Below, piece after piece: positions 1 through 64,000 of a DNA stretch of 64,000 nt. The DNA is from an uncultured Bryobacterales bacterium (GTDB taxonomy: Bacteria; Acidobacteriota; Terriglobia; Bryobacterales; UBA6623): positions 2,184,435 through 2,248,434 of the forward strand of contig OY282420.1 in NCBI GenBank assembly GCA_958295955.1. Direction: 5' to 3'. The position numbers were made by a program, and so were the translations under genes. Below the pieces are notes generated by a model. It was given only the letters and a program-made list of their open reading frames with translations, made no database searches and was not told the DNA's origin. Position 1 is the first letter of the stretch; every line of letters begins with the position of its first letter.

Positions 1-1086
1 CACCGAGGCGACGATCTGCCCTTGAATATCGCTGTTCAGCTTGCCCTTGGTCTGCCCCTCGAACTGGGGTTGGGGAAGCTTCACGCTGATCACCGCCGTC
101 AGACCTTCGCGCACGTCGTCGCCGGAAAGGTTAACCTTGGCGTTCTTGAAGAGGCCGGCGTCTTTGCCGTAGGCGTTGATCGTTCGCGTCAGCGCGGAGC
201 GGAAACCCGAAAGGTGCGTGCCGCCGTCAACGGTATTGATCGTGTTGGCGAAGGAAAAGATATTCTCCTGATAGCCGTCGTTGTACTGGAGAGCGGCCTC
301 GACCGCGACTTTGCCGCCGCTGAAATCCTGCTCGTCCTTGAAATGAATCGGGTCGGGGTGAAGAGCGGTCTTGCCGCGGTTCAGATAAGAGACGAACTCC
401 GCGATGCCGCCCTCGAAATGGAACACTTGCGGCTCGCGTTCCAAACGGTCGTCAGTGAAGATGATTTTGAGGCCGCCGTTGAGAAACGCCATCTCGCGAA
501 GTCGCGTCGCCAGCGCATCGTGCTTGAATTCGGTAACGGTAAAAATCTCGGTGTCGGGGACGAATGTGATCTTCGTTCCCGTCTTGCGCGTCTTGCCGGT
601 TTTCTGCAGCGCCGCCAAAGACCGGCCCCGCGAGTACTCCTGCTCCCAGGTATGGCCGTCCCGCCAGATTTCAAGCTTCAGCGACTCGGCGAGCGCGTTC
701 ACGCAACTCACGCCGACGCCGTGCAAGCCGCCCGATACCTTGTAGCTGTCGGCATCGAACTTACCCCCGGCGTGGAGCTTGGTCATCACCACTTCCGCAG
801 CCGAGATTCCCTCCTTGGCGTGTATGGCGACCGGGATGCCGCGGCCGTTGTCGGTGATGGTGATTGAGTCGTCGATATGGATATGAACGCGGATCTCGTC
901 GCAGTAACCGGCTAGAGCTTCGTCCACCGAGTTGTCCACGACTTCGTACACAAGATGGTGAAGGCCCATCTCGCCGGTTGAGCCGATGTACATCGCGGGG
1001 CGCTTGCGCACCCCGTCAAGACCCTCGAGAACGCGGATACTGTCCGCTCCGTACTGCTTTTTCTGAATGTCTTTGCTTTCCGCCAT
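1..1086 (-). CDS. gyrB: DNA gyrase subunit B (partial, 3' end outside window)
   Basis: GyrB supplies the ATPase half of DNA gyrase, which introduces negative supercoils ahead of the replication fork. The first 362 codons are present, read from an ATG at 1086. The start [20 protein letters not shown] is followed by the GHKL ATPase motifs: [10 protein letters not shown], then [10 protein letters not shown] (Mg-binding Asn), then DNGRGIPV, and [14 protein letters not shown] as the ATP lid. The transducer domain begins near residue 220. The frame runs without a stop to base 1, so the TOPRIM and C-terminal regions lie outside. dnaN is 31 bp upstream on the same strand and dnaA lies beyond it, the usual origin-proximal order, although no recF is found between them. 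Confidence 0.97.
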
Positions 1087-1117
1087 GCGTGGTGTCGGAA
1101 CTTTCCCGCCTGTCGAC

Positions 1118-2251
1118 TCAGACCCTCATGGGCATTACGACGTAGCGATAGTCGTAACTGTCTTCGCCGGGTATCCTGAACTGCCCCGCGCTTTCCTCGT
1201 CCTTGAACTGAATCTCGACATTGCGGGCCTCACTGACGGCTCCCAAAAAGTCAAGCATATAAACCGAATTGAAGCCGACCTGAACGCGGTCGCCGCTATA
1301 AACGGTGGGCAGCGATTCCTCGCTCTCGCCGGCGTCGGAGCCGGAGGCGATAAGCTTCAGTTGCCCTTCTTCCAATTCCAGCCGCACGGCGCGCGAGCGT
1401 TCGTCGGCGAATTGAGCGACGCGGCGCACCGCCGCCATGAACTCTTCGCGGCCGATCTCAATCGACATGCCGGCCTCTCTCGGCAACACGCGCTCATAGT
1501 CGGGAAACTGCCCTGTGAGCTTGCGCATGACCAGCAGGCGCTTGCCGCAACGGAAAAAGAGGTGATTTTCGTCCGAGGCGAAATCAACCATAATCGTCAG
1601 AGACTCGTCTCCCTGCGCCGCCAGTTTCTCCGCCAGCATCGACAGTTCGGCCAAAGCTTTCTTGGGAATCAAGCCTTTGACCTCGCCGCTGATCCCGTCG
1701 AACTTGTGCGGCTTCTCGAAATACGCCATGCGGTGGCCGTCGGTGGCGACCATCACCAGCGAATCCTCGCGGATAATCAAAAGCGCGCCGGTCAGCGTAT
1801 AGCGCGATTCCTCGTCCGCAACCGCGAAACTCGTCTTGGAGATGGCGTTGGTCAACACCTTTGCCGGAATATGCGTCAAGACGGCCGGCATCTCCGGCAA
1901 CTCGGGGTAGTTCTCTGCGGACATGCCCGCGATGCGGGTTCGCGAGCGGCCGCAAGTCAGACTTGCCGATTGGTTTTCCAGCACGCGGAAGGCGAGCTCC
2001 ATGTCGGGCAGCAATCGGACGTAATCGAGCAGCCTCCGCGACGGCAGCGTCGTGGAGCCGTTCTCCTTGACGGCGGCAGGACAAGAACTCTGGATGCTGA
2101 TCTCCAGATCGGTAGCGGTCAGCACGACCTCGCCGGCGCGGGCCTCGATGAGCACGTTGGACAAGACCGGGATGGTCGTCTTCTTCTCCACGGCCCCCTG
2201 GCCTACGCTAAGCTCCTCTACGAGGTCGCTCGTTTTCAGAGTCAATTCCAT
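1118..2251 (-). CDS. dnaN: DNA polymerase III beta subunit (sliding clamp)
   Basis: This is the ring-shaped processivity clamp that tethers DNA polymerase III to DNA and is loaded by the clamp loader. The 377-residue product has the normal family length and the three repeated clamp domains. The N-terminal domain starts [14 protein letters not shown] and contains [13 protein letters not shown]. The middle domain has the [12 protein letters not shown] segment, and the protein ends in the classic YVVMPMRV tail that forms part of the peptide-binding pocket. It sits between dnaA and gyrB, all on the minus strand. The 262-bp gap upstream, toward dnaA, carries DnaA-box-like motifs and AT-rich stretches. 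Confidence 0.98.
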
Positions 2252-2513
2252 CGGTTGCGGTCCCTTTTCTGCGCTCTTTGTCCGGGGCGGGGCCCCTCTT
2301 CGCCACTTGGCTTCAATAAATTATTATAGAACACTTGGAATAGTTCCTGTGGATATGTGGAAAACAGCGGATAGTATTTATTTTTCAATGACTTGAAGGC
2401 ATTGTTTCCTGTGCGGAACGTTGCGCTGCGTCCACAGCCGGCCGGTTGCGGCGCAGCATCCACAACCATGCACAACCGGGTTCGGGCTGCGTTGTGGAAC
2501 GAACCATTATACC
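2252..2513. other. Candidate chromosomal origin (oriC) between dnaA and dnaN
   Basis: This 262-bp gene-free stretch separates dnaA and dnaN. It contains two nearly adjacent DnaA-box-like 9-mers, TGTGGATAT (2348-2356) and TGTGGAAAA (2356-2364); each is one mismatch from the complement of TTATCCACA. Weaker matches occur at 2428-2436, 2456-2464 (GCATCCACA) and 2494-2502 (TGTGGAACG). Two AT-rich runs, about 2312-2340 and 2370-2395, stand out against the GC-rich background and could serve as unwinding elements. The dnaA-dnaN gap is a common oriC location in bacteria. The assignment is inferred from motifs and position. Confidence 0.6.
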
Positions 2514-3812
2514 TCAATTGAATCTGTCGGTTAGCTTGTTGATGCGGGTGTCGAGATCCGCGTCGCGCCGCCTCTCGTCGGCGATCTTCTTGATTGCATG
2601 GAGCACCGTTGTGTGATGCTTCCCGCCGAATGCCCTGCCGATCTCGGGGAGTGAGGCGGAGGTCAGCTTTCTGCACAGATACATGGCGACTTGGCGCGGC
2701 ACGGCTATCGCCCGGGTGTTGGTGCGCTCGCGGAGTTGAGCGGCGCGCAGTTGATAGTACGCGGCGACGACCTGTTGAATGTTGGCGATGGTGGCCGTGC
2801 GTTCGTTTTCCGCCAGTGCCGCTTTCAACGACTGGCGCGCCATAGCCGTCGTGATGCCGGTTCCCGAGATGGAAGCGACGGCCATCAGCCGGATCAGAGC
2901 GCCCTCCAGCTCGCGGATGTTGGAATTGAAATGGGTCGCCATGAAGTTGAGCACGTTGCTCGGCAATTCGACGTCGGCCTCTTCGGCCTTGCGGCCGAGA
3001 ATCGCCATTTTGGTTTCGAGGTCGGGCGGCTGAATATCGGCGATGAGGCCCCATGAGAATCGGGACTTGAGCCGCTCGACCAGTCCCTTGATCGCGTTCG
3101 GCGCCGAATCGCTGGAGATGATGATCTGCTTGCCGTTGTTGTGCAGGGTATTGAACGTGTGAAAAAACTCTTCCTGGGTGCGCTCGCGAGTTCCCAGTGT
3201 CTGGATGTCGTCGACCAACAGGACGTCGGCGGTGCGGAAGCGCTCGTGGAATGTCCGCATGCGGTCGTAGCGGATGGAGTTGACCATGTCGTTCATGAAC
3301 TCTTCCGCCGAGACGTAAATGACTTTCATTTGCGGAGATCTTGCGTGGATGCTGCTGCCGACCGCCTGCATCAAGTGGGTCTTGCCCATGCCGACTCCGG
3401 CGTAAAGGTACAGCGGATTGTAAACGTTGGCGGGATTGTCGGCGACTGCGCGGGCGGCGGCGTGAGCGAACTCGTTGCAGGAACCGACGACAAACCTGTC
3501 GAACGTGTATTTCGCGTTGAACCGCTGGCCGTTGGGCTGAAAAGCGAAGGCGTGTTGAGCCGGCGGCGCCGTCCGGCCGTCCACGTTGACCGCGACAGAG
3601 TGAAAACTCAACTTGAGTTGCGTCGAAACGGCCAGGATGCTCGGCAGGTACTCGGTTTCCAACCAAGTTTTGGCATTCTTGTTCGGCACCGCCAGGCGAA
3701 GGCAACCACCGGCGTCCACCTCCAGGAATCGCACCGGTTCCAGCCAGTTCTTGTAACTTTCGCGGCTTGTCCGTTCGCGCAGATACGCGAGGACGCATCC
3801 CCATTCATTCAT
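2514..3812 (-). CDS. dnaA: Chromosomal replication initiator DnaA
   Basis: DnaA is the AAA+ ATPase that binds DnaA boxes at oriC and melts the origin. The product is 432 residues from the ATG at 3812 (MNEWGCVLAYLRERTSRESY); an in-frame TTG at 3872 would add 20 residues but has no visible ribosome site. Domain I is about 1-80, followed by a short linker and YTFDRFVVGSCNEFAHAAA. The Walker A motif is AGVGMGKTH (about 138-146) and Walker B is VLLVDDIQ. The C-terminal DNA-binding helix-turn-helix carries the signature GGKHHTTVLHAIKKI. It is a standard bacterial DnaA, slightly short because domain II is short. Confidence 0.98.
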   Translation of the reverse strand: MNEWGCVLAYLRERTSRESYKNWLEPVRFLEVDAGGCLRLAVPNKNAKTWLETEYLPSILAVSTQLKLSFHSVAVNVDGRTAPPAQHAFAFQPNGQRFNAKYTFDRFVVGSCNEFAHAAARAVADNPANVYNPLYLYAGVGMGKTHLMQAVGSSIHARSPQMKVIYVSAEEFMNDMVNSIRYDRMRTFHERFRTADVLLVDDIQTLGTRERTQEEFFHTFNTLHNNGKQIIISSDSAPNAIKGLVERLKSRFSWGLIADIQPPDLETKMAILGRKAEEADVELPSNVLNFMATHFNSNIRELEGALIRLMAVASISGTGITTAMARQSLKAALAENERTATIANIQQVVAAYYQLRAAQLRERTNTRAIAVPRQVAMYLCRKLTSASLPEIGRAFGGKHHTTVLHAIKKIADERRRDADLDTRINKLTDRFN

Positions 3813-3864
3813 TTTTCTCGAGGCCTGACTTCCGTCAATTAGGGGGTATAAATTCTGATTATTT

Positions 3865-4083
3865 CGGAACAAATTTCCGTTGATTTCGAGCTGAAATTCC
3901 CCTGCGCCCTAGAAGATGGTAGCACGCCGGACCAATGCGTAGGGGTAGTTTGGCAAACAAAAACGCCCTGCGGGTAAATTGTTCCGTTATGAACATCGGA
4001 ACCCCTGTTTGTGTTCCGAAACAGGTTCCGCGCAGCGTGTTGCAGTGATTCTTGTAAAAACCTACGAAACAATCGGGAACAAA
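3865..4083. promoter_or_regulatory. GTTCCG/CGGAAC repeat cluster upstream of dnaA
   Basis: The 249-bp gap upstream of dnaA carries the hexamer GTTCCG or its complement five times: 3865-3870 (CGGAAC), 3981-3986, 3997-4002 (CGGAAC), 4013-4018 and 4025-4030. The two outer sites extend to inverted 8-mers, CGGAACAA (3865-3872) and TTGTTCCG (3979-3986). A related CGGGAACAAAG lies at about 4074. Spacings between the clustered sites are 12-16 nt. This looks like an operator array or an extra origin-linked binding region, but no known factor is assigned. The gap holds no convincing gene. Confidence 0.4.
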
Positions 4084-4925
4084 GACTCTTTTTCTACCGG
4101 CGCCAAAACTTCATTAAGAGAGCCTTGTCTATAGCCTTCAAGATCGAGTGTAACATACTTGAAACCAAGGCTTTTGAAGTTTTTTGCGAGAATGCCGGCC
4201 ATTTCGGGATCCAGGGCTTTCGGCAACTCGTCCCGGCCGACCTCGATGCGGGCCAGCTCCCCGTGGTAGCGCACCCTGTATATCCGGAACCCGAGTGCGG
4301 CCAGGGTTTCTTCGCCGGCCTCTACGAGCTTCACGTTCTCCCGCGTGACCGCCGTGCCGTAGGGTATGCGCGAGCTCAGGCAGGCGGCCGCCGGGCGGTC
4401 CCAGGTGGGCAGGTTTTCGCGCCGCGAGAGCTCGCGGATTTCGGACTTGGCGAGATCGGCCTCGAGCAGGGGCGCGCGCACGGCATGTTCCCGGGCGGCG
4501 CGGTGGCCGGGGCGGAAGTCTCCGGTGTCGTCTTTGTTGACGCCGTAGGCGATTGCGGATACGCCGAGCTCCGTGCCGACTTCTTCGAGCCGGCGGAATA
4601 ATTCATCCTTGCAGTGGAAGCAGCGGTTCGGGTCGTTCCTGGTGTAGTCGGGGTTCTCGAACTCGCGCGTCTCGACATAGCGGTGACGGATTCCGAAGCG
4701 CTTGACGAACTCCTCCGCGTCGCGTTTGTGCGACTCGGGGATGGAGGCGGAGTCGGCGGTGACGGCGATCGCCGCGGAGCCCAGGACCTTGTTGGCCGCC
4801 CAAGCCAGATAAGCCGAATCGGTTCCGCCTGAGTAGGCGACCATCACCCGGCCCATGTCCGTGAGCAGCGCGAACAGTTTCCGCTCCTTGCGGTCGATCT
4901 CTTCTCGATGGATTGCAGACGCCAC
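4062..4925 (-). CDS. larE: LarE-like ATP-dependent sulfur transferase (PP-loop)
   Basis: LarE-family enzymes donate sulfur to pyridinium dicarboxylate in making the nickel-pincer nucleotide cofactor. The 287-residue product has the adenylating PP-loop VAYSGGTDSAYLAW (about residues 29-42). It also has the cysteine pair RCFHCKDEL and the conserved ACLSSRIPYG segment, whose Cys corresponds to the sacrificial or cluster-binding Cys of the family. No ATG fits the family N-terminus; the GTG at 4925 gives the expected length. A TATAAT box ends 9 nt before that GTG and no Shine-Dalgarno sequence is seen. larB, larC and a LarA-type racemase are not in the window, so its partner enzyme is unknown here. 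Confidence 0.85.
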   Translation of the reverse strand: MASAIHREEIDRKERKLFALLTDMGRVMVAYSGGTDSAYLAWAANKVLGSAAIAVTADSASIPESHKRDAEEFVKRFGIRHRYVETREFENPDYTRNDPNRCFHCKDELFRRLEEVGTELGVSAIAYGVNKDDTGDFRPGHRAAREHAVRAPLLEADLAKSEIRELSRRENLPTWDRPAAACLSSRIPYGTAVTRENVKLVEAGEETLAALGFRIYRVRYHGELARIEVGRDELPKALDPEMAGILAKNFKSLGFKYVTLDLEGYRQGSLNEVLAPVEKESLFPIVS

Positions 4926-4979
4926 GCAAAAGTCATTATAGCCCGAGGCGGTCTCGTTGGTACAATTGAGATTCGTCTT
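4926..4979. promoter_or_regulatory. Divergent promoter region for larE and mqnA
   Basis: This 54-bp divergent gap has a perfect TATAAT on the minus strand (4940-4935), 9 nt from the larE GTG. A TACAAT on the plus strand (4961-4966) lies 13 nt before the mqnA ATG. The two promoters must overlap, since each -35 region would fall within the other's core; TTGTAC at 4965-4960 on minus is a possible but widely spaced -35. Neither gene has a recognizable Shine-Dalgarno sequence. Confidence 0.5.
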
Positions 4980-5816
4980 ATGGCCCGCAAAAGACGTGTT
5001 TGCGCCGTCAGCTACCTCAACACTGCGCCGCTTGTTTGGGGCATGTCGCGCGGACCGCAGCAAGGCGTTTTCGATCTGAGCTTCGAATTGCCCTCCGTCT
5101 GCGCAGACCGGTTGCGGGCGGGGTCCGTCGATGTCGGGCTGATTCCCGTGATCGAGTTGGCGCGGCAACCCGATACGGCGGTCGTGCCGGGATGCTCCAT
5201 CGCTTGCGACGGACCGGTGCGCAGCATTCTGCTCGTTTCCAAGAAGCCGTTCGCTGCGATCGAATCGTTCGCGGCGGACAACGGCTCGCGAACGTCCTCG
5301 GTGCTGATGCAGATTCTCGCGGCGCGCAAATACGGGCGGCGGCCGCGGGTCCGCCTGCATCCCCCGCGGCTGGACGCAATGCTGGAGTCGGCCGATGCGG
5401 CGTTGGTCATCGGCAATCCGGCTCTGCGGCTCGACCCGATGATGGATAGTTGGCGCGGCCGGCCGGTGTATGTTTACGACTTGGGGGCCGAGTGGAGCGA
5501 GATGACCGCGCTGCCCATGGTGTTCGCGGTCTGGGCGGCGAAGACGTCCGGGGGGGACGACGCGGCGGCCGCGGCGCTCAATGCCTCGGCGGCCTACGGC
5601 CGGGCGCGCATCGACGAGATCGTCCGCGTTGAAAGCGCGCGTCTCGATTTTCCGCCCGCGTTGGTGCGGACGTACCTGACGGAGCGCATCCGCTTCGATT
5701 TGGGTGAGCGCGAATGCGCCGCGCTGCGGCTTTACCTGCGGCTTGCCGCCGAATTGGATTTGGCGCCGCCGCTTCCCGAGATCCCTTTTCTCGCCTGCCG
5801 GGAGGCAGCGGTTTAG
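4980..5816 (+). CDS. mqnA: Chorismate dehydratase MqnA (futalosine pathway)
   Basis: MqnA converts chorismate to 3-[(1-carboxyvinyl)oxy]benzoate, the first step of futalosine-dependent menaquinone synthesis. The 278-residue protein begins MARKRRVCAVSYLNTAPLVW; the SYLNTAPL motif is diagnostic of the MqnA/MqnD periplasmic-binding-like fold. Further matches are VDVGLIPVIELA, the DNGSRTSSVL segment, and ALVIGNPAL. The ATG at 4980 is preferred over an in-frame ATG at 4908, which would overlap larE and precede the TACAAT box. mqnC follows after 12 bp, so the two form one operon. The remaining futalosine genes (mqnB, mqnD, mqnE) are not in the window. Confidence 0.93.
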   Translation: MARKRRVCAVSYLNTAPLVWGMSRGPQQGVFDLSFELPSVCADRLRAGSVDVGLIPVIELARQPDTAVVPGCSIACDGPVRSILLVSKKPFAAIESFAADNGSRTSSVLMQILAARKYGRRPRVRLHPPRLDAMLESADAALVIGNPALRLDPMMDSWRGRPVYVYDLGAEWSEMTALPMVFAVWAAKTSGGDDAAAAALNASAAYGRARIDEIVRVESARLDFPPALVRTYLTERIRFDLGERECAALRLYLRLAAELDLAPPLPEIPFLACREAAV

Positions 5817-5828
5817 AAGGCGCCGACG

Positions 5829-6860
5829 ATGACCAAAACCCAAGCGCTTGAGTATTTTGCAAGCGACGATCTGATCGGCGTCGGCATGGCGGCCGACGCG
5901 CTGCGCGCGAAACTGCATCCGCACGGCATCGCCAGCTACATCGTCGACCGCAACATCAACCACACCAACGAATGCACCGAGTACTGCAGCTTTTGCGCTT
6001 TTTACCGGCCGATGGGCCACAAAGAAGGCTACGTTCTGCCGTTCGAGACGATCGCCGAGAAAATCCGGGAGACCGTCGAGCTCGGCGGTACCGGCGTGCT
6101 CATGCAGGGCGGCGTCAATCCGGACCTGAAGATCGAGTACTTCGAAGATTTGTTCAGCCGCCTGAAGCAACGCTTTCCGGCGGTGCAGTTGCACTGCCTG
6201 TCGGCGCCCGAGATACTGACGATCGCCGAGGTGAGCGGTCTTTCGATTCACGATACGCTGCTGCGGCTGCGCGATGCGGGAATGGACTCGATGCCCGGCG
6301 CCGGCGCCGAAATCCTCGATGACGAGGTGCGGGTGCGCATCGCCCGTCTGAAGTGCCGCACGGCGGACTGGATCGACGTTCACCGCACCGCGCACGCCAT
6401 CGGCATGAACACGACCGCGACGATGATGTTCGGCTGCGGCGAGACCGTCGAGCACCGCGTCAATCATCTGGAGACGATTCGGCGCTTGCAGGAAGAGACC
6501 GGCGGGTTCACGGCGTTCATCCCCTGGCCGTTTCAGCCGGACAATACCCCGCTCGGCAGCAAGGTTCCCGAAGAAGCGACGGCTTGCGAGTTTCTCAAGA
6601 CGCTGGCGGTTTCCCGGCTCTACCTCGACAACATCGTGAACATCCAGACGTCTTGGGTGACGCAGGGCTTGAAGGTCTGTCAGTTGGGATTGCGCTTCGG
6701 CGGCAACGACGTCGGCAGCGTAATGCTGGAAGAAAACGTCGTGCGCCAGGCGGGCGCCGCCCATAGCGCAACCGAGGAAGACTTGCGGCGCATGATCCGC
6801 GAGGCGGGTTTCATACCCAAGCAGCGCGATACGCTGTACCGCACCTACTACTTGAACTGA
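5829..6860 (+). CDS. mqnC: Cyclic dehypoxanthinylfutalosine synthase MqnC (radical SAM)
   Basis: This radical-SAM enzyme cyclizes dehypoxanthinyl futalosine in menaquinone synthesis. The 343-residue protein carries the CX3CX2C iron-sulfur motif as CTEYCSFC, followed by AFYRPMGHKEGYVL. It also has GAGAEILDDEVR, TTATMMFGCGETVEHR, GGFTAFIPWPFQP, and the C-terminal EENVVRQAG. The FYRPxGxxEGYVL context and the PWPFQP motif distinguish it from the related MqnE. It is transcribed with mqnA 12 bp upstream. Confidence 0.95.
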   Translation: MTKTQALEYFASDDLIGVGMAADALRAKLHPHGIASYIVDRNINHTNECTEYCSFCAFYRPMGHKEGYVLPFETIAEKIRETVELGGTGVLMQGGVNPDLKIEYFEDLFSRLKQRFPAVQLHCLSAPEILTIAEVSGLSIHDTLLRLRDAGMDSMPGAGAEILDDEVRVRIARLKCRTADWIDVHRTAHAIGMNTTATMMFGCGETVEHRVNHLETIRRLQEETGGFTAFIPWPFQPDNTPLGSKVPEEATACEFLKTLAVSRLYLDNIVNIQTSWVTQGLKVCQLGLRFGGNDVGSVMLEENVVRQAGAAHSATEEDLRRMIREAGFIPKQRDTLYRTYYLN

Positions 6861-6894
6861 CGGGTCCGCGCCCGCCGGCTGCCGGCCGGAAAGC

Positions 6895-7251
6895 CTACCT
6901 TTTCTTTTTCCCGGTGAACTTGACGCTCGAATCGTCCTCGAGGTTGAGCCGTTCGCCCTTGAGCCCGGACCTCGAGACTGCGGCGGTCCACTCGTACTCG
7001 ATGTTGTTTTCGGTGGTGCTGAACTCGAAGTCGGGCCCGACGATCAGCCCGTAATCGATCTCGATGGTCGTCCCCTCCGGCAGAACGACCGTGCCGGTAA
7101 CGTCGCCCTGATCTTCGACAAGCGTAAAAAGATAAATCCGGGCGCCGACCTTGATCTCCCATCTGCCGTTAATAGGCGATTTCTTCTGCGCCGCGGCGAA
7201 CGGCGCGAGCAGCGCGAACAGGCAGAGCCAGGAAAAAATTCGAAGACGCAT
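6895..7251 (-). CDS. Small secreted protein of unknown function
   Basis: This is a 118-residue protein not recognized from any named family. It starts at the ATG at 7251, chosen because a perfect AGGAGG lies 7 nt upstream; an in-frame start at 7275 would lie upstream of that site. Residues 1 to about 21 (MRLRIFSWLCLFALLAPFAA) form a Sec signal peptide. The mature part is predicted to be mostly beta: GRWEIKVGARIYLFTL, then DVTGTVVLPEGTTIEIDYG. This resembles short lipocalin-like or solute-binding sandwich proteins. It ends in a basic tail. It is convergent with mqnC and divergent from the fucosidase gene. Confidence 0.7.
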   Translation of the reverse strand: MRLRIFSWLCLFALLAPFAAAQKKSPINGRWEIKVGARIYLFTLVEDQGDVTGTVVLPEGTTIEIDYGLIVGPDFEFSTTENNIEYEWTAAVSRSGLKGERLNLEDDSSVKFTGKKKR

Positions 7252-7357
7252 CGGGAACCTCCTGTATCCAAGCATAAGACGCCGCGCCCGCTATTGCCGG
7301 TTTCCGAACGGCCCGGGAAAATCGGGCCGGGGCGCCTGTGGCACAATACCGGTTGTC

Positions 7358-9013
7358 ATGAATCGACGGTCTGCGCTCCGGCGAACTCTCTCGTTTCTCG
7401 CGCTCGCCGGGCTGTTCGCGGCCTGCCTGCCCGCGGCGAACAATCCCGAGCGCGTGGAATGGTTCCGCGATTTGGGACTGGGCCTTTTTATCCATTGGAG
7501 CCTCGACAGCCAGGTGACCGCGGTGATCAGCCACTCGATGGTCGGGGCGGACAAGGAATATCTCGAGCGCTACGTCAGCGAGTTGCCGCGGTCGTTCAAC
7601 CCCAAGAAATTCGACCCGCGGGAGTGGGCCCGCCTGGCGCGGCTTGCCGGGTTCCGTTATGTAGTTTTCACGGCGAAGCACCATTCCGGCTTTTGTATGT
7701 TCGGCACCGAGACAACCGATTTCAATATCATGAACACCCCCTATGCGCGCGACGTGACGAAGGAGTTGTTCGACGCCTTCCGCGCGGAGGGCATCGCCAT
7801 CGGCTGGTATTTCTCGCCGGACGATTTTCACTACCTCTACCGCTCGGGGACGCTCATCAGCCGCCTGCGGCCCGAGGCGCTTCCGCCCAACAACAGCGGC
7901 TTGCTGGCGCTCAACCTGGCGCAAGAGGAGGAGTTGATGACGAATTACGGCAAGATCGATGTCGTATTTTTCGACCCGCCGACGGGTTCGCCCATCGCGC
8001 GCGACCGGCTTGTGCAAGAAATGAAGGAGATCGTCTGGCGGCTCGACCCCGATACCGTGATTACGCGCGGGGAGATCGAGACGCCCGAGCAGTACACTCC
8101 CGGCGTGCCCCCGGACGAGGCATGGGAGGGCAACATGACCATGGGCGCGCAGTGGCAGTACCGCGGCACGAACGAGCGCTACAAATCGGGTACGGACCTG
8201 ATTCGGACATGGATCGAGACGCGCGCCAAGGGCGGGAATTTCCTGTTGAACATCGGCCCCAAGCCCGACGGCGAGATGCCCATCGAGCAGGAAGCGCGCA
8301 TGCGCGAGATGGGCCTGTGGCGGCTGGTCAACGAAGAGGCGGTGCTGGCGGTGCGTCCCTGGGTCATCACCAACGAGGGCGATATCTGGTTCACCAAGGC
8401 GAAGGACGCCGCCACGGTCTATGCCTTCGTCACCAACGCGGATTGGGCCTGGGGCGCGCGGAAGACGTTTACGCTGAAATCGGTCAAGGCTACGGCGGAC
8501 ACGACCGTGCGGGTGCTCGGACAGAACGAGACCGTCCTCGAATACCGCCCCGACGTGACCCCCAAGACGGAGTTCGAGCAGACCGCCGCCGGGCTGCGCA
8601 TTACGGCGTTCCGCGCCCAGAGGCTCTACAACGACCGCCGCTGGCCGAATCCGGTTGTGCTCAAGATTACGCACGCCGAGGCGGGACTGCGGCCGCCGGT
8701 CGTGGTTACGCTCTCCACTGCCGCCTGGGGCGCGCGGGGCGCAACGCTGGCGGCCGAATTGAAAGACCTCGGCGACGCGTCGAGCGTCGCGGTCGGGTTT
8801 GAATACCGCCGGAAAAAGAGCACCGCGGAAATGTATGAGCCGGATGACCCGTGGAAAACCGTCGGCAAGAAAAAGCAGAGTCTTTCCGCGCCGGGCGGGT
8901 TTTCGGCGGTTCTGTCGAAAGTCGATGCCCGCCGCGATTGGGAATACCGCGCGGTGGCTGAACATCCCAAGGTGACGTTGTACGGCATGACGGCGGCGTT
9001 GCCGGCGCGTTAG
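7358..9013 (+). CDS. Alpha-L-fucosidase, glycoside hydrolase family 29
   Basis: GH29 enzymes remove terminal alpha-L-fucose from glycans by a retaining mechanism. The 551-residue protein has a signal peptide (RRTLSFLALAGLFAACLPAA) and the family landmarks: ERVEWFRDLGLGLFIHWS near the N-terminus, RYVVFTAKHHSGFCMF (substrate-binding His pair), IAIGWYFSPDDFHYL, then IDVVFFDPP, where the Asp fits the nucleophile. GGNFLLNIGPKPDGEMP closes the barrel. The C-terminal about 170 residues form beta domains. The ATG at 7358 is used; CACAAT at 7342-7347 is a likely -10 box only 10 nt upstream, with no clear ribosome site. A GH105-type hydrolase follows after 15 bp, probably in one operon. Confidence 0.92.
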   Translation: MNRRSALRRTLSFLALAGLFAACLPAANNPERVEWFRDLGLGLFIHWSLDSQVTAVISHSMVGADKEYLERYVSELPRSFNPKKFDPREWARLARLAGFRYVVFTAKHHSGFCMFGTETTDFNIMNTPYARDVTKELFDAFRAEGIAIGWYFSPDDFHYLYRSGTLISRLRPEALPPNNSGLLALNLAQEEELMTNYGKIDVVFFDPPTGSPIARDRLVQEMKEIVWRLDPDTVITRGEIETPEQYTPGVPPDEAWEGNMTMGAQWQYRGTNERYKSGTDLIRTWIETRAKGGNFLLNIGPKPDGEMPIEQEARMREMGLWRLVNEEAVLAVRPWVITNEGDIWFTKAKDAATVYAFVTNADWAWGARKTFTLKSVKATADTTVRVLGQNETVLEYRPDVTPKTEFEQTAAGLRITAFRAQRLYNDRRWPNPVVLKITHAEAGLRPPVVVTLSTAAWGARGATLAAELKDLGDASSVAVGFEYRRKKSTAEMYEPDDPWKTVGKKKQSLSAPGGFSAVLSKVDARRDWEYRAVAEHPKVTLYGMTAALPAR

Positions 9014-9028
9014 CCCCTCCCTGGAAAG

Positions 9029-10636
9029 ATGCGGCGTTTGACCTTGGCTTTTCTTGCGGCGGCGGCGGTATTGGGCGCGCAGCGCTTCCATACCGCGGTC
9101 GGAGTTACCGAGCGGGGCAGCCCTATCCGCGCCGCGGTCGCTTGGGAGGCTTTGCAGTTCGAATTGCCGAAGCCCGCCGTGCTGTTGGTCGGCGGACTGG
9201 ACGGCTCTCGAAAATCTACCGATGTCGTCAACGCATTTTTGCGCGGCGGTCTCGCCGGGGAAGACTTCGCCGTTTCCGCAATTCCCAACGCATTGCCCGA
9301 CGGTCTTTCGTCGCCGGCCCGCGCCGCGGTCGTCGCCGATTTTCCGCCCGAAGGGGTCGCTTACGGCGGACGGAACCCGGAAGCGCGCTATCTCCGGCGG
9401 TTCATCGGCATGCATGCGCCCGACCTGGTCGTGGAGGTTCGCGACTCGGGCGCCTCCGGCGGGTTGACGCAGGCGCCGGCGGCCGGCAACGCGCCCGCCG
9501 GAGTCGGCTCCGTATCCACGCTCGAATTCATGCTTGCGGATACGGAAGAAAACGCTGCGCAACGCCTGCTCGGCGCGATCCGCTCGGCGCTCGCGGAGTT
9601 GTCCGCCGTCCGCCGGCCGTCCGCCGCGCGCGAGGAAATGCGCCGCCGGCTGCGGCGCGACCCGGTCGAGATTGCCGAGCAGTTGGAAACGGCATACGGA
9701 CATCGACTCGATCAGGTCGCCTACATCCCGGCGCTCGCGCTGATAGGGCGCTTGCGCCTCGACGACCTTACCGCATCGCGCAGCCGTCTGGCGGACGTGG
9801 AAAAAATCGCCGCGCCGTATCTGTCGGGAACGCCGACGATGGGCGAGCGCGTCTCGGGCAGCATCCTCTCCGGACATCTCCTGTTCGCCGATCTGTACGA
9901 GTACACGGGCAAGCCTGCGTATCTCGACTTGGTGCGCCGGGCGGCGGACTTGGGGTTCAACGCCGATGGGTCGCCGAGACGCTCCATGCCGTTCCACAAC
10001 GAGATGAGCGATGCGGTCTTCATGGGCTGCGCCATCCTTGCCCGCGCGGGCCGGCTGACGGGAGAAGCGCGCTATTTTCGGATGGCGCTGCGGCACCTGC
10101 GTTTCATGCAGGCTCTGGACCTGCGGGAAGACGGCCTGTACCGCCACTCGCCGCTCGATGAGGCGGCTTGGGGCCGCGGCAACGGTTTTCCGGCGTTGGG
10201 ACTGGCGCTGGCGCTGTCCGACTGGCCGGAGGATCGGCCGGATCGAAAAATGCCGCTCGCCGCCTTCCGCGAGCATATGGCGGCGCTTGTCCGCCGGCAG
10301 GACGAAACCGGCGCCTGGCATCAGGTGATCGACCGTGTCGAGAGTTACCGCGAGTTCACGGCGACGGCGATGATCGGTTTCGCGCTCACGCGGGGGTTGC
10401 GGCGCGGCTGGCTGGACCGCCGGGAGTTCGAATCGGCGGCCGATCGGGCGTGGTATGCGCTGAAAACCAGGATTGCCCCGGACGCTTCGCTTGTCGATGT
10501 CTGCCGCAGCACCGGCAAGCAGCCGAGCTTGCGGGCGTACTTCGACCGCGAGGCGATTCTGGGGCGGGACGACCGCGGCGGAGCGATGGCGCTGCTGGCG
10601 GCGACCGAACGCGCCTACTGGCAGCGGGAGCGGTAG
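9029..10636 (+). CDS. Secreted GH105/GH88-type hydrolase with N-terminal peptidase-M14-like domain
   Basis: The 535-residue protein has a signal peptide (RRLTLAFLAAAAVLGA). The C-terminal about 300 residues match the GH105/YteR (unsaturated rhamnogalacturonyl hydrolase) fold: MPFHNEMSDAVFMGCAIL holds the catalytic-type Asp, then AWGRGNGFPALGLALAL, ETGAWHQVID, ESYREFTATAMIGFAL, and VDVCRSTGKQ. Residues about 20-190 resemble a zinc carboxypeptidase (M14) start, GVTERGSPIRA followed by AVLLVGGLDGSRKS, but the HxxE zinc ligands are replaced, so this half is probably inactive. GH29 lies directly upstream; the pair suggests breakdown of fucose- and uronate-containing plant or microbial polysaccharide. 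The GH105 call is firm; the N-terminal call is tentative. Confidence 0.8.
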   Translation: MRRLTLAFLAAAAVLGAQRFHTAVGVTERGSPIRAAVAWEALQFELPKPAVLLVGGLDGSRKSTDVVNAFLRGGLAGEDFAVSAIPNALPDGLSSPARAAVVADFPPEGVAYGGRNPEARYLRRFIGMHAPDLVVEVRDSGASGGLTQAPAAGNAPAGVGSVSTLEFMLADTEENAAQRLLGAIRSALAELSAVRRPSAAREEMRRRLRRDPVEIAEQLETAYGHRLDQVAYIPALALIGRLRLDDLTASRSRLADVEKIAAPYLSGTPTMGERVSGSILSGHLLFADLYEYTGKPAYLDLVRRAADLGFNADGSPRRSMPFHNEMSDAVFMGCAILARAGRLTGEARYFRMALRHLRFMQALDLREDGLYRHSPLDEAAWGRGNGFPALGLALALSDWPEDRPDRKMPLAAFREHMAALVRRQDETGAWHQVIDRVESYREFTATAMIGFALTRGLRRGWLDRREFESAADRAWYALKTRIAPDASLVDVCRSTGKQPSLRAYFDREAILGRDDRGGAMALLAATERAYWQRER

Positions 10637-10648
10637 CCCGCGGCATCG

Positions 10649-11662
10649 TTACTCAAGGGCGGCGGGCAGCCCGCCGCCGGCGCGCGAGCGTTTCATCGCC
10701 AGCGCCATGCGCACGGCTTCGGCCGAGTCCTCCGGGCGGCAGATGTCGGGCGGGCGTCCTGTCGCGCAGGCATCGACGAAAGCCTGTAGCTCGGCAACGA
10801 ATCCATCGCCGGCGGGCAAAGCGGCATCCACCTGCTTGCCGTCGGCGCGGTGCAGCCGCAAACCGGATTGCTGCGAGGTGAAATCCAGCGTTCCGCCATC
10901 GCAAACGATCGTGAATTCCATCGAAAAGGGATAGCTTTCGGCATGGCGCCAGCCTCCGCTGACGATCACCGGGACGCCGTTGCCGTAGTCCAGTTGCGCC
11001 TCTACGAAGTCGATGCCGCCGGCGAGATCTTCGTAGCCGACGGCGCGAATCGCTTGCGGCGCGCCGAACAGATGTTGGCAGAAATCGAAATCGTGGATCA
11101 GCAAATCCATCGCGCCGCCGCCGCTGCGCGCGGGGTCCTGGAGCCAGCGGCCCCACGCCGGAGCGGCGCATTTCCGCCGAAATTCCGCCGCCCGTATCGG
11201 CCCCAATTCGCCGGACAGAGCCAGTTTGCGCGCCGCCGCGTACTCCGGGAAGAAGCGCAGCACCTGCGCGACCATCAAAACGCGTCCGGCTTTCTTTGCG
11301 GCCGCGATCATGGCGCCGCAATCCCCCGCCGTCAGCGCCATGGGTTTTTCGACCAGGACGTGCTTGCCGGCCGCCAACGCCTGAAGCGCCAGCGGCGCGT
11401 GGAGATGCGTGGGCGTGCAGAGGTCGACGGCCTCGACGTCCGGATCGGCGATCAACTCGCCGGCCGCCGCATAGCGCGCCGCAGCGGAGAAATCGTAGTT
11501 GCCGCCGCCGCGGTCGAGATTGCCGCCGACGGCCGAGAGGTCGCCGCTGAGTTTTTGGGGATCGGAGCTCGCTACGGCGGCCAACTCGAAGCCCGCCACC
11601 TTTTGGTAGGCCTCGAGATGCGTGCTGCCCATGAACCCCAGCCCCACTACGCCGATTCTCAT
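10649..11662 (-). CDS. Gfo/Idh/MocA-family oxidoreductase
   Basis: This is an NAD(P)-dependent sugar or inositol dehydrogenase-type protein of 337 residues, cytosolic. The Rossmann motif VGLGFMGSTHLEAYQ is at the N-terminus, followed by the signature HVLVEKPMALT (catalytic-type Lys in EKP) and LLIHDFDFCQHLFG, which supplies the Asp/His region. The ATG at 11662 is chosen because GGAGGG lies 8 nt upstream; an in-frame extension to 11701 is unlikely. It is convergent with the GH29-GH105 genes and may handle a released sugar, but its substrate cannot be read from sequence. The stop lies 13 bp from the GH105 stop. Confidence 0.9.
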   Translation of the reverse strand: MRIGVVGLGFMGSTHLEAYQKVAGFELAAVASSDPQKLSGDLSAVGGNLDRGGGNYDFSAAARYAAAGELIADPDVEAVDLCTPTHLHAPLALQALAAGKHVLVEKPMALTAGDCGAMIAAAKKAGRVLMVAQVLRFFPEYAAARKLALSGELGPIRAAEFRRKCAAPAWGRWLQDPARSGGGAMDLLIHDFDFCQHLFGAPQAIRAVGYEDLAGGIDFVEAQLDYGNGVPVIVSGGWRHAESYPFSMEFTIVCDGGTLDFTSQQSGLRLHRADGKQVDAALPAGDGFVAELQAFVDACATGRPPDICRPEDSAEAVRMALAMKRSRAGGGLPAALE

Positions 11663-11697
11663 TTGCGCTCCCTCCTGCTTGCGCTCAATACAATCGT

Positions 11698-13266
11698 TCA
11701 CTCGGCAGCCGTGCGTTCCTCGCGCGGCGGCGGCGCGGTAACGATCGTCGCCGCGATGCGGTCGATCAGGCTGCGCACGTACGAGGTGGAGATGCCGAAA
11801 TTATTTGCATAGATCGAAAACGCGAACGCGCGTTCGTCGGCCGCGGCGGCGTAGCCCGAGAGCGCGGTGACGTGCGACATGGTGCCGGTCTTGGCCAGGA
11901 TGCGGCCCCGCGCGGGCGTGCGGGAAAAGCGCCAATCGAGCGTGCCGTCGCGGCCGGCGACGGGCAGGCTGTCGAGGTAGGTCTTGCGGTCCGGCGAGTT
12001 CCACATGTAGGCCAGCAGCTTCACCGTGCCGCTCGGAGTGACCAGGTTGTGCCGCGAGAGCCCCGATCCGTCGCGCAGATAGTATTCGCCCGGAGCAAGG
12101 CCCGCTTCCTTGAGAAAATCGCGGAGCTCTTCAACCGTCGACCGGATGCCGGCGATGTTGCGCTCGTGCAGCGCGGCTTCGCGCAGCAGCATTTCCGCAT
12201 GCAGGTTCTGGCTCTCTTTGTTGACGATGCGGATCGCTTCCTTCAACGGCGGCGAGGCGCGCGCGGCGAAGACTGACTTGTACGGCTTGGTCTTGCGCGG
12301 CGAGGCGCGGGAGATGAGATTGTGCGCGCGGTCGGGGAACAGGTGCTCGGAGCGGGTGGTGCCGCTGATTTCGATACCGAAGGCTTCGAGTTCCTTGCGC
12401 AGCGCGGCCGCGGCGTAACGCGCCGGGTCGCCGGCGGCCAGCTTGAACGACCGCCCGCGCGAGCGCAGGGAAATTCCGCCGAACACCACCAGCTCGGACG
12501 GGGCGGAGCCGCGCCGAATGTCGAGTCCGGCGGCCACGGTGCGGGCGGCCGCGGTCGCCGTCCGGTTGGCGATGGAGAAATAGGCGACCGGCGGCGTGCT
12601 GCGCACCCGCGCCGCTCTGCCCGCCGCGCCGCCGGGCGTCACGTGTACCGCGATCAGGTTGTCGTTGAACGCCAGGGCGCTCACCGGGCTGCCGTAGTTC
12701 AAAAGCGTGTCTGCGTACGACCAGCCGGGAGGATACGGCTCCCAGACGTAGCGGGAATCGTCGCCTACGATGTCGCCCCGCACCTTGCGCAAACCCGCTT
12801 CGTAGATTTGCCGCGCCAGGTTTTTCATCGGCGCCATTCTGTCCGCGCCGTATTCGCGCCGCCGGTCGTAAGGGACGATCCGCGCCGAAAGATTCGGATC
12901 GCCCCCGCCGACGAGCCGCAGGTCGCCGTCGAGCACCCCGTTTTCATCCGGCTGCGCAGCGGATACTACAGTTGTCGTGAAGCGATAATCGGCCCCCAGG
13001 CGGCGCAGAGCCAGCGCCGTCGAAAACAGCTTGGCGTTGGAGGCGGGCAGAAAGAGCTTGTCGGCGTTGTGCTCGAAAACGGTTTCCCCGGCGCGCAGAT
13101 CGACGACCTCGATGCCCCAGAACGCCCGCCGCGCCGACGGCCGCTCGAGAATCGCCTCGATCTGGTCCGCAATGGCCGCTTGCCGCGATGCGGACGCCTG
13201 AGCTCCTACAAGAGTAGGAGCTGGAATCGCCGCGGCGATCAGCGCAATCGTGCCTACAATCCGCAA
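11698..13266 (-). CDS. dacB: D-alanyl-D-alanine carboxypeptidase/endopeptidase, PBP4 type
   Basis: PBP4-type enzymes trim or cleave peptidoglycan cross-links in the periplasm. The 522-residue protein has a signal peptide (about 1-23) and all three penicillin-binding motifs: SxxK as SNAK at Ser76-Lys79 within FLPASNAKLFS, the SxN-type motif in YYLRDGSGLSRHN, and KTG in ILAKTGTMSHV. Length and the large domain inserted between SxxK and SxN fit class C PBP4. No ATG is available; the TTG at 13266 gives a proper signal peptide and starts 11 nt after the hemB stop, so it is probably cotranscribed with hemB. Confidence 0.9.
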   Translation of the reverse strand: MRIVGTIALIAAAIPAPTLVGAQASASRQAAIADQIEAILERPSARRAFWGIEVVDLRAGETVFEHNADKLFLPASNAKLFSTALALRRLGADYRFTTTVVSAAQPDENGVLDGDLRLVGGGDPNLSARIVPYDRRREYGADRMAPMKNLARQIYEAGLRKVRGDIVGDDSRYVWEPYPPGWSYADTLLNYGSPVSALAFNDNLIAVHVTPGGAAGRAARVRSTPPVAYFSIANRTATAAARTVAAGLDIRRGSAPSELVVFGGISLRSRGRSFKLAAGDPARYAAAALRKELEAFGIEISGTTRSEHLFPDRAHNLISRASPRKTKPYKSVFAARASPPLKEAIRIVNKESQNLHAEMLLREAALHERNIAGIRSTVEELRDFLKEAGLAPGEYYLRDGSGLSRHNLVTPSGTVKLLAYMWNSPDRKTYLDSLPVAGRDGTLDWRFSRTPARGRILAKTGTMSHVTALSGYAAAADERAFAFSIYANNFGISTSYVRSLIDRIAATIVTAPPPREERTAAE

Positions 13267-13277
13267 CGCGATGGACT

Positions 13278-14249
13278 CTAGTTTAACAGGCGGGCCGCCT
13301 GCTTGGAAAAGTACGTGAGGATCAAGTCTGCCCCGGCGCGCTTGATCGACGTGAGGCTCTCGAGCACGGCGGCCTTTTCGTCGAGCCAGCCGTTGCGCGC
13401 GGCGGCCGCGATCATCGCAAATTCGCCGCTGACCTGATACGCGGCGGTGGGGACGTTGAATTCCGTCTTGGCGCGGTGGAGCACGTCCAGATAGGGCATG
13501 GCGGGCTTCACCATGATCAGATCGGCGCCCTCTTCGATGTCGGCGGCGATTTCCTTGACCGCCTCCCGCTGGTTCGCCGGATCCATCTGATAGGAGCGGC
13601 GGTCGCCGAACCGGGGCGCCGAATCGGCGGCGTCGCGGAACGGTCCGTAGAACGCGGATGCATACTTGGCGGCGTAAGCGAGGATCGGGGTCTTTTCGTA
13701 TCCGTGCACATCCAGAGTGGAGCGGATGGCCGCTACCCGGCCGTCCATCATGTCCGACGGCGCGATGATGTCGGCGCCCGCCCGGGCCTGCGACAGCGCG
13801 GTTTTCGAGAGCAACTCCAGGCTGCGGTCGTTGTCCACGTCCCCCTCGACGACTTGCCCGCAGTGGCCGTGGTCGGTGTACTCGCACATGCAGGTGTCGG
13901 CGATGACCAGCAGGTTCGCGACCTCGCGCTTGACGGCGCGGACGGCTTCTTGAACGATGCCGCGCTCGTCGAATCCGCCCGAGCCGACAGCGTCTTTACG
14001 GGGCGGAATGCCGAACAGGATCACTCCGGGAATGCCCAGCGCAGCGGTCTCCCGGCATTCTTCGACCAGGTTGTCGATCGAAAGGTTGAAGTTGCCGGGC
14101 ATCGACGGAATTTCTCGCCGCACGTTTTCTCCCGGACAAACGAACAGCGGGGAGATCAGGTCCGGCGGCGAGAGCCGCGTTTCCCGCACGGCTTCGCGCA
14201 GGAGAGCGGAATAGCGGAGACGCCGCGGGCGGTGCGCCGGGAACGCCAT
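13278..14249 (-). CDS. hemB: Porphobilinogen synthase (delta-aminolevulinic acid dehydratase)
   Basis: HemB condenses two 5-aminolevulinate molecules into porphobilinogen in heme synthesis. The 323-residue protein has the usual length. It shows the zinc-binding cysteines in [14 protein letters not shown], the Schiff-base Lys region [16 protein letters not shown], and the second catalytic Lys in [11 protein letters not shown]. The ATG at 14249 ([14 protein letters not shown]) is preferred; TACAAT on the minus strand (14261-14256) ends 6 nt before it. dacB follows 11 nt downstream. yebC starts divergently about 140 bp away. Confidence 0.97.
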
Positions 14250-14389
14250 GGGCCTATTGTAGCCGCCCGGCAAGAGATCGACGGCGTCCGATTCTGTTAC
14301 CCTGAAGTGGATTCGCGGGTAGGCGCCGTTCCGCGCTGCGGGCAGGGCGGAAGCGTATGCGCGCCGCGTGAGGGAGCAATTGAGACGAG
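14250..14389. promoter_or_regulatory. Divergent promoter region hemB / yebC
   Basis: This 140-bp divergent gap holds TACAAT (minus, 14261-14256) so close to the hemB ATG that the transcript would start at or near the start codon. On the yebC side no strong -10/-35 pair stands out; GTGAGGGAGCAATTGAGACGAG (part, before 14390) supplies a GAGGGAG ribosome-site candidate with longer-than-usual spacing. Confidence 0.4.
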
Positions 14390-15139
14390 ATGTCCGGTCA
14401 CTCGAAATGGGCGACGATCAAACACAAAAAGGCCGCTACGGACGCCAAGCGCGGCAAGGTTTTTACGCGCCTCATTCGCGAGATACAGATCGCCGCGCGT
14501 GAAGGCGACCCCGACCCCGAGGCCAACCCGCGGCTGCGCACCGCGGTTGCGGCGGCGAAGGCCCAATCCATGCCCGCGGACAATATCAAGCGGGCGATTT
14601 TACGCGGCAGCGGCCAACTTGAAGGAGAAACCCTCGAAGAGATCACCTACGAGGGGTACGCGCCGGCGGGAGTCGCGGTGTTCATTGAGGTGGTCACGGA
14701 CAACCGCAAGCGCACGGTGGCCGAGTTGCGCCACATATTCTCGAAAAACGGCGGAAATTTGGGCGAGTCCGGCAGTGTCGCCTGGATTTTCAGCAAGCAG
14801 AGCCTGATCGTGGTCAACCGCTCGCAGGCCGAGGAAGAGCAGTTGATGGAGTTGGCGCTGGGCGCCGGAGCGGAAGATCTCAAGGAGGAAGGAGAGCATT
14901 GGGAAGTCTATTCTTCTCCCGAAGCGCATGCCGACGTTCTCGCCGCCCTGGAAGCTGCCGGCATTCCGCCCGCGTCCGCCGCCGTGACGCGCATTCCCTC
15001 GAGCACGGTGAAGGTGGAGGGCAAGCAGGCCGGATCGGTGATTCGCATGATTGAAAAACTCGAAGAGCAAGACGACGTGCAAGACGTCTTCGCCAATTTC
15101 GATATCGAAGAGAGCGAGTTGGAAGCGCTCGCGACCTGA
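14390..15139 (+). CDS. yebC: YebC/PmpR-family protein
   Basis: This is a widespread cytosolic family, described as a transcriptional regulator and more recently as an aid to ribosomes at difficult proline motifs. The 249-residue protein has the full family length and the hallmark start [20 protein letters not shown]. It continues with [15 protein letters not shown], then PADNIKRAI, and [23 protein letters not shown]. The C-terminus carries [26 protein letters not shown] (conserved VxNxxD-like end, [11 protein letters not shown]). ruvC follows after 8 bp, the classical yebC-ruvC arrangement. Confidence 0.97.
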
Positions 15140-15147
15140 GGCCGAAG

Positions 15148-15642
15148 TTGCGCATTCTGGGCATCGACTGCGGGTCGGAAGCTACCGGCTTCGGCGTGAT
15201 CGAAAGCGACGGCCGCAGCCACCGTTCCATCGCCTACGGCGTAATCCGCACGAAGACGCAGGAGCAGTTTCCGCAAAGACTGCGCAGCATCGCGGACGGG
15301 CTGGACCGCGTGCTCTGCGAGCACCGCCCGCAAGAGGTTGCAGTGGAAGGCGTGTTCCATGCCTTCAATGCAAGGACGGCGCTCAAGCTGGCGCACGTCC
15401 GCGGCGTTGCGCTGCTGAGCGGCGCCCGCGCCGGTTTGCCTGTCGCCGAGTACTCGCCTTTGGAAATCAAGGCCGGCGTCGTGGGCTACGGCCGGGCCGA
15501 TAAAGGCCAGGTGCGCATGATGGTGCAATCGCTGCTGGGCCTGCGGGAAACGGTGAGTCCGCACGATGCGTCCGATGCTCTGGCGGCGGCGATCTGCCAT
15601 GCGCACGCCGTTGCCGCCCGCGGGGGAGGGCTGCAGGTTTGA
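15148..15642 (+). CDS. ruvC: Crossover junction endodeoxyribonuclease RuvC
   Basis: RuvC resolves Holliday junctions with the RuvAB motor. The 164-residue product has the RNase-H-like acidic residues: Asp in [14 protein letters not shown], Glu in [12 protein letters not shown], and the C-terminal [14 protein letters not shown]. The start is a TTG at 15148, giving [10 protein letters not shown]; no alternative start lies between it and the yebC stop at 15139. It probably shares the yebC transcript. ruvA and ruvB are not in the window. Confidence 0.95.
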
Positions 15643-16256
15643 TTTTGCGCCGGCTTGTCTTGTTGACCGCATGCGCCGCCGTCGTGTCTGCGCAAGACAG
15701 GATTGTCTTTTCCAGGGTCTTCCCCGGTTCCGTGCCGGAGAGTTTCGAGGCATCGGTCGACCGCGAAGGGCGCGTCATCTATACGGAACCCGACGAGGAG
15801 CCCGTCGAGTTCCAACTCGACGGCAAAGAGACGGCGCAGCGCTTCGACCAGGCCGAGGCGCTGGATTTCTTCGCCGGGAACCTGGCGAGCGATCGGAAAA
15901 AGGTTGCCTCGAGCGGAAGCAAGGTTTTGCGCTACGAGGCGGACGGCGGCGTCAAAGGCGAAGCGGCGTTCGATTATTCCGAGGATGAGGTAGTGCGCGA
16001 TTTGGCCGGCTGGTTCGTGAAATTGGCCGAAACGCAGCAGCACTTGTTCGAGCTCGAACGGGTTGTGCGCTTCGACCGCTTGGGCATCAACCAGACGCTG
16101 ATTCTTCTGGAAAACGCTTTCGAGCACGAACGGATCATTGCCCCCGAGCGGTTCGTTCCGATTCTGACCAAGATTACCTTGCAGAAAAACGTTGTGCATA
16201 TTGCCCGCGCGCGGGCCGCGGGGCTGCTGGAACGGATTGCGGCGCGGAAGTCTTAG
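15639..16256 (+). CDS. Secreted hypothetical protein
   Basis: This 205-residue protein starts at a TTG (15639) that overlaps the ruvC stop by four bases (TTGA), indicating translational coupling. Residues 1 to about 19 ([18 protein letters not shown]) form a Sec signal peptide ending AxA-Q. The mature part is acidic: [20 protein letters not shown], then a beta-like segment [20 protein letters not shown], and a helical C-terminus. No named family was recognized. Its stop overlaps the convergent parB stop by three bases (16253-16256), so the two mRNAs are antisense at their ends. Confidence 0.72.
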
Positions 16257-17164
16257 TCCGCCTCGCCGACGATCAGGTCGTAAATGCGGTCGAGGTCGTC
16301 TTGCGTCCCGTAGAAGATCTTGATGTATCCGCTTTTGCCGCGCTTGCGCTGCTGAATCGCCACGGGCGTTCCGAGAGAGCGTTCGAGCTTGTCGATGGCG
16401 GCGGCCACATTGGGGTCGGCCGCGGGTTTCTTTTTGGGCGGCGGCGGATTGGCTTTCTCGCGGGCCAGCCGTTCCACTTCGCGGACCGAAAGTTTTTGCT
16501 TGACGGCGCGGTCGGCCAGCGCGAGCTGAGCGCCGCGGTCTTCGAGCGACAGTAGCGCGCGCGCGTGTCCCATTTGCAGGCTGCCCCGGCGCAGCAGGTC
16601 CTGGATTTCGCCGGGCAGGTTCAGCAGCCGCAGGTGGTTGGTGATGTTCGTCCGGCTCTTGCCCGTTCGCGCCGCCAACTCCTCGTGGCTGAGAGCGAGC
16701 TCGCCAATCATCCGCTGCAAAGCCGCGGCGATCTCGAGCGGATTGAGGTCTTCGCGTTGGATATTCTCGACGAGCGCGGCCTCGAGGATTTTGTCGGGCT
16801 CGAGTTCCCTGACGATTGCCGGGACGGCGCTCAGGCCCGCAAGTTCCGCGGCTCGCCGCCGCCTTTCCCCGACGATTAGCGAATAGCGCGAACCGTTCGG
16901 GCGCACCAGGACGGGCTGCAACAGCCCGTCGGCCCGAATCGACTGGGCGAGCTCTTTCAGCGATTCCTCGTCGAACGCGGAGCGCGGCTGCAACGGGTTC
17001 GGGTCGATCGCTGCGATCGGGATGAGCGCCACTGCGTCTTCGACTGCCCTTGCCGCCGGCGCCGCTTGTCGGCCCTTGGGGTGCGCGGGGAGCAGCGCCC
17101 CCAACCCCTTGCCGAGAGCCTTGCGGCGTTTTGCGGAACTCGATTTTTCAGGCATGGAAACCAT
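16253..17164 (-). CDS. parB: Chromosome-partitioning protein ParB (CTP-dependent clamp)
   Basis: ParB loads at parS and slides along DNA as a CTP-dependent clamp, guiding origin segregation with ParA. The 303-residue protein begins with a basic tail containing KALGKGLGALLP, the ParA-stimulating segment. The CTP/parS N-domain follows: NPLQPRSAFDEESLKELAQSI, the GERRRRAAELAG arginine motif, and VENIQREDLNPLEIA. The helix-turn-helix SHEELAARTGKSRTNITNHLRLL and a C-terminal dimer domain complete it. The ATG at 17164 is 3 nt after the parA stop; an ATG at 17155 is an alternative. Confidence 0.97.
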   Translation of the reverse strand: MVSMPEKSSSAKRRKALGKGLGALLPAHPKGRQAAPAARAVEDAVALIPIAAIDPNPLQPRSAFDEESLKELAQSIRADGLLQPVLVRPNGSRYSLIVGERRRRAAELAGLSAVPAIVRELEPDKILEAALVENIQREDLNPLEIAAALQRMIGELALSHEELAARTGKSRTNITNHLRLLNLPGEIQDLLRRGSLQMGHARALLSLEDRGAQLALADRAVKQKLSVREVERLAREKANPPPPKKKPAADPNVAAAIDKLERSLGTPVAIQQRKRGKSGYIKIFYGTQDDLDRIYDLIVGEAD

Positions 17165-17167
17165 TCT

Positions 17168-17947
17168 CTATCGGCGGCGGCGGTTTGCGCTCCGGGCGAG
17201 AATCTCGCGGGCAAGATTCAAATAACTTTCGGCGCCCTTGGAACGCACATCGTACTGGAAGATCGGTTTTCCGTGGCTCGGCGCCTCGGCAAGGCGGACG
17301 TTGCGCGGAATCGCCGTTTGAAAAACATTGTCGGGAAAGAATTCGCGGAGCTCGGCGGCGACCTGCCGGGCCAGCACCGTGCGTTCGTCGTACATCGTCA
17401 GCAGCACGCCTTCGACCGCGAGCTGCGGATTCATGGTTTCTCTGACCGCCCCCATCGTGTTCATAAGAGAGGATATCCCCTCCAGCGCGAAATACTCGCA
17501 TTGGATCGGAATGAGCACCGACGCGGCGGCGACCAGAGCGTTGAGGGTGAGCAGGTCGAGAGCGGGCGGGCAGTCGAGCAGGATGTAGTCGTAGTCGCCT
17601 TCGACCGCCGACAGCCGCTCGCGGAGCCGGTATTCCCGATTTTCGGCGGAGGCGAGCTCGACGTTGGCGCCGGCCAGGTCGGGGCTTGCGGGCAGCAGCG
17701 CCAAGCCCGAAAAATCCGTCGCCACCAAAGCTTCCGCGATGTCCGCATCGGCGGCGACCACGTCGTAGAGGCTGGGTTTGCCGGAAGTCTTGTCGATGCC
17801 GAGTCCGGTAGTGCTGTTCGCCTGCGGGTCGCAGTCGACGAGCAGCACGCGGCAATCCGCGGCGGCAAGCGAGGCGGAGAGATTGATGGCGGTCGTTGTC
17901 TTGCCGACGCCGCCTTTCTGGTTGGCGATTGCGATCCGTTTGGCCAC
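17168..17947 (-). CDS. parA: Chromosome-partitioning ATPase ParA/Soj
   Basis: This Walker-type ATPase binds the nucleoid and moves ParB-parS complexes. The 259-residue protein has the deviant Walker A motif [20 protein letters not shown] near the N-terminus, [17 protein letters not shown], and [20 protein letters not shown]. The short N-terminus, with the P-loop at residues 9-17, is typical of chromosomal Soj-type proteins, not plasmid ParA with an added DNA-binding domain. The start is a GTG at 17947. It lies between rsmG and parB on the same strand, the common origin-proximal order. Confidence 0.97.
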
Positions 17948-18039
17948 AAGCAGGGCTTTGCTTCAGGCTAGGTTAGCGCAGAAGCGTCCGGCAACTCGGG
18001 ATATCCGCGCAACGGCCTTGCCGCCCGCTGCAAAGGGGA

Positions 18040-18071
18040 CGTTTCACATGAAACATGTTTCACGTGAAACC
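18040..18071. other. Tandem parS sites (two back-to-back 16-mers)
   Basis: The two 16-mers abut exactly: CGTTTCACATGAAACA (18040-18055) and TGTTTCACGTGAAACC (18056-18071). The bacterial parS consensus is TGTTTCACGTGAAACA; the second site differs at the last base and the first at the first base and one central base. Both are near-perfect palindromes. The rsmG stop codon TGA (18062-18060 on minus) lies inside the second site, and parA starts 93 bp away. This is the expected ParB loading site. Confidence 0.93.
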
Positions 18072-18628
18072 GATCCAGACTCTCCGGCGCTCTCCCCACG
18101 GCAAATCGATCGGGTCTTGCCACTGAAAATGGTTGCCGGGGGGGCGCTTCGTGCCCAGAATGGCGACCTGCCGGACGCGGGACTCCAAATCGCCGAACAC
18201 CTTTTCGGGGGCGACCGCCCGCATCACGGCCCACTCGGAGCGTCCCGGCCAATCGGCCAGCCGGCGAGAGACGATGGAAACGTTTTCCAAAGCCCGCGAC
18301 GCCTCGCTCAGGAAAGAGGCTTTTTTGCGCACCGCTTCGATCAGATAGAAATGTGTCTCCGGGCGCAGAATGGCCAGCGGAATGCCGGGGAAGCCCGCGC
18401 CGGAGCCCACGTCGGCCGCGTCCGTCAACGGCGGCAGCCGCTTGTGCAGAAAGAGCGATTCCCCGTAATGCCGGACCGCGGCCCCGGCGGCGTCGTGGAC
18501 GGCGGTCAGATTGATCCGGCGGCTCCAATGCGTGAGCAGCGCGTAATGCCCGGCCAGCGCCGCAAACTGGCTTTCCGTCAAATCCAGGTCCAGATCGGCA
18601 ATCACTTTTGCCAGCGCCTGCGCGAACT

Positions 18629-18632
<4 letters not shown>
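18060..18632 (-). CDS. rsmG: 16S rRNA (guanine527-N7)-methyltransferase
   Basis: RsmG (GidB) methylates G527 of 16S rRNA using SAM. The 190-residue protein has [20 protein letters not shown] near the N-terminus, the SAM-binding motif [20 protein letters not shown], then [21 protein letters not shown], and the acidic or Asn-containing motif region [11 protein letters not shown]. Its ATG at 18632 overlaps the mnmG stop (ATGA). Its last codons (GGT TTC ACG TGA) form part of a parS site, so C-terminal residues and the stop are constrained by ParB recognition. Confidence 0.95.
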
Positions 18633-20494
<1,862 letters not shown>

Positions 20495-20564
20495 GGCGCG
20501 CTCGCTCTACTTGTTATTCTAGGCTTTCGCGGGCGCCCGGCCTTTTTGCAGCCTTCTTGAGAAA
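20495..20564. promoter_or_regulatory. Divergent promoter region mnmG / purD
   Basis: This 70-bp divergent gap has an AT-rich core, CTTGTTATTCTAGG at about 20510-20523. It gives TATTCT on the plus strand toward purD and TAGAAT on the minus strand toward mnmG, so the two -10 elements overlap. No clear -35 was identified for either. The purD ATG is preceded by CTTGAGAAA, a weak ribosome site. Confidence 0.35.
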
Positions 20565-21863
20565 ATGAAAGTTCTGGTCATCGGCGGCGGAGGCCGCGAG
20601 CATGCTCTGAGTTGGAAGATCGCGCAAAGCGGCGGTGTCGAACAGGTGTACTGCACGCCGGGAAACGCCGGCATGGCGATGGAAGCCTCATGCATTCCCG
20701 GAGATATCCTCGACCCGCGGGAAATGGCGTCCTTGGCGGAAACGCTGGGCGTATCTTTTACGGTCGTAGGCCCGGAAGCGCCGCTCGTAGCGGGCGTCGT
20801 CGACGAGTTCGAAGCCCGCGGCCTACCGGTCGTCGGCCCGTCTCAGGCCGCCGCGCAACTCGAAGGAAGCAAGGTTTTCGCCAAGCTCTTCCTGAACGAG
20901 TGCAACATACCGACGGCGCCCTTCGCGGTCGTCGAGAGCGTCTCGGAAATCGATGCTCATATAGGCCGGTTCGGGTTCCCCGTAGCGCTGAAAGCCGACG
21001 GGCTTGCCGCCGGCAAGGGAGTCGTCATCGCCCGGGACGAAGCCGAAGCCCGCGAGCAGGCCCGCAAAATGCTCAGCGGGCAGTTGGTGGGCGGCGCCGG
21101 GCGGCGCCTTCTTGTCGAGCGCTTTCTGCGCGGGCGCGAGGTCAGCTTTATCGTTCTGAGCGATGGAGAAAGGTATTTCGAATACCCCGCGACGCAAGAC
21201 CACAAGGCGGCCTTCGATAACGACGAAGGCCCCAACACCGGCGGGATGGGCGCCTATTGCGATGACGGCATCGTTTCCGATGACCTCCGCAGACAAATCG
21301 TCGCAACGGTTGTGGAGCCCGCCTTGGCGGGCATGCGCCGGCGCGGGCAAGTTTTTCGCGGCTTTTTGTACTGCGGGTTGATGATTGGCGGCGAAGGGCT
21401 GCAGGTTCTCGAATTCAACGTGCGCATGGGAGACCCCGAAACGCAGCCGTTGATGTACAGGCTGAACGGCGACTTCGCCGGGCTTTTGCACGGCGCGGCG
21501 CGGAAAAGCCTCGATTCGACACTTGTAGGAGTTGACCGCGGCCCGACCGCCTGCGTGGTCATGGCCTCGCAGGGTTACCCGGGAAGCTACCGCAAGGGTT
21601 TCGCCATTGGCGGCCTTCGAGAGGCCGAGGCGGCGGGCGCGAAAGTCTTCCATGCGGGGACGCAACTCTCGCGGGGCGTTCCCGTAAGCGCGGGCGGGCG
21701 CGTCCTCGGCGTAACGGCGCGGGGCGCGGATCTGCAATCCGCCCTGGACAACGCCTACGCCGCCGTCGAGAAAATTCATTTCGAGGGCGCCCGCCGGCGC
21801 GGGGACATCGGCCGCAAGGGGTTGGAACGCGAAAAGCGCGAAAAGGTAAAAGTGTTAGGGTGA
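20565..21863 (+). CDS. purD: Phosphoribosylamine-glycine ligase (GARS)
   Basis: PurD joins glycine to phosphoribosylamine with ATP in purine synthesis. The 432-residue protein begins KVLVIGGGGREHALSWKIA and has the ATP-grasp segments: FPVALKADGLAAGKGVVIA, then VSFIVLSDGERYFEYPATQDHK, then NTGGMGAYCDD (GGMG-type motif) and VLEFNVRMGDPETQPLM, which holds the metal-binding residues. The C-terminal rudiment ends with a basic tail, ERREKREKVKVLG-like, longer than usual. The TonB receptor ORF overlaps its stop by four bases (GTGA). A damaged copy of the last about 150 bp of this gene lies at 24714-24859. Confidence 0.96.
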   Translation: MKVLVIGGGGREHALSWKIAQSGGVEQVYCTPGNAGMAMEASCIPGDILDPREMASLAETLGVSFTVVGPEAPLVAGVVDEFEARGLPVVGPSQAAAQLEGSKVFAKLFLNECNIPTAPFAVVESVSEIDAHIGRFGFPVALKADGLAAGKGVVIARDEAEAREQARKMLSGQLVGGAGRRLLVERFLRGREVSFIVLSDGERYFEYPATQDHKAAFDNDEGPNTGGMGAYCDDGIVSDDLRRQIVATVVEPALAGMRRRGQVFRGFLYCGLMIGGEGLQVLEFNVRMGDPETQPLMYRLNGDFAGLLHGAARKSLDSTLVGVDRGPTACVVMASQGYPGSYRKGFAIGGLREAEAAGAKVFHAGTQLSRGVPVSAGGRVLGVTARGADLQSALDNAYAAVEKIHFEGARRRGDIGRKGLEREKREKVKVLG

Positions 21864-24670
21864 AGGCGGGGAAGGGGGGGCTCCTGCTTGTGGGAATGGG
21901 CGGCATCCGCAGAAACGTCCTGCGTGCGGGATGCGGGTTGTTGCTCCTGTTTTCGCTTGGCGCGGCGGCGGCCCAAACCCCATGCCTCAGAATCCGGGTC
22001 GTCGATCCCTTATCGGCTCCGATAACGGCCGCGACGGTCGCCATCGGCGGCCGCGAGCAGCCGACGGACGACTCCGGCGCCGCGGTCTTCTGTGAATTGG
22101 GGACGGGTCCGCATGAAATCGTCGCCGCGGCGGCGGGTTTCGCCCCCAAGCTCGAAACCGTGGAGCGGTCCGAGGGGCTGGTGAACATCGAGTTGGAGCT
22201 GGAGTCCGTGACCGAGGAGTTGGTGGTTGTCGGCAGCCGCACCGAGGGGCGCACCGTGCTGGAGTCCGCCGTCCCCGTGGATCTCATCACGGCGGAGGAG
22301 TTCACGGAGCAAGGCGGCGCGGACCTCGCCGATCGATTGCGCAACACCGTCCCCTCGTTCAACGTCAACGCGCAGCCGATCAGCGACGGCGGCACCATCG
22401 TGCGCCCGGCCGGCCTGCGCAACCTGGCCCCCGACCATACGCTGGTGCTGGTGAACGGCAAGCGCCGGCATCGCGCCGCGATCATTCATTGGTTTACGAA
22501 CGGCGTCTTCGACGGATCGCAAGGCCCCGACCTGTCGGTTATTCCGTCGATCGCCATCCGGCACGCCGAGGTGCTGCACGACGGCGCCTCGGCGCAATAC
22601 GGATCGGACGCCATCGCCGGCGTCATGAACTTCGTACTCAAGGACGCGGCTTCGGGAGGCAGCATGCAGTTCGGCGCCGGCGGCTACGCGGCCGGCGACG
22701 GACAGAGCCTCACCTTCGCGGCCAACGCGGGCTTGCCGTTGGGCGAAGGCGGCTTCGCCAACCTCAGCATCGAATACGGCAACAGCGCGCCCACGAGCCG
22801 CAGCGTGCAGCGCTACGACGCGCAGCAATTGATCGCCAACGGCAATACGCACGTGCGCAGCCCGACGGCTCAAATATGGGGCTCTCCCCGAATCGATGAC
22901 GATGTCAAGTTCTGGGGCAACTTCGGCAAATTCATCGGTGGAACCAGGCAGATCTACGCTCATACTAATTACGCCTCCAAGCGCGTGGATGGAGGTTTTT
23001 ACTTCCGCAATCCGCACACCCGGTCCGGCGTGTACAGCGCGGACGGCGGCAAGACGCTGCTGGTCGGCGACGTGCTCGACGCGCAGGACGGCATCGTTGA
23101 CGGCTCCGCGGGGTGCCCGACGGTGCGCGTCGCCGGCGGCCGGGTGCTGGACCCGGAAAATTTCGCAACCGTGCTGAGCGACCCCAATTGCTTCACCTTT
23201 CACCAGCCCTTCGCCGGGCAGCCCGAAGGCTCGCCGGGAGGGCATACCCCGCAATTCGGCGGCGTGGCGCGGGATGCTTCGGTCGTAGCCGGCGTCCGCG
23301 GCGCGTTTGCAGGAAATTTCGTCTGGGACGCAAGCATCGGCGTGGGTTCCAATGCGGTCGATTTTTTCATCTACGACACGGTCAACCCTTCTTTGGGCCC
23401 CGAATCTCCGTTCGAGTTCGCCCCCGGCAAATACACCCAGCAGGAGACCAATTTCAATATCGATCTTTCGTACGCCGCGAGCGACGCGGTGCATCTCGCC
23501 GCGGGCGCGGAGTGGCGCAACGAGCGGTTCACGGTCAGCCCCGGCGAAAGAGCCTCGTGGGAAATCGGACCCTACGCGGCGCAGGGCTTCGGCAGCGGAT
23601 CGAACGGCTTCAACGGATTCAGCCCGATGACCGCGGGAACCTGGGACCGTCGCAACTACGCGCTGTACGCAGACGTCGAGTTGGGCGGCCCCGGCAGCCG
23701 CTACACGGTCGGCGGAGCGGTCCGCGGCGAGCGGTTCGCGGACTTCGGGACGACGATCAATTACAAGGGGTTGGCCCGATACGAGCTTGTCGCAGGTCTG
23801 GCCGTGCGCGGCAGCGCAAGCAGCGGATTCCGCGCCCCTACGCCGGGGCAGCAGAACGCGTTCAACGTATCGACCGTGCCCGGCATATCGCAAGCGATCG
23901 TCAATCAGGGCACGATTCCGCCGACTTCGCGCGTCGCGGCGGTTGTCGGCGGCGAGCCGCTACAGCCGGAAAAGTCGCGCAACTACACGGGCGGCGTGGT
24001 TATCGACAAGGGTCCGTTCAGCTTGTCGGGCGATTATTTCCGCATCGACCTCCGCGACCGCCTCTGGGTCTCAAGGGATCATCGACTCACCCCTTCGCAA
24101 GTCGAGGGACTGCTCGCCGAGGGCATCACGAGCGCGGGGAACTTACAGCAGTTCCGCTTTTTCACCAACGATTTCGACACCCTTTCGCAGGGCGTGGACA
24201 TGGTCGCTACGTTCACGCCGCCCCAAATGCAAGGGGAGACGGTCTTCAGTTTCCTGTTGAGTCACATCGGGAGCAGCGTTACGAGATACAACCCGGAGAC
24301 AGTGACGCCGGCCCGAATCAACCTGTTGGAGAACGTTCTGCCGGAATCGCGTTGGAGTCTGACCGTCAGGCGCAAGGAGGGCAAGTTCCGCTTGCTGGCG
24401 CGGCTCAGTTACTGGGGCGATTTCTTCGACAAGGAAGACAACCGCAACTACCCGGGCGAGTACCTGAGCGATCTCGAAGTCACCTACCAATTGACCGACG
24501 CGTTCTCCATATCCGGCGGCGGCCGGAACATCTTCAACAATTACCCGGAGATCAACCCCAACGCTTACACCGGTCTGGGAAACTTGTATCCCCAATCTAC
24601 GCCGTTCGGCTTCAACGGCGGATACTACTACATGCGCTTGAACTATGAGTGGAAGTCGGGGAAATTGTAA
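21860..24670 (+). CDS. TonB-dependent receptor with carboxypeptidase-regulatory-like domain
   Basis: This is an outer-membrane beta-barrel importer powered by TonB. The 936-residue ORF starts with a GTG overlapping the purD stop; the internal ATG at 21896 (MGGIRRNVLRAG) gives a cleaner signal peptide ending near AAAAQ. Residues about 40-115 form a CarboxypepD_reg beta sandwich (IRVVDPLSAPITAATVAIGG). The TonB-box-like segment is EELVVVGSRTEGRTVLES, then the plug domain (DLADRLRNTVPSFNVN, DGASAQYGSDAIAGVMNFVL). The barrel ends in YYYMRLNYEWKSGKL. The substrate is unknown. The downstream oxidoreductase and a fragment of a second such receptor suggest the receptor and oxidoreductase once formed a repeated unit. 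Confidence 0.9.
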   Translation: MKAGKGGLLLVGMGGIRRNVLRAGCGLLLLFSLGAAAAQTPCLRIRVVDPLSAPITAATVAIGGREQPTDDSGAAVFCELGTGPHEIVAAAAGFAPKLETVERSEGLVNIELELESVTEELVVVGSRTEGRTVLESAVPVDLITAEEFTEQGGADLADRLRNTVPSFNVNAQPISDGGTIVRPAGLRNLAPDHTLVLVNGKRRHRAAIIHWFTNGVFDGSQGPDLSVIPSIAIRHAEVLHDGASAQYGSDAIAGVMNFVLKDAASGGSMQFGAGGYAAGDGQSLTFAANAGLPLGEGGFANLSIEYGNSAPTSRSVQRYDAQQLIANGNTHVRSPTAQIWGSPRIDDDVKFWGNFGKFIGGTRQIYAHTNYASKRVDGGFYFRNPHTRSGVYSADGGKTLLVGDVLDAQDGIVDGSAGCPTVRVAGGRVLDPENFATVLSDPNCFTFHQPFAGQPEGSPGGHTPQFGGVARDASVVAGVRGAFAGNFVWDASIGVGSNAVDFFIYDTVNPSLGPESPFEFAPGKYTQQETNFNIDLSYAASDAVHLAAGAEWRNERFTVSPGERASWEIGPYAAQGFGSGSNGFNGFSPMTAGTWDRRNYALYADVELGGPGSRYTVGGAVRGERFADFGTTINYKGLARYELVAGLAVRGSASSGFRAPTPGQQNAFNVSTVPGISQAIVNQGTIPPTSRVAAVVGGEPLQPEKSRNYTGGVVIDKGPFSLSGDYFRIDLRDRLWVSRDHRLTPSQVEGLLAEGITSAGNLQQFRFFTNDFDTLSQGVDMVATFTPPQMQGETVFSFLLSHIGSSVTRYNPETVTPARINLLENVLPESRWSLTVRRKEGKFRLLARLSYWGDFFDKEDNRNYPGEYLSDLEVTYQLTDAFSISGGGRNIFNNYPEINPNAYTGLGNLYPQSTPFGFNGGYYYMRLNYEWKSGKL

Positions 24671-24680
24671 CGCCGGCGGC

Positions 24681-24720
24681 CGCCTGCAGCAACCGCGGCA
24701 GTGAGAAAGGCGAGGCGTTC
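24681..24720 (+). pseudogene. Oxidoreductase gene fragment (Gfo/Idh 5' region)
   Basis: In the oxidoreductase frame this piece reads CSNRGSEKGEAF, against CSNRGREKGEAF in the intact gene at 25148-25183. It has five mismatches in 40 bp. It ends at a GGCGTT shared with purD (24714-24719), a likely microhomology junction with the next fragment. It is too short to encode anything. Confidence 0.65.
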
Positions 24721-24859
24721 CCGTAAGCGCGGGCGGGCGCGTCCTCGGCGTAACGGCGCGGGGCGCGGATCTGCAATCGGCGCCGGACAACGCCTACGCC
24801 GCCGTCGCGGGGATATTGGCTGCAAAGGGTTAAAATATACAAGGCAAGGAATGTTGTAA
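24714..24859 (+). pseudogene. purD 3'-end fragment with 31-bp deletion
   Basis: 24714-24778 is identical to purD 21675-21739 over 65 bp, and the match continues with three substitutions to about 24803. A 31-bp deletion relative to purD then shifts the frame, after which homology resumes (24804-24833 versus 21799-21828). The substitutions after the deletion are all transitions toward A/T, and most are synonymous in the original purD frame (RGDIGCKGL). The fragment lacks the rest of the gene. Confidence 0.85.
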
Positions 24860-24938
24860 TATATCGGCAGGCGCACAGAGCCGGGGAAGAAGAACTCGAC
24901 AATTGAAAGACTTTTACCTTCACGCACCGCCCGCCGCC

Positions 24939-25067
24939 GGCGGCTTCGCCAACCTCAGCAGCGAATACGGCAATGCCGGCCCGACCAGCCGCAGCGCGCA
25001 GCGCGACGACGCGAAGCTGCTCTACAAACGTCGGAATTCTACGACTGTAGGAGAAGAAGCGCTCTGA
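24939..25067 (+). pseudogene. TonB-dependent receptor gene fragment
   Basis: The frame reads GGFANLSSEYGNAGPTSRSA, matching GGFANLSIEYGNSAPTSRSV of the intact receptor (22748 onward). About four fifths of the bases and 17 of 24 compared residues are identical from the NLS onward. The match covers the early barrel only. The same frame stays open to a TGA at 25065-25067, which overlaps the CTG start of the downstream oxidoreductase. The degree of divergence suggests a former paralog and not a very recent copy. Confidence 0.7.
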
Positions 25068-26077
25068 GAGTCGGACTTGTCGGTACCGGAGCGATCGCGC
25101 ACAAGCACGGCGACTGCTATCGCGCGATAGGCTATCGGCTCGTCGGCTGCAGCAACCGCGGCCGCGAGAAGGGCGAGGCGTTTGCCGCGAAGTACGGCTG
25201 CGAATTCCTCGGCGGCTACGAAGAGCTTTGCCGACGGGACGACATCGACTATATCGATGTCTGCACTTTCCCCGACGCGCACCTCGACATCTGCCGCGCG
25301 GCGGCGGCGAACGGGAAACACGTTCTGCTGCAGAAGCCGATGGCGCTCACCCTCGACGCTTGCCGGGAGATGATCGCCTTGTGCGGGTCGGCCGGCCTGC
25401 GCCTCGGAGTCGTCAGCCAGCACCGCTTCGACGCATGTAGTATTTTCCTGAAAAAGGCGCTCGCGGCCGGCCGGCTGGGCAAGCTGCTGCAAGTGGACGG
25501 TTACGTCAAGTGGCATCGCCCGCAGAGCTACTACGATCGTCCCGGCAAGGGCTCCTGGGCGGTGGAAGGCGGCGGCGCCCTGATCAACCAGGGGATCCAC
25601 ACGGTCGATGTGATGCAGTATCTGGGGGGGCGGTTTTCGCAGGTCTTCGCCAACTGGCAACTCGGCGCCGCGCACGTCATGGAGGGAGAAGACATAGTGA
25701 ACGCCGTCGTCTCCTACGCGAGCGGGGCAACCGGCGTGGTGCAAGCGGCGACGGCCGTGCTGCCGGGATACCCGGAGAGGATCGAGCTTCACGGAACCAA
25801 AGGATCGGCGGTCATTACCGGCGACCGGCTGACCGCCTGGAACGTGGCAGGCGACCCCGGCGCCGACGCTCCGCTCGCCGCGGGAGTCGAATCCGGCGCG
25901 GCCGATCCGATGGCCATTTCCATCGAAAATCTGAAACTCCAATTTCTCGATTTCGGCCAAGCCGTTGAAGAAGGCAGAGCGCCGCTGGTGGACGGAGAAG
26001 AAGGCTTCCGCGCGCTGCAAATCGTGCTCGGCATATACGAGTCCGCGCGCGGGAACAAGCCCGTCAAGTTGATATGA
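25064..26077 (+). CDS. Gfo/Idh/MocA-family oxidoreductase with probable CTG start
   Basis: This 337-residue NAD(P)-dependent dehydrogenase-type protein has the Rossmann motif RVGLVGTGAIAHKHG at its extreme N-terminus, then VCTFPDAHLDICRAAAANGK, LLQKPMALT (QKP in place of the usual EKP), and GGALINQGIHTVDVMQYLGG, which carries the catalytic-type His. No ATG, GTG or TTG precedes the conserved start in frame. The best start is the CTG at 25064, with AGGAG (25049-25053) 10 nt upstream; ATG is what the family alignment predicts there. It may therefore be weakly translated. It is a distant paralog of the oxidoreductase at 10649-11662. Confidence 0.82.
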   Translation: MRVGLVGTGAIAHKHGDCYRAIGYRLVGCSNRGREKGEAFAAKYGCEFLGGYEELCRRDDIDYIDVCTFPDAHLDICRAAAANGKHVLLQKPMALTLDACREMIALCGSAGLRLGVVSQHRFDACSIFLKKALAAGRLGKLLQVDGYVKWHRPQSYYDRPGKGSWAVEGGGALINQGIHTVDVMQYLGGRFSQVFANWQLGAAHVMEGEDIVNAVVSYASGATGVVQAATAVLPGYPERIELHGTKGSAVITGDRLTAWNVAGDPGADAPLAAGVESGAADPMAISIENLKLQFLDFGQAVEEGRAPLVDGEEGFRALQIVLGIYESARGNKPVKLI

Positions 26078-26155
26078 CGCATCCGCGCGGACGGCAAGGC
26101 CCGCGCCCATCCCCTACAATGGAAAGTGGGTTGTGGTTCCCCGCCCGCAACGGTT

Positions 26156-26232
26156 GCCGACGTAGCTCAGTAGGTTAGAGCGCCTGATTGTGGATCAGGA
26201 GGTCGATGGTTCAAATCCATCCGTCGGTACCA
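26156..26232 (+). tRNA. tRNA-His (anticodon GTG)
   Basis: A full cloverleaf can be drawn. The acceptor is GCCGACG (26156-26162) paired with CGTCGGT (26222-26228), the D stem GCTC/GAGC, the anticodon stem CCTGA/TCAGG with loop TTGTGGA (anticodon GTG), and the T stem GATGG/CCATC with loop TTCAAAT. An encoded CCA follows (26230-26232). The first pair is G-U and the discriminator is A. Position -1 is T, so the G-1:C73 pair usual in tRNA-His is not encoded. TACAAT at 26115-26120 is a possible -10 element. Confidence 0.93.
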
Positions 26233-26268
26233 AATCGCCGCGCGCCCCGTAGATTTTCACGGCCTCGT

Positions 26269-27165
26269 TCAACGGACGGCCGCGGCCAAGGCGTCCGCCA
26301 ACTCGTTGAATTCGAACTGAAACCCGTTTTCGAGCGCCGCTTGCGGCACGACTCTCTGCGAAGCCAGCAGCACTTCGGCGAATTCGCCGAGCATCAGGCG
26401 AAGAGCGAAAGCGGGGGCGGGGAAAAGGGCCGGCCGGCGGACCGCTTTGGCCAGCGCGCGCGTGAATTGCTTATTGGTCACCGGGCTCGCCGCGGTCCCG
26501 TTGATCGGGCCGCGCATTGCTTCGTGTTCGGCAACGTAAACGAACAGCCGGGCCAAGTCGGCGGCATGAATCCAGGGCATCCACTGCCTGCCGTTGCCCA
26601 GCGGCCCGCCGGCGCCCAGCTTGAAAATGGGCACGATCTTTTGCAAGGCGCCGCCGGATTTGCCGAGCACGAGTCCGATGCGGACCGAGGCCGCGCGGAT
26701 GCCGTGTTCCTCGGCTTTCGCCGCTTCGGATTCCCAGCCGCGGCAAACGTCGGCCAGAAAACCTTCCGCCGCGCCGGACTTCTCCGTCAGCATCTCGCCG
26801 CCCCGCGAGCCGTAGAACCCGACGGCGGAGGCCGAGACGAGCACTTGAGGCTTGTCGCGCAGCGGCGCCAGGCCGGCGATCAGATTGCGCGTGCCGGCGA
26901 TGCGGCTGTTGCGGATCGCGTCCTTCTTTTTTGCGCTCCAACGGCCCTCTGCAACCGGCTCTCCGGCCAAGTGGAAAACCGCCTCCACGCCCTCGAAGGC
27001 TGCGGGGGGAGGCGGTCCGGCGAGAGGCTCCCATTGGAAAGCCTGCAGGCCGGACAACTCACTGGGCAACGCGCCCGGATTTCTCGTCAGCACTTTGGGC
27101 CGATCGAGCAAGGCGCACAACTGCTTGCCGATAAACCCGGTAGCTCCGGTAACGGCGGCGCGCAT
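26269..27165 (-). CDS. TIGR01777-family epimerase (SDR39U1/YfcH type)
   Basis: This 298-residue NAD(P)-binding protein belongs to the extended short-chain dehydrogenase group. The N-terminal nucleotide motif is AAVTGATGFIGKQLCALL. Family signatures follow: VFHLAGEPVAEGRWSAKKK, RNSRIAGTRNLI, SASAVGFYGSRGGE, and IRIGLVLGKSGGAL-like VRIGLVLGKSGGALQKI, then LGNGRQWMPWIHAADLARL and the C-terminal DUF1731-like segment FPAPAFALRLMLGEFAEVLLASQRVVP. The cellular substrate of this family is not established. It is convergent with the tRNA and upstream of nothing on its own strand. Confidence 0.92.
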   Translation of the reverse strand: MRAAVTGATGFIGKQLCALLDRPKVLTRNPGALPSELSGLQAFQWEPLAGPPPPAAFEGVEAVFHLAGEPVAEGRWSAKKKDAIRNSRIAGTRNLIAGLAPLRDKPQVLVSASAVGFYGSRGGEMLTEKSGAAEGFLADVCRGWESEAAKAEEHGIRAASVRIGLVLGKSGGALQKIVPIFKLGAGGPLGNGRQWMPWIHAADLARLFVYVAEHEAMRGPINGTAASPVTNKQFTRALAKAVRRPALFPAPAFALRLMLGEFAEVLLASQRVVPQAALENGFQFEFNELADALAAAVR

Positions 27166-27178
27166 GGCGTTGCAGCGG

Positions 27179-29410
27179 TTAGCGGCCGCCCCGCGAGCGC
27201 ACTCCGCCGCCGGAGGACGAGCGCGTCACGCCGCCGCCGCTGGTGCGGGGCGCGGGCGCCGGGGTCGAAACGGACCGCGTCGGGGCCGAGTAACCGCCGC
27301 TGGACGAGGAGCGCGATACCGACGACCGGGTGGGGAAACCGCTGCTCCTGGTTGACGTAGAGGGCGCGCGCGGGGTATAGACGCTGCGCGCGCGGCTCTG
27401 CGCAGCCGAGCTGCGCGGGATGTTCGTCGTCCGCGTGCTGCGGCTGCGGGCGGACGGCGCCGCCGTGCTCACGCGCGACCGGCTGCGCGGGGCAAAGACC
27501 CGCGGGCTCGAGGCGCTGCCGGTGTTGACGGTCGGTTGCGCGCCGAGCGTCGATCTCCGGCTCCGGGCGCTCGCAGCGCCGCTGCGCAGCGATACCCGCG
27601 ATTGCGTCCGCGGCGCATAAGTCGGCCGCGGCGTCGAGCGGCCGGCCGGCGTCGTGCGCGTTGCGGCGGTTCTTGTCCTCGTGCCCGAGGGCGCCGCGCG
27701 GCCGAACCGCGACCAGGTTCCGGCGGCGGCTGTTGTCCGGCGCGGGGAGCTTGCCCGCGCCGTGCTCGAGCGTGTGCTTGGGGAAGCGCTGCCGGCGCGG
27801 CGCGTGTCCAAGCTGCGCAGCGAACGGGACGTGGGCGCAACGGCCGCGCTCCCGGCGGGCGCACGGGAAGCGGTGCGGATCCCGGAAGAGGGGGCGCCTG
27901 TGCGGGCTACCGCGCCGCGCGCCGCCGGCGCGCCGCTTGCCGCCGCGGTCGTTGTCCGAGTCTGCATATTGCGGAAAGTGCGGACCGAGCTTTCGATTTG
28001 CGCCTGCTGCCGGTCGAAGGGCACTCGCGCCACGCCGCTGCGCAGCGACCGCGCCGCCGAGGCGCCGCCTGTCGCGGCGGTTGCAGCGCGCACGATCGTT
28101 CCCTGACTGCCGCGCGCCGGAACTACCGGAATCTGTCCCCGAATCGACGTGGCCCGCGTCAACTCGGCGCTGCGCAGCGTCCGCGGGTTGTTCACCAGAC
28201 CCTGCGAGAAACCCTGCGCATCGACTACGGTCACGCCGTTGGGCGCGCGCGCGTTGCGGTAGGTGTTGTAAATGTTGACGCTGTTGTCGACAACGACCGT
28301 ACGGTTCGGCCGGCCGCCGTAAAAGCCGGAGCCGTACCAGGGAGAGTAGATCTCGCCGGGGCCCAGCGGGCACCAGCCGATGTTGCCGTACCCGTAGCCC
28401 AGCCCGAAGTTGAATCCGGAATAGCCGTTGTAGCCGAAAAACGTGACCAGCGCGGGACGCCAGAAATGACGCCGATAGAGCGAGCCCGGATACCAGCCCC
28501 AACCGTAGCTTGCGTGGTGGTACCAGCGTCCCCAGTGGTACGGGGCCCAGCCCCAGGGTTCGGAGCCGACCCAACTCCAGCCGTAATAATCGAGCCAGGT
28601 CCAGCGGCCTTGACGGTACGGCGCCCAACCGCTTGCCGTACTACGCGGGAACCACGAATAGCCGTAACCCGACACATGGCGCCAATCGCCGTAGTCGTCG
28701 AGCGCTTCGGCGCCGTAAATATCGCGGCTGACGTAGCGGTACGATTCCGATTTTTTGAGGCGGTTGTCGCGCGCTTCGGCCCAACGGTCCCAATCGTCTT
28801 TCGGCTCCGCCTTTGCCAAGCGGAACTCGGGACCTTCGACGCCTTCGCGGACGATCATCGTTCTCCCGCTGCCGAGGGTTTCCAAGCCGTTGACGGAGGC
28901 GACTTCGGCCGTGCCTTTGCGCACCGTCACGACGGTTTCTCCCGGCCCGAAATCGATGCGGTAGCGGCCGCTTTGCGCCGGACGCACCGCGACGAGGGGA
29001 GTTTCGATATCCACGTCGGCTTCGCTGTCGCGCAGCTCGCTGTAGCCGATGGAGCCGCGGGCGACGCGAATCTGAAACTTGCGATTGCCCAGAGAGGCGA
29101 ATTCGATCTCGCTGTTGCCGTTCAGCCGCACCAGGTTGCCGTAGTCGAGTTGAATCTCGGCGCGCGAGCCGGGTCCGGTCATGACCGAATCGCCTTCGAC
29201 AACGGGCTGATTGATGCGGGCGGCGACCCAATCTCCCGAATCGCCGCGTTTGGTCGTGACTTCGCCGCCGACCAGGCTGATGCGCGCCACGCCGAGCGCC
29301 GGACCGCTGTCGGTCGATTGCGCGGAGAGCCCGCACGGCAGCAGCGCCGCCAACGCAGTGAACACGATAACCGCCGCGGCGGCCGCCGGTCGTTTCGTTC
29401 GATGTGTCAT
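27179..29410 (-). CDS. FecR-domain protein with Trp-rich DUF6600 region and low-complexity tail
   Basis: This is a 743-residue exported protein. The ATG at 29410 follows GGGAGGAA (SD) by 5 nt and starts a signal peptide (about 1-30). Residues about 40-170 form a FecR-type beta domain (GEVTTKRGDSGDWVAARINQ, then RAEIQLDYGNLVRLNGNSEI). Residues about 215-350 contain tandem Trp/Tyr/Gly-rich units such as GWAPYRQGRWTWLDYYGWSW, as in DUF6600 proteins. From about 430 to the end the chain is Ser/Thr/Arg/Ala/Pro-rich without predicted structure. FecR domains usually sense or scaffold at the envelope; no sigma factor or receptor is adjacent, so its role here is unknown. Confidence 0.85.
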   Translation of the reverse strand: MTHRTKRPAAAAAVIVFTALAALLPCGLSAQSTDSGPALGVARISLVGGEVTTKRGDSGDWVAARINQPVVEGDSVMTGPGSRAEIQLDYGNLVRLNGNSEIEFASLGNRKFQIRVARGSIGYSELRDSEADVDIETPLVAVRPAQSGRYRIDFGPGETVVTVRKGTAEVASVNGLETLGSGRTMIVREGVEGPEFRLAKAEPKDDWDRWAEARDNRLKKSESYRYVSRDIYGAEALDDYGDWRHVSGYGYSWFPRSTASGWAPYRQGRWTWLDYYGWSWVGSEPWGWAPYHWGRWYHHASYGWGWYPGSLYRRHFWRPALVTFFGYNGYSGFNFGLGYGYGNIGWCPLGPGEIYSPWYGSGFYGGRPNRTVVVDNSVNIYNTYRNARAPNGVTVVDAQGFSQGLVNNPRTLRSAELTRATSIRGQIPVVPARGSQGTIVRAATAATGGASAARSLRSGVARVPFDRQQAQIESSVRTFRNMQTRTTTAAASGAPAARGAVARTGAPSSGIRTASRAPAGSAAVAPTSRSLRSLDTRRAGSASPSTRSSTARASSPRRTTAAAGTWSRFGRAAPSGTRTRTAATRTTPAGRSTPRPTYAPRTQSRVSLRSGAASARSRRSTLGAQPTVNTGSASSPRVFAPRSRSRVSTAAPSARSRSTRTTNIPRSSAAQSRARSVYTPRAPSTSTRSSGFPTRSSVSRSSSSGGYSAPTRSVSTPAPAPRTSGGGVTRSSSGGGVRSRGGR

Positions 29411-29508
29411 GGCATTCCTCCCAGCAAGATGTCTTCGTTTCGTTAGATGCGGGCCGACGCTCCGACGGTTACCGGACGTTTCGAGAATATCAGCCGCCCA
29501 ACCGTCCG

Positions 29509-32433
29509 TCAATCGCCTGAATGTCCGAAAACAAACCTTTGATAAGCAAGAGAGACCAGAATCAGCGACAGGGCGAGGCCGAGCAGCGAGGCTACGCGGT
29601 AAAGATCTTCCAATTCGCCCAAATCGTAAAGAAATACCTTTCCGATCGTTATCAGCAGAAAAAGCAGGCTGATCCAACGCAGCGAACGGATGCGCGTGCG
29701 GAAGCCGACCGCAAGCAGGATGAGGGCGTAGATCGCCCAGGCGAGCGACAGTGTAAGGTCGCGCGCCGCCGTTCGCTCGAAACCGAACTCGATTTGCCTG
29801 CCGGTGGAGAAGACATCGAGGACGGTCAGATTGATCCAGGCGAAAATGACGAGAATGGAGGCGAGTCCGCATAAGCCGGCGCCGACCGGCCGCCCGGCGC
29901 GATAGAGGAACGACTCCGCTTGGCGAGCCCGCTCCACCTCGCTTGCGCGCAGACCGACCGCGCCGGCGATCAGGGCGGCGGCGGGGACAAGGTAGGCGTA
30001 CATCAACCAGTTCAGAACCGGGCGGCCCGAGTGCGGATGAAAATCCCACGCATCGGGCAGCAGCCGGAGCGTGACCAGCGCCAACAGCGAGAGCGCGAAG
30101 TATTTGAGCCCCGGGTGATCGAGCTTGCGCCACAGTTGGATCAGCGCCGCGCCCTGCAAGGCCCAGCCGATCAGCTCCCATTCCTTTTGGAGTTGGAGGG
30201 GTATCGCGATGGCGATGAACGAGAGCGCGGCGGCGGCGTACCATACCGTGCCGTGTTGCCGCGCGGCGGGCGAAACGTTGGGGAAATTCCGAAAGATGCG
30301 CAGCGCCGCTGCCGACACGGCGGCCAAGGCGAGAGGCAGGGCCGCGAGGAAGTCTGCGCCGAAAGCGCCCTTGAAAAATCCGTAAGCCGCGCCGAACCCG
30401 AGCGGACCGGCCAGCGCGGAGGCGCGCAAGGCCCAGCGGTTTTCGCGCAACCCCGAGAAAAACAGCGGCCATGCCGTGAAGAACAAAACGCCGGCGAACA
30501 TCAGCAGCAAGGGGCCGGCGGCCGGGGCGTCATGCGACTGCTTGACGGCCCATGACCACTGGACGGCGGCAACCAGGAACGCCGCCGCGGTCAGTACGCC
30601 GCCGTTTTCGAGTTGTTCGGCGGCGATGGCCATAAGAATCCCTAGAAACAGCGCAATCGTTAGAAAAAACAGACCCGGGACGTAGGGATCGTTGGCCCGC
30701 AAGAAAAATCCCGCCAACAGCGCTGCCGGAGCGAGCGCGCCCGCCCGCAGGAGCGCCTTTTGCCGGGGCCGGTCGGCCGTCAGGCTTCCGGGCAAGAGCA
30801 GAGCGGCGCAATATACCAGGCCGAGAATGTAGAGCCAACTCCGCGACGGCTCGCCGTCGAGCGGCGGGCGCGCGATGGCGGTTGCAAACCCCGCGCCGAC
30901 AGCCAACGCCGCCGCCCAGGCGCCGCGGACGCGACCCCGCAAATAGTCCTGTCGGATCGCCAACAGTCCCAGGACGGTCAGCGCGGTCAGCCACGCTGCA
31001 AACGCCGGCGGCATACTGAAGCTTTGCGTGGGGATCAGCAGCAGAATCAGCCCGCCGGCGCTGCACAACGCCGGAATTCCGAGTGAACGCTCCTCCGCGC
31101 CGCCGCCGCGCCGGAACCACTCCCAAGGCCCGTGGAAAACGGCGGCCAGAAGGATCGCCGCAAGGGCGAATTCCCATGAGCGCGCGGAGTCGAACGTTGC
31201 TTGGTTCGTCCAGGCGATCATGATGCCGACATCGGCTGCGGCGGCCAGGAACGGGAGGATTTCCATGCCGGGTTCGCGCCCCAGCCGGACGCTTGCCAGC
31301 GACAGCAGCGCGAGCAGCGCCGCGAGCGGGAAAAGGTGAGGGCTGAGCTCGGCCGAGGAGGCGAAGTACGCCGTCAGGCCGAGCGGCGTGGCGATGCCGG
31401 CGACGCCGGTGAATTTTTCGAGCGCGCCCGTCTCGCGGCGCGATTGGCGCAAGACCGTCAGGAAGTAGAAAGCGGCGAATACGCCCAGAATGGTCAGGCC
31501 CAGCCCGCTCTGTCCGGCGCCCATGCGACCCAGAATCCAGACGGTCTGATAAAAGACGGTGGCCGCCATCGCTAATGCCGAGAGCAGCGGCCAATCGCGC
31601 GCGCGGGCCGCCGCGTACAGGCCGATGTTGAGTATGAGCAGATAAGCAAAAAGCGTTATCGGGCGGTCTTGTCCGGTGGAGAGCAGAAGCGGCGTCAGAA
31701 AGCCTCCGATCAACCCCAGGAGCGCGGTGCTCAGGGCGCGCCGCCGCCAGGAAAGGTAGCCGCAAAGCAGGGTGATTAGCGCCATCAGGACGAACGAAAC
31801 GCTGTCGCCGATCAGTCCGTAGAGCACGTGCGCCGCCCAGGCTGCCGCGTAGAGAACGACGATGCCTCCGCCGGCCATCGCGTCGGCCTGCCGCGAGTAG
31901 TTCTTTTTGCGCAGCCACTCCGAGCCGGCGACCGAGGCGGCCCCGAGGAGCGAGCTCAGCGCGACGCGAATTTCGGGAGAGAGCAAGCCCCTCTCGATCG
32001 AATACTGCAAGAAAAGTATGCCCGCCAAACCGAGCACGCAGGCGCCGAGGACCGCGGCGCCGCGCACGCCGACCCATTGCTCCCAGTCGATGCGCTTGAG
32101 CTTGCCCCGCGGCCGGGGGACGGCAGACGCCGGCGGCGGGAGAGCGTCCGGCGCTCGGGCCGCGACCGGCGGTTCTGCGGCGGCCGGCGGAGTTTCCGGG
32201 ACGGGTTCCGCCGCCGGCGGCGTTTCATGCTCCGGCGGCGGGGCGGCCGCGTCTTCCAAGGCCGAGATTCGCCGCAAGAACGCTTTGCGGACCGCTTGAA
32301 TTTCCTCCCGGACGCCGGCGAGCTCGAGTTTGAGCCCCCGGTTCTCCGCTTCCACTGAGCGCAGCCGCAGCCATAAAACGACGGCGACGACTACGCTTAT
32401 GAAAATTCCCAACACAAATAGGCTGCCGGGCAT
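29509..32433 (-). CDS. DUF2339 multipass membrane protein
   Basis: This is a 974-residue integral membrane protein of unknown function. From the ATG at 32433 it begins with one membrane helix (LFVLGIFISVVVAVVLWL) and then a coiled coil (VEAENRGLKLELAGVREEIQ). A Pro/Ala-rich linker (about 65-115) follows, then the DUF2339 signature WEQWVGVRGAAVLGACVLGL and more than twenty further hydrophobic helices to the C-terminus. It lacks enzymatic motifs. An alternative start at 32529 would overlap the divergent dehydratase gene and is rejected. No Shine-Dalgarno sequence is visible at the chosen start. Confidence 0.88.
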   Translation of the reverse strand: MPGSLFVLGIFISVVVAVVLWLRLRSVEAENRGLKLELAGVREEIQAVRKAFLRRISALEDAAAPPPEHETPPAAEPVPETPPAAAEPPVAARAPDALPPPASAVPRPRGKLKRIDWEQWVGVRGAAVLGACVLGLAGILFLQYSIERGLLSPEIRVALSSLLGAASVAGSEWLRKKNYSRQADAMAGGGIVVLYAAAWAAHVLYGLIGDSVSFVLMALITLLCGYLSWRRRALSTALLGLIGGFLTPLLLSTGQDRPITLFAYLLILNIGLYAAARARDWPLLSALAMAATVFYQTVWILGRMGAGQSGLGLTILGVFAAFYFLTVLRQSRRETGALEKFTGVAGIATPLGLTAYFASSAELSPHLFPLAALLALLSLASVRLGREPGMEILPFLAAAADVGIMIAWTNQATFDSARSWEFALAAILLAAVFHGPWEWFRRGGGAEERSLGIPALCSAGGLILLLIPTQSFSMPPAFAAWLTALTVLGLLAIRQDYLRGRVRGAWAAALAVGAGFATAIARPPLDGEPSRSWLYILGLVYCAALLLPGSLTADRPRQKALLRAGALAPAALLAGFFLRANDPYVPGLFFLTIALFLGILMAIAAEQLENGGVLTAAAFLVAAVQWSWAVKQSHDAPAAGPLLLMFAGVLFFTAWPLFFSGLRENRWALRASALAGPLGFGAAYGFFKGAFGADFLAALPLALAAVSAAALRIFRNFPNVSPAARQHGTVWYAAAALSFIAIAIPLQLQKEWELIGWALQGAALIQLWRKLDHPGLKYFALSLLALVTLRLLPDAWDFHPHSGRPVLNWLMYAYLVPAAALIAGAVGLRASEVERARQAESFLYRAGRPVGAGLCGLASILVIFAWINLTVLDVFSTGRQIEFGFERTAARDLTLSLAWAIYALILLAVGFRTRIRSLRWISLLFLLITIGKVFLYDLGELEDLYRVASLLGLALSLILVSLAYQRFVFGHSGD

Positions 32434-32513
32434 TATCTTATCAGTCCGCGGCAAAAGCCGCGCCGCCGCCCGCCCGATACAATAAAGCCGGCCGCGGAGA
32501 AGGAGGTTTTCGT

Positions 32514-33794
32514 ATGCAGCGACGGGCATTCATCGGTCATGCCGGACTCGGGGCGGCTGCGGTTTCGGCCATGCCCCAGGCGCCCGCGCCCATGGGCGAC
32601 AAGCCGGCGATCAAGATTACCGACATCAAGACTTTTCTGGTCGGCACCACGCGGGCCGGCGAGGGCGGATCGGGGACCGGCAATATCCCGCGGGGGCGCA
32701 ACTGGGTTTACGTGAAAGTCGAAACCGACCAGGGAATCGCGGGCATAGGCGAAGCCTACTCCGTCGGGCCGGACGAAGCGACCGTCAAGGTTATCGAAGA
32801 CTACAAGCTCTGGCTCGTTGGGCAGGATCCGCGCAATATCCAGTTTCTATGGGATTTGATGTACAACACGACGCGCTTTCCGGGCGGGTCGGTCGTCAAT
32901 GCGGCGATCAGCGGCATCGAGCACGCGCTGTGGGATATCGCCGGCAAGGCGGCGGGGCTGCCTGCGTGGGCGCTGCTCGGCGGGCGCGTTCGCAACAAGG
33001 TGCGCGCCTACCAGAGCATCGGCGGCTCGTCGCCCGAAGAGGCGGCGGAGAATGCGCGAAGGTTGATCGCCGACCACGGTTACACCGCGGTCAAGATGTC
33101 GCCGCACAACCCCGGCGACAACCGCATGCCCTACAACCGCGTCACGCGCATTGCCGGCGACCGCGTCAAGGCCGTTCGCGATGCGGTCGGGCCGGACGTG
33201 GACATCGCTGTCGACATCCACGCCCGCTATTTCGAAGTGCAGCGCGCGGTCCGCGTCGCCAAGGAGATCGAACCCTACTATCCGTTTTGGCTGGAAGAGC
33301 CGATTCGCCCGGAAAACCCCGAGGCGATGAAGAAGCTCGCCGACCACGTGGATATCCCCTTGGCCAGCGGCGAGTGCAATTTCACGAAATACGAGTTTCG
33401 CGACATCGTCAATCTGCAGGCCGTGGACATTGTCCAGCCGGATATCTGCGTTTGCGGCGGCATGCTCGAGATGAAGAAGATCGCGGCGATGGCCGAGGCG
33501 CAGTACATGATGGTTGCGCCGCACAACCCGATGAGTCCGCTGGCGACGGCCGTCAACGTTCACTTTGCCGCTTCGACTCCGAACTTCCTGGTGCTCGAGT
33601 ACCGGGCGCCCGTTGAGGGGGCGCATAAAGACGTGCTGCAAGAGCCGCTGATGGTGCGCGAAGGGTATCTGGACATTCCCACCAAGCCCGGATGGGGGGT
33701 GGAGCTCAACGAGGAGGCGTTCCGCTATTACCCGCCGCGCCCGTGGAAGCGTTCGACGGGTTACCGCGAAGACGGTTCCGTGGCGTTCATTTGA
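32514..33794 (+). CDS. Enolase-superfamily sugar-acid dehydratase (galactonate dehydratase type)
   Basis: Enzymes of the mandelate-racemase/galactonate-dehydratase group remove water from sugar acids using Mg2+. The 426-residue protein follows a perfect AAGGAGG 8 nt before its ATG. An N-terminal RRAFIGHAGLGAAAVSA stretch resembles a Tat or Sec signal, unusual for this group. Metal and catalytic residues are visible: Asp234/His236 in VDIHARYF, Glu262 region in WLEEPIRPEN, Glu287 in SGECNFTKYEF, and APHNPMSPLATAVN with the catalytic His. The GAF protein and UxaA-type dehydratase follow closely, forming a sugar-acid cassette. Confidence 0.9.
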   Translation: MQRRAFIGHAGLGAAAVSAMPQAPAPMGDKPAIKITDIKTFLVGTTRAGEGGSGTGNIPRGRNWVYVKVETDQGIAGIGEAYSVGPDEATVKVIEDYKLWLVGQDPRNIQFLWDLMYNTTRFPGGSVVNAAISGIEHALWDIAGKAAGLPAWALLGGRVRNKVRAYQSIGGSSPEEAAENARRLIADHGYTAVKMSPHNPGDNRMPYNRVTRIAGDRVKAVRDAVGPDVDIAVDIHARYFEVQRAVRVAKEIEPYYPFWLEEPIRPENPEAMKKLADHVDIPLASGECNFTKYEFRDIVNLQAVDIVQPDICVCGGMLEMKKIAAMAEAQYMMVAPHNPMSPLATAVNVHFAASTPNFLVLEYRAPVEGAHKDVLQEPLMVREGYLDIPTKPGWGVELNEEAFRYYPPRPWKRSTGYREDGSVAFI

Positions 33795-33826
33795 GCGGCG
33801 GAACCCGCTAAACTGAGTGCATCCGC

Positions 33827-34258
33827 TTGCTGCAGAAAATTCGGACGCTCGATGCCGCCGGCGCGCTTGCGCTCGTGCTCGCCGAGTTGGACGCCGACAC
33901 GGGCACGGTCCACAAGCTCGCCGCCGACGGAGCGCTGCATCTCGAAGCCCACGCCGGCGGCATTCCCGACGGCCTATTGCCCGTGATTCGGCGCATCCCC
34001 GTGGGTAAGGGCATCGCCGGCCTCGCCGTCGAGCGCCGCGAACCGGTCGACATGTGCAACCTGCAAACCGATGCGAGCGGCGACGCCAGGCCGGGCGCCA
34101 AGGCGACGGGCGCGAAAGGCTCGATCTGCGTGCCGCTGATGAAGGACGGCAAGGCCGTGGGCGCTCTGGGCGTGGCCACGGCGCGCGAGCGGCAGTTCAG
34201 CGGCGAAGAAACGGCGCTGCTCATGGAAGTCGGCGCGGCGCTGGCCGATACGTTGTAG
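33827..34258 (+). CDS. GAF-domain protein
   Basis: This 143-residue protein consists of a single GAF domain, a small-molecule binding or redox-sensing fold. Motifs include VGKGIAGLAVERREPVDMCNL and GSICVPLMKDGKAVGALGVA, typical of free-standing GAF proteins. It shows LALVLAELDADTGTVHKL at the N-terminus. The start appears to be a TTG at 33827, with no good ribosome site. It sits between two dehydratase genes, 32 bp after the first and 15 bp before the second. A regulatory or sulfoxide-reductase-like role is possible; the cysteine pattern (two Cys) does not clearly match free methionine-R-sulfoxide reductase. Confidence 0.78.
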   Translation: MLQKIRTLDAAGALALVLAELDADTGTVHKLAADGALHLEAHAGGIPDGLLPVIRRIPVGKGIAGLAVERREPVDMCNLQTDASGDARPGAKATGAKGSICVPLMKDGKAVGALGVATARERQFSGEETALLMEVGAALADTL

Positions 34259-34273
34259 GATTCGGCGGCAACC

Positions 34274-35824
34274 ATGACCGGTCTCGTCCATCTCGATCCT
34301 GCGGCCATTCCCGCCAATCCGTTGATCCGGCTCAACCCGGCGGATAACGTGGCGGTGGCGCGGGTATCGCTTCCGGCCAATGCGCAGGTTGCGTTCGAAG
34401 GGGCTTCGATCAGGATTTCCCGGGCCGTCGCCGCGGGCCATAAGGTAGCCGTTGCCGAGATTCCCGCAGGCGGCGTGGTTTTCAAGTACGGCGAAGATAT
34501 CGGCCGCGCCGGCGCCGCGCTTGCGCCGGGAGACTGGGTTCACACGCACAACTTGCTGTTCGACGTGGGCGAGCGTAAATACGAGTTCGCGACGGCGCTG
34601 ACCGATTTGCCGCAAACCCCGGTCCACCCCAGGAGCGTGTTCCTCGGCTACCCCCGCGCGGACGGCCGCGCCGGCACGCGGAACTACGTGGCGATTGTCG
34701 GCGCCAGCAACTGCTCCGCCTACGCGACGCAGAAAATCGAGGACGCGTTCCAGCACGAATCGTTCGACGGTTCCGGCATCGACGGCGTCATCGCCCTGCC
34801 CCACGAAGACGGCTGCGGCAAAGCCGAAGGGGCGGACGCGCAACTGCTGAGGCGCACGCTCGACGGCTTGGCCGACCATCCCAACGTCGCGGCCGCGGTC
34901 GTTGTCGGTCTGGGCTGCGAGGTCAACCAGATCGGCTACTACACGCGGCCCGAAGCGGGGGGCGCCCCGCGCCGCGGCTTCACCTTGCAAGAGAGCGGCG
35001 GAACGCGCAGAGTCGTCGCCGACAGCGTCAAGGCCGTTTGGGAGTTGATCGACGAGGCGGGCAAGACGGCGCGCGCGCCCTGCCCGGCGTCGAAGCTGAC
35101 CGTCTCGCTCGAATGCGGCGGCTCGGACGGTTTTTCGGGAATTACCGCCAACCCCGGCGTCGGCTATTGCTCCGACCTCATCGTCAAGCAGGGCGGGACG
35201 GCCTGTCTGGGGGAAACGACGGAGATCTGGGGCGCCGAGCATCTGCTGACGCGCCGCGCGGTCAACCGGCAGGTCGGCCGGCGGCTGCTCGACATGCTCG
35301 ACTGGTATTTCGATTACGTGGGCCGTTTCAGAGACGCGCCGACGTTCAACAGCAATCCGTCGCCGGGCAACCGCGCCGGGGGCATTTCGAACATCGCCGA
35401 AAAATCGTTGGGCGCCGTGGCTAAGGGCGGCGCTTCCAACCTGACCGCGGTTTACGACTACGCCGAGCGCATCGCGGAACCGGGCTTCGTGTTCATGAAC
35501 AGCCCCGGCTACGATCCGCCTTCGGTGGCGGGCATGGTGGCGGGCGGCTGCAACGTCTGCCTGTTCACCACGGGCCGGGGCAGTTGTTTCGGTTTTCCGA
35601 CCGCGCCGGTAATCAAGGTCGCCTCCAACACGCCGATGGCCTCGTACATGAACGAAGACATGGACATCAACGCGGGCACGGTGGCCGACGGCGAGGAGGA
35701 TATCCCGTCTCTGGGCAAGCGCATGTACGAGTTCGTTCTCGATGTAGCTTCAGGCAAAAAAACCCACAGCGAGCGCCTGGGCCACCGCGAGTTCGTAACC
35801 TGGCGCATCGGCCCCACGCTGTGA
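34274..35824 (+). CDS. UxaA-family dehydratase (altronate/galactarate dehydratase type)
   Basis: This family dehydrates altronate, galactarate or related acids in hexuronate breakdown. The 516-residue protein carries an N-terminal SAF-like domain (about 18-100, PADNVAVARVSLPANAQV to GDWVHTHNLLFD) and then the UxaA core beginning FLGYPRADGRAGTRNYVAIV. Conserved family motifs are HEDGCGKAEGADAQLL, SLECGGSDGFSGITANPGVG, TEIWGAEHLLTRRAVN, SPGNRAGGISNIAEKSLG, and FTTGRGSCFGFPTAPVIKVASN, with Cys and His residues that bind the metal. Its linkage to the enolase-superfamily dehydratase suggests both act on sugar acids; the exact substrate is not determined. Confidence 0.9.
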   Translation: MTGLVHLDPAAIPANPLIRLNPADNVAVARVSLPANAQVAFEGASIRISRAVAAGHKVAVAEIPAGGVVFKYGEDIGRAGAALAPGDWVHTHNLLFDVGERKYEFATALTDLPQTPVHPRSVFLGYPRADGRAGTRNYVAIVGASNCSAYATQKIEDAFQHESFDGSGIDGVIALPHEDGCGKAEGADAQLLRRTLDGLADHPNVAAAVVVGLGCEVNQIGYYTRPEAGGAPRRGFTLQESGGTRRVVADSVKAVWELIDEAGKTARAPCPASKLTVSLECGGSDGFSGITANPGVGYCSDLIVKQGGTACLGETTEIWGAEHLLTRRAVNRQVGRRLLDMLDWYFDYVGRFRDAPTFNSNPSPGNRAGGISNIAEKSLGAVAKGGASNLTAVYDYAERIAEPGFVFMNSPGYDPPSVAGMVAGGCNVCLFTTGRGSCFGFPTAPVIKVASNTPMASYMNEDMDINAGTVADGEEDIPSLGKRMYEFVLDVASGKKTHSERLGHREFVTWRIGPTL

Positions 35825-35927
35825 GGCTTGGCCTCAAAGCCGCGCATTCGGAACCGAATCAGATCAGATTCCAGGCTGTTTCGTCATGGAGACGGTCGAT
35901 CGGTTCGGAAAGGATATCCGCGTTGGG

Positions 35928-35933
35928 TATACT
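35928..35933 (+). promoter_or_regulatory. Putative -10 element for the GIY-YIG-like gene
   Basis: TATACT lies 16 nt before the ATG at 35950, with GAGGAGGGA (35938-35946) between as a strong ribosome site. The upstream -35 region is weak. The small gene therefore appears to have its own promoter. Confidence 0.4.
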
Positions 35934-35949
35934 AAAAGAGGAGGGAGCA

Positions 35950-36153
35950 ATGGCAAGACAGAGCAACCGCGATACTTACAAGTACCAATTCAAAGTTGGC
36001 AACAGGATTGTTCATGGTGGCATCACCAACGACCTTGACCGGCGTGAGGACGAGCACAAACAGAAGTGGCCGGACGGACACATCAAGAAAGTCGGTCGCC
36101 GTACGACCGAGGACGCTGCTCGAGCTTGGGAAAAGGAGAAAGGCTATTCCTGA
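35950..36153 (+). CDS. Small GIY-YIG-like nuclease-domain protein
   Basis: This 67-residue protein starts at an ATG with a strong GAGGAGG site 6 nt upstream. It contains the GIY-YIG-family hairpin and helix pattern: YKYQFKVGNRIVHGGITNDL followed by DRREDEHKQKW, the GxTNDLxRRxxEH motif. It ends in RAWEKEKGYS. Full GIY-YIG domains are about 90 residues and include a distal catalytic Glu; this one is minimal and its catalytic set is uncertain. Base composition is visibly lower in G+C than the neighbours, and the 400 bp downstream is similar, suggesting the patch was acquired. No partner gene is adjacent. Confidence 0.7.
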   Translation: MARQSNRDTYKYQFKVGNRIVHGGITNDLDRREDEHKQKWPDGHIKKVGRRTTEDAARAWEKEKGYS

Positions 36154-36569
36154 TCGAGATCGCCTCCATTGATTGACTTGTCGGGATCTGCGGCCGAGTC
36201 GGCACTTGAACTGCCCATTCGCCAGCCCCATGTAACCACAGCCACAATGGCCGGAGTTTTGACTTGGGAAGAAGTGCGGTGGTCCTGGTTTGTTGGACAG
36301 CCTCACCTTTAACTCCCCCGAAAACCTGTGTCTCTTCATCATCTCGTATTCCTCCGTCAGATGCGGACTACACAGGGAAAGAAATTCGCTCCCCGATCAA
36401 CCGATTAAGCCCGAGCCGGCTTTCGACTTACTCCATGGCGACTCCCAGTGCCCATAGCTTGCCCCCGTTCCTACCTTCACCCTCTACGGACTTGTCTTGT
36501 ATTGCGAAAGCGCGGAATCGCCCCCATTGTGGCAGACGCGCTATGATGAAGCTTGGAGGATGGCGTCCG
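36154..36569. other. Gene-poor low-GC stretch
   Basis: These 416 bp hold no convincing gene on either strand. Composition stays lower in G+C than the surrounding coding sequence. A minus-strand frame around 36170-36290 has a short Cys-rich segment (GHCGCGYMGLANGQFKC) that looks vaguely like a zinc ribbon but lacks a start, a ribosome site and any extension, so it is not called. At the right end, TATGAT (36542-36547) and GGAGG (36555-36559) belong to erpA. Confidence 0.5.
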
Positions 36570-36893
36570 ATGATTCAATTGACTGAGACCGCCGTATCGA
36601 AAGTACACGAGATTCTGACTCAACAGAATCCGCAGCCGGAAGGTCTGCGCCTGTCGGTGGTGGGCGGCGGCTGTTCGGGTTTCCAATACTCGATGGCCTT
36701 TGAGAACAACCGCTTGCCGCTGGACAAGGTGTACGACTACGCGGGGCTGAAAGTCTTTGTCGATCAGGCCAGCCTGCTCTATCTGGACAATTGCCGCGTG
36801 GACTACGTGGAGACGATGGAGGGCGCGGGCTTCAAGTTCGAAAACCCGAACGTGACCTCCACCTGCGGCTGCGGCAGTTCGTTCAGCGCGTAG
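36570..36893 (+). CDS. erpA: A-type iron-sulfur cluster carrier protein (ErpA/IscA)
   Basis: A-type carriers accept an Fe-S cluster from the scaffold and pass it to target enzymes. The 107-residue protein contains the three invariant cysteines, one in VVGGGCSGFQYSMAF and two in the C-terminal STCGCGSSFSA. The GFQY and STCGCGSSFS forms favour ErpA over IscA. The ATG at 36570 (MIQLTETAV) is chosen from a GGAGG 10 nt upstream and family length; an upstream in-frame ATG at 36543 is inside the -10 box TATGAT. It stands alone, followed by a rho-independent terminator. Confidence 0.93.
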   Translation: MIQLTETAVSKVHEILTQQNPQPEGLRLSVVGGGCSGFQYSMAFENNRLPLDKVYDYAGLKVFVDQASLLYLDNCRVDYVETMEGAGFKFENPNVTSTCGCGSSFSA

Positions 36894-36909
36894 CTTTGCG
36901 GAATTTTCC

Positions 36910-36939
36910 CGGCCTGCCCGGCGGGGCCGTTTTCTTTTT
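36910..36939 (+). terminator. Rho-independent terminator after erpA
   Basis: A GC-rich hairpin, CGGCCTGC with loop CCG and GCGGGGCCG (36910-36929), has one bulge and is followed by TTTTCTTTTT (36930-36939). It lies 17 bp after the erpA stop. It is the clearest intrinsic terminator in the window. Confidence 0.85.
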
Positions 36940-37015
36940 GCAGCGGCGCAGGCAACCCTTGCCGGATATGCGCCCGTCGCAACGCGAGCGGCCGGCTTGC
37001 TAATGTGTATTTGCA

Positions 37016-39925
37016 TTGAGTCGCAGGCAAGATGAACCCGGTGGGTTCGACAGCGTCGAGACGTGGCCGGATACGGGTAACCCCGAACGCCGGAGAGTCG
37101 AGTTCCTCAAATGGAAGGAAGCGGCGCGAAGACTCGACAGGGGCGAAGACAGGGACTTCGCCGAGACGCTCTCCGAATCGGCCGGCGGCAGGGCCATGCT
37201 TGCCTGCGTGTTCGGCGCGAGTCCGTTCCTCAGCAATTGCCTGATCCGCGATCCCGGCTTCTTGCGCCGGCTTTGGCTGGAAGGCCCGGACCGCTGCATG
37301 CAGGAAATTTACGCCGGGGTCGAGGCGCTGCCGGCGGATGCGGACAAAGAAACCGCCGGCAGGATCTTGCGCGAAGCGCGCCGGCGGACGGCGGTCGCCG
37401 TCGCGCTCGCGGACATCGCCGGGCTCTGGGAACTCGAGGCGGTCACCGGCGCATTGTCCCGTCTCGCCGACGCGGCCTGCTCGGCCGCCTTCCGCGTGCT
37501 GCTGACTCGGCTTGCCGACCGGGGCGCCTTCTCCCCCGCGGACCCCAAAAATCCGGAGGAAGGTTCGGGGTTGATTGCCCTCGGTCTTGGCAAGCTCGGC
37601 GGCCGGGAGCTCAATTATTCCTCGGACATCGACCTCGTGCTCCTTTACGACTCGGACCGCGTCCCGGCGCAGAAGCCTTACGAGATGCAATCCCACTTCC
37701 TGCGCCTCGCCCGCTCATTCATCGCGCTCCTTTCCGAGCCCACCGTGCAGGGCATGGCGTTTCGAGTCGACCTGCGGCTCCGCCCGGACCCGCTCTCGAC
37801 GCCGCTCGTGATCTCGACGAATTTCGCCGAGCGCTACTACCAAGAGCGAGGACAAACCTGGGAGCGCGTAGCGTTGATCAAAGCGCGTCCGATTGCCGGC
37901 GACCTGCGCGCGGCAGAGAGGTTTCTCAAGCGGATCTCGTCGTTCGTCTGGAGGCGCGTCCTGGACTTCGCGGCGATGCGCGACCTGCACGACATCAAGA
38001 GGCGCATCGACGCGCAACACGGCAGCGGAGCCATTGGCGCTCGGGGGCATAACCTCAAGCTCGGGCGCGGCGGCATCCGCGAGATCGAGTTCTTCGTTCA
38101 GATTCACCAGTTGATCTGGGGCGGTAAAAACCGCCGACTGCGAAAGATCCCCACCTGCGATTCGCTGCGCGCGCTCACGGCGGCGGGCCATGTCCCCTCC
38201 GAAACGACCGAAAGCCTCATTGCCGCCTACCGATTTCTGCGGCGCGCCGAGCATCGCGTGCAGATGGTCGCGGACAAGCAGACGCATTCGCTGCCGAAGG
38301 ATGCGGCGGAGTACGAGACGCTCGCGCGGTTTCTGGGATACCGGGACGGGCGGACTTTCAGCGGCGATCTCATCGGCTGTCTCCAACAGGTGGAGCTCCA
38401 GTACGAATCGTTTTTCGAATTCCCGTTTCCGGTCAAGACCGCCACCGCGAGCGCATCCCCGGATTTCGCTGAAGAAGGCCATTTGCGCCGCATGGGTTTC
38501 GGCAACCCGGGCGCCGCCGCGCGGGTCGTCGAGAAGTGGCGGGACGGGCGTTGCCCCGCTGCGCGCGCGCCGCGCTCCCGCGAGCTTCTGCAGGCGCTTG
38601 CGTCGCCGCTGGTGATCGCCATGAGCGGAACGACCGACCCTGACTTGGCCATCGAGCGGTTCGACCGCCTGCTCGACAACCTGCCGGACGGCCTCCAAAT
38701 CTTCTCGCTCTTCCAGGCCAACCTCCACGCGATGGAGAGCGCAGCCGAGATCATGGTCTCGGCGCCGGCGGTCAACGACTTGCTCGCGGCGCGCCCGACG
38801 CTCCTCGAAACGCTCGTCGACCCGGGAACGGATGCGGTGGCGCCGGCGCCGGATCTCGCCGCGCACCTGGAACCGGCGGACGGGTATGAAGACTTCCTCG
38901 ACCGGCTCGAAGAATGGGTGGACGGGGCCCGCTTTCGAGTTTGCGTCCGACTTCTTTTCCACAGCCTCGACCCATTGGATGCGCCGCGCCTATTGAGCGG
39001 CATCGCGGATTGCGCCCTCGCGGCGCTGCACGAGCGAGCCGAGACGGAGTTCGCGGCGCGCTTCGGCCGTATCGAGGGGGCGGCTACGGCGCTCGTTGCC
39101 GCCGGCAGCCTCGCAAGCCGGGCGATGACTCTCGCCTCCGAGTTGGAACTCCTGTTTCTCTACGACGCGCCCGAAGATGCCGAGTCCGACGGCCCGGAGA
39201 AACTCCCGGCGCCGATCTATTTCGACCGCTTCCTGACCTGCATGCTGTCCGCTCTCGGCAGCCGGCGTGGACTCAGCGATAGCTATAAGGTTGCGCTGCT
39301 GTTCCCCCGGGACGGAAACGCCGGGCCCTGTGCAGTCGGTCTTGCTGCGTTCGAGCGCCTTCTCTACGCAAGCGCCGGGCCTCGCGAACGCAGGGCCTCG
39401 GCCCGGGCGCGGGCGGTGGTTTGCAGCGGCGCCGGCGCCGCGCGCCTGCAAGAGAGCGTCCGCGGCGTCTCGTTGGAGTCTCTCGCCCCGCAACAACTCC
39501 GCCGCGACCTTGCCGCAGCGGGCGCGCGGATCGCGGAAACGCCGGCGTGCTGCCGCGGAGGTCTCGACGCCATCGAGGCTCTCACCCAATACCTGCTGCT
39601 CTGCGAGGCCCCGGGCGTTCCGGCGGGCGGGACAAACGGAGAGGCGATTGCAGCGCTGGCGAACAGGGGCGCACTATCCGGCGAGGACGCCAAGCGGCTT
39701 CTCGACGCGTGGCAGCTCTGGACGCGGATCCGCGCGCTTCAAGACCTGATCGGCGAGAACACAAGAAACCAAGACGCGCCGGCGAGGCTGAGACCGCTCT
39801 TGCAAAGCGCCGCCGCCGTGGATTCGTTCCAGGCTTTCGAGCCGCGCATGGAGGCCGCGGCCGCCGCCGTCCAAGAGATCTGCGCCCGCGTTCTGCGCAG
39901 GCCGCTGCCGGAACCGCACGACTAA
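37016..39925 (+). CDS. glnE: Glutamine synthetase adenylyl-removase/adenylyltransferase, degenerate C-terminal half
   Basis: GlnE is a two-domain nucleotidyltransferase that controls glutamine synthetase by adding (C-terminal domain) or removing (N-terminal domain) AMP. The 969-residue protein starts at a TTG (37016). The N-terminal active site is intact: LIALGLGKLGGRELNYSSDIDLVLLYD (about residues 182-208), then RVDLRLRPD and the RGGIREIEFFVQ motif. The C-terminal counterpart reads AAGSLASRAMTLASELELLF (about residues 698-717). It has lost GKLGG, and the metal-binding DxD is ExE. The C-terminal half may be catalytically dead, leaving a deadenylase-only or regulatory form. Confidence 0.9.
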   Translation: MSRRQDEPGGFDSVETWPDTGNPERRRVEFLKWKEAARRLDRGEDRDFAETLSESAGGRAMLACVFGASPFLSNCLIRDPGFLRRLWLEGPDRCMQEIYAGVEALPADADKETAGRILREARRRTAVAVALADIAGLWELEAVTGALSRLADAACSAAFRVLLTRLADRGAFSPADPKNPEEGSGLIALGLGKLGGRELNYSSDIDLVLLYDSDRVPAQKPYEMQSHFLRLARSFIALLSEPTVQGMAFRVDLRLRPDPLSTPLVISTNFAERYYQERGQTWERVALIKARPIAGDLRAAERFLKRISSFVWRRVLDFAAMRDLHDIKRRIDAQHGSGAIGARGHNLKLGRGGIREIEFFVQIHQLIWGGKNRRLRKIPTCDSLRALTAAGHVPSETTESLIAAYRFLRRAEHRVQMVADKQTHSLPKDAAEYETLARFLGYRDGRTFSGDLIGCLQQVELQYESFFEFPFPVKTATASASPDFAEEGHLRRMGFGNPGAAARVVEKWRDGRCPAARAPRSRELLQALASPLVIAMSGTTDPDLAIERFDRLLDNLPDGLQIFSLFQANLHAMESAAEIMVSAPAVNDLLAARPTLLETLVDPGTDAVAPAPDLAAHLEPADGYEDFLDRLEEWVDGARFRVCVRLLFHSLDPLDAPRLLSGIADCALAALHERAETEFAARFGRIEGAATALVAAGSLASRAMTLASELELLFLYDAPEDAESDGPEKLPAPIYFDRFLTCMLSALGSRRGLSDSYKVALLFPRDGNAGPCAVGLAAFERLLYASAGPRERRASARARAVVCSGAGAARLQESVRGVSLESLAPQQLRRDLAAAGARIAETPACCRGGLDAIEALTQYLLLCEAPGVPAGGTNGEAIAALANRGALSGEDAKRLLDAWQLWTRIRALQDLIGENTRNQDAPARLRPLLQSAAAVDSFQAFEPRMEAAAAAVQEICARVLRRPLPEPHD

Positions 39926-40023
39926 AGCCTGCCGCAAAATCGTATTCCGCGGGACTCAATCCATGAAGCGGGAAGCGGATGTGCTGAAAATAGAAAGAGG
40001 CGTTCGTATAGCCCGCCAAGGTC

Positions 40024-41976
40024 ATGATGCGGACTTGCAATTTCGAGACGGCTTCTCGCCGCCTCCGGTGCGGCTGTCTTGACCGTAAGAAAGCCCCGGC
40101 GGCGCTTTTTCTCGCCGCGGCGCTGCCCGCCCTCCCTGCGTTCGCGCAGCCGGGTCCCGGACGGCAGGCCGACGGCAGTTCGATCCTGCCCACTGGGCAG
40201 CGCATTACGCCGTCCGGCACGCAAGTGGCGCTGCGCAGCCTGCCGATGTCGTTGGAGGTCTCCCGCGACGGCAGGCATCTGCTCGTGCTCGAGGCCGGCT
40301 ACGAGCCCCCCTCGGTTAGCGTGATCGACCTCGCCGCCCGCCGGCTTGTCCAGCGCCTTGAATTGCCCGACGCTTGGCTCGGACTGACGCTCAACCGCCG
40401 CGGCGACAAAGTGTATGTCGGCGGCGGCGCGCGGGGCAGCGTTTTCGAGCTCTCGTTCGTCGAGGGGCGCCTGCAACGGGAACGCGAGTTCCCCCTCCTG
40501 CCCGGCGATGCCGGCGGCAGGCCGACCCTGATCGGCGACGTTCGCTTCGACCCCGACGATCGACTGCTCTACGCCGCCGACGTGCCGGCCGGCGTCGTCG
40601 CCGTAATCAATACGCAATCCGGCCTCGTGCTCGGCGATTTCAAGACCGGCGCCGCGCCGTACCGCATGCGCCTCGCGCCCGACGGCAAGCATCTGCTGAT
40701 CAGCCACTGGGCGGAAGCCTCGGTCGGCTTGTACCGCCTCGCGGACCGCCGGCTGGTCGAGCGCATCCCCGTCGGCGAGCGCCCGACGGACCTGATCGTC
40801 GCGCCGGGCGCGGTCGAAGTGCTCGATCCGCAAGCCCCCGACGACGAAGCGCGCAGCTATCCCGCCCGGTTGCTCGTTGCCTGCGCCTATACGGACAGCG
40901 TCTGGTCGCTGGGCATCACCGCCGAAAACCGGTTCGAGCTGATCCAGGTCGTGCCGGTCGCTCCGGGTCCGGCGTCGCCGGTCGGGTCGCTCCCGACGGC
41001 GCTCGGCCTGGGGGCGAACGGCGAGCTGTATATCGTGAACTCGGGCAACAACAGCATCGTTGCCGCCGATCTCTCCGCGGCGTTGATCGCAGTGGTCGGC
41101 GCCTTGCCGACAGGTTGGTTTCCGACCGCCGCGGCGGGATTGCCCGACGGCGGAGTCGCCTACTTGAGCGGCAAGGGCGATACTGAAAACGGCGGACTCG
41201 CCGGCATTCTGCCCGCGCTCAACTCCGAGCAGATCGGCTACCTGACGGCCGCGGCCGTGCGCAATCTGCCCGCGGCGGCGGAGGCGCTTCCCGCCGTCCC
41301 CGGCGCGGTCAAGCACGTTGTGCTGATCTTTACCGACGCGCGCGGCGCGGCATGGCGGCGCATCCGCGAGCGGTTTACCTACTTGGCGGGATTCGCCGCC
41401 GCGGGCCGCGACGAATGGGCGCAACTGGCTTGGCTGAGCAGCGCGCACGAAACGGATTTCTTCGTCAAGCTCGGCCCGGCCGCAGCGGCGCGGCGCTTGC
41501 CCTTCGAGCAGCTCGGCGCGATTCCGCGGGCGGCCGCCCCCGCGGCGGGCACGCTGTGGTCGAACGCCGCAGACGCCGGGCTTTCGACGGCGGTTTACGG
41601 TCTTTCCGGCGGGCGCAGCGTCGAGGAACTATTGGCCGCGGCCGCCGAGCGCCCGCCGACCCTTACCGTCGTTCGCCTGCGCGGCCCGGCCGCCGAGCAG
41701 GACCGCCGGCTCGGCGCGCTGCTCGAAGCTTTCGAACGCACGGCGGCGTTCGCCGAAACGGCCGTCTTCGCGGTTCCCCTCGCGCCGCGCCTCAAGGGCG
41801 CCGTTGTCGCCGGCGGCCCGGCCCGCCGCGGGGCAACGATCGAAAAGTTCGTCTCGACGCCGTCGCTGGTGCGCAGCGTCGAGTGGCTGCTCGGACTCAA
41901 TCCGTTGACCCAGTTCGACAGCGCGGCGCCGATTGTACGCGGGCTGTTTCCAACCGGGGCCGAGTCCGCGCCGTAG
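40024..41976 (+). CDS. Secreted YncE-like beta-propeller with degenerate phosphoesterase domain
   Basis: The 650-residue protein has a signal peptide ending near LPAFAQ. Residues about 50-400 form a YncE/SMP-30-like seven-bladed propeller with repeated blade motifs such as VSRDGRHLLVLEAG, LNRRGDKVYVGGG, and GANGELYIVNSGNN. The C-terminal about 230 residues align in position with the alkaline-phosphatase/phosphoesterase half of bifunctional YncE proteins (KHVVLIFTDARG). The usual NRTYDQ active-site segment is missing, and the domain is short, so it is probably not a phosphatase. Several in-frame starts are possible; the ATG pair at 40024/40027 is used. It follows glnE by about 98 bp. Confidence 0.78.
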   Translation: MMRTCNFETASRRLRCGCLDRKKAPAALFLAAALPALPAFAQPGPGRQADGSSILPTGQRITPSGTQVALRSLPMSLEVSRDGRHLLVLEAGYEPPSVSVIDLAARRLVQRLELPDAWLGLTLNRRGDKVYVGGGARGSVFELSFVEGRLQREREFPLLPGDAGGRPTLIGDVRFDPDDRLLYAADVPAGVVAVINTQSGLVLGDFKTGAAPYRMRLAPDGKHLLISHWAEASVGLYRLADRRLVERIPVGERPTDLIVAPGAVEVLDPQAPDDEARSYPARLLVACAYTDSVWSLGITAENRFELIQVVPVAPGPASPVGSLPTALGLGANGELYIVNSGNNSIVAADLSAALIAVVGALPTGWFPTAAAGLPDGGVAYLSGKGDTENGGLAGILPALNSEQIGYLTAAAVRNLPAAAEALPAVPGAVKHVVLIFTDARGAAWRRIRERFTYLAGFAAAGRDEWAQLAWLSSAHETDFFVKLGPAAAARRLPFEQLGAIPRAAAPAAGTLWSNAADAGLSTAVYGLSGGRSVEELLAAAAERPPTLTVVRLRGPAAEQDRRLGALLEAFERTAAFAETAVFAVPLAPRLKGAVVAGGPARRGATIEKFVSTPSLVRSVEWLLGLNPLTQFDSAAPIVRGLFPTGAESAP

Positions 41977-42023
41977 AGGCGCTGCGGCGCCCGCGGGCAG
42001 CCGCAGCGAGCAGTGAACACGTT

Positions 42024-43388
42024 TCAATCGGACGTTCCGTCGTCCCAGAGATACGCCGTGCCTGCTCCGTCGTCCCCTTGCCAGCCGTAGAACAGCAAGC
42101 GGCCGCGCGCAATGCCGCCGCCGGCGGTTCCGACGAACTGCATGTTCTGATAGCGGCGCTTGCGGACGGGCGTAAGATCGCGCCCCCGCCGCCACGTCGC
42201 GCCGCCGTCCGACGACAGCCACTCTTCGACGGCCCCGCCCCAGCCGTAGGCGCTGCGCGTGCTGCCCGGAGCGATACTCTCCCCCTCGCCGGTAATCAGG
42301 AATGCGTGGAAAACGCCGTCGCCGCCGCGGTCGAGATGACTCGAATTGAAAGGATGCGGCGCCGCCGCGATCGGCGTCTTCACCCAGCGGCCGGCGTCGC
42401 GGCGCACGAAATAAAACTTGCCCTTGTAAGGCGTATCGCCCGAGATGGGCAGGGTGAAGTAGGGGTTGTCGTCCTCGTCGAGATAAATCGACGGGCCGAC
42501 GGCTGCGACGCGTTCCTGCGTGTCCCAGACGAGGCAATCGCGGTCGGCAACGCCTTTGTTCACGGGAGCTTGCAATTCCTTGCCGTCGATGTTGAAGACG
42601 CGCCCGGTTGGCAGATCGACCTGCAGATAGTAGAGATTGTGCCGCCGGCGGTGATCGTGCAGGACTCTCCCGTAACGGGCGTTGGGGTGCTCTTCTTCCA
42701 TCTTCCAGATGAAAGCCACGTGAAGCGTCCTGCCGTCGCGGCTGACGCGGCTCGTGTTGTACGAACCCGCGTGCGCGGCCATGAATCCGTCTTGCGGATG
42801 CGCGTTCATGTCGATCAGCGCCGCCGGAGGACCGCTCCAACTTTCGCCGCCGCGCTCGCCGATGCGGTACTTCCACGACCCGAGATGCCCCCAGTGGCGG
42901 AAGTAGATCAGCGTTTTCCCGTCGTATATCCGGTGCGCCTTGGGGTAGGAAAGGTTCTCGAAGATGCGCGGGCCGAGCGTCCATTCGGTAAGGCGGCCGG
43001 GCTTCTTGGCGATGAGGTGCATGCCGGGCGTGCTGTGGCAGCCGAAGAGCGTGTGCAGGCGGCCGCGGCCGTCAACCCATACGATCGGAGCAAAGTGATG
43101 GTCGCGGCGGTATTTATCCGTATCCGCTTGGTCCAAGCGGCCCGTCAAGAGCATGTGGGGGTCGGAAAGCTGCTTTGAGGCGTTGTCGTAGGAGCGGATG
43201 TAGGGCAGGCCCTCGGCGCCGCGCCAAACCATGTACGTCGCGCCGTCGTGCTCGACCGCCTGCGGGTACATGCGGTTGTCGTAGAGCATCTTGAGCCCGC
43301 CGTTGGCGGCAAAGGGTATCGGCTGCGCGAAACCGGCGCAGGCGAGTGCGCTCAACAACGCGGCGCTCTTGCAGATGTTTCCCTTCAT
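42024..43388 (-). CDS. Secreted BNR_4-type beta-propeller protein
   Basis: The 454-residue protein has a signal peptide (SAALLSALACAGFAQP). The rest is a beta propeller of the BNR_4 group, seen in polysaccharide-lyase-like and sialidase-like proteins. Characteristic segments are MVWRGAEGLPYIRSYDNASK, DHHFAPIVWVDGRGRLHTLFGCH, SYPKAHRIYDGKTLIYFRHW, HVAFIWKMEEEHPNARYG, and an Asp-box-like WLSSDGGATWRRG. It may be a polysaccharide lyase or a sugar-binding protein; catalytic residues cannot be assigned from the sequence alone. It is convergent with the YncE-like gene. Confidence 0.82.
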   Translation of the reverse strand: MKGNICKSAALLSALACAGFAQPIPFAANGGLKMLYDNRMYPQAVEHDGATYMVWRGAEGLPYIRSYDNASKQLSDPHMLLTGRLDQADTDKYRRDHHFAPIVWVDGRGRLHTLFGCHSTPGMHLIAKKPGRLTEWTLGPRIFENLSYPKAHRIYDGKTLIYFRHWGHLGSWKYRIGERGGESWSGPPAALIDMNAHPQDGFMAAHAGSYNTSRVSRDGRTLHVAFIWKMEEEHPNARYGRVLHDHRRRHNLYYLQVDLPTGRVFNIDGKELQAPVNKGVADRDCLVWDTQERVAAVGPSIYLDEDDNPYFTLPISGDTPYKGKFYFVRRDAGRWVKTPIAAAPHPFNSSHLDRGGDGVFHAFLITGEGESIAPGSTRSAYGWGGAVEEWLSSDGGATWRRGRDLTPVRKRRYQNMQFVGTAGGGIARGRLLFYGWQGDDGAGTAYLWDDGTSD

Positions 43389-43449
43389 GCGCTTTGCCTC
43401 CCCGCCGGCCGGCGCAAGGTTGCGGCGAGTGGCAGGCTCGGGGCGTATT

Positions 43450-43665
43450 TTAGCGAATCAGCATCTTGCGCACGGCGACGAGCACGCGGTACTTGAACTT
43501 CAAGTATGCAAGTTGAATGCGCAAACCGTACGACGTACACAGAAGAACAAAGTACTCGCACAGGATGTCGATGAGAAGCCGGAATCTTTCCAGGGAAAAA
43601 TATGCCGTAATGAACATGAAAAAAGCCGTGGCGAAAAGCAGCATAAAAAAGTATTCGGGGGCCAT
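43450..43665 (-). CDS. Small single-span membrane protein
   Basis: This 71-residue protein has an N-terminal membrane helix (PEYFFMLLFATAFFMFITAY) followed by an amphipathic, aromatic stretch (RLLIDILCEYFVLLCTSYG) and a basic C-terminus (KYRVLVAVRKMLIR). The ATG at 43665 follows GGAGAAAGG, a plausible ribosome site. The hydrophobic, AT-richer composition in an otherwise GC-rich region supports a real gene. No family was recognized. It is transcribed divergently from the alpha-hydroxy-acid oxidase gene and ends 61 bp upstream of the BNR gene start. Confidence 0.65.
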   Translation of the reverse strand: MAPEYFFMLLFATAFFMFITAYFSLERFRLLIDILCEYFVLLCTSYGLRIQLAYLKFKYRVLVAVRKMLIR

Positions 43666-43874
43666 TGCCTTTCTCCGTTCCTTGCGCCGCCGGCGATTTC
43701 GAGCGGACGCTGCCCGCATCCCACCCGGCGCGCCGCCGCCGCCGTTCGCGCCGCCGCTACTGCAATTGTAGGCGAGTCGCCGGCGGGCGTCGGGACAAGC
43801 CCGCCGGCGTTTCCGCGCGCTACAATCGTGCTCGTCGCCCCCCGCGCGCCGCCGTAGGCGCCGAAGGAGAGGTT

Positions 43875-45080
43875 TTGCGCGAACGCCCTGCAGGAAAAAT
43901 CGAGCAATCCTGGCGGCGAAGCCCATCGCGCCGCGCCGCCCTCGGCAGCCTGGCCGGCTTTCTGCTCGGCAGCCCCGATCTTTTTGCCCAGCAGGACCCG
44001 TTCCGCGATCACAGCCGCGTGCCCGGCCTCGATGAACTGCTGACCGCCTTCGATTTCGAAGAGGTCGCCTACGCCAAGCTGCCGCGCGCGGCGTACAACT
44101 ACACGGCGCACGGGGGGGCCGGAGAATTTACGGTTCGCCGCAACCGCGAGGCTTTCCAGTGGGCCGCTATCAGGCCGAAGTCTTCGGCAAAGGCCGCGGT
44201 CGTCGACGCCTCGACCGAAGTCCTGGGGACCAAGATGCAGTTTCCGATCATGGCGGCGCCTTCGGCGGCGCACGTCGCGCTGCATCCTTCGAAGGAGTTG
44301 GGCTCCTACAGCGGCTGCACGGCGGCCGCCGGAACCCCGATGATCGTCAGTTACGCTACGAGCACGCCGTTCGAAGAAATCGCCGCGGCCGGGGGCGGCC
44401 CGCTCTGGTATCAGCTTTACCCGCGCGAGAAGCTCGAGGACAACCGCCCGCGTCTGGAGCGGGCGCAAGCCGCCGGCTGCAAAGCCGTCGTCGTCACCAT
44501 CGACCAACAGGCCGCTTACTACGACCGTTCGGCGCATGACCGGAACCTGTCGAGCCGCAGGCGGCGCCCGAGCGTCCGCCCCGGCGTGAAGCCGCAGAAC
44601 CCCTACCGTTTCACCTCGACGCGGCTCTGGTACGAATGGAAGCTCTTTGACGGCCTGCGGCCGATGGTGCGGACGCCGCTGTTGGCGAAGGGCATTCTGA
44701 CGCCCGAAGACGCGCTGCTGTGCATCGAGCACGGACTCGACGGCATCGTCGTCTCCAACCACGGCGGCCGCGGTCTCGATTACTCGCCGTCGTCGCTCGA
44801 GGTCTTGCCCGAAATCGTCGATGCCGTCGGCGGACGCATACCGGTGTTGATCGACAGCGGATTCCGGCGCGGCGGCGACGTCCTCAAAGCGCTGGCTCTG
44901 GGCGCGAAGGCGGTTTGTCTGGGAAGAGTTCCGCGCTGGGGCCTGGCGTCTTTCGGCGCGGCCGGGGTTCAGCGGGCGCTCGAAATCGTGCAGGCCGAAT
45001 TGGTTCTGGCCATGAAGCAGGCCGGCTGCCCGACGTTGGCGGCGGCCGACCGCAGCTTGGTGAGGCTCGATCTGCCATGA
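43875..45080 (+). CDS. FMN-dependent alpha-hydroxy-acid oxidase/dehydrogenase
   Basis: This family oxidizes L-2-hydroxy acids such as lactate or glycolate. The 401-residue protein shows the FMN-oxidase motifs: LPRAAYNYTAHGG (active-site Tyr), FPIMAAPSAAHVALHP, LWYQLYPRE (second Tyr), TIDQQAAYYDR, the Lys in LLAKGIL, the catalytic His/Arg SNHGGRGLDYSPSSLEVLPEIV, and DSGFRRGGDVLKALALGA. A TTG at 43875 with AAGGAG 5 nt upstream is the likely start; an N-terminal SRRAALGSLAGFLLG suggests Tat export. TACAAT at about 43821 is a possible -10. Its stop overlaps the ATG of the next gene. Confidence 0.9.
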   Translation: MRERPAGKIEQSWRRSPSRRAALGSLAGFLLGSPDLFAQQDPFRDHSRVPGLDELLTAFDFEEVAYAKLPRAAYNYTAHGGAGEFTVRRNREAFQWAAIRPKSSAKAAVVDASTEVLGTKMQFPIMAAPSAAHVALHPSKELGSYSGCTAAAGTPMIVSYATSTPFEEIAAAGGGPLWYQLYPREKLEDNRPRLERAQAAGCKAVVVTIDQQAAYYDRSAHDRNLSSRRRRPSVRPGVKPQNPYRFTSTRLWYEWKLFDGLRPMVRTPLLAKGILTPEDALLCIEHGLDGIVVSNHGGRGLDYSPSSLEVLPEIVDAVGGRIPVLIDSGFRRGGDVLKALALGAKAVCLGRVPRWGLASFGAAGVQRALEIVQAELVLAMKQAGCPTLAAADRSLVRLDLP

Positions 45081-46138
45081 ACGGCGGCGCGCTCACCCGG
45101 CGCGAGGCCGTCGCGCGGTTCGCCGCGCTGCCGGCTTTCTCTTCTCTGCTGCGGGCGCAGCGCGCTCCGCAGTTGCGCGGCGAGCCGCCGGGCCGCATCG
45201 CTCCCCTGGACGAGCTCGTCAATACGCACGAGTTCGAGCCGTCGGCGCGACGCAAGCTGGCAAGCGCCGTTTACGAGACGGTCGCGGAAACGGCGCGCGA
45301 CGGGTTCGACCGCATCACGTTCCGCCCGCGCATGATGGTCAACACGCTGGCGCTCGACCTGACCACGGAACTGTTTGGCCGCTCGATGTTCGCCCCGATT
45401 CTGGTTGGACCGATCGCACGCCAGAAGCAATTCCACGCGGACGGAGAAGCGGCCATGGCCGCCGGCGCGGCCGGGGCCAAGGCGGTCATGGCGCTCGCCG
45501 ACCGCTCGGATGTGCCGGTCGAACGCATCGCCGAACGGGCCGCAGCCGGGTTTTGGGGCCAGGTCTATATGTCGGGAGACGGCGCCGCGGCTCTCGCCCG
45601 CGTGCGCAGGATGACTGCGGCGGGCTGCTCCGCCGTCGTGGTCACCGTAAACCCCGGCCCGGGAACCGGGAGGCGGCTGAACTGGGGCTTCTTCAAGCGC
45701 GTCCGCGATGCCGTTTCGGCGCCGTTGATCCTGAAGGGCGTCATGGATGCGGAACTCGCGCACGCCGCGGTCGAAAGGGGCGCCGACGGCATTGTCGTGT
45801 CCAATCACGGCGGCCGGTCGGGCGCTGCCGCCGCGCAGCCGATCGGCGTCCTGCCGGCGATCGCGGGCGCGCTTGCAGGCCGAGCGCCCATTCTCATCGA
45901 CGGAGGCTTCCGGCGGGGCGGCGACGTGTTGAAAGCGCTGGCCTTGGGCGCAAGCGCCGTCCTCGTCTGCCGTCCCGCCGTCTGGGGCCTCGCCGCCTAC
46001 GGCGCCGCCGGGGCGCGCACCGCGATTGAGCTGATGCAGACCGAGCTCGCCCGCGATATGGCCATGTGCGGCGCCGTCAACATCGCCGCCATCCGACCGG
46101 AACACGTGCGCATCCACCGGCGCGCGCCCGGTGAATAG
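45077..46138 (+). CDS. Divergent alpha-hydroxy-acid oxidase-like protein
   Basis: This 353-residue paralog starts with an ATGA overlap with the preceding oxidase gene, so the two are translationally coupled. An N-terminal TRREAVARFAALPAFSSLL resembles a Tat signal. The C-terminal FMN half is conserved: LILKGVMDAE, SNHGGRSG, and DGGFRRGGDVLKALALGASAV. The N-terminal catalytic half is altered: the usual AYxYxAGG is SAVYETVAETARDG, and the WYQLY segment is FWGQVYMSGD. It may be a non-catalytic or altered-specificity partner of the upstream enzyme, perhaps as a heteromer. This is inferred. Confidence 0.82.
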   Translation: MNGGALTRREAVARFAALPAFSSLLRAQRAPQLRGEPPGRIAPLDELVNTHEFEPSARRKLASAVYETVAETARDGFDRITFRPRMMVNTLALDLTTELFGRSMFAPILVGPIARQKQFHADGEAAMAAGAAGAKAVMALADRSDVPVERIAERAAAGFWGQVYMSGDGAAALARVRRMTAAGCSAVVVTVNPGPGTGRRLNWGFFKRVRDAVSAPLILKGVMDAELAHAAVERGADGIVVSNHGGRSGAAAAQPIGVLPAIAGALAGRAPILIDGGFRRGGDVLKALALGASAVLVCRPAVWGLAAYGAAGARTAIELMQTELARDMAMCGAVNIAAIRPEHVRIHRRAPGE

Positions 46139-46203
46139 TGGATGGCGGATAGCAAGACCGCTGTGCGCAGCGGGATAAAATACTTCCAGGGAGGGCAAGT
46201 TTC

Positions 46204-47607
46204 GTGTTGCACCGCTCGCTGCCGTTTGCGGCGCTGATCTTCGCGGCCGGTCTTCAGGCCGAAAGCTGGCTGCGTTTCCGCGGCCCGAACGGAACGGGGG
46301 TCGCGCAGCGCAAAACCGTCGAGAAACCGTCTCTCGAAGACAATCTGTTGTGGAAAACGCCCCTGCCTCCCGGCCATTCCTCGCCCATCGTCGCGGCGGA
46401 CAAGATTTACCTGACGGCCGTGGAGCAGGAACGGCTCTACACCCTCGCGCTCGACCGCGAGACCGGCCGCATCCTCTGGCGCCGCGAGGCGCCGCGCCCG
46501 CGCCGCTCCACGATGCACGAGCAAAACAGCCCCGCCTCCGGCACGCCCGCCGGCGACGGCGAAAACGTGTATGTCTTCTTCGGCGATTACGGCCTGCTTG
46601 CGTACGGCCCCGACGGCGGCGAGCGGTGGCGTGTCCCGCTTGGGCCGTTTGTGAACATCCGCGGCATGGCGGCCTCGCCGATCGTAGTCGGCGACAAGCT
46701 GATCGTTACGCTCGACGACGACAGCGGACACTCGGCCCTGCTCGCCCTCGACAGCGCATCGGGACGCGAAATCTGGCGCGCCGACCGCGCGGAGTTCCGC
46801 AAGTCTTTCTCGATTCCCGCGGTTTACAGAACCGAGAACGGCCCGGCGCAACTGCTGGTTCCCGGCTCCTTTTCGCTGAGCTCCTACTCACTCGAAACGG
46901 GCGCAGAGGTCTGGCGAGCCGGCGGCTTCTGCTGGCAGCCGAAAGCCGTTCCGATGCTCGACGCGGCGCGCGTTTATTTCAATTGCCAGGGCGCCGGGCC
47001 GGATGCGAACGCCGGCCAATACCCCGAACACGCGGACGCGATCGAACGGTTCGACGGCAACGGCGACGGCTTGCTCTCCGAAGCCGAGTTTTACGCCCGG
47101 CGGAGGTCGAAATTCTTCGAGTACGATTTCAACCGAAACGGACATCTCGAGAAAGACGAATGGGACTTCTTCCGCGCGCGGATGGCGACGCGGCCGGGCG
47201 TTTTCGCCGTGCGGCTGGGCGGCAAAGGCGACGTCAGCGCAACGCATGTCGAGTGGGTCGTCGAGCGCCCGATGGGCAACGTCCCTTCGCCGCTGCTCTA
47301 CGACGGCGTGATCTACTCCATCCGCAACGCCGGCATCCTCTCGAGCATCGACGCCGCAAGCGGAAAGATCGTCAAGCAGGGAAGGCTTCCCGAAGCGATG
47401 GGGGCCTACTACGCCTCGCCCGTGGCGGCCGGCGGCAGGATCTACTTCCTCGATCTGGACGGCGCGCTGACCGTCGTCCGCGTCGGAGCGCAGTGGGAGG
47501 TCGTCCATACCTTGCAGCTCAACGAGGGCGCCAAGGCGACGCCGGCGATCGCCGGAGGCCGTTTGTACGTCCGCACGCGCAAGAACCTTTACTGCTTTGG
47601 CGAGTAG
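46204..47607 (+). CDS. PQQ-type beta-propeller protein with inserted EF-hands
   Basis: The 467-residue exported protein starts at a GTG with GGGAGGG 9-10 nt upstream. Its signal peptide ends near GLQA. It begins ESWLRFRGPNGTGVAQ, the standard lead-in of outer-membrane-biogenesis-like PQQ propellers (PF13360 group). Blade motifs include LLWKTPLPPGHSSPIVA, YTLALDRETGRILWRRE, and LLALDSASGREIWRA. Between blades, at about residues 280-322, sit two Ca2+-binding EF-hand loops, DGNGDGLLSEAE and DFNRNGHLEKDE. It has no lipoprotein box. The next two genes downstream encode the cytochrome and DUF1501 proteins. Confidence 0.88.
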   Translation: MLHRSLPFAALIFAAGLQAESWLRFRGPNGTGVAQRKTVEKPSLEDNLLWKTPLPPGHSSPIVAADKIYLTAVEQERLYTLALDRETGRILWRREAPRPRRSTMHEQNSPASGTPAGDGENVYVFFGDYGLLAYGPDGGERWRVPLGPFVNIRGMAASPIVVGDKLIVTLDDDSGHSALLALDSASGREIWRADRAEFRKSFSIPAVYRTENGPAQLLVPGSFSLSSYSLETGAEVWRAGGFCWQPKAVPMLDAARVYFNCQGAGPDANAGQYPEHADAIERFDGNGDGLLSEAEFYARRRSKFFEYDFNRNGHLEKDEWDFFRARMATRPGVFAVRLGGKGDVSATHVEWVVERPMGNVPSPLLYDGVIYSIRNAGILSSIDAASGKIVKQGRLPEAMGAYYASPVAAGGRIYFLDLDGALTVVRVGAQWEVVHTLQLNEGAKATPAIAGGRLYVRTRKNLYCFGE

Positions 47608-47649
47608 GGCGCTGCGCGCCGCCTGCTACGCTGATGGACGACCATTGGC

Positions 47650-50400
47650 ATGACCCGTCTTCTTGGCCTTGCGATCGTTTGCGCGTTGCCCGCGGCCGCC
47701 GCAGCGGAGCCCGACGCGGCGAGGCTGTTCGCCCGCGAAGTGCGGCCGGCGCTGGCGGCAAAGTGCTTCGCCTGCCACGGGCAAGACCCGGCTCTAACGC
47801 TCGGCGGACTCGATCTGACCACGCGCGAGGGGCTGCTGCGCGGAGGAAAGTCGGGCCGCCCCGGCATCGCGCCGGGCGACGCGGCGGCAAGCGCGGTCGT
47901 AGAGGCCGTCTCCCGGGACAACCCCAAGCTGCAAATGCCGCCCAAGGAAAACGACCGCCTGACGGAGCGGCAAATTCAGAGCATCCGCCGCTGGATCGAC
48001 GCGGGCGCCCCCTGGCCCGACGATGAAACTCTCGAACGCTACCGCAACGAGCCGGCCGCGGACGGCGGCGTGCGCGTCGCCACCAGCGGCGGCCTCGCGG
48101 ACGACTGGACGAACCGCCGCTACAAGCCGGAAGACCTCTGGGCGTTCCAGCCGCTCCGCCGGCCGGTCGCGCCCGCATCCGCCCAAGCGGGCGGCAACCC
48201 GATCGACGCTTTTCACCGGGCCAAGCTCGACGCGGCCGGCATTGCGCCCGCCGAGCGGGCCGACAAACTGACGCTGCTGCGCCGCGCAAGCTACGGCTTG
48301 ACCGGATTGCCGCCCACCCCCGCCGAGGCGCGGGCCTTCCTCGAAGACGATTCGCCGGGCGCCTGGGAAGCGCTGATCGACCGCCTGCTGGCAAGCCCCC
48401 ATTACGGCGAGCAATGGGGCCGTCACTGGCTCGACGTCGTGCGCTATGCCGACACCGCGGGCAACTCCAACGACTACGAGCGCTCGAACGCCTGGCGTTA
48501 CCGCGATTACGTGATCCGCTCGTTCAACGACGATAAGCCCTACGACCGCTTCGTCTTCGAGCAGCTTGCCGGAGACGAGCTCGAACCCGGCAATCCGGAA
48601 ATGCTCGTCGCGACCGGCTTTCTGCGCATGGGCCCCTGGGGCTCGGCGATGCTGCCCAAGAAAATCGCGCGCCAGGCATACCTCGACGACGTGGTTCACA
48701 GCGTCGGCCAGACGTTTCTCTCGATGCCGCTGCGTTGCGCCAAGTGCCACGATCACAAATTCGACCCGATCCCCACGCGCGACTATTACCGCTTCTACGC
48801 GGCGTTCGCGGCCACGCAGATCGCCGAGCGCCCGGCGGCATTCCTCCCGCGGGAAAACCTGGCGCGGTTCGAGTCCGGCCGGCGGCGCGTTGAGAAGCTC
48901 AAAAACTTTGCAACCGAACGCAAGACCGCATTGGACGCCATGCTCGAAGAAGCCGCGCGCCGCTGGTACGCCGAACGCGGCAAGCCCTATGTCCCCGCAG
49001 CCGAGCGCAGCAAGCTGCCCGACGCGGAGAAGCCTCCCCGCCACTACGGATTCACGCATGTGGAAGAAGGGCGGCGCAAGGTGCGCGCTCAGGACGAATG
49101 GATCTGGACGCGCCGCCTCGAGCGTTACGAGCCTCTCGCGCAGTCGGTTTTCAACGGACCCGACTACATTCCGCCGAACGGACGCAAATTGCGCATGCCG
49201 CAGCGGATGGACCCCGAGTGGCGGCCGCAATCGGCGATTTTTGCCGGAGGTTCCGTCCATGCGCCGACCGAGCCGGTGACTCCGGGCGTTCTCAGCGCGG
49301 CCGGCTTACCGTCGAACGACGAGCCGGGCGGCGCCTCCTATGCGCTGCCGGCCGGCCTGGACGGGCGCAGGCTGCAGCTCGCGCGCTGGATCGCGGACCC
49401 GCGCAACCCGCTGTCCACCCGCTCGATCGTCAACCGGGTGTGGGCCTACCATTTCGGCCGCGGCCTGGCCGCCAACCCCAACAACTTCGGAGCCTCCGGC
49501 GCCAAGCCGACCCATCCGCAACTGCTCGATTGGCTGGCGGCCGACTTCGTTGCCCGCGGCTGGTCGATCAAGCGGCTGCACCGCCTGATCATGACCTCCG
49601 ATCTCTACCGGCAATCGACCGAGCATGCCCGGGCGGAACGCCTGCGCGAGCAAGACCCCGACAACGCGTTGCTGGCCCGATTCGAGCCGCGCCGGCTGGC
49701 GGCGGAGGAAATCCGCGACAGCATGTTGGCGGTTTCAGGAGAGTTGAACCGCGAGCTCGGCGGCTTGCCGGCGATGCCGGAAATCAACATGGAAGCCGCC
49801 CTGCAGCCGCGCATGATCCAGTTCTCGATCGCCCCGGCGCATCAGCCTTCGCCGACGCCGGAAGAACGCAACCGCCGCTCGATCTATACCTACCGCGTGC
49901 GCGGGCAGGCCGACCCCTTCCTGGAAGTCCTGAACCAGCCGAACCCCAACGAATCCTGCGAGCGCCGCGACGCCGCGGCCGTAAGCCCGCAGGCGCTGAC
50001 GATGATGAACTCCGACGCGGCGACCGACCGCTCGATCGCCTTCGCCCTGCGTCTCGAGCGGGAAGCAGCGGCGCTGCCCGCGCGGATCGCCCGCGCGTTT
50101 CTCCTGGCCTACCTGCGCGAGCCCGACGCCGGCGAGTTGCGCGCGATGCTCGATTACGTGCGGGAGATGCAAGCGCATCACCGCGCCCGCGAGCCCGAGC
50201 CGGTCCCCTATCCGACCCGCGTGAAGCGCTCTCTGGTCGAGGAATTCAGCGGCAAGCCGTTCGATTACGAGGAATGGCTGCCGGTATTCGAAGACTACCG
50301 GCCCGATGTCAAAGCTTGGCGGGTCGGCCCCGGAACGCGGGCGCTGGCCGATCTGTGCCTGCTGCTTTTCAACAGCAACGAGTTCGTGTATGTTTATTGA
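47650..50400 (+). CDS. Planctomycete-type cytochrome C / DUF1549 / DUF1553 protein
   Basis: The 916-residue exported protein (signal peptide about 1-19) has three parts. The N-terminal PSCyt1 domain has a haem-binding CFACH at about residues 39-43. DUF1549 (PSCyt2) shows LTLLRRASYGLTGLPPTPAE and HYGEQWGRHWLDVVRYADTAG. DUF1553 (PSD1) shows RQLARWIADPRNPLSTRSIVNR-like LARWIADPRNPLSTRSIVNR. A further CAKCHDHKFDPI carries a second CxxCH. Such proteins are common in Planctomycetes, Verrucomicrobia and Solibacter-type acidobacteria, almost always next to a DUF1501 gene as here, and are thought to act on extracellular glycans or redox chemistry. The function is not established. Confidence 0.93.
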   Translation: MTRLLGLAIVCALPAAAAAEPDAARLFAREVRPALAAKCFACHGQDPALTLGGLDLTTREGLLRGGKSGRPGIAPGDAAASAVVEAVSRDNPKLQMPPKENDRLTERQIQSIRRWIDAGAPWPDDETLERYRNEPAADGGVRVATSGGLADDWTNRRYKPEDLWAFQPLRRPVAPASAQAGGNPIDAFHRAKLDAAGIAPAERADKLTLLRRASYGLTGLPPTPAEARAFLEDDSPGAWEALIDRLLASPHYGEQWGRHWLDVVRYADTAGNSNDYERSNAWRYRDYVIRSFNDDKPYDRFVFEQLAGDELEPGNPEMLVATGFLRMGPWGSAMLPKKIARQAYLDDVVHSVGQTFLSMPLRCAKCHDHKFDPIPTRDYYRFYAAFAATQIAERPAAFLPRENLARFESGRRRVEKLKNFATERKTALDAMLEEAARRWYAERGKPYVPAAERSKLPDAEKPPRHYGFTHVEEGRRKVRAQDEWIWTRRLERYEPLAQSVFNGPDYIPPNGRKLRMPQRMDPEWRPQSAIFAGGSVHAPTEPVTPGVLSAAGLPSNDEPGGASYALPAGLDGRRLQLARWIADPRNPLSTRSIVNRVWAYHFGRGLAANPNNFGASGAKPTHPQLLDWLAADFVARGWSIKRLHRLIMTSDLYRQSTEHARAERLREQDPDNALLARFEPRRLAAEEIRDSMLAVSGELNRELGGLPAMPEINMEAALQPRMIQFSIAPAHQPSPTPEERNRRSIYTYRVRGQADPFLEVLNQPNPNESCERRDAAAVSPQALTMMNSDAATDRSIAFALRLEREAAALPARIARAFLLAYLREPDAGELRAMLDYVREMQAHHRAREPEPVPYPTRVKRSLVEEFSGKPFDYEEWLPVFEDYRPDVKAWRVGPGTRALADLCLLLFNSNEFVYVY

Positions 50401-50419
50401 GGCGCAAGGAATCCGCAGC

Positions 50420-51823
50420 ATGACTACCCGCCGTGAGCTTCTCTACGGACTCGGCGCTTCGCTGGGCGCGCCGGCCTTTACCGCTCTGCTGGCGGACGAA
50501 GCGCGGGCCGCGGCCCGCCCCGCTCCGCTCGCGCCGAAAAAGCCGATGCTCGAAGCCAAGGCGAAGGCTTGCATCTTCATCGTCCTCGAAGGCGGCCCCG
50601 GGCACATGGACACCTTCGATCCCAAGCCCAAGCTGAACGAGTTTCACCTGACCGAGTCGGTCCGCGACCCGAACCAGGTGCTGGTCGAGGTCAAGCAGAA
50701 AACCTATTACGTGGGCAGCCCGTTCGGCTTCCGCAAAACGGGCAAGTCGGGGCTCGAGATGTGCGATCGGTTCATCCACTTGGCCGCTGCGGAGGTCGCC
50801 GACGAGCTTTGCATTTACCGCGGCTGCCAGGCCCAATCGGTCAATCATCCCGACGCTCTGTATCACCTCAACACCGGCTCCGTATTGGGCGGCGACCCCG
50901 GCGTCGGGTCTTGGGTGACTTACGGCTTGGGGACGTTGAACCGGAACCTGCCGGGCTACGTGGTGATGACGGAGTTGGCCTATCCGCAAGGCGGAGCGGG
51001 CAACTGGTCGAACGGCTTCCTGCCGGCGCACTATCAAGGCACGACGTTGCGCGCCTCGGGATCGCCGATTCTCGATCTCGAACCGCCCAAGTGGAAGACG
51101 CGCGAACAGCAGCGCCGCGGCCTCGACGCGCTGGCCGAGCTCAACCGCAAGCACGCCGCAAAGCATCCGTCCCACGACGAGCTCGCCGCGCGCATGGAAA
51201 ACTACGAGTTGGCCTTCCGCATGCAGAGCGAAGTGCCCGATATCATCGATCTCGGCGCCGAATCGGAGAAAACGAAAACGGCCTACGGCCTCGACGAGCA
51301 GGAGACGCGGGCCTTCGGGCGGCAATGCCTGCTGGCGCGGCGGCTGGTCGAAAAGGGCGTCCGCTTCGTGCAGATCTTTTCCGGAGGCTGGGACAGCCAC
51401 GACTTCCTGGAGAGAAACCACTCGGCGCGCATCAAGAGCGTGGACAAGCCGATCGCCGCGCTGATCCGCGACCTCAAGGCGCGCGGCATGCTCGACGAGA
51501 CGCTGGTCGTCTGCTCGGGAGAGTTCGGCCGCACTCCCGACAACAACCGCCGCGGCGGAGTCAACCCCAACGGCCGCGGACACAACGCCGACGCGATGGT
51601 CGTGGTCATGGCCGGCGGCGGAACGCCCGCGGGCGCGGCGGTCGGCGCGACGGACGAAACCGGCAACCGCGCCGTCGAGGTGGTCCACCCGCTGCGGGAC
51701 CTGCATGTAACCTGGCTGCGCCTGCTCGGCCTCGACGACAACAAGCTGACCTACTTCCACGGCGGCCGCTTCAAGCAACTCTCGCAAGTAGGCGGACAAC
51801 TCATCCCCGAGCTGATCGCGTAG
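50420..51823 (+). CDS. DUF1501 protein with Tat-type signal
   Basis: This 467-residue protein has the alkaline-phosphatase-like DUF1501 fold. The ATG at 50420 gives a TRRELLYGLGASLGAPAF signal resembling Tat. Family signatures are FIVLEGGPGHMDTFDPKP, then NHPDALYHLNTGSVLGGDP, RFVQIFSGGWDSHD, CSGEFGRTPDNNRRGGVNPN (metal or nucleophile region of the fold), and GRGHNADAMVVVMAGGG. It ends TYFHGGRFKQLSQVGG. It starts 19 bp after the DUF1553 gene and surely shares its transcript. Its biochemical role is unproven. Confidence 0.93.
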   Translation: MTTRRELLYGLGASLGAPAFTALLADEARAAARPAPLAPKKPMLEAKAKACIFIVLEGGPGHMDTFDPKPKLNEFHLTESVRDPNQVLVEVKQKTYYVGSPFGFRKTGKSGLEMCDRFIHLAAAEVADELCIYRGCQAQSVNHPDALYHLNTGSVLGGDPGVGSWVTYGLGTLNRNLPGYVVMTELAYPQGGAGNWSNGFLPAHYQGTTLRASGSPILDLEPPKWKTREQQRRGLDALAELNRKHAAKHPSHDELAARMENYELAFRMQSEVPDIIDLGAESEKTKTAYGLDEQETRAFGRQCLLARRLVEKGVRFVQIFSGGWDSHDFLERNHSARIKSVDKPIAALIRDLKARGMLDETLVVCSGEFGRTPDNNRRGGVNPNGRGHNADAMVVVMAGGGTPAGAAVGATDETGNRAVEVVHPLRDLHVTWLRLLGLDDNKLTYFHGGRFKQLSQVGGQLIPELIA

Positions 51824-51872
51824 CCGCTCGGTTTCGTCTCGTCGTTCCGCTGCGGCCGAACGCGCGGCGCGC

Positions 51873-52289
51873 TCAGCCCCGCCCGAGGAGCCGTTGGTGG
51901 TCCTCAAGAATGCAGCGGTCCATGACGACGGTCTTGCCGGCCGCGGCGAGCAGCCGCGCCGCGTTCTCATCGACTACGCCGAGTTGCATCCACACGGTCC
52001 CGGCCCGGTTGCGGATTGCAGCGGGAACCAACTCGCCGACGAGTTCCGGGCGCCGAAACACGTTTACGATGTCGTAATCCCCGGGCGCGGCGTCGAGCGA
52101 CGGGTAGGCGCGCTCGCCGAGCGCCTCTGCGATATGCGGGTTGATCGGAACGATGCGGTAGCCCCGGCTTTGCAGGTAGCGCCCGACCCCGTAGCTGGGG
52201 CGCCAGGGCCGGTCGGACAGCCCCACCACGGCGATGGTTCGCGCCGAGCGGAGAATCGCGCGCAAGGCGTCGTCGGACGGGTTGGTCAT
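51873..52289 (-). CDS. CoA-binding-domain protein (YccU type)
   Basis: This 138-residue Rossmann-fold protein has IAVVGLSDRPWRPSYGVGRY near the N-terminus. It continues with YRIVPINPHIAEALGERAY, DIVNVFRRPELVGELVPAAI, VWMQLGVVDENAARLL, and the C-terminal VVMDRCILEDHQRL. The length and motifs match the small stand-alone CoA-binding domain family; the ligand role is not characterized in detail. Its ATG overlaps the argB stop by four bases, so it is the last gene of an argC-argB-linked transcript. Confidence 0.9.
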   Translation of the reverse strand: MTNPSDDALRAILRSARTIAVVGLSDRPWRPSYGVGRYLQSRGYRIVPINPHIAEALGERAYPSLDAAPGDYDIVNVFRRPELVGELVPAAIRNRAGTVWMQLGVVDENAARLLAAAGKTVVMDRCILEDHQRLLGRG

Positions 52290-53056
52290 GGCAGCAGCGT
52301 CGTCCCCGCGTCCTCGCCGGCCAGAACGCGGGCGAGGATTTCGGGCTCCGCGCCGGAGACGATCGCAACGCGCTCGATGCCGCCGCCGGCAGCGGCCATC
52401 GCCGCGCGCAGTTTGGCTTCCATCCCGCCCCGGGCGACGCCGGACGCGATCAACTCTTCCGCCCGGGCGGCGGTCAACGTGGGGATGCGCGCTTGCCGGG
52501 CGTCCAGAACGCCGCCGACGTCGGTCAGAAAAATCACGCGGTCGGCGGCGAAGCCGCGGGCGCACGCCGCCGCCATCTGATCGGCGTTGACGTTGAAGAT
52601 CGCGCCGCCGGCGCCGCCGGCGATGCAGGCCACCGCCGGAAGATAGCCTTGTCCGGTCAGCAACTCCAGCAGCGCGGCGTCCACGCTTTCGACCTTGCCG
52701 ACGGCGCCCAGCGCGGGGTCCATCTGCACGGCCTGCGCGATGCCGGCGTCGATGCCGGTCAGACCCACGGCCCGCGCGCCGGCCTTTTGCAGCGCGGCGA
52801 CCAGACGGCGGTTCACCGAACCGGCCAGCACGCGCAGAACCGCATCGAGCGTTTCCGGCGGAGTCACCCGCAGGCCGTTGCGGAACTCGCTTTCGTGATC
52901 GAGATTCGCCAGGTAACGGCTCAGCCGCTTGCCGCCGCCGTGAACGACCACGACCCTGTGGCCGCCGTCGAGCAGAGCTTGCAACTGCGCCGCGAGCGCG
53001 TCGAGGCTTTTCTCGGACTCCAGCAGAGTCCCGCCGATCTTGACCAGAAGTTTCAT
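52286..53056 (-). CDS. argB: Acetylglutamate kinase
   Basis: ArgB phosphorylates N-acetylglutamate in arginine synthesis. The 256-residue protein begins KLLVKIGGTLLESEKSLDAL, then VVVVHGGGKRLSRYLANL. The family set follows: FRNGLRVTPPETLDAVLRV, VGLTGIDAG, GYLPAVACIA, FNVNADQMAAACARGFAADR, and FLTDVGGVLDA. The short N-terminus fits the arginine-insensitive type. argC begins 23 bp upstream on the same strand, the usual pair. argJ and later genes are absent here. Confidence 0.95.
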   Translation of the reverse strand: MKLLVKIGGTLLESEKSLDALAAQLQALLDGGHRVVVVHGGGKRLSRYLANLDHESEFRNGLRVTPPETLDAVLRVLAGSVNRRLVAALQKAGARAVGLTGIDAGIAQAVQMDPALGAVGKVESVDAALLELLTGQGYLPAVACIAGGAGGAIFNVNADQMAAACARGFAADRVIFLTDVGGVLDARQARIPTLTAARAEELIASGVARGGMEAKLRAAMAAAGGGIERVAIVSGAEPEILARVLAGEDAGTTLLP

Positions 53057-53079
53057 GGGCTGCGCATGCGCTTCTCGAA

Positions 53080-54087
53080 CTACAACAGCGCGGTCGTCTC
53101 CTCGCAGCCCAACAGCAGGTTCATGTTCTGCACGGCTTGGCCGGCCGCTCCTTTCACCAGGTTGTCGATGGCCGCAACGATCGCCACCCGCCGCGTGTCG
53201 GGATCGACGGTCATGCCGATGCCGCAAAAGTTCGTCTGCCGGACTTGCGCCAGATCGGGCAGGCGGCCTGCGGGATACAGTCGCACGAAAGGCTCGTCCC
53301 GGTAGTATTTCTCGTACACCGCCGTCAATTCGGCATGCGTCATCGGCCGGGCCGTGCGCACGTAGATCGTTTCCAGAATGCCGCGGTGCAGCGGCAGCAA
53401 CTGCGCGCTGAAGCTCAATTCCTGCTCCTCGACATCGGAGGTCAGCAGCACTTCCGGCACGTGGCGGTGGAAAAGCACGCCGTAGGCCGAGAAGTTCTCC
53501 GTCACCTCGCAAAAGTGCGTCTTGAGCGCAGGCTTGCGCCCCGCGCCGCTGACCCCCGATTTTGCGTCGCAGACCACGCCCGCCGCGCGGTCGAGCGCCG
53601 CTTCGACGATCAGCGGGCGCAGCGACAGATTCGCGGCGGTCGGATAGCAGCCGGGGTTGGCGACCAGACGGGCGACCTTCACGACTTGCCGAAAGTACTC
53701 CGGCAAGCCGTACACCGCCTCGGTCAAAAGATCCGGGCGCGGGTGCTCGATCTTGTACCAGCGCCGGTAATTGTTGCGCGTGCGCAGCCGAAAAGCGGCG
53801 CTGAGGTCGATGCACTTGAGCCCGGCGTCCAGCACCATCGGCGCGCTTTCGAGCGAAACTTCGAGCGAAGTCGCCAGGAAGACCAGCACGGCGCCGGACT
53901 CGCGCAAGCCCTCGGGAGTGAAAGGGAAACGGGGCGTCGTCTCGCCGAACGGAAGCTCCGTATCGGCGACGGGCCTGTGCTCCAGCAGCACCGGATCCAC
54001 GTCCGGGTGCCGCTTCAGGATGCGCAGCAACTCGCGCCCGCTGTAGCCGGTGAACCCGGCAATGCCGACTCGTGAGCGTTTGGCCAT
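53080..54087 (-). CDS. argC: N-acetyl-gamma-glutamyl-phosphate reductase
   Basis: ArgC reduces acetylglutamyl phosphate to the semialdehyde in arginine synthesis. The 335-residue protein has the NADP motif VGIAGFTGYSGRELLRIL and the catalytic Cys in ARLVANPGCYPTAANLSLRPL. Also present are CDAKSGVSGAGRK, ENFSAYGVLFHRHVPEV, LLPLHRGILETIYV, and FCGIGMTVD. The ATG at 54087 is used; TATGAT (minus, 54102-54097) ends 9 nt upstream of it and no ribosome site is seen, which makes a near-leaderless transcript likely. Confidence 0.95.
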   Translation of the reverse strand: MAKRSRVGIAGFTGYSGRELLRILKRHPDVDPVLLEHRPVADTELPFGETTPRFPFTPEGLRESGAVLVFLATSLEVSLESAPMVLDAGLKCIDLSAAFRLRTRNNYRRWYKIEHPRPDLLTEAVYGLPEYFRQVVKVARLVANPGCYPTAANLSLRPLIVEAALDRAAGVVCDAKSGVSGAGRKPALKTHFCEVTENFSAYGVLFHRHVPEVLLTSDVEEQELSFSAQLLPLHRGILETIYVRTARPMTHAELTAVYEKYYRDEPFVRLYPAGRLPDLAQVRQTNFCGIGMTVDPDTRRVAIVAAIDNLVKGAAGQAVQNMNLLLGCEETTALL

Positions 54088-54129
54088 CGAACTTCGATCA
54101 TACAAGCCCGGCGCGGCGCGGACCGGCCA

Positions 54130-56142
54130 TCAGGCCGCCAGCCCGATCCGCCGCATCAAGGCTTCGGCGTCCGGACCGCGCCCCATGAAGGCGCGGAACA
54201 ATTTTTCAGGGTCTTCGCTGTCGCCCTTCGCCAAAATGTTTTCGCGGAACGCCCGGCCGACTCGGGGATTGAAGATGCCCTCCGCGGCGAAACGGGTAAA
54301 GGCGTCGGCGTCCAGCACTTCCGACCACTTGTACGAATAGTAGCCGGCGCCGTAACCGACCGGGCCGGCGAACAAGTGCGTGAATCCGGCGAGCATGGCG
54401 TGCTCGGCCAGCAGCGGCGCCGGCGCAAACGCATTCAATATCTCCCACGCATACGCCATGCAATCGCCGTCGCGCTGCGGATCGTACTCCACGTGCAAGG
54501 CCAGATCGACCGTGCCGAAACCCAATTGCCTCATTTGGCTGTTGGCTGCGCGGAAATTCTTCGCCCGCCGCATTTTTTGGAACAACTCTTGCGGAATCGT
54601 CTCGCCGGTCTCGTAGTGGCGCGCGAACAGGTCGAGCGCCTCCCGCTCCCAACACCAGTTCTCCATGATTTGCGAGGGCAACTCGACCCAGTCCCAGGCC
54701 ACCCGCGTGCCGGCCAGACTTTTGATCTCGACGCGGCTGAGCAGGTGGTGCAGCAAATGGCCGAACTCGTGAAAGATCGTTTCGACTTCGCGGTGCGTCA
54801 GCAAGGCCGGCTTGCCGCCCACCGGCGGAGTGAGGTTGCCGCAATTCAATCCCAAATGCGGAGTGAAGCCCTCGCCGGTCGGCTTGCCGGTCAAGAAACC
54901 GTCCATCCACGCGCCGCCGCGTTTGTTCTCGCGTGGAAAGTAGTCGGCGTAAAACGAACCCAGCAGCGAATCGTCCGCGTCGTAAACCGCGTAGTAATCG
55001 ACGCCCGCGTCCCAGACCGGAACGCCGGATTGCTTTTCCACGCGGATTCCGTAGAGGCGCCCGATAATTGCGAACATGCCCTTGAGCACGCCCTCATAGG
55101 GGAAATACGGGCGCAACTCCTCTTCGTCGAAAGCGTATTGCGCCTGCCGCATTTTTTCCGCGTAATAACCCACGTCCCAGGGATTGAGTTCTTTACCGGC
55201 GAACGCGCGCAATTCCTTGTTCTCGCGCTCGAACGCTTGCCGCGTGCGCGCGGCAAGGTTGCGCACGAACGCGCCCGCCTGCCCGCCGTTCTTGGCCATG
55301 CGGTCTTCGAGCACGAGGTCGGCGAAATTCGCGTAGCCGAGCAGCCGCGCCTTTTCCCTGCGCAGTTCGAGGATGGCGGCAATGTTCTCGCGGTTGTCGA
55401 ACTCGCCGCCGGAGGCCCGCGTCGCATAGGCGCGATAGACTTTCTCCCTCGCCGCCGCATCGTCGAGATAGGTCATCACCGCCGTGTAGCTGGGCGCCTG
55501 GAGCGTAAACCGCCAGCCCTCGCGGCCCTTGCTCTGCGCGCTTTGCCGCGCGGCGTCGACCGCGCTCGGCGGCAACCCGGCCAAGCCGGCTTCGTCTTCG
55601 ATATAGTGCTCGAACGCATTGGTCGCATCGAGCACGTTCTCTGAAAAGTTCGTCGTGCGCTGCGCCAACTCGACGTTGACGGCGGTCAGCCGTTTCTTGC
55701 CGGCTTCGTCGAGGTCGGCCCCGGCGCGCCGGAAGCCGTCCAGCGATTGCTTGAGGAACCGCGCGCGCACGGGGTTGAGTCCCGCCGCTTCTTTCGTTGC
55801 GGCGAAAGCCTTGAGCCGCCGCCAAAGTCCCGCGTTCAACGGAATGCCGGAATAAAACGCGCTGACCTTCGGCTGGACCCGGTTGTACGCCTGCCGAAGC
55901 TGCGCATAAGTTGCGACACTTTCGAGATGCCCGACCACGGTCATGGCGTATTCGAGCCTCTCGGTTACTTCTTCCAGGGCAAGCAGCGTGTTGGCGAACG
56001 TGGGCGGCGCGGCAGCCGCGGCGAGAGCGTCGACCGCCGCTTGTGCGTCCGCCAGCAACTCGTCCACTGCCGGCTCGACGTGCTCGGCCTTGACCCGATC
56101 GAAGGGAATGCGGAAGTCGATGGCGGTAAGAGGGTTCGACAT
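54130..56142 (-). CDS. M3-family oligopeptidase
   Basis: This 670-residue zinc metallopeptidase is of the oligopeptidase A/PrlC type and cleaves small peptides in the cytosol. The zinc site is FHEFGHLLHHLLS (HEXXH) with the downstream Glu helix VAWDWVELPSQIMENW. Further matches are LGLNCGNLTPPVGGKPALLTH and a conserved C-terminal GAGYYSYKWSEVLDADAF. The N-terminus starts PLTAIDFRIPFDRVKAEHVE, as in the family. It has no signal peptide. Its stop is 42 bp from the argC start. Confidence 0.94.
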   Translation of the reverse strand: MSNPLTAIDFRIPFDRVKAEHVEPAVDELLADAQAAVDALAAAAAPPTFANTLLALEEVTERLEYAMTVVGHLESVATYAQLRQAYNRVQPKVSAFYSGIPLNAGLWRRLKAFAATKEAAGLNPVRARFLKQSLDGFRRAGADLDEAGKKRLTAVNVELAQRTTNFSENVLDATNAFEHYIEDEAGLAGLPPSAVDAARQSAQSKGREGWRFTLQAPSYTAVMTYLDDAAAREKVYRAYATRASGGEFDNRENIAAILELRREKARLLGYANFADLVLEDRMAKNGGQAGAFVRNLAARTRQAFERENKELRAFAGKELNPWDVGYYAEKMRQAQYAFDEEELRPYFPYEGVLKGMFAIIGRLYGIRVEKQSGVPVWDAGVDYYAVYDADDSLLGSFYADYFPRENKRGGAWMDGFLTGKPTGEGFTPHLGLNCGNLTPPVGGKPALLTHREVETIFHEFGHLLHHLLSRVEIKSLAGTRVAWDWVELPSQIMENWCWEREALDLFARHYETGETIPQELFQKMRRAKNFRAANSQMRQLGFGTVDLALHVEYDPQRDGDCMAYAWEILNAFAPAPLLAEHAMLAGFTHLFAGPVGYGAGYYSYKWSEVLDADAFTRFAAEGIFNPRVGRAFRENILAKGDSEDPEKLFRAFMGRGPDAEALMRRIGLAA

Positions 56143-56217
56143 GGGGAAGAATTTTCAGAATACCAGCGGCCGGCGGGGGCTTGACGGTACGCGGGGCAGG
56201 GACGCCAAACTGTTGGG

Positions 56218-57030
56218 ATGGGGTCCGTTGCGTTCACCAAGGCGCATGCCGCCGGCAACGATTTTCTGATCGTCGAAAAACGCGGGTTGGAGGCAGTCGG
56301 CATCGAGGCGGCTGCGCTGCCCGACTTCGCCAGGCGGATTTGCAGCCGGCATTTCGGCGTCGGGGCCGACGGACTCGAGGTTGTCGGCGAGACCGCCGCC
56401 GCCGCCGCGGAAATCCATCTCTGGAACTCCGACGGCAGCGCCGCCGAACTTTCCGGCAACGGAACGCGCTGCGCGGCCGCCTACTTGACGGCGGCGGAGA
56501 GGGTCGGCGAACGGTTGTCCATCGCCACCGGCGCCGGCGTGAAGCGTCTCGAGTTGATCGGCCGCGGCCGTTCCGAGTACACGTTCAAGATGGCTATGGG
56601 CCTGCCGATTTGCGAAGCCGCCGCGGCCCTGCTGGAGGTCGAAGGCAGGCCGCTCACGGCCACGCTCGTCAACGTGGGCAACCCGCAATGCGCGGTGTTC
56701 GTCGAGAGCTTTGCCCCGGACTGGCGCAAGCGGGGCGCGGCTCTCGCGCGCTGCCCGCGGTTTCCCGACGGCGCCAACGTCTCGTTCGTCCGGGTTCTCG
56801 ACCGCAACACGCTCGACGTTCGTTTCTGGGAGCGCGGCGCGGGCGAGACGATGAGCTCGGGTACGGGCGCCGCGGGCGCCGGCGCGGCGGCGGTCATCAC
56901 CGAGCGGGCCGCAAGCCCGATCGCCGTCAAGACCGCGGCGGGCGCCATGCGCTTCGAATGGAGCGATGAAATGTACCTGACGGGCCCGGCCGCCATCGTC
57001 GCCTCCGGCCGCTACGAGACGGGAGCGTAA
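56218..57030 (+). CDS. dapF: Diaminopimelate epimerase, with second catalytic Cys replaced by Ser
   Basis: DapF interconverts LL- and meso-diaminopimelate for lysine and peptidoglycan synthesis, using two opposed cysteines. The 270-residue protein has FTKAHAAGNDFLIV, the first catalytic Cys in SGNGTRCAAAYL, and VNVGNPQCAVFV. The second site reads GAGETMSSGTGAAGAG, with Ser where family members have Cys (ACGTGA). Either it works with a Cys-Ser pair, or it acts on another substrate as in the proline-racemase-like relatives. The ATG at 56218 has no evident ribosome site. Confidence 0.88.
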   Translation: MGSVAFTKAHAAGNDFLIVEKRGLEAVGIEAAALPDFARRICSRHFGVGADGLEVVGETAAAAAEIHLWNSDGSAAELSGNGTRCAAAYLTAAERVGERLSIATGAGVKRLELIGRGRSEYTFKMAMGLPICEAAAALLEVEGRPLTATLVNVGNPQCAVFVESFAPDWRKRGAALARCPRFPDGANVSFVRVLDRNTLDVRFWERGAGETMSSGTGAAGAGAAAVITERAASPIAVKTAAGAMRFEWSDEMYLTGPAAIVASGRYETGA

Positions 57031-57108
57031 CCCCTTCGGCCGGCGTCGGCGGTTCACCCGGTACGGGAATATGCCAAGCCTGCGCGGAGAGCGCCCGTCC
57101 GCGCCGCT

Positions 57109-58983
57109 ATGATGGTCTTGATCATGCGCCGCCGATCCCTCATCGCGTTAGCGCTGGCCTCCTCCTGCACGACACCCACCGAAATGGCGGACACTCAAGA
57201 CGACTCGCGAACCGACCACCATTCCTACGCCAATTTCGAGGACGCAAGAGTCACGCACCTCGACCTCGACCTCGATGTGGACTTCGCGTCCCGGAAGCTG
57301 CGGGGCAGCGCCGCGCTGCAACTCGAAGGCGCCGCGGACCGCCTGGTTCTGGATACCAAGCTCTTGACGATCGAGCGGGTCGAAACCTCGTCCGACGGCG
57401 CAACTTTCAGCGAAACTTCTTTCGATCTCGGAGACGCGGACCCCGTTCTCGGCGCGCCGCTGACAATCGCGCTCAACGGAGCGGACCGCGTGCGGGTGCA
57501 TTACGCGACCGGCCCGGACGCAACCGGCCTGCAGTGGCTCGAACCCCATCAGACCGCCGGCAAGAAAGCGCCGTTCCTTTTCACGCAATCGCAGGCCATC
57601 CACGCGCGCACGTGGATTCCCCTGCAAGACACGCCGGCCGTCCGCGCCACGTATGCGGCGGAGATACGAACCCCCAAGGACGTCCTTGCGGTGATGAGCG
57701 CGGAGATGCGATCCGGCGCCGCCCGAACCGGCGCATACCGCTTCGAGATGCCGCAGCCGATACCGTCGTATCTCATCGCCCTGGCGGTCGGCGATTTGGT
57801 CTTCGAACCCATGAGCGAACGTACCGGCATCTACGCCGAGCCCGCGGTCGCCAAGGCCGCCGCGGCGGAGTTCGAAGACACCGAGAGCATGATGACGGCC
57901 GTGGAAAAACTCTACGGCCCCTACCGCTGGGGGCGCTACGACATCCTCGTCCTGCCGCCCAGCTTCCCGTTCGGCGGCATGGAGAATCCGCGCCTGACCT
58001 TCGCCACCCCCACCGTGATCGCGGGCGACAAAAGCCTGGTCAGCCTGATCGCGCACGAGCTCGCGCACTCCTGGTCGGGCAACCTGGTCACCAACGCCAC
58101 TTGGCGCGACTTCTGGCTCAACGAGGGCTTCACCGTGTACCTGGAAGAACGCATCCAGGAACTCGTTTACGGCCCCGAACGCGCCGCCATGGAAACCGTG
58201 CTCGAAGTCGAAGGGCTCAAGGAGGAAATGGCCTCGCTCGACGACCGCGACGAAATCCTGCACGTCGACCTCGCCGGCCGCGACCCCGACGAAGGTTTTA
58301 CCGGAGTGCCCTACGTCAAAGGCGCGATGTTCCTGCGCACCGTGGAAAAAATCGTCGGGCGCGAGGCGTTCGATCCGTTCCTGCGGGGCTATTTCGAAAA
58401 TTTCGCCTTCCAGAGCATTACTACGGCGGACTTCGTCCGCTATCTGCAAGCCAATCTGCTGGACGACCGCCCCGCCGCAGCGGAAAAAATCGACATCGAG
58501 GAATGGATCGAACAACCCGGCCTGCCCGAGCGCCGCCACGAACCCGTCTCCGACGCATTCGAGAAAATCGAAGCCCAAGCCGCGGAGTGGCTCGCCGGGA
58601 CGGCGCCGGCGGAAGCGCTCCCTGCCGGCGGCTGGACCACGCAGCACTGGCTGCACTTCTTGCGCACGCTTCCCGATGAACTCGCGGCCGGGCGCATGGC
58701 CGAGCTTGACCGTGCGTTCCGCCTGACCTCTTCCGGAAACTCCGAAATCCTCTGCCAGTGGCTGATTATGGCGGTGCGTAACGACTATGCCGCCGCCGAC
58801 CCGGCGCTGGCAAAGTTCCTGACCTCGGTCGGCCGGCGCAAGTTTCTCAAACCGCTGTACGAAGAGTTGGCCAAAACCGAGCAGGGCAAGCGGCGGGGGC
58901 TCGAAATCTACCGCGCGGCCCGCCCCGGCTACCACCCGATTGCAAGCAACACGATAGACGGCATCCTCGATTGGCCGGGTTAG
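57109..58983 (+). CDS. M1-family aminopeptidase (leukotriene-A4-hydrolase type)
   Basis: This exported zinc aminopeptidase has a 624-residue ORF; the ATG at 57124 (MRRRSLIALALASSC) is probably the real start, since the earlier ATGs fall inside a TATGAT box (57108-57113). The N-terminus may be a lipoprotein signal, as a Cys follows LASS. The catalytic motifs are PFGGMENPRLTFA (GxMEN) and HELAHSWSGNLVTNATWRDF with the downstream LNEGFTVYLEE (HEXXHX18E). The C-terminal helical domain matches the LTA4H type. It lies between dapF and bioB without obvious linkage. Confidence 0.93.
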   Translation: MMVLIMRRRSLIALALASSCTTPTEMADTQDDSRTDHHSYANFEDARVTHLDLDLDVDFASRKLRGSAALQLEGAADRLVLDTKLLTIERVETSSDGATFSETSFDLGDADPVLGAPLTIALNGADRVRVHYATGPDATGLQWLEPHQTAGKKAPFLFTQSQAIHARTWIPLQDTPAVRATYAAEIRTPKDVLAVMSAEMRSGAARTGAYRFEMPQPIPSYLIALAVGDLVFEPMSERTGIYAEPAVAKAAAAEFEDTESMMTAVEKLYGPYRWGRYDILVLPPSFPFGGMENPRLTFATPTVIAGDKSLVSLIAHELAHSWSGNLVTNATWRDFWLNEGFTVYLEERIQELVYGPERAAMETVLEVEGLKEEMASLDDRDEILHVDLAGRDPDEGFTGVPYVKGAMFLRTVEKIVGREAFDPFLRGYFENFAFQSITTADFVRYLQANLLDDRPAAAEKIDIEEWIEQPGLPERRHEPVSDAFEKIEAQAAEWLAGTAPAEALPAGGWTTQHWLHFLRTLPDELAAGRMAELDRAFRLTSSGNSEILCQWLIMAVRNDYAAADPALAKFLTSVGRRKFLKPLYEELAKTEQGKRRGLEIYRAARPGYHPIASNTIDGILDWPG

Positions 58984-59049
58984 CCTTGCGTTTGCGGCCT
59001 TCGCCGCGCGGCGCCCCCCTCAAGCGCTTGCATACGATAATGGTTCGAG

Positions 59050-60030
59050 ATGACCCGCCACGATTGGACACTGGACGAGATTCGAGAGATTCACGCTCTG
59101 CCGTTGCCCGACTTGATTTACCGGGCGCAGACCGTTCACCGCGCCCATCACAGCCCCGATGAAGTTCAGGGCTGCGTCCTGTTGAGCATCAAGACCGGCA
59201 ATTGCCCGGAGGATTGCGCCTACTGCCCGCAATCGGCCCACTACAAAACGGAGGTCGAGGGAGAAACGCTCTTGAGCATCGACGAAACGCTGGCCGGCGC
59301 CCGGCGGGCCAAGGAATCGGGCGCCACCCGCTTTTGCATGGGCGCCGCCTGGCGGGACGCGCCTCAAGGAGCGGAGTTCGACCGGGTCGTCGAGATGGTG
59401 CGCGGCGTGCGCGCGATGGGTTTGGAAGCTTGCTGCACGCTGGGAATGCTCACCCAGGAGCAAGCCGACCGCTTGGGCGAAGCCGGCCTGACGGCCTACA
59501 ACCACAACCTCGACACCAGCCCGGAATTCTATGGCAGCATCGTCACCACCCGCACCTACCAAGACCGCCTCGACACCCTTGAGCGGGTACGCAACGCCGG
59601 CGTCACCGTCTGCTGCGGCGGCATCGTCGGCATGGGCGAAAGCGTGGACGACCGCTTGCGCCTGCTGCAGCAACTCGCAGCCCAAGACCCGCACCCGGAA
59701 AGCGTGCCGATCAACAGTCTCGTGCGGGTCGCGGGTACCCCGCTGGCCGACCGGCCGTCCGTCGGCCCGATCGAATTCGTGCGCATGATCGCAACCGCCC
59801 GCATGCTCATGCCGCGCGCGATGGTGCGGCTCTCCGCGGGACGCCTCGCGTTGTCGGAAGAAGGCCAGGCGCTCTGCTTCCTGGCAGGCGCCAATTCGAT
59901 CTTCATGGGCGAAAAGCTGCTGACCACTCCCAACCCGGGCATCGGCGACGACGAACGATTGCTCGACCGCATGGGCATGCGGCTCTGCGCCGAGCCCGTA
60001 ACCGAGACGCCCGCTCCGGCGGCAGCGTGA
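59050..60030 (+). CDS. bioB: Biotin synthase (radical SAM)
   Basis: BioB inserts sulfur into dethiobiotin, the last step of biotin synthesis. The 326-residue protein has [14 protein letters not shown] (CX3CX2C for the SAM-binding cluster). Cysteines in FCMGAAWRD and CTLGMLT, and Arg in VRLSAGR, bind the [2Fe-2S] cluster. The family segments [13 protein letters not shown] and [13 protein letters not shown] also fit. GATAAT (59036-59041) ends 8 nt before the ATG. bioF overlaps its stop, so bioB is the first gene of the bioB-bioF-bioD operon. bioA and bioC are not in the window. Confidence 0.96.
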
Positions 60031-61169
60031 TGGACGGCGCACTCGAAAGGCGCATTCGATCCCGCCTGGCGGCGCTCGAAAGCAGCGGCCTCGCGCGCTC
60101 CCTCGCCCCGCCGCGGGGCATCGACCTCTCGTCCAACGACTACCTCGGCCTGGCGCATCATCCGCGCCTCAAGAAGCGGTTCGCCGCGGCAATCGAGGAA
60201 TTGGGCGTCGGCTCCACGGCGTCGCGGCTGCTGCGCGGACACCGCGCCGCCTTCCGCCGCGTCGAAGAGCGTTTCGCCCGCTGGAAAGAGACCGCCTCGG
60301 CGCTCTACTTCAGCACCGGCTGGGCGGCCAATCTGGGCCTGCTGACAACGTTTCCGGAAGAGGGGGACCTGGTCTTCTCCGACGCTCTGAACCACGCCAG
60401 CATCATCGACGGCATCCGCCTGTCGAAGGCCCGCTGCGTCGTCTTTCCCCATGCCGATTCCGCCGCGCTCGAGCGGCTTCTCGTCCGGGAATCCTGCGCC
60501 GGCCGGCGGTTCGTCGTCACCGAGTCACTGTTCGGCATGGACGGCGACCGCGCGCCGCTCGCCGACTACGCGCGGCTCCGCGCCGCGCACGATTTTTCGC
60601 TGATCGTGGACGAGGCTCATGCCGTCGGAGTCTTCGGCGCAAGGGGCAGCGGCCTGCTCCAGGAGTCGGGCTGCTCCGACAGCGTCTTTCTCTCGGTCAA
60701 TACCGCCGGGAAGGCGCTGGGCGTCGCCGGAGCGTTCGTGTGCGGGCCCGCATGGGCGACGGACTACCTGATTCAAACGGCCCGGCCGTTCATTTTCTCC
60801 ACCGCGCCCCCGCCCGCCGCGGCCGAAGCGATCGACGAAGCGCTGGATCTGGTTGCCGAAGAACCCGACTTGCGCCACAGGGTGCGCAGCCTGGCCCGGC
60901 GTCTCAGAGAACGGTTGGACATGCCGCCGGACGATGCCCCGATCGTCCCCATCGTGCTCGGCGGGAATGCGGCCGCGGTCGAAGCCGCCGCCCGCCTGCA
61001 GCGCGCCGGCTACGATGTCCGCGCGATTCGTCCGCCTACCGTGCCCGCCGGAACGGCCCGCTTGCGCATATCGCTCAACGCAAGGCTGACCGCGGCGGAA
61101 GTCGACCGCTTTGCGTCGATCCTCCAAAAAGAATTGAGCGGGGTCGCAGCGTGCGCGGCGTCTTCGTAA
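60030..61169 (+). CDS. bioF: 8-amino-7-oxononanoate synthase
   Basis: This PLP enzyme condenses alanine with pimeloyl-ACP or -CoA in biotin synthesis. The 379-residue product, from the ATG overlapping the bioB stop by one base (or a GTG at 60027), has the AON-synthase signatures. They include [86 protein letters not shown], and the PLP Lys in [14 protein letters not shown]. It ends with the usual C-terminal domain. bioD begins inside its last 19 bp. Confidence 0.95.
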
Positions 61170-61795
61170 CCGGCACGGATACCGGCGTCGGCAAAACCGT
61201 CGTCTCCGCCGTTCTGGTAAGCGCCCTGCGGCGCAGCCGCGCCGTAGGCTACTGGAAACCCGTCCAGACCGGCATCGAAGAAGACGACGACACCGCCGAG
61301 GTCGCCAGGCTGGCAAGCTGCGCGCCTCAAGAAATCTGCAATGAAGGTATCCGCCTGGAGCGGCCGCTGTCCCCGCATCTGTCGGCCCGGCTGGCCGCTC
61401 GACCCATCCGCCTGGACCGACTGCTGGCCATAAAAGACCGCCTGGCGTCCGATCGCTACTGGGTTATCGAAGGCGCCGGCGGGCTGCTCGTGCCGTTGAA
61501 CGATAGGCGACTGATCTCCGACCTCATCGCCGCGGTCGGCCTGCCGGTCGTCGTCGCGGCGCGCTCGGGACTGGGAACGATCAACCATACGCTGCTGACC
61601 GTCGAGGCTCTGCGCCGCCGCAACCTGGAAGTCGCCGGCGTGGCGATGGTCGGCGAACCGAACGCCGAAAACCGCCGGGCCATCGAAATTTACGGGCAAG
61701 TGCGGGTGCTGGGCGAGATCCCCCGTCTCATTTCCGTTGACCCCGCCGCAATCGAAGCGCCGGCGGCCGCCTGGAGCGCCGCCCGGCTTCTATAG
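61151..61795 (+). CDS. bioD: Dethiobiotin synthetase
   Basis: BioD carboxylates 7,8-diaminononanoate with ATP to form dethiobiotin. The 214-residue protein starts at a GTG (61151), 19 bp inside bioF. It has the P-loop [16 protein letters not shown], then GYWKPVQTGIEEDDD, a conserved WVIEGAGGLLVPLND, and VVVAARSGLGTINHTLLT. All are diagnostic. The out-of-frame overlap with bioF implies tight coupling. Confidence 0.95.
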   Translation: MRGVFVTGTDTGVGKTVVSAVLVSALRRSRAVGYWKPVQTGIEEDDDTAEVARLASCAPQEICNEGIRLERPLSPHLSARLAARPIRLDRLLAIKDRLASDRYWVIEGAGGLLVPLNDRRLISDLIAAVGLPVVVAARSGLGTINHTLLTVEALRRRNLEVAGVAMVGEPNAENRRAIEIYGQVRVLGEIPRLISVDPAAIEAPAAAWSAARLL

Positions 61796-61869
61796 CCGGC
61801 TTTTGTGTCGCTCTCCACTCTCCACCGGCCGCGCAGCGGCCCGCCGGCGGATTATCATGGAGGTTCGTC

Positions 61870-62067
61870 ATGTTCGGTTCCTCGCATAAGGTCAAACTCG
61901 AACCGGCCCTGTTCGAGCGCGTCAGGCGCTGCGCCGAGGCGGGCGGCTATTCGTCTGCGCAGGAGTTCGTCGAGCACGTGCTCGAAAGAGAGCTCGCGCA
62001 AATCGAGGATGGCGCTTCCGATGAAGAGATCATGCAGAAGCTGCAAGGTCTCGGCTATCTCGAGTAG
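61870..62067 (+). CDS. Small hypothetical protein
   Basis: This 65-residue protein starts at an ATG with GGAGG 7 nt upstream. It is mostly helical: KVKLEPALFERVRRCAEAGG followed by SAQEFVEHVLERELAQ, resembling a ribbon-helix-helix-like unit, then DEEIMQKLQGLGYLE. The beta-strand-then-two-helices pattern (VKLEPALFERVRR) fits a small MetJ/Arc-like DNA-binding or dimerization protein, but no direct match was made. The next gene starts 3 bp after its stop, so the two are cotranscribed. Confidence 0.72.
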   Translation: MFGSSHKVKLEPALFERVRRCAEAGGYSSAQEFVEHVLERELAQIEDGASDEEIMQKLQGLGYLE

Positions 62068-62070
62068 GCC

Positions 62071-62886
62071 GTGATCGTCGATCTGTTCAACGGCCTGCTG
62101 CGCGCGCTCGTTGCGGGTTACTGCGGAATCTTCGCGGGACCGGGCCCCATGCCGGGGTTCGTGCTGCTGTCGATCATGATCGGCATCGCGATGCTCTGGG
62201 TCGTGGGGAAAACTTCGAACCAACCCGCCCTCGAACGCGCCAAGAAACGGATGCAGGCGCACCTGTTGGAGATGCGCCTTTTCGGCGACGATCCCGGCCT
62301 GCTGCTGCGGGCGCAGAAGGACCTGATCGTCAACAACGTCAAGTACGTCGCGCACATGCTCAGGCCCGCGCTTTTCCTGGCCGCGCCTATGGTCGTCCTC
62401 TACGGCCATCTCGACGCCGTTTACGGGCGCCGCCCCCTGCGCGTCGGAGAAGCGGCGCTCGCGACGGCAAAAATGGACCTGTCGGGCGAGGCGCCGCGCC
62501 TGACGGCTTCCGCCGGAGTCGCAGTCGAAACCCCCGCGGTTCGCGTGTGGCCCGCCGGCGAAGTCAGTTGGCGCGTGAGGGCTATCGGCGCCGGCGAAGC
62601 CGAGTTGACCTTGCAGTCGCGGCACGGCGAGTTGCGCAAAAACGCCGCGGTCGGCGAGGGTTTCGGCTATGTGTCGCAACGCCGGGCGGGCGCATGGTGG
62701 GAGCGGCTGTTCCTGGCGCCGGGCGAGGACGGATACGAGTCCACTGCAATCGAGTGGCTCGAAATCCGGTACCCCGAGCGGGAAATCGGCTTCGGTTCGT
62801 GGACGACGCATTGGGTCGTCTGGTTCCTGCTCATCTCGATTCTGACGGCCTACCTGCTCAAGGGCTTCTTCGGCGTCGTCCTGTAG
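62071..62886 (+). CDS. Membrane protein with Oxa1/DUF106-like topology (hypothetical)
   Basis: This 271-residue protein starts at a GTG. A membrane segment lies at about residues 29-46 (GFVLLSIMIGIAMLWVVG). It is followed by a long charged helix (ERAKKRMQAHLLEMRLFGDD) and a second hydrophobic stretch (PALFLAAPMVVLYGHLDAVY). A soluble beta-rich part (about 125-245) and a final membrane helix (WVVWFLLISILTAYLLKGFF) complete it. Helix, cytosolic charged helix, helix is the plan of DUF106/EMC3 and Oxa1 relatives. The resemblance is topological only and the large beta domain is unusual. It is cotranscribed with the 65-residue protein. Confidence 0.7.
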   Translation: MIVDLFNGLLRALVAGYCGIFAGPGPMPGFVLLSIMIGIAMLWVVGKTSNQPALERAKKRMQAHLLEMRLFGDDPGLLLRAQKDLIVNNVKYVAHMLRPALFLAAPMVVLYGHLDAVYGRRPLRVGEAALATAKMDLSGEAPRLTASAGVAVETPAVRVWPAGEVSWRVRAIGAGEAELTLQSRHGELRKNAAVGEGFGYVSQRRAGAWWERLFLAPGEDGYESTAIEWLEIRYPEREIGFGSWTTHWVVWFLLISILTAYLLKGFFGVVL

Positions 62887-62920
62887 CCGTCTCTGCGCCT
62901 TGCCGCCCCGCGCAAGCGGC

Positions 62921-64000
62921 TCACTTGCGTTTCAATTTCGAGCGCGCGACGATTGGCGTCCCCTCGAACCCGAAAGCAGCGCGCAGCCGATTGATCAGAT
63001 ACCGTTCCAGCCCGAAATGGAACGGCTCCGGCCGATTGGTAAAGAACACGAAAGTCGGCGGCGCGACGCCGGCCTGCGTGACATACGCGATCTTCGGCTT
63101 GCGGTAGCCCGGCACGGTTACGCGCTCGAAATCGACCTCGGCCAGAAAGCGGTTCAACTCGGCGGTGGGGATGCGCCGCCGCGCGGCGGCATTGCCTTTC
63201 AACACGAGCGGAAACAGGTTTTCGATGCGGTCGCCCGTGAGCGCCGAGACGAACGCGACCGGGGCGTAGTCGAGAAATTTGAGTTGCTCGCGGACATGCC
63301 GGCGGAATTCGGCCTGAGCGGTCTCGCTCAAGTCCCACTTGTTGACGACGATGACGCAAGCCTTGCCGGCTTCGTGCGCATAGCCGGCGATATTCGCGTC
63401 GAGCGCCGTGACGCCTTCCAGCGGCTCGACCAACAGCAGCGCCGCGTCGGCGAGACGCAGGTGGCGGCGCGCCATGACGACGCTGAGCTTCTCGGCCATT
63501 TGGGTCGTCTTGCCCTTGCGGCGGATTCCGGCGGTGTCCACGAACACAAAACGGCGCCCGCGGCGGACGACCTCGGCGTCGACCGCATCGCGGGTGGTGC
63601 CCGGGACTGCGGAAACAATGGCGTGCCCCTGCCCCGTAATGCGGTTCAGCAGCGTCGATTTGCCGGAGTTCGGCCGCCCGATGATCGCCACCCGGATCGG
63701 GCGGTCTTCCTCGCCGCTGTCTTCGGCGCGCGGAAACTCTTTCGTGGCCGCTTGCAGCAACCGCTCGATGCCGCGGCCGTGCTCCGCCGAAACGCCGACC
63801 ACGTCGGTGAAGCCCAACTCGTAAAACGAGACGGCAAGCCCGTCGAGAGCTTCGGTATCGCACTTGTTCACCGCGACCGTCACCGCGCGGCCCAAGCGCC
63901 GCAGGAATCCGGCAAGGTCGCGGTCGGCCGGCGTCAACTCGCTGCGGCCGTCCAGGACGAAAACCACGTGATCGGCCGCCGCGGCCGCGGCGCGGACCTG
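62921..64000 (-). CDS. der: GTPase Der (partial, 5' end outside window)
   Basis: Der (EngA) is a ribosome-assembly GTPase with two G domains and a KH-like domain. The 3' portion of the gene is present (360 codons including the stop). It holds the end of G domain 1 (ADHVVFVLDGRSELTPADRD, then VNKCDTEALDGL) and all of G domain 2: IIGRPNSGKSTLLNRI, VPGTTRDAVDAEVV, FVDTAGIRRKGKT, and VVNKWDLSE. The KH-like C-terminal domain ends GTPIVARSKLKRK. The frame stays open to base 64000. The P-loop of domain 1 lies outside. Confidence 0.96.
   Translation of the reverse strand, partial: QVRAAAAAADHVVFVLDGRSELTPADRDLAGFLRRLGRAVTVAVNKCDTEALDGLAVSFYELGFTDVVGVSAEHGRGIERLLQAATKEFPRAEDSGEEDRPIRVAIIGRPNSGKSTLLNRITGQGHAIVSAVPGTTRDAVDAEVVRRGRRFVFVDTAGIRRKGKTTQMAEKLSVVMARRHLRLADAALLLVEPLEGVTALDANIAGYAHEAGKACVIVVNKWDLSETAQAEFRRHVREQLKFLDYAPVAFVSALTGDRIENLFPLVLKGNAAARRRIPTAELNRFLAEVDFERVTVPGYRKPKIAYVTQAGVAPPTFVFFTNRPEPFHFGLERYLINRLRAAFGFEGTPIVARSKLKRK

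Follow-up and report, generated by a model that had tools for sequence, protein, structure and literature searches.

According to PMC7661048, which cites Reams and Roth, tandem duplications in bacteria are as a rule unstable and disappear without leaving a trace. In E. coli, small circles that enter the chromosome by a single crossover duplicate 109-950 bp of their target, an outcome noticed during tests of homology-facilitated illegitimate recombination, and where the related process forms illegitimate joints, most of these have 3-10 bp of micro-homology (PMC3240628). For duplication remnants of the kind described here, the literature yielded general precedents only. The locus lies in a window of 64,000 nucleotides from an uncultured Bryobacterales bacterium (Acidobacteriota) whose genome comprises 4.58 Mb in 3 contigs, and the relatives used for comparison are Bryobacterales MAGs from its own family (f1) and a sister family (f2). 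Three intact reading frames on the + strand define the setting: purD (20565-21863; Pfam GARS_N/A/C), a TonB-dependent receptor gene (R, 21860-24670; Pfam Plug and TonB_dep_Rec) and, as assigned by Pfam, a Gfo/Idh/MocA oxidoreductase gene (O, 25064-26077). R and O are separated by a gap (24671-25063), located downstream of purD, that harbors the relics of all three genes.

The pieces follow one another along the gap in the order O', purD', R', all on the + strand. O' (24674-24719) is drawn from the 5' region of O and corresponds to approximately 25136-25182, with 35 of 40 bases identical when 24681-24720 is aligned to 25144-25183. The relic of purD falls into two parts: the first (24714-24778, +) is identical to purD 21675-21739 at 65 of 65 positions, and the second (24779-24831, +) carries 7 differences in 53 positions and has lost 31 bp after 24807. 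R' (24939-25017), a piece of the TonB receptor gene, corresponds to R 22748-22826 and matches it at 68/79 positions, or 62/72 when 24939-25010 is compared with 22748-22819. Each source is the best match in the whole 4.58-Mb genome, with genome-wide E-values of 1.3e-7 for O', 2.5e-39 for purD' and 8e-20 for R', and each alignment scores above all of 200 dinucleotide shuffles, confirming the three gene pieces, their positions, their order and their direct orientation as proposed in the initial annotation. The relic copies differ from their source genes by 4-14%. No convincing source was found for 24838-24938 and approximately 25018-25038, which leaves some 120 bp of the gap without an explanation.

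The point at which the end of one unit meets the beginning of the following one is preserved at 24710-24719 (+), where O' passes into purD' through the common sequence GCG(A/G)GGCGTT. The corresponding sequences, GCGAGGCGTT in O and GCGGGGCGTT in purD, agree at 9 of 10 positions, and the alignments bear out the earlier reading that GGCGTT is common to both sides of this joint.

The divergence of the pieces reveals a single sharp step rather than a mixture of ages. Differences from the source amount to 0/65 in purD' up to position 21739 of the source and 7/53 beyond it, 10/72 in R' and 4/33 in O' outside the joint; past 21739 the divergence is thus uniform at approximately 13% (heterogeneity p=0.97). 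The step at 21739/21740 is pronounced: the rest of the relics differ at 21/158 sites against 0/65 in this tract (Fisher p=0.0007), and p=0.024 was obtained in a run-length test on purD' alone. As the breakpoint was picked after the data had been seen, the p-values of the two rate comparisons are generous. As judged from these alignments, the step at approximately 21739 looks like the endpoint of a crossover or conversion and not like three events of different age. The earlier proposal that purD' is far more similar than the other pieces, through gene conversion or different ages, therefore stands for the first 65 bp but not for the remainder, which has diverged to the same extent as R' and O'; the uniform divergence past 21739 speaks against different ages, while a conversion tract stays one reading of the step. 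The suggestion that the post-deletion changes in purD' are all transitions toward A/T applies to the 4 changes after the 31-bp deletion but not to the 3 before it (C>G, C>G and T>C). Third codon positions account for 11 of the 21 relic differences, the same share as between R and R2, the paralog of R introduced below (0.53), yet also compatible with a neutral share of 1/3 (p=0.10), and the differences between R and R' are spread evenly over the codon positions (2, 4, 4). O' has the Ala codon GCC, as in most relatives in the family, at a site where O has GGC, which indicates that the intact O has also changed since the two copies parted.

In 16 of the 17 other family genomes and in one genome of the sister family, purD lies 2-56 bp upstream of O with no receptor between them, and the same receptor-free pair was found, within as much as 17 kb of surrounding sequence, in ten public MAG loci (L009-L018) that partly overlap the other relatives, several being the same genomes under public names. 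R was not found in the purD-O gap of any relative examined. Because purD and O are adjacent in 16 of the 17 family relatives, R is a gain of this lineage, acquired before or together with the duplication. Two full receptor-oxidoreductase units were present in none of the 17 family relatives, all of which stand outside the genus of the host, where a lineage-specific event would not show. The gene closest to R is in the same genome: R2 (C1:1550554-1553268) shares 75% amino acid identity with R, forms one clade with it against the receptors of the relatives (100% bootstrap) and is homologous to it within the coding region only. R' matches R at 67/78 positions and R2 at 65/78, and a likelihood placement puts R' slightly outside the R+R2 pair by a non-significant margin (delta lnL 2.2); R' is thus not significantly nearer to R than to the base of R+R2. 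At two sites R' has bases that are found in relatives and are absent from both R and R2. As R' may or may not descend from R, an unequal exchange with a divergent form of the locus would fit as well as a tandem duplication within the genome.

The locus is not the only one in this genome to carry a short local repeat. We scanned 1.25 Mb of the host genome (G000) and 0.8 Mb of the relative G006 for two-copy local repeats of 28-250 bp, at least 90% identical and 0.6-15 kb apart, and found 7 direct repeats, at 6 loci, and none inverted in the host sample, as compared with 3 direct and 3 inverted in the relative. At three other loci in the host (L118, L121 and L182) the 3' tail of a host gene stands on both sides of lower-GC cargo. 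In L118 an exact 43-bp direct repeat (6586-6628 and 8878-8920), which is the 3' end of an M24 peptidase gene including its stop codon, encloses a 2.25-kb insert of 48% GC with DUF4325 and PIN genes. In L121 an exact 88-bp direct repeat (10106-10193 and 12739-12826) of the 3' end of the adjacent gene, by reading of its sequence a putative M48-type peptidase, surrounds a GmrSD-type restriction gene; an N6/N4 DNA methylase gene adjoins the latter. In L182 the tail of an FAA hydrolase gene (197 bp at 95%; 14838-15034 and 16738-16934) lies on either side of a CsgG-domain gene. Among relatives, the neighbors of the M24 peptidase gene are not conserved, the short loci examined for L121 contained only the putative M48 gene itself, and no close homolog of the FAA hydrolase was found in the family.

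The recurrence of these gene-tail repeats is a lead, and the numbers are small. They invite the doubtful idea that this genome has time and again acquired new genes downstream of its own through single crossovers with small circles or fragments, each leaving a 40-200 bp copy of the host gene's 3' end beyond the cargo. The cases would then be purD with the receptor, the M24 peptidase with DUF4325-PIN, the putative M48 peptidase with GmrSD and the FAA hydrolase with the CsgG-like gene, and it is a similarly tentative suggestion that the gap is a decayed, doubly recombined example among them. Other repeats were noted in passing. In L181 another direct-repeat pair around inserted genes is made up of rhodanese-gene fragments (2456-2523/2800-2846 and 5570-5674), located past an ORF of 676 aa that has no Pfam match. 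L132 (10652-14700) is a further recent local duplication, in which paralogous genes in tandem share long stretches of identity (277 bp) and are separated by short, shuffled pieces. L120 (2747-5080; C1 ~557.7-560.1 kb) is a CRISPR array of about 36 repeats of 36 nt at a spacing of 65-66 nt, with one inverted copy of the repeat 4.7 kb away (9735-9769) that could be a tracrRNA anti-repeat.

Given the order and orientation of the pieces, for which an extra direct copy is the simplest reading, we consider it probable that the gap is the decayed rest of one additional direct copy of the segment running from the 3' end of purD through the receptor to the 5' end of O, by either of two partner routes. 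Between purD and O, which were ancestral neighbors, a receptor gene would first have been gained. One unequal event would then have linked O, near its base 117, with purD at 21675 through 6-10 bp of common sequence, giving purD-R-O'|purD'-R'-O. The joint can be read directly in the DNA, and the unequal event behind it is what we infer from it. Deletions that followed would have left little of O' and next to nothing of the second receptor, and would have taken 31 bp from purD'. The duplication is favored because the pieces lie close to their sources, share the direct orientation and have the sole order permitted by a direct duplication, because micro-homology is present at the O'/purD' joint, and because the other short two-copy local repeats found in the 1.25-Mb sample are all direct, as scars of duplication or single crossover would be. 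The receptor-free purD-O pair in 16 of the 17 family relatives, the uniform divergence past 21739 with its sharp step from 0/65, and the E. coli precedent for target duplication (PMC3240628) also speak for it. Counting against it, four separate deletions must be assumed, no genome compared has the intermediate with two full units, R' is placed as described above and approximately 120 bp of the gap are unmatched. The initial annotation had proposed a tandem duplication followed by large deletions; its core, an extra direct copy that was later gutted, is retained, while the account needed amending in that the receptor was gained in this lineage before or with the duplication, the pieces do not look like a mixture of ages and recombination with a diverged locus fits equally.

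The two routes within this explanation differ in the partner of the unequal event; both fit, and each by itself is a plausible account falling short of an even chance. If the partner was the same chromosome, a tandem duplication of purD'-R-O' would be old (approximately 13% diverged) and the first 65 bp of purD' would have been homogenized later by gene conversion. The order, orientation and locality of the pieces and the micro-homology at the joint all agree with such a purely intragenomic origin, as do the even distribution of R/R' differences over codon positions, expected of a decaying copy, and the ancestral codon kept in O' where O has changed, since both copies had time to change; the price is an extra conversion event that ends sharply at 21739, and R' does not cluster with R, though that placement is not significant. 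If the partner was instead incoming or circular DNA with a locus diverged by approximately 13%, a homologous crossover near 21739 would have been combined with an illegitimate joint at GGCGTT. Such a single-crossover (Campbell-type) or homology-facilitated illegitimate insertion would have brought purD tail-R-O' from a diverged relative into a locus with an older receptor, represented by R'. Here the crossover itself accounts for the identity of purD' up to one point and its divergence thereafter to the level of R' and O', so the step needs no extra event or gene conversion. The third-position share equal to that of R and R2, the marginal position of R' outside R+R2, the recurrence in this genome of inserts flanked by copies of gene 3' tails and the E. 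coli precedent (PMC3240628) point the same way, and the configuration agrees with an insertion, as the cargo R is missing between purD and O in relatives and is followed by purD' in this genome. Against this route, no donor is known, two versions of the receptor would be required, one in each of two related genomes and both situated between purD and O, and the third-position excess is not significant.

A large duplication is not the only way to assemble neighboring sequences, as local template switching during repair could have copied bits of the adjacent genes into the gap in one step without a larger unit ever having existed. The pieces are short and local and micro-homology marks the one readable joint, but we regard such a patchwork as improbable: random patching would give the order O'-purD'-R' with all pieces direct in approximately 1 of 48 cases (2^3 orientations x 6 orders), none of the 7 local two-copy repeats is inverted whereas template switching should often invert, and a single event predicts equal identity throughout rather than a step from 0/65 to 13%. 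That the similarities arose by chance or during assembly is extremely improbable, with nothing in its favor beyond a lack of read data; the E-values and shuffles speak against chance, and pieces up to 14% removed from their sources, at a locus on a 4.44-Mb contig, could not be created by an assembler. Two further arrangements were considered and set aside. A long target-site duplication with R in the break would put R after O', but R precedes O'. No integrase gene lies between purD and purD', where the insert codes only for R and the truncated O', which rules out an integrase-borne element at the 3' end of a gene.

Toward its downstream end the gap may retain part of the ancestral spacer. A dyad, CTACGACTGTAG, lies at 25039-25050 (+), and CTACGANTGTAG occurs only once on either strand of the genome. 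The same 12-mer is present in the purD-O spacer of the relative G007 (L007/L082), and because the dyad recurs there and is single-copy in the host, it and the bases immediately ahead of O probably survive from the spacer that originally separated purD and O. The dyad presumably resembles operators of the BlaI/MecI type. O starts with CTG (25064-25066), at the position of an ATG in 18 f1/f2 relatives, with no in-frame ATG, GTG or TTG upstream of it, and a GGAG at 25050-25053, 10 bases ahead of the CTG, fits as a candidate ribosome-binding site. As the frame of O is intact, the protein may still be produced, possibly with lower efficiency. The distance of O from purD, now 3.2 kb, and the replacement of its ATG start by CTG are likely side effects of the scar. 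The gap itself is debris without detectable function. Rfam contained no known RNA family matching it and promoter and terminator signals did not exceed chance, which speaks against a structured RNA or regulatory element there.

As a single locus the gap is ordinary duplication debris, a piece of genome wear, but its recombination scars are unusually readable. Its value is that of a dated scar, in which three things can be read together: the gain of a receptor within a purD-oxidoreductase pair typical of the family, a joint with micro-homology, and an abrupt change of identity that marks a crossover or conversion. Should gene-tail duplications around foreign genes recur across the genome, they would represent a simple, integrase-free means of gene gain in an uncultured lineage that can be counted from assemblies alone. 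With tandem duplication and decay of the extra copy the locus has in common the direct orientation, the order R-O'-purD'-R'-O, the short homology at the joint and the persistence of fragments, and it differs from typical tandem duplications in that a readable scar persists, in which a single tract of 65 bp has diverged far less than the other parts. With the insertion of small circles in E. coli (PMC3240628) it shares the sequence of gene, cargo and partial gene copy, whereas here no vector or donor is known and the locus includes a second receptor piece and later deletions. The gap is thus a case of known recombination scarring, and a well-preserved one.
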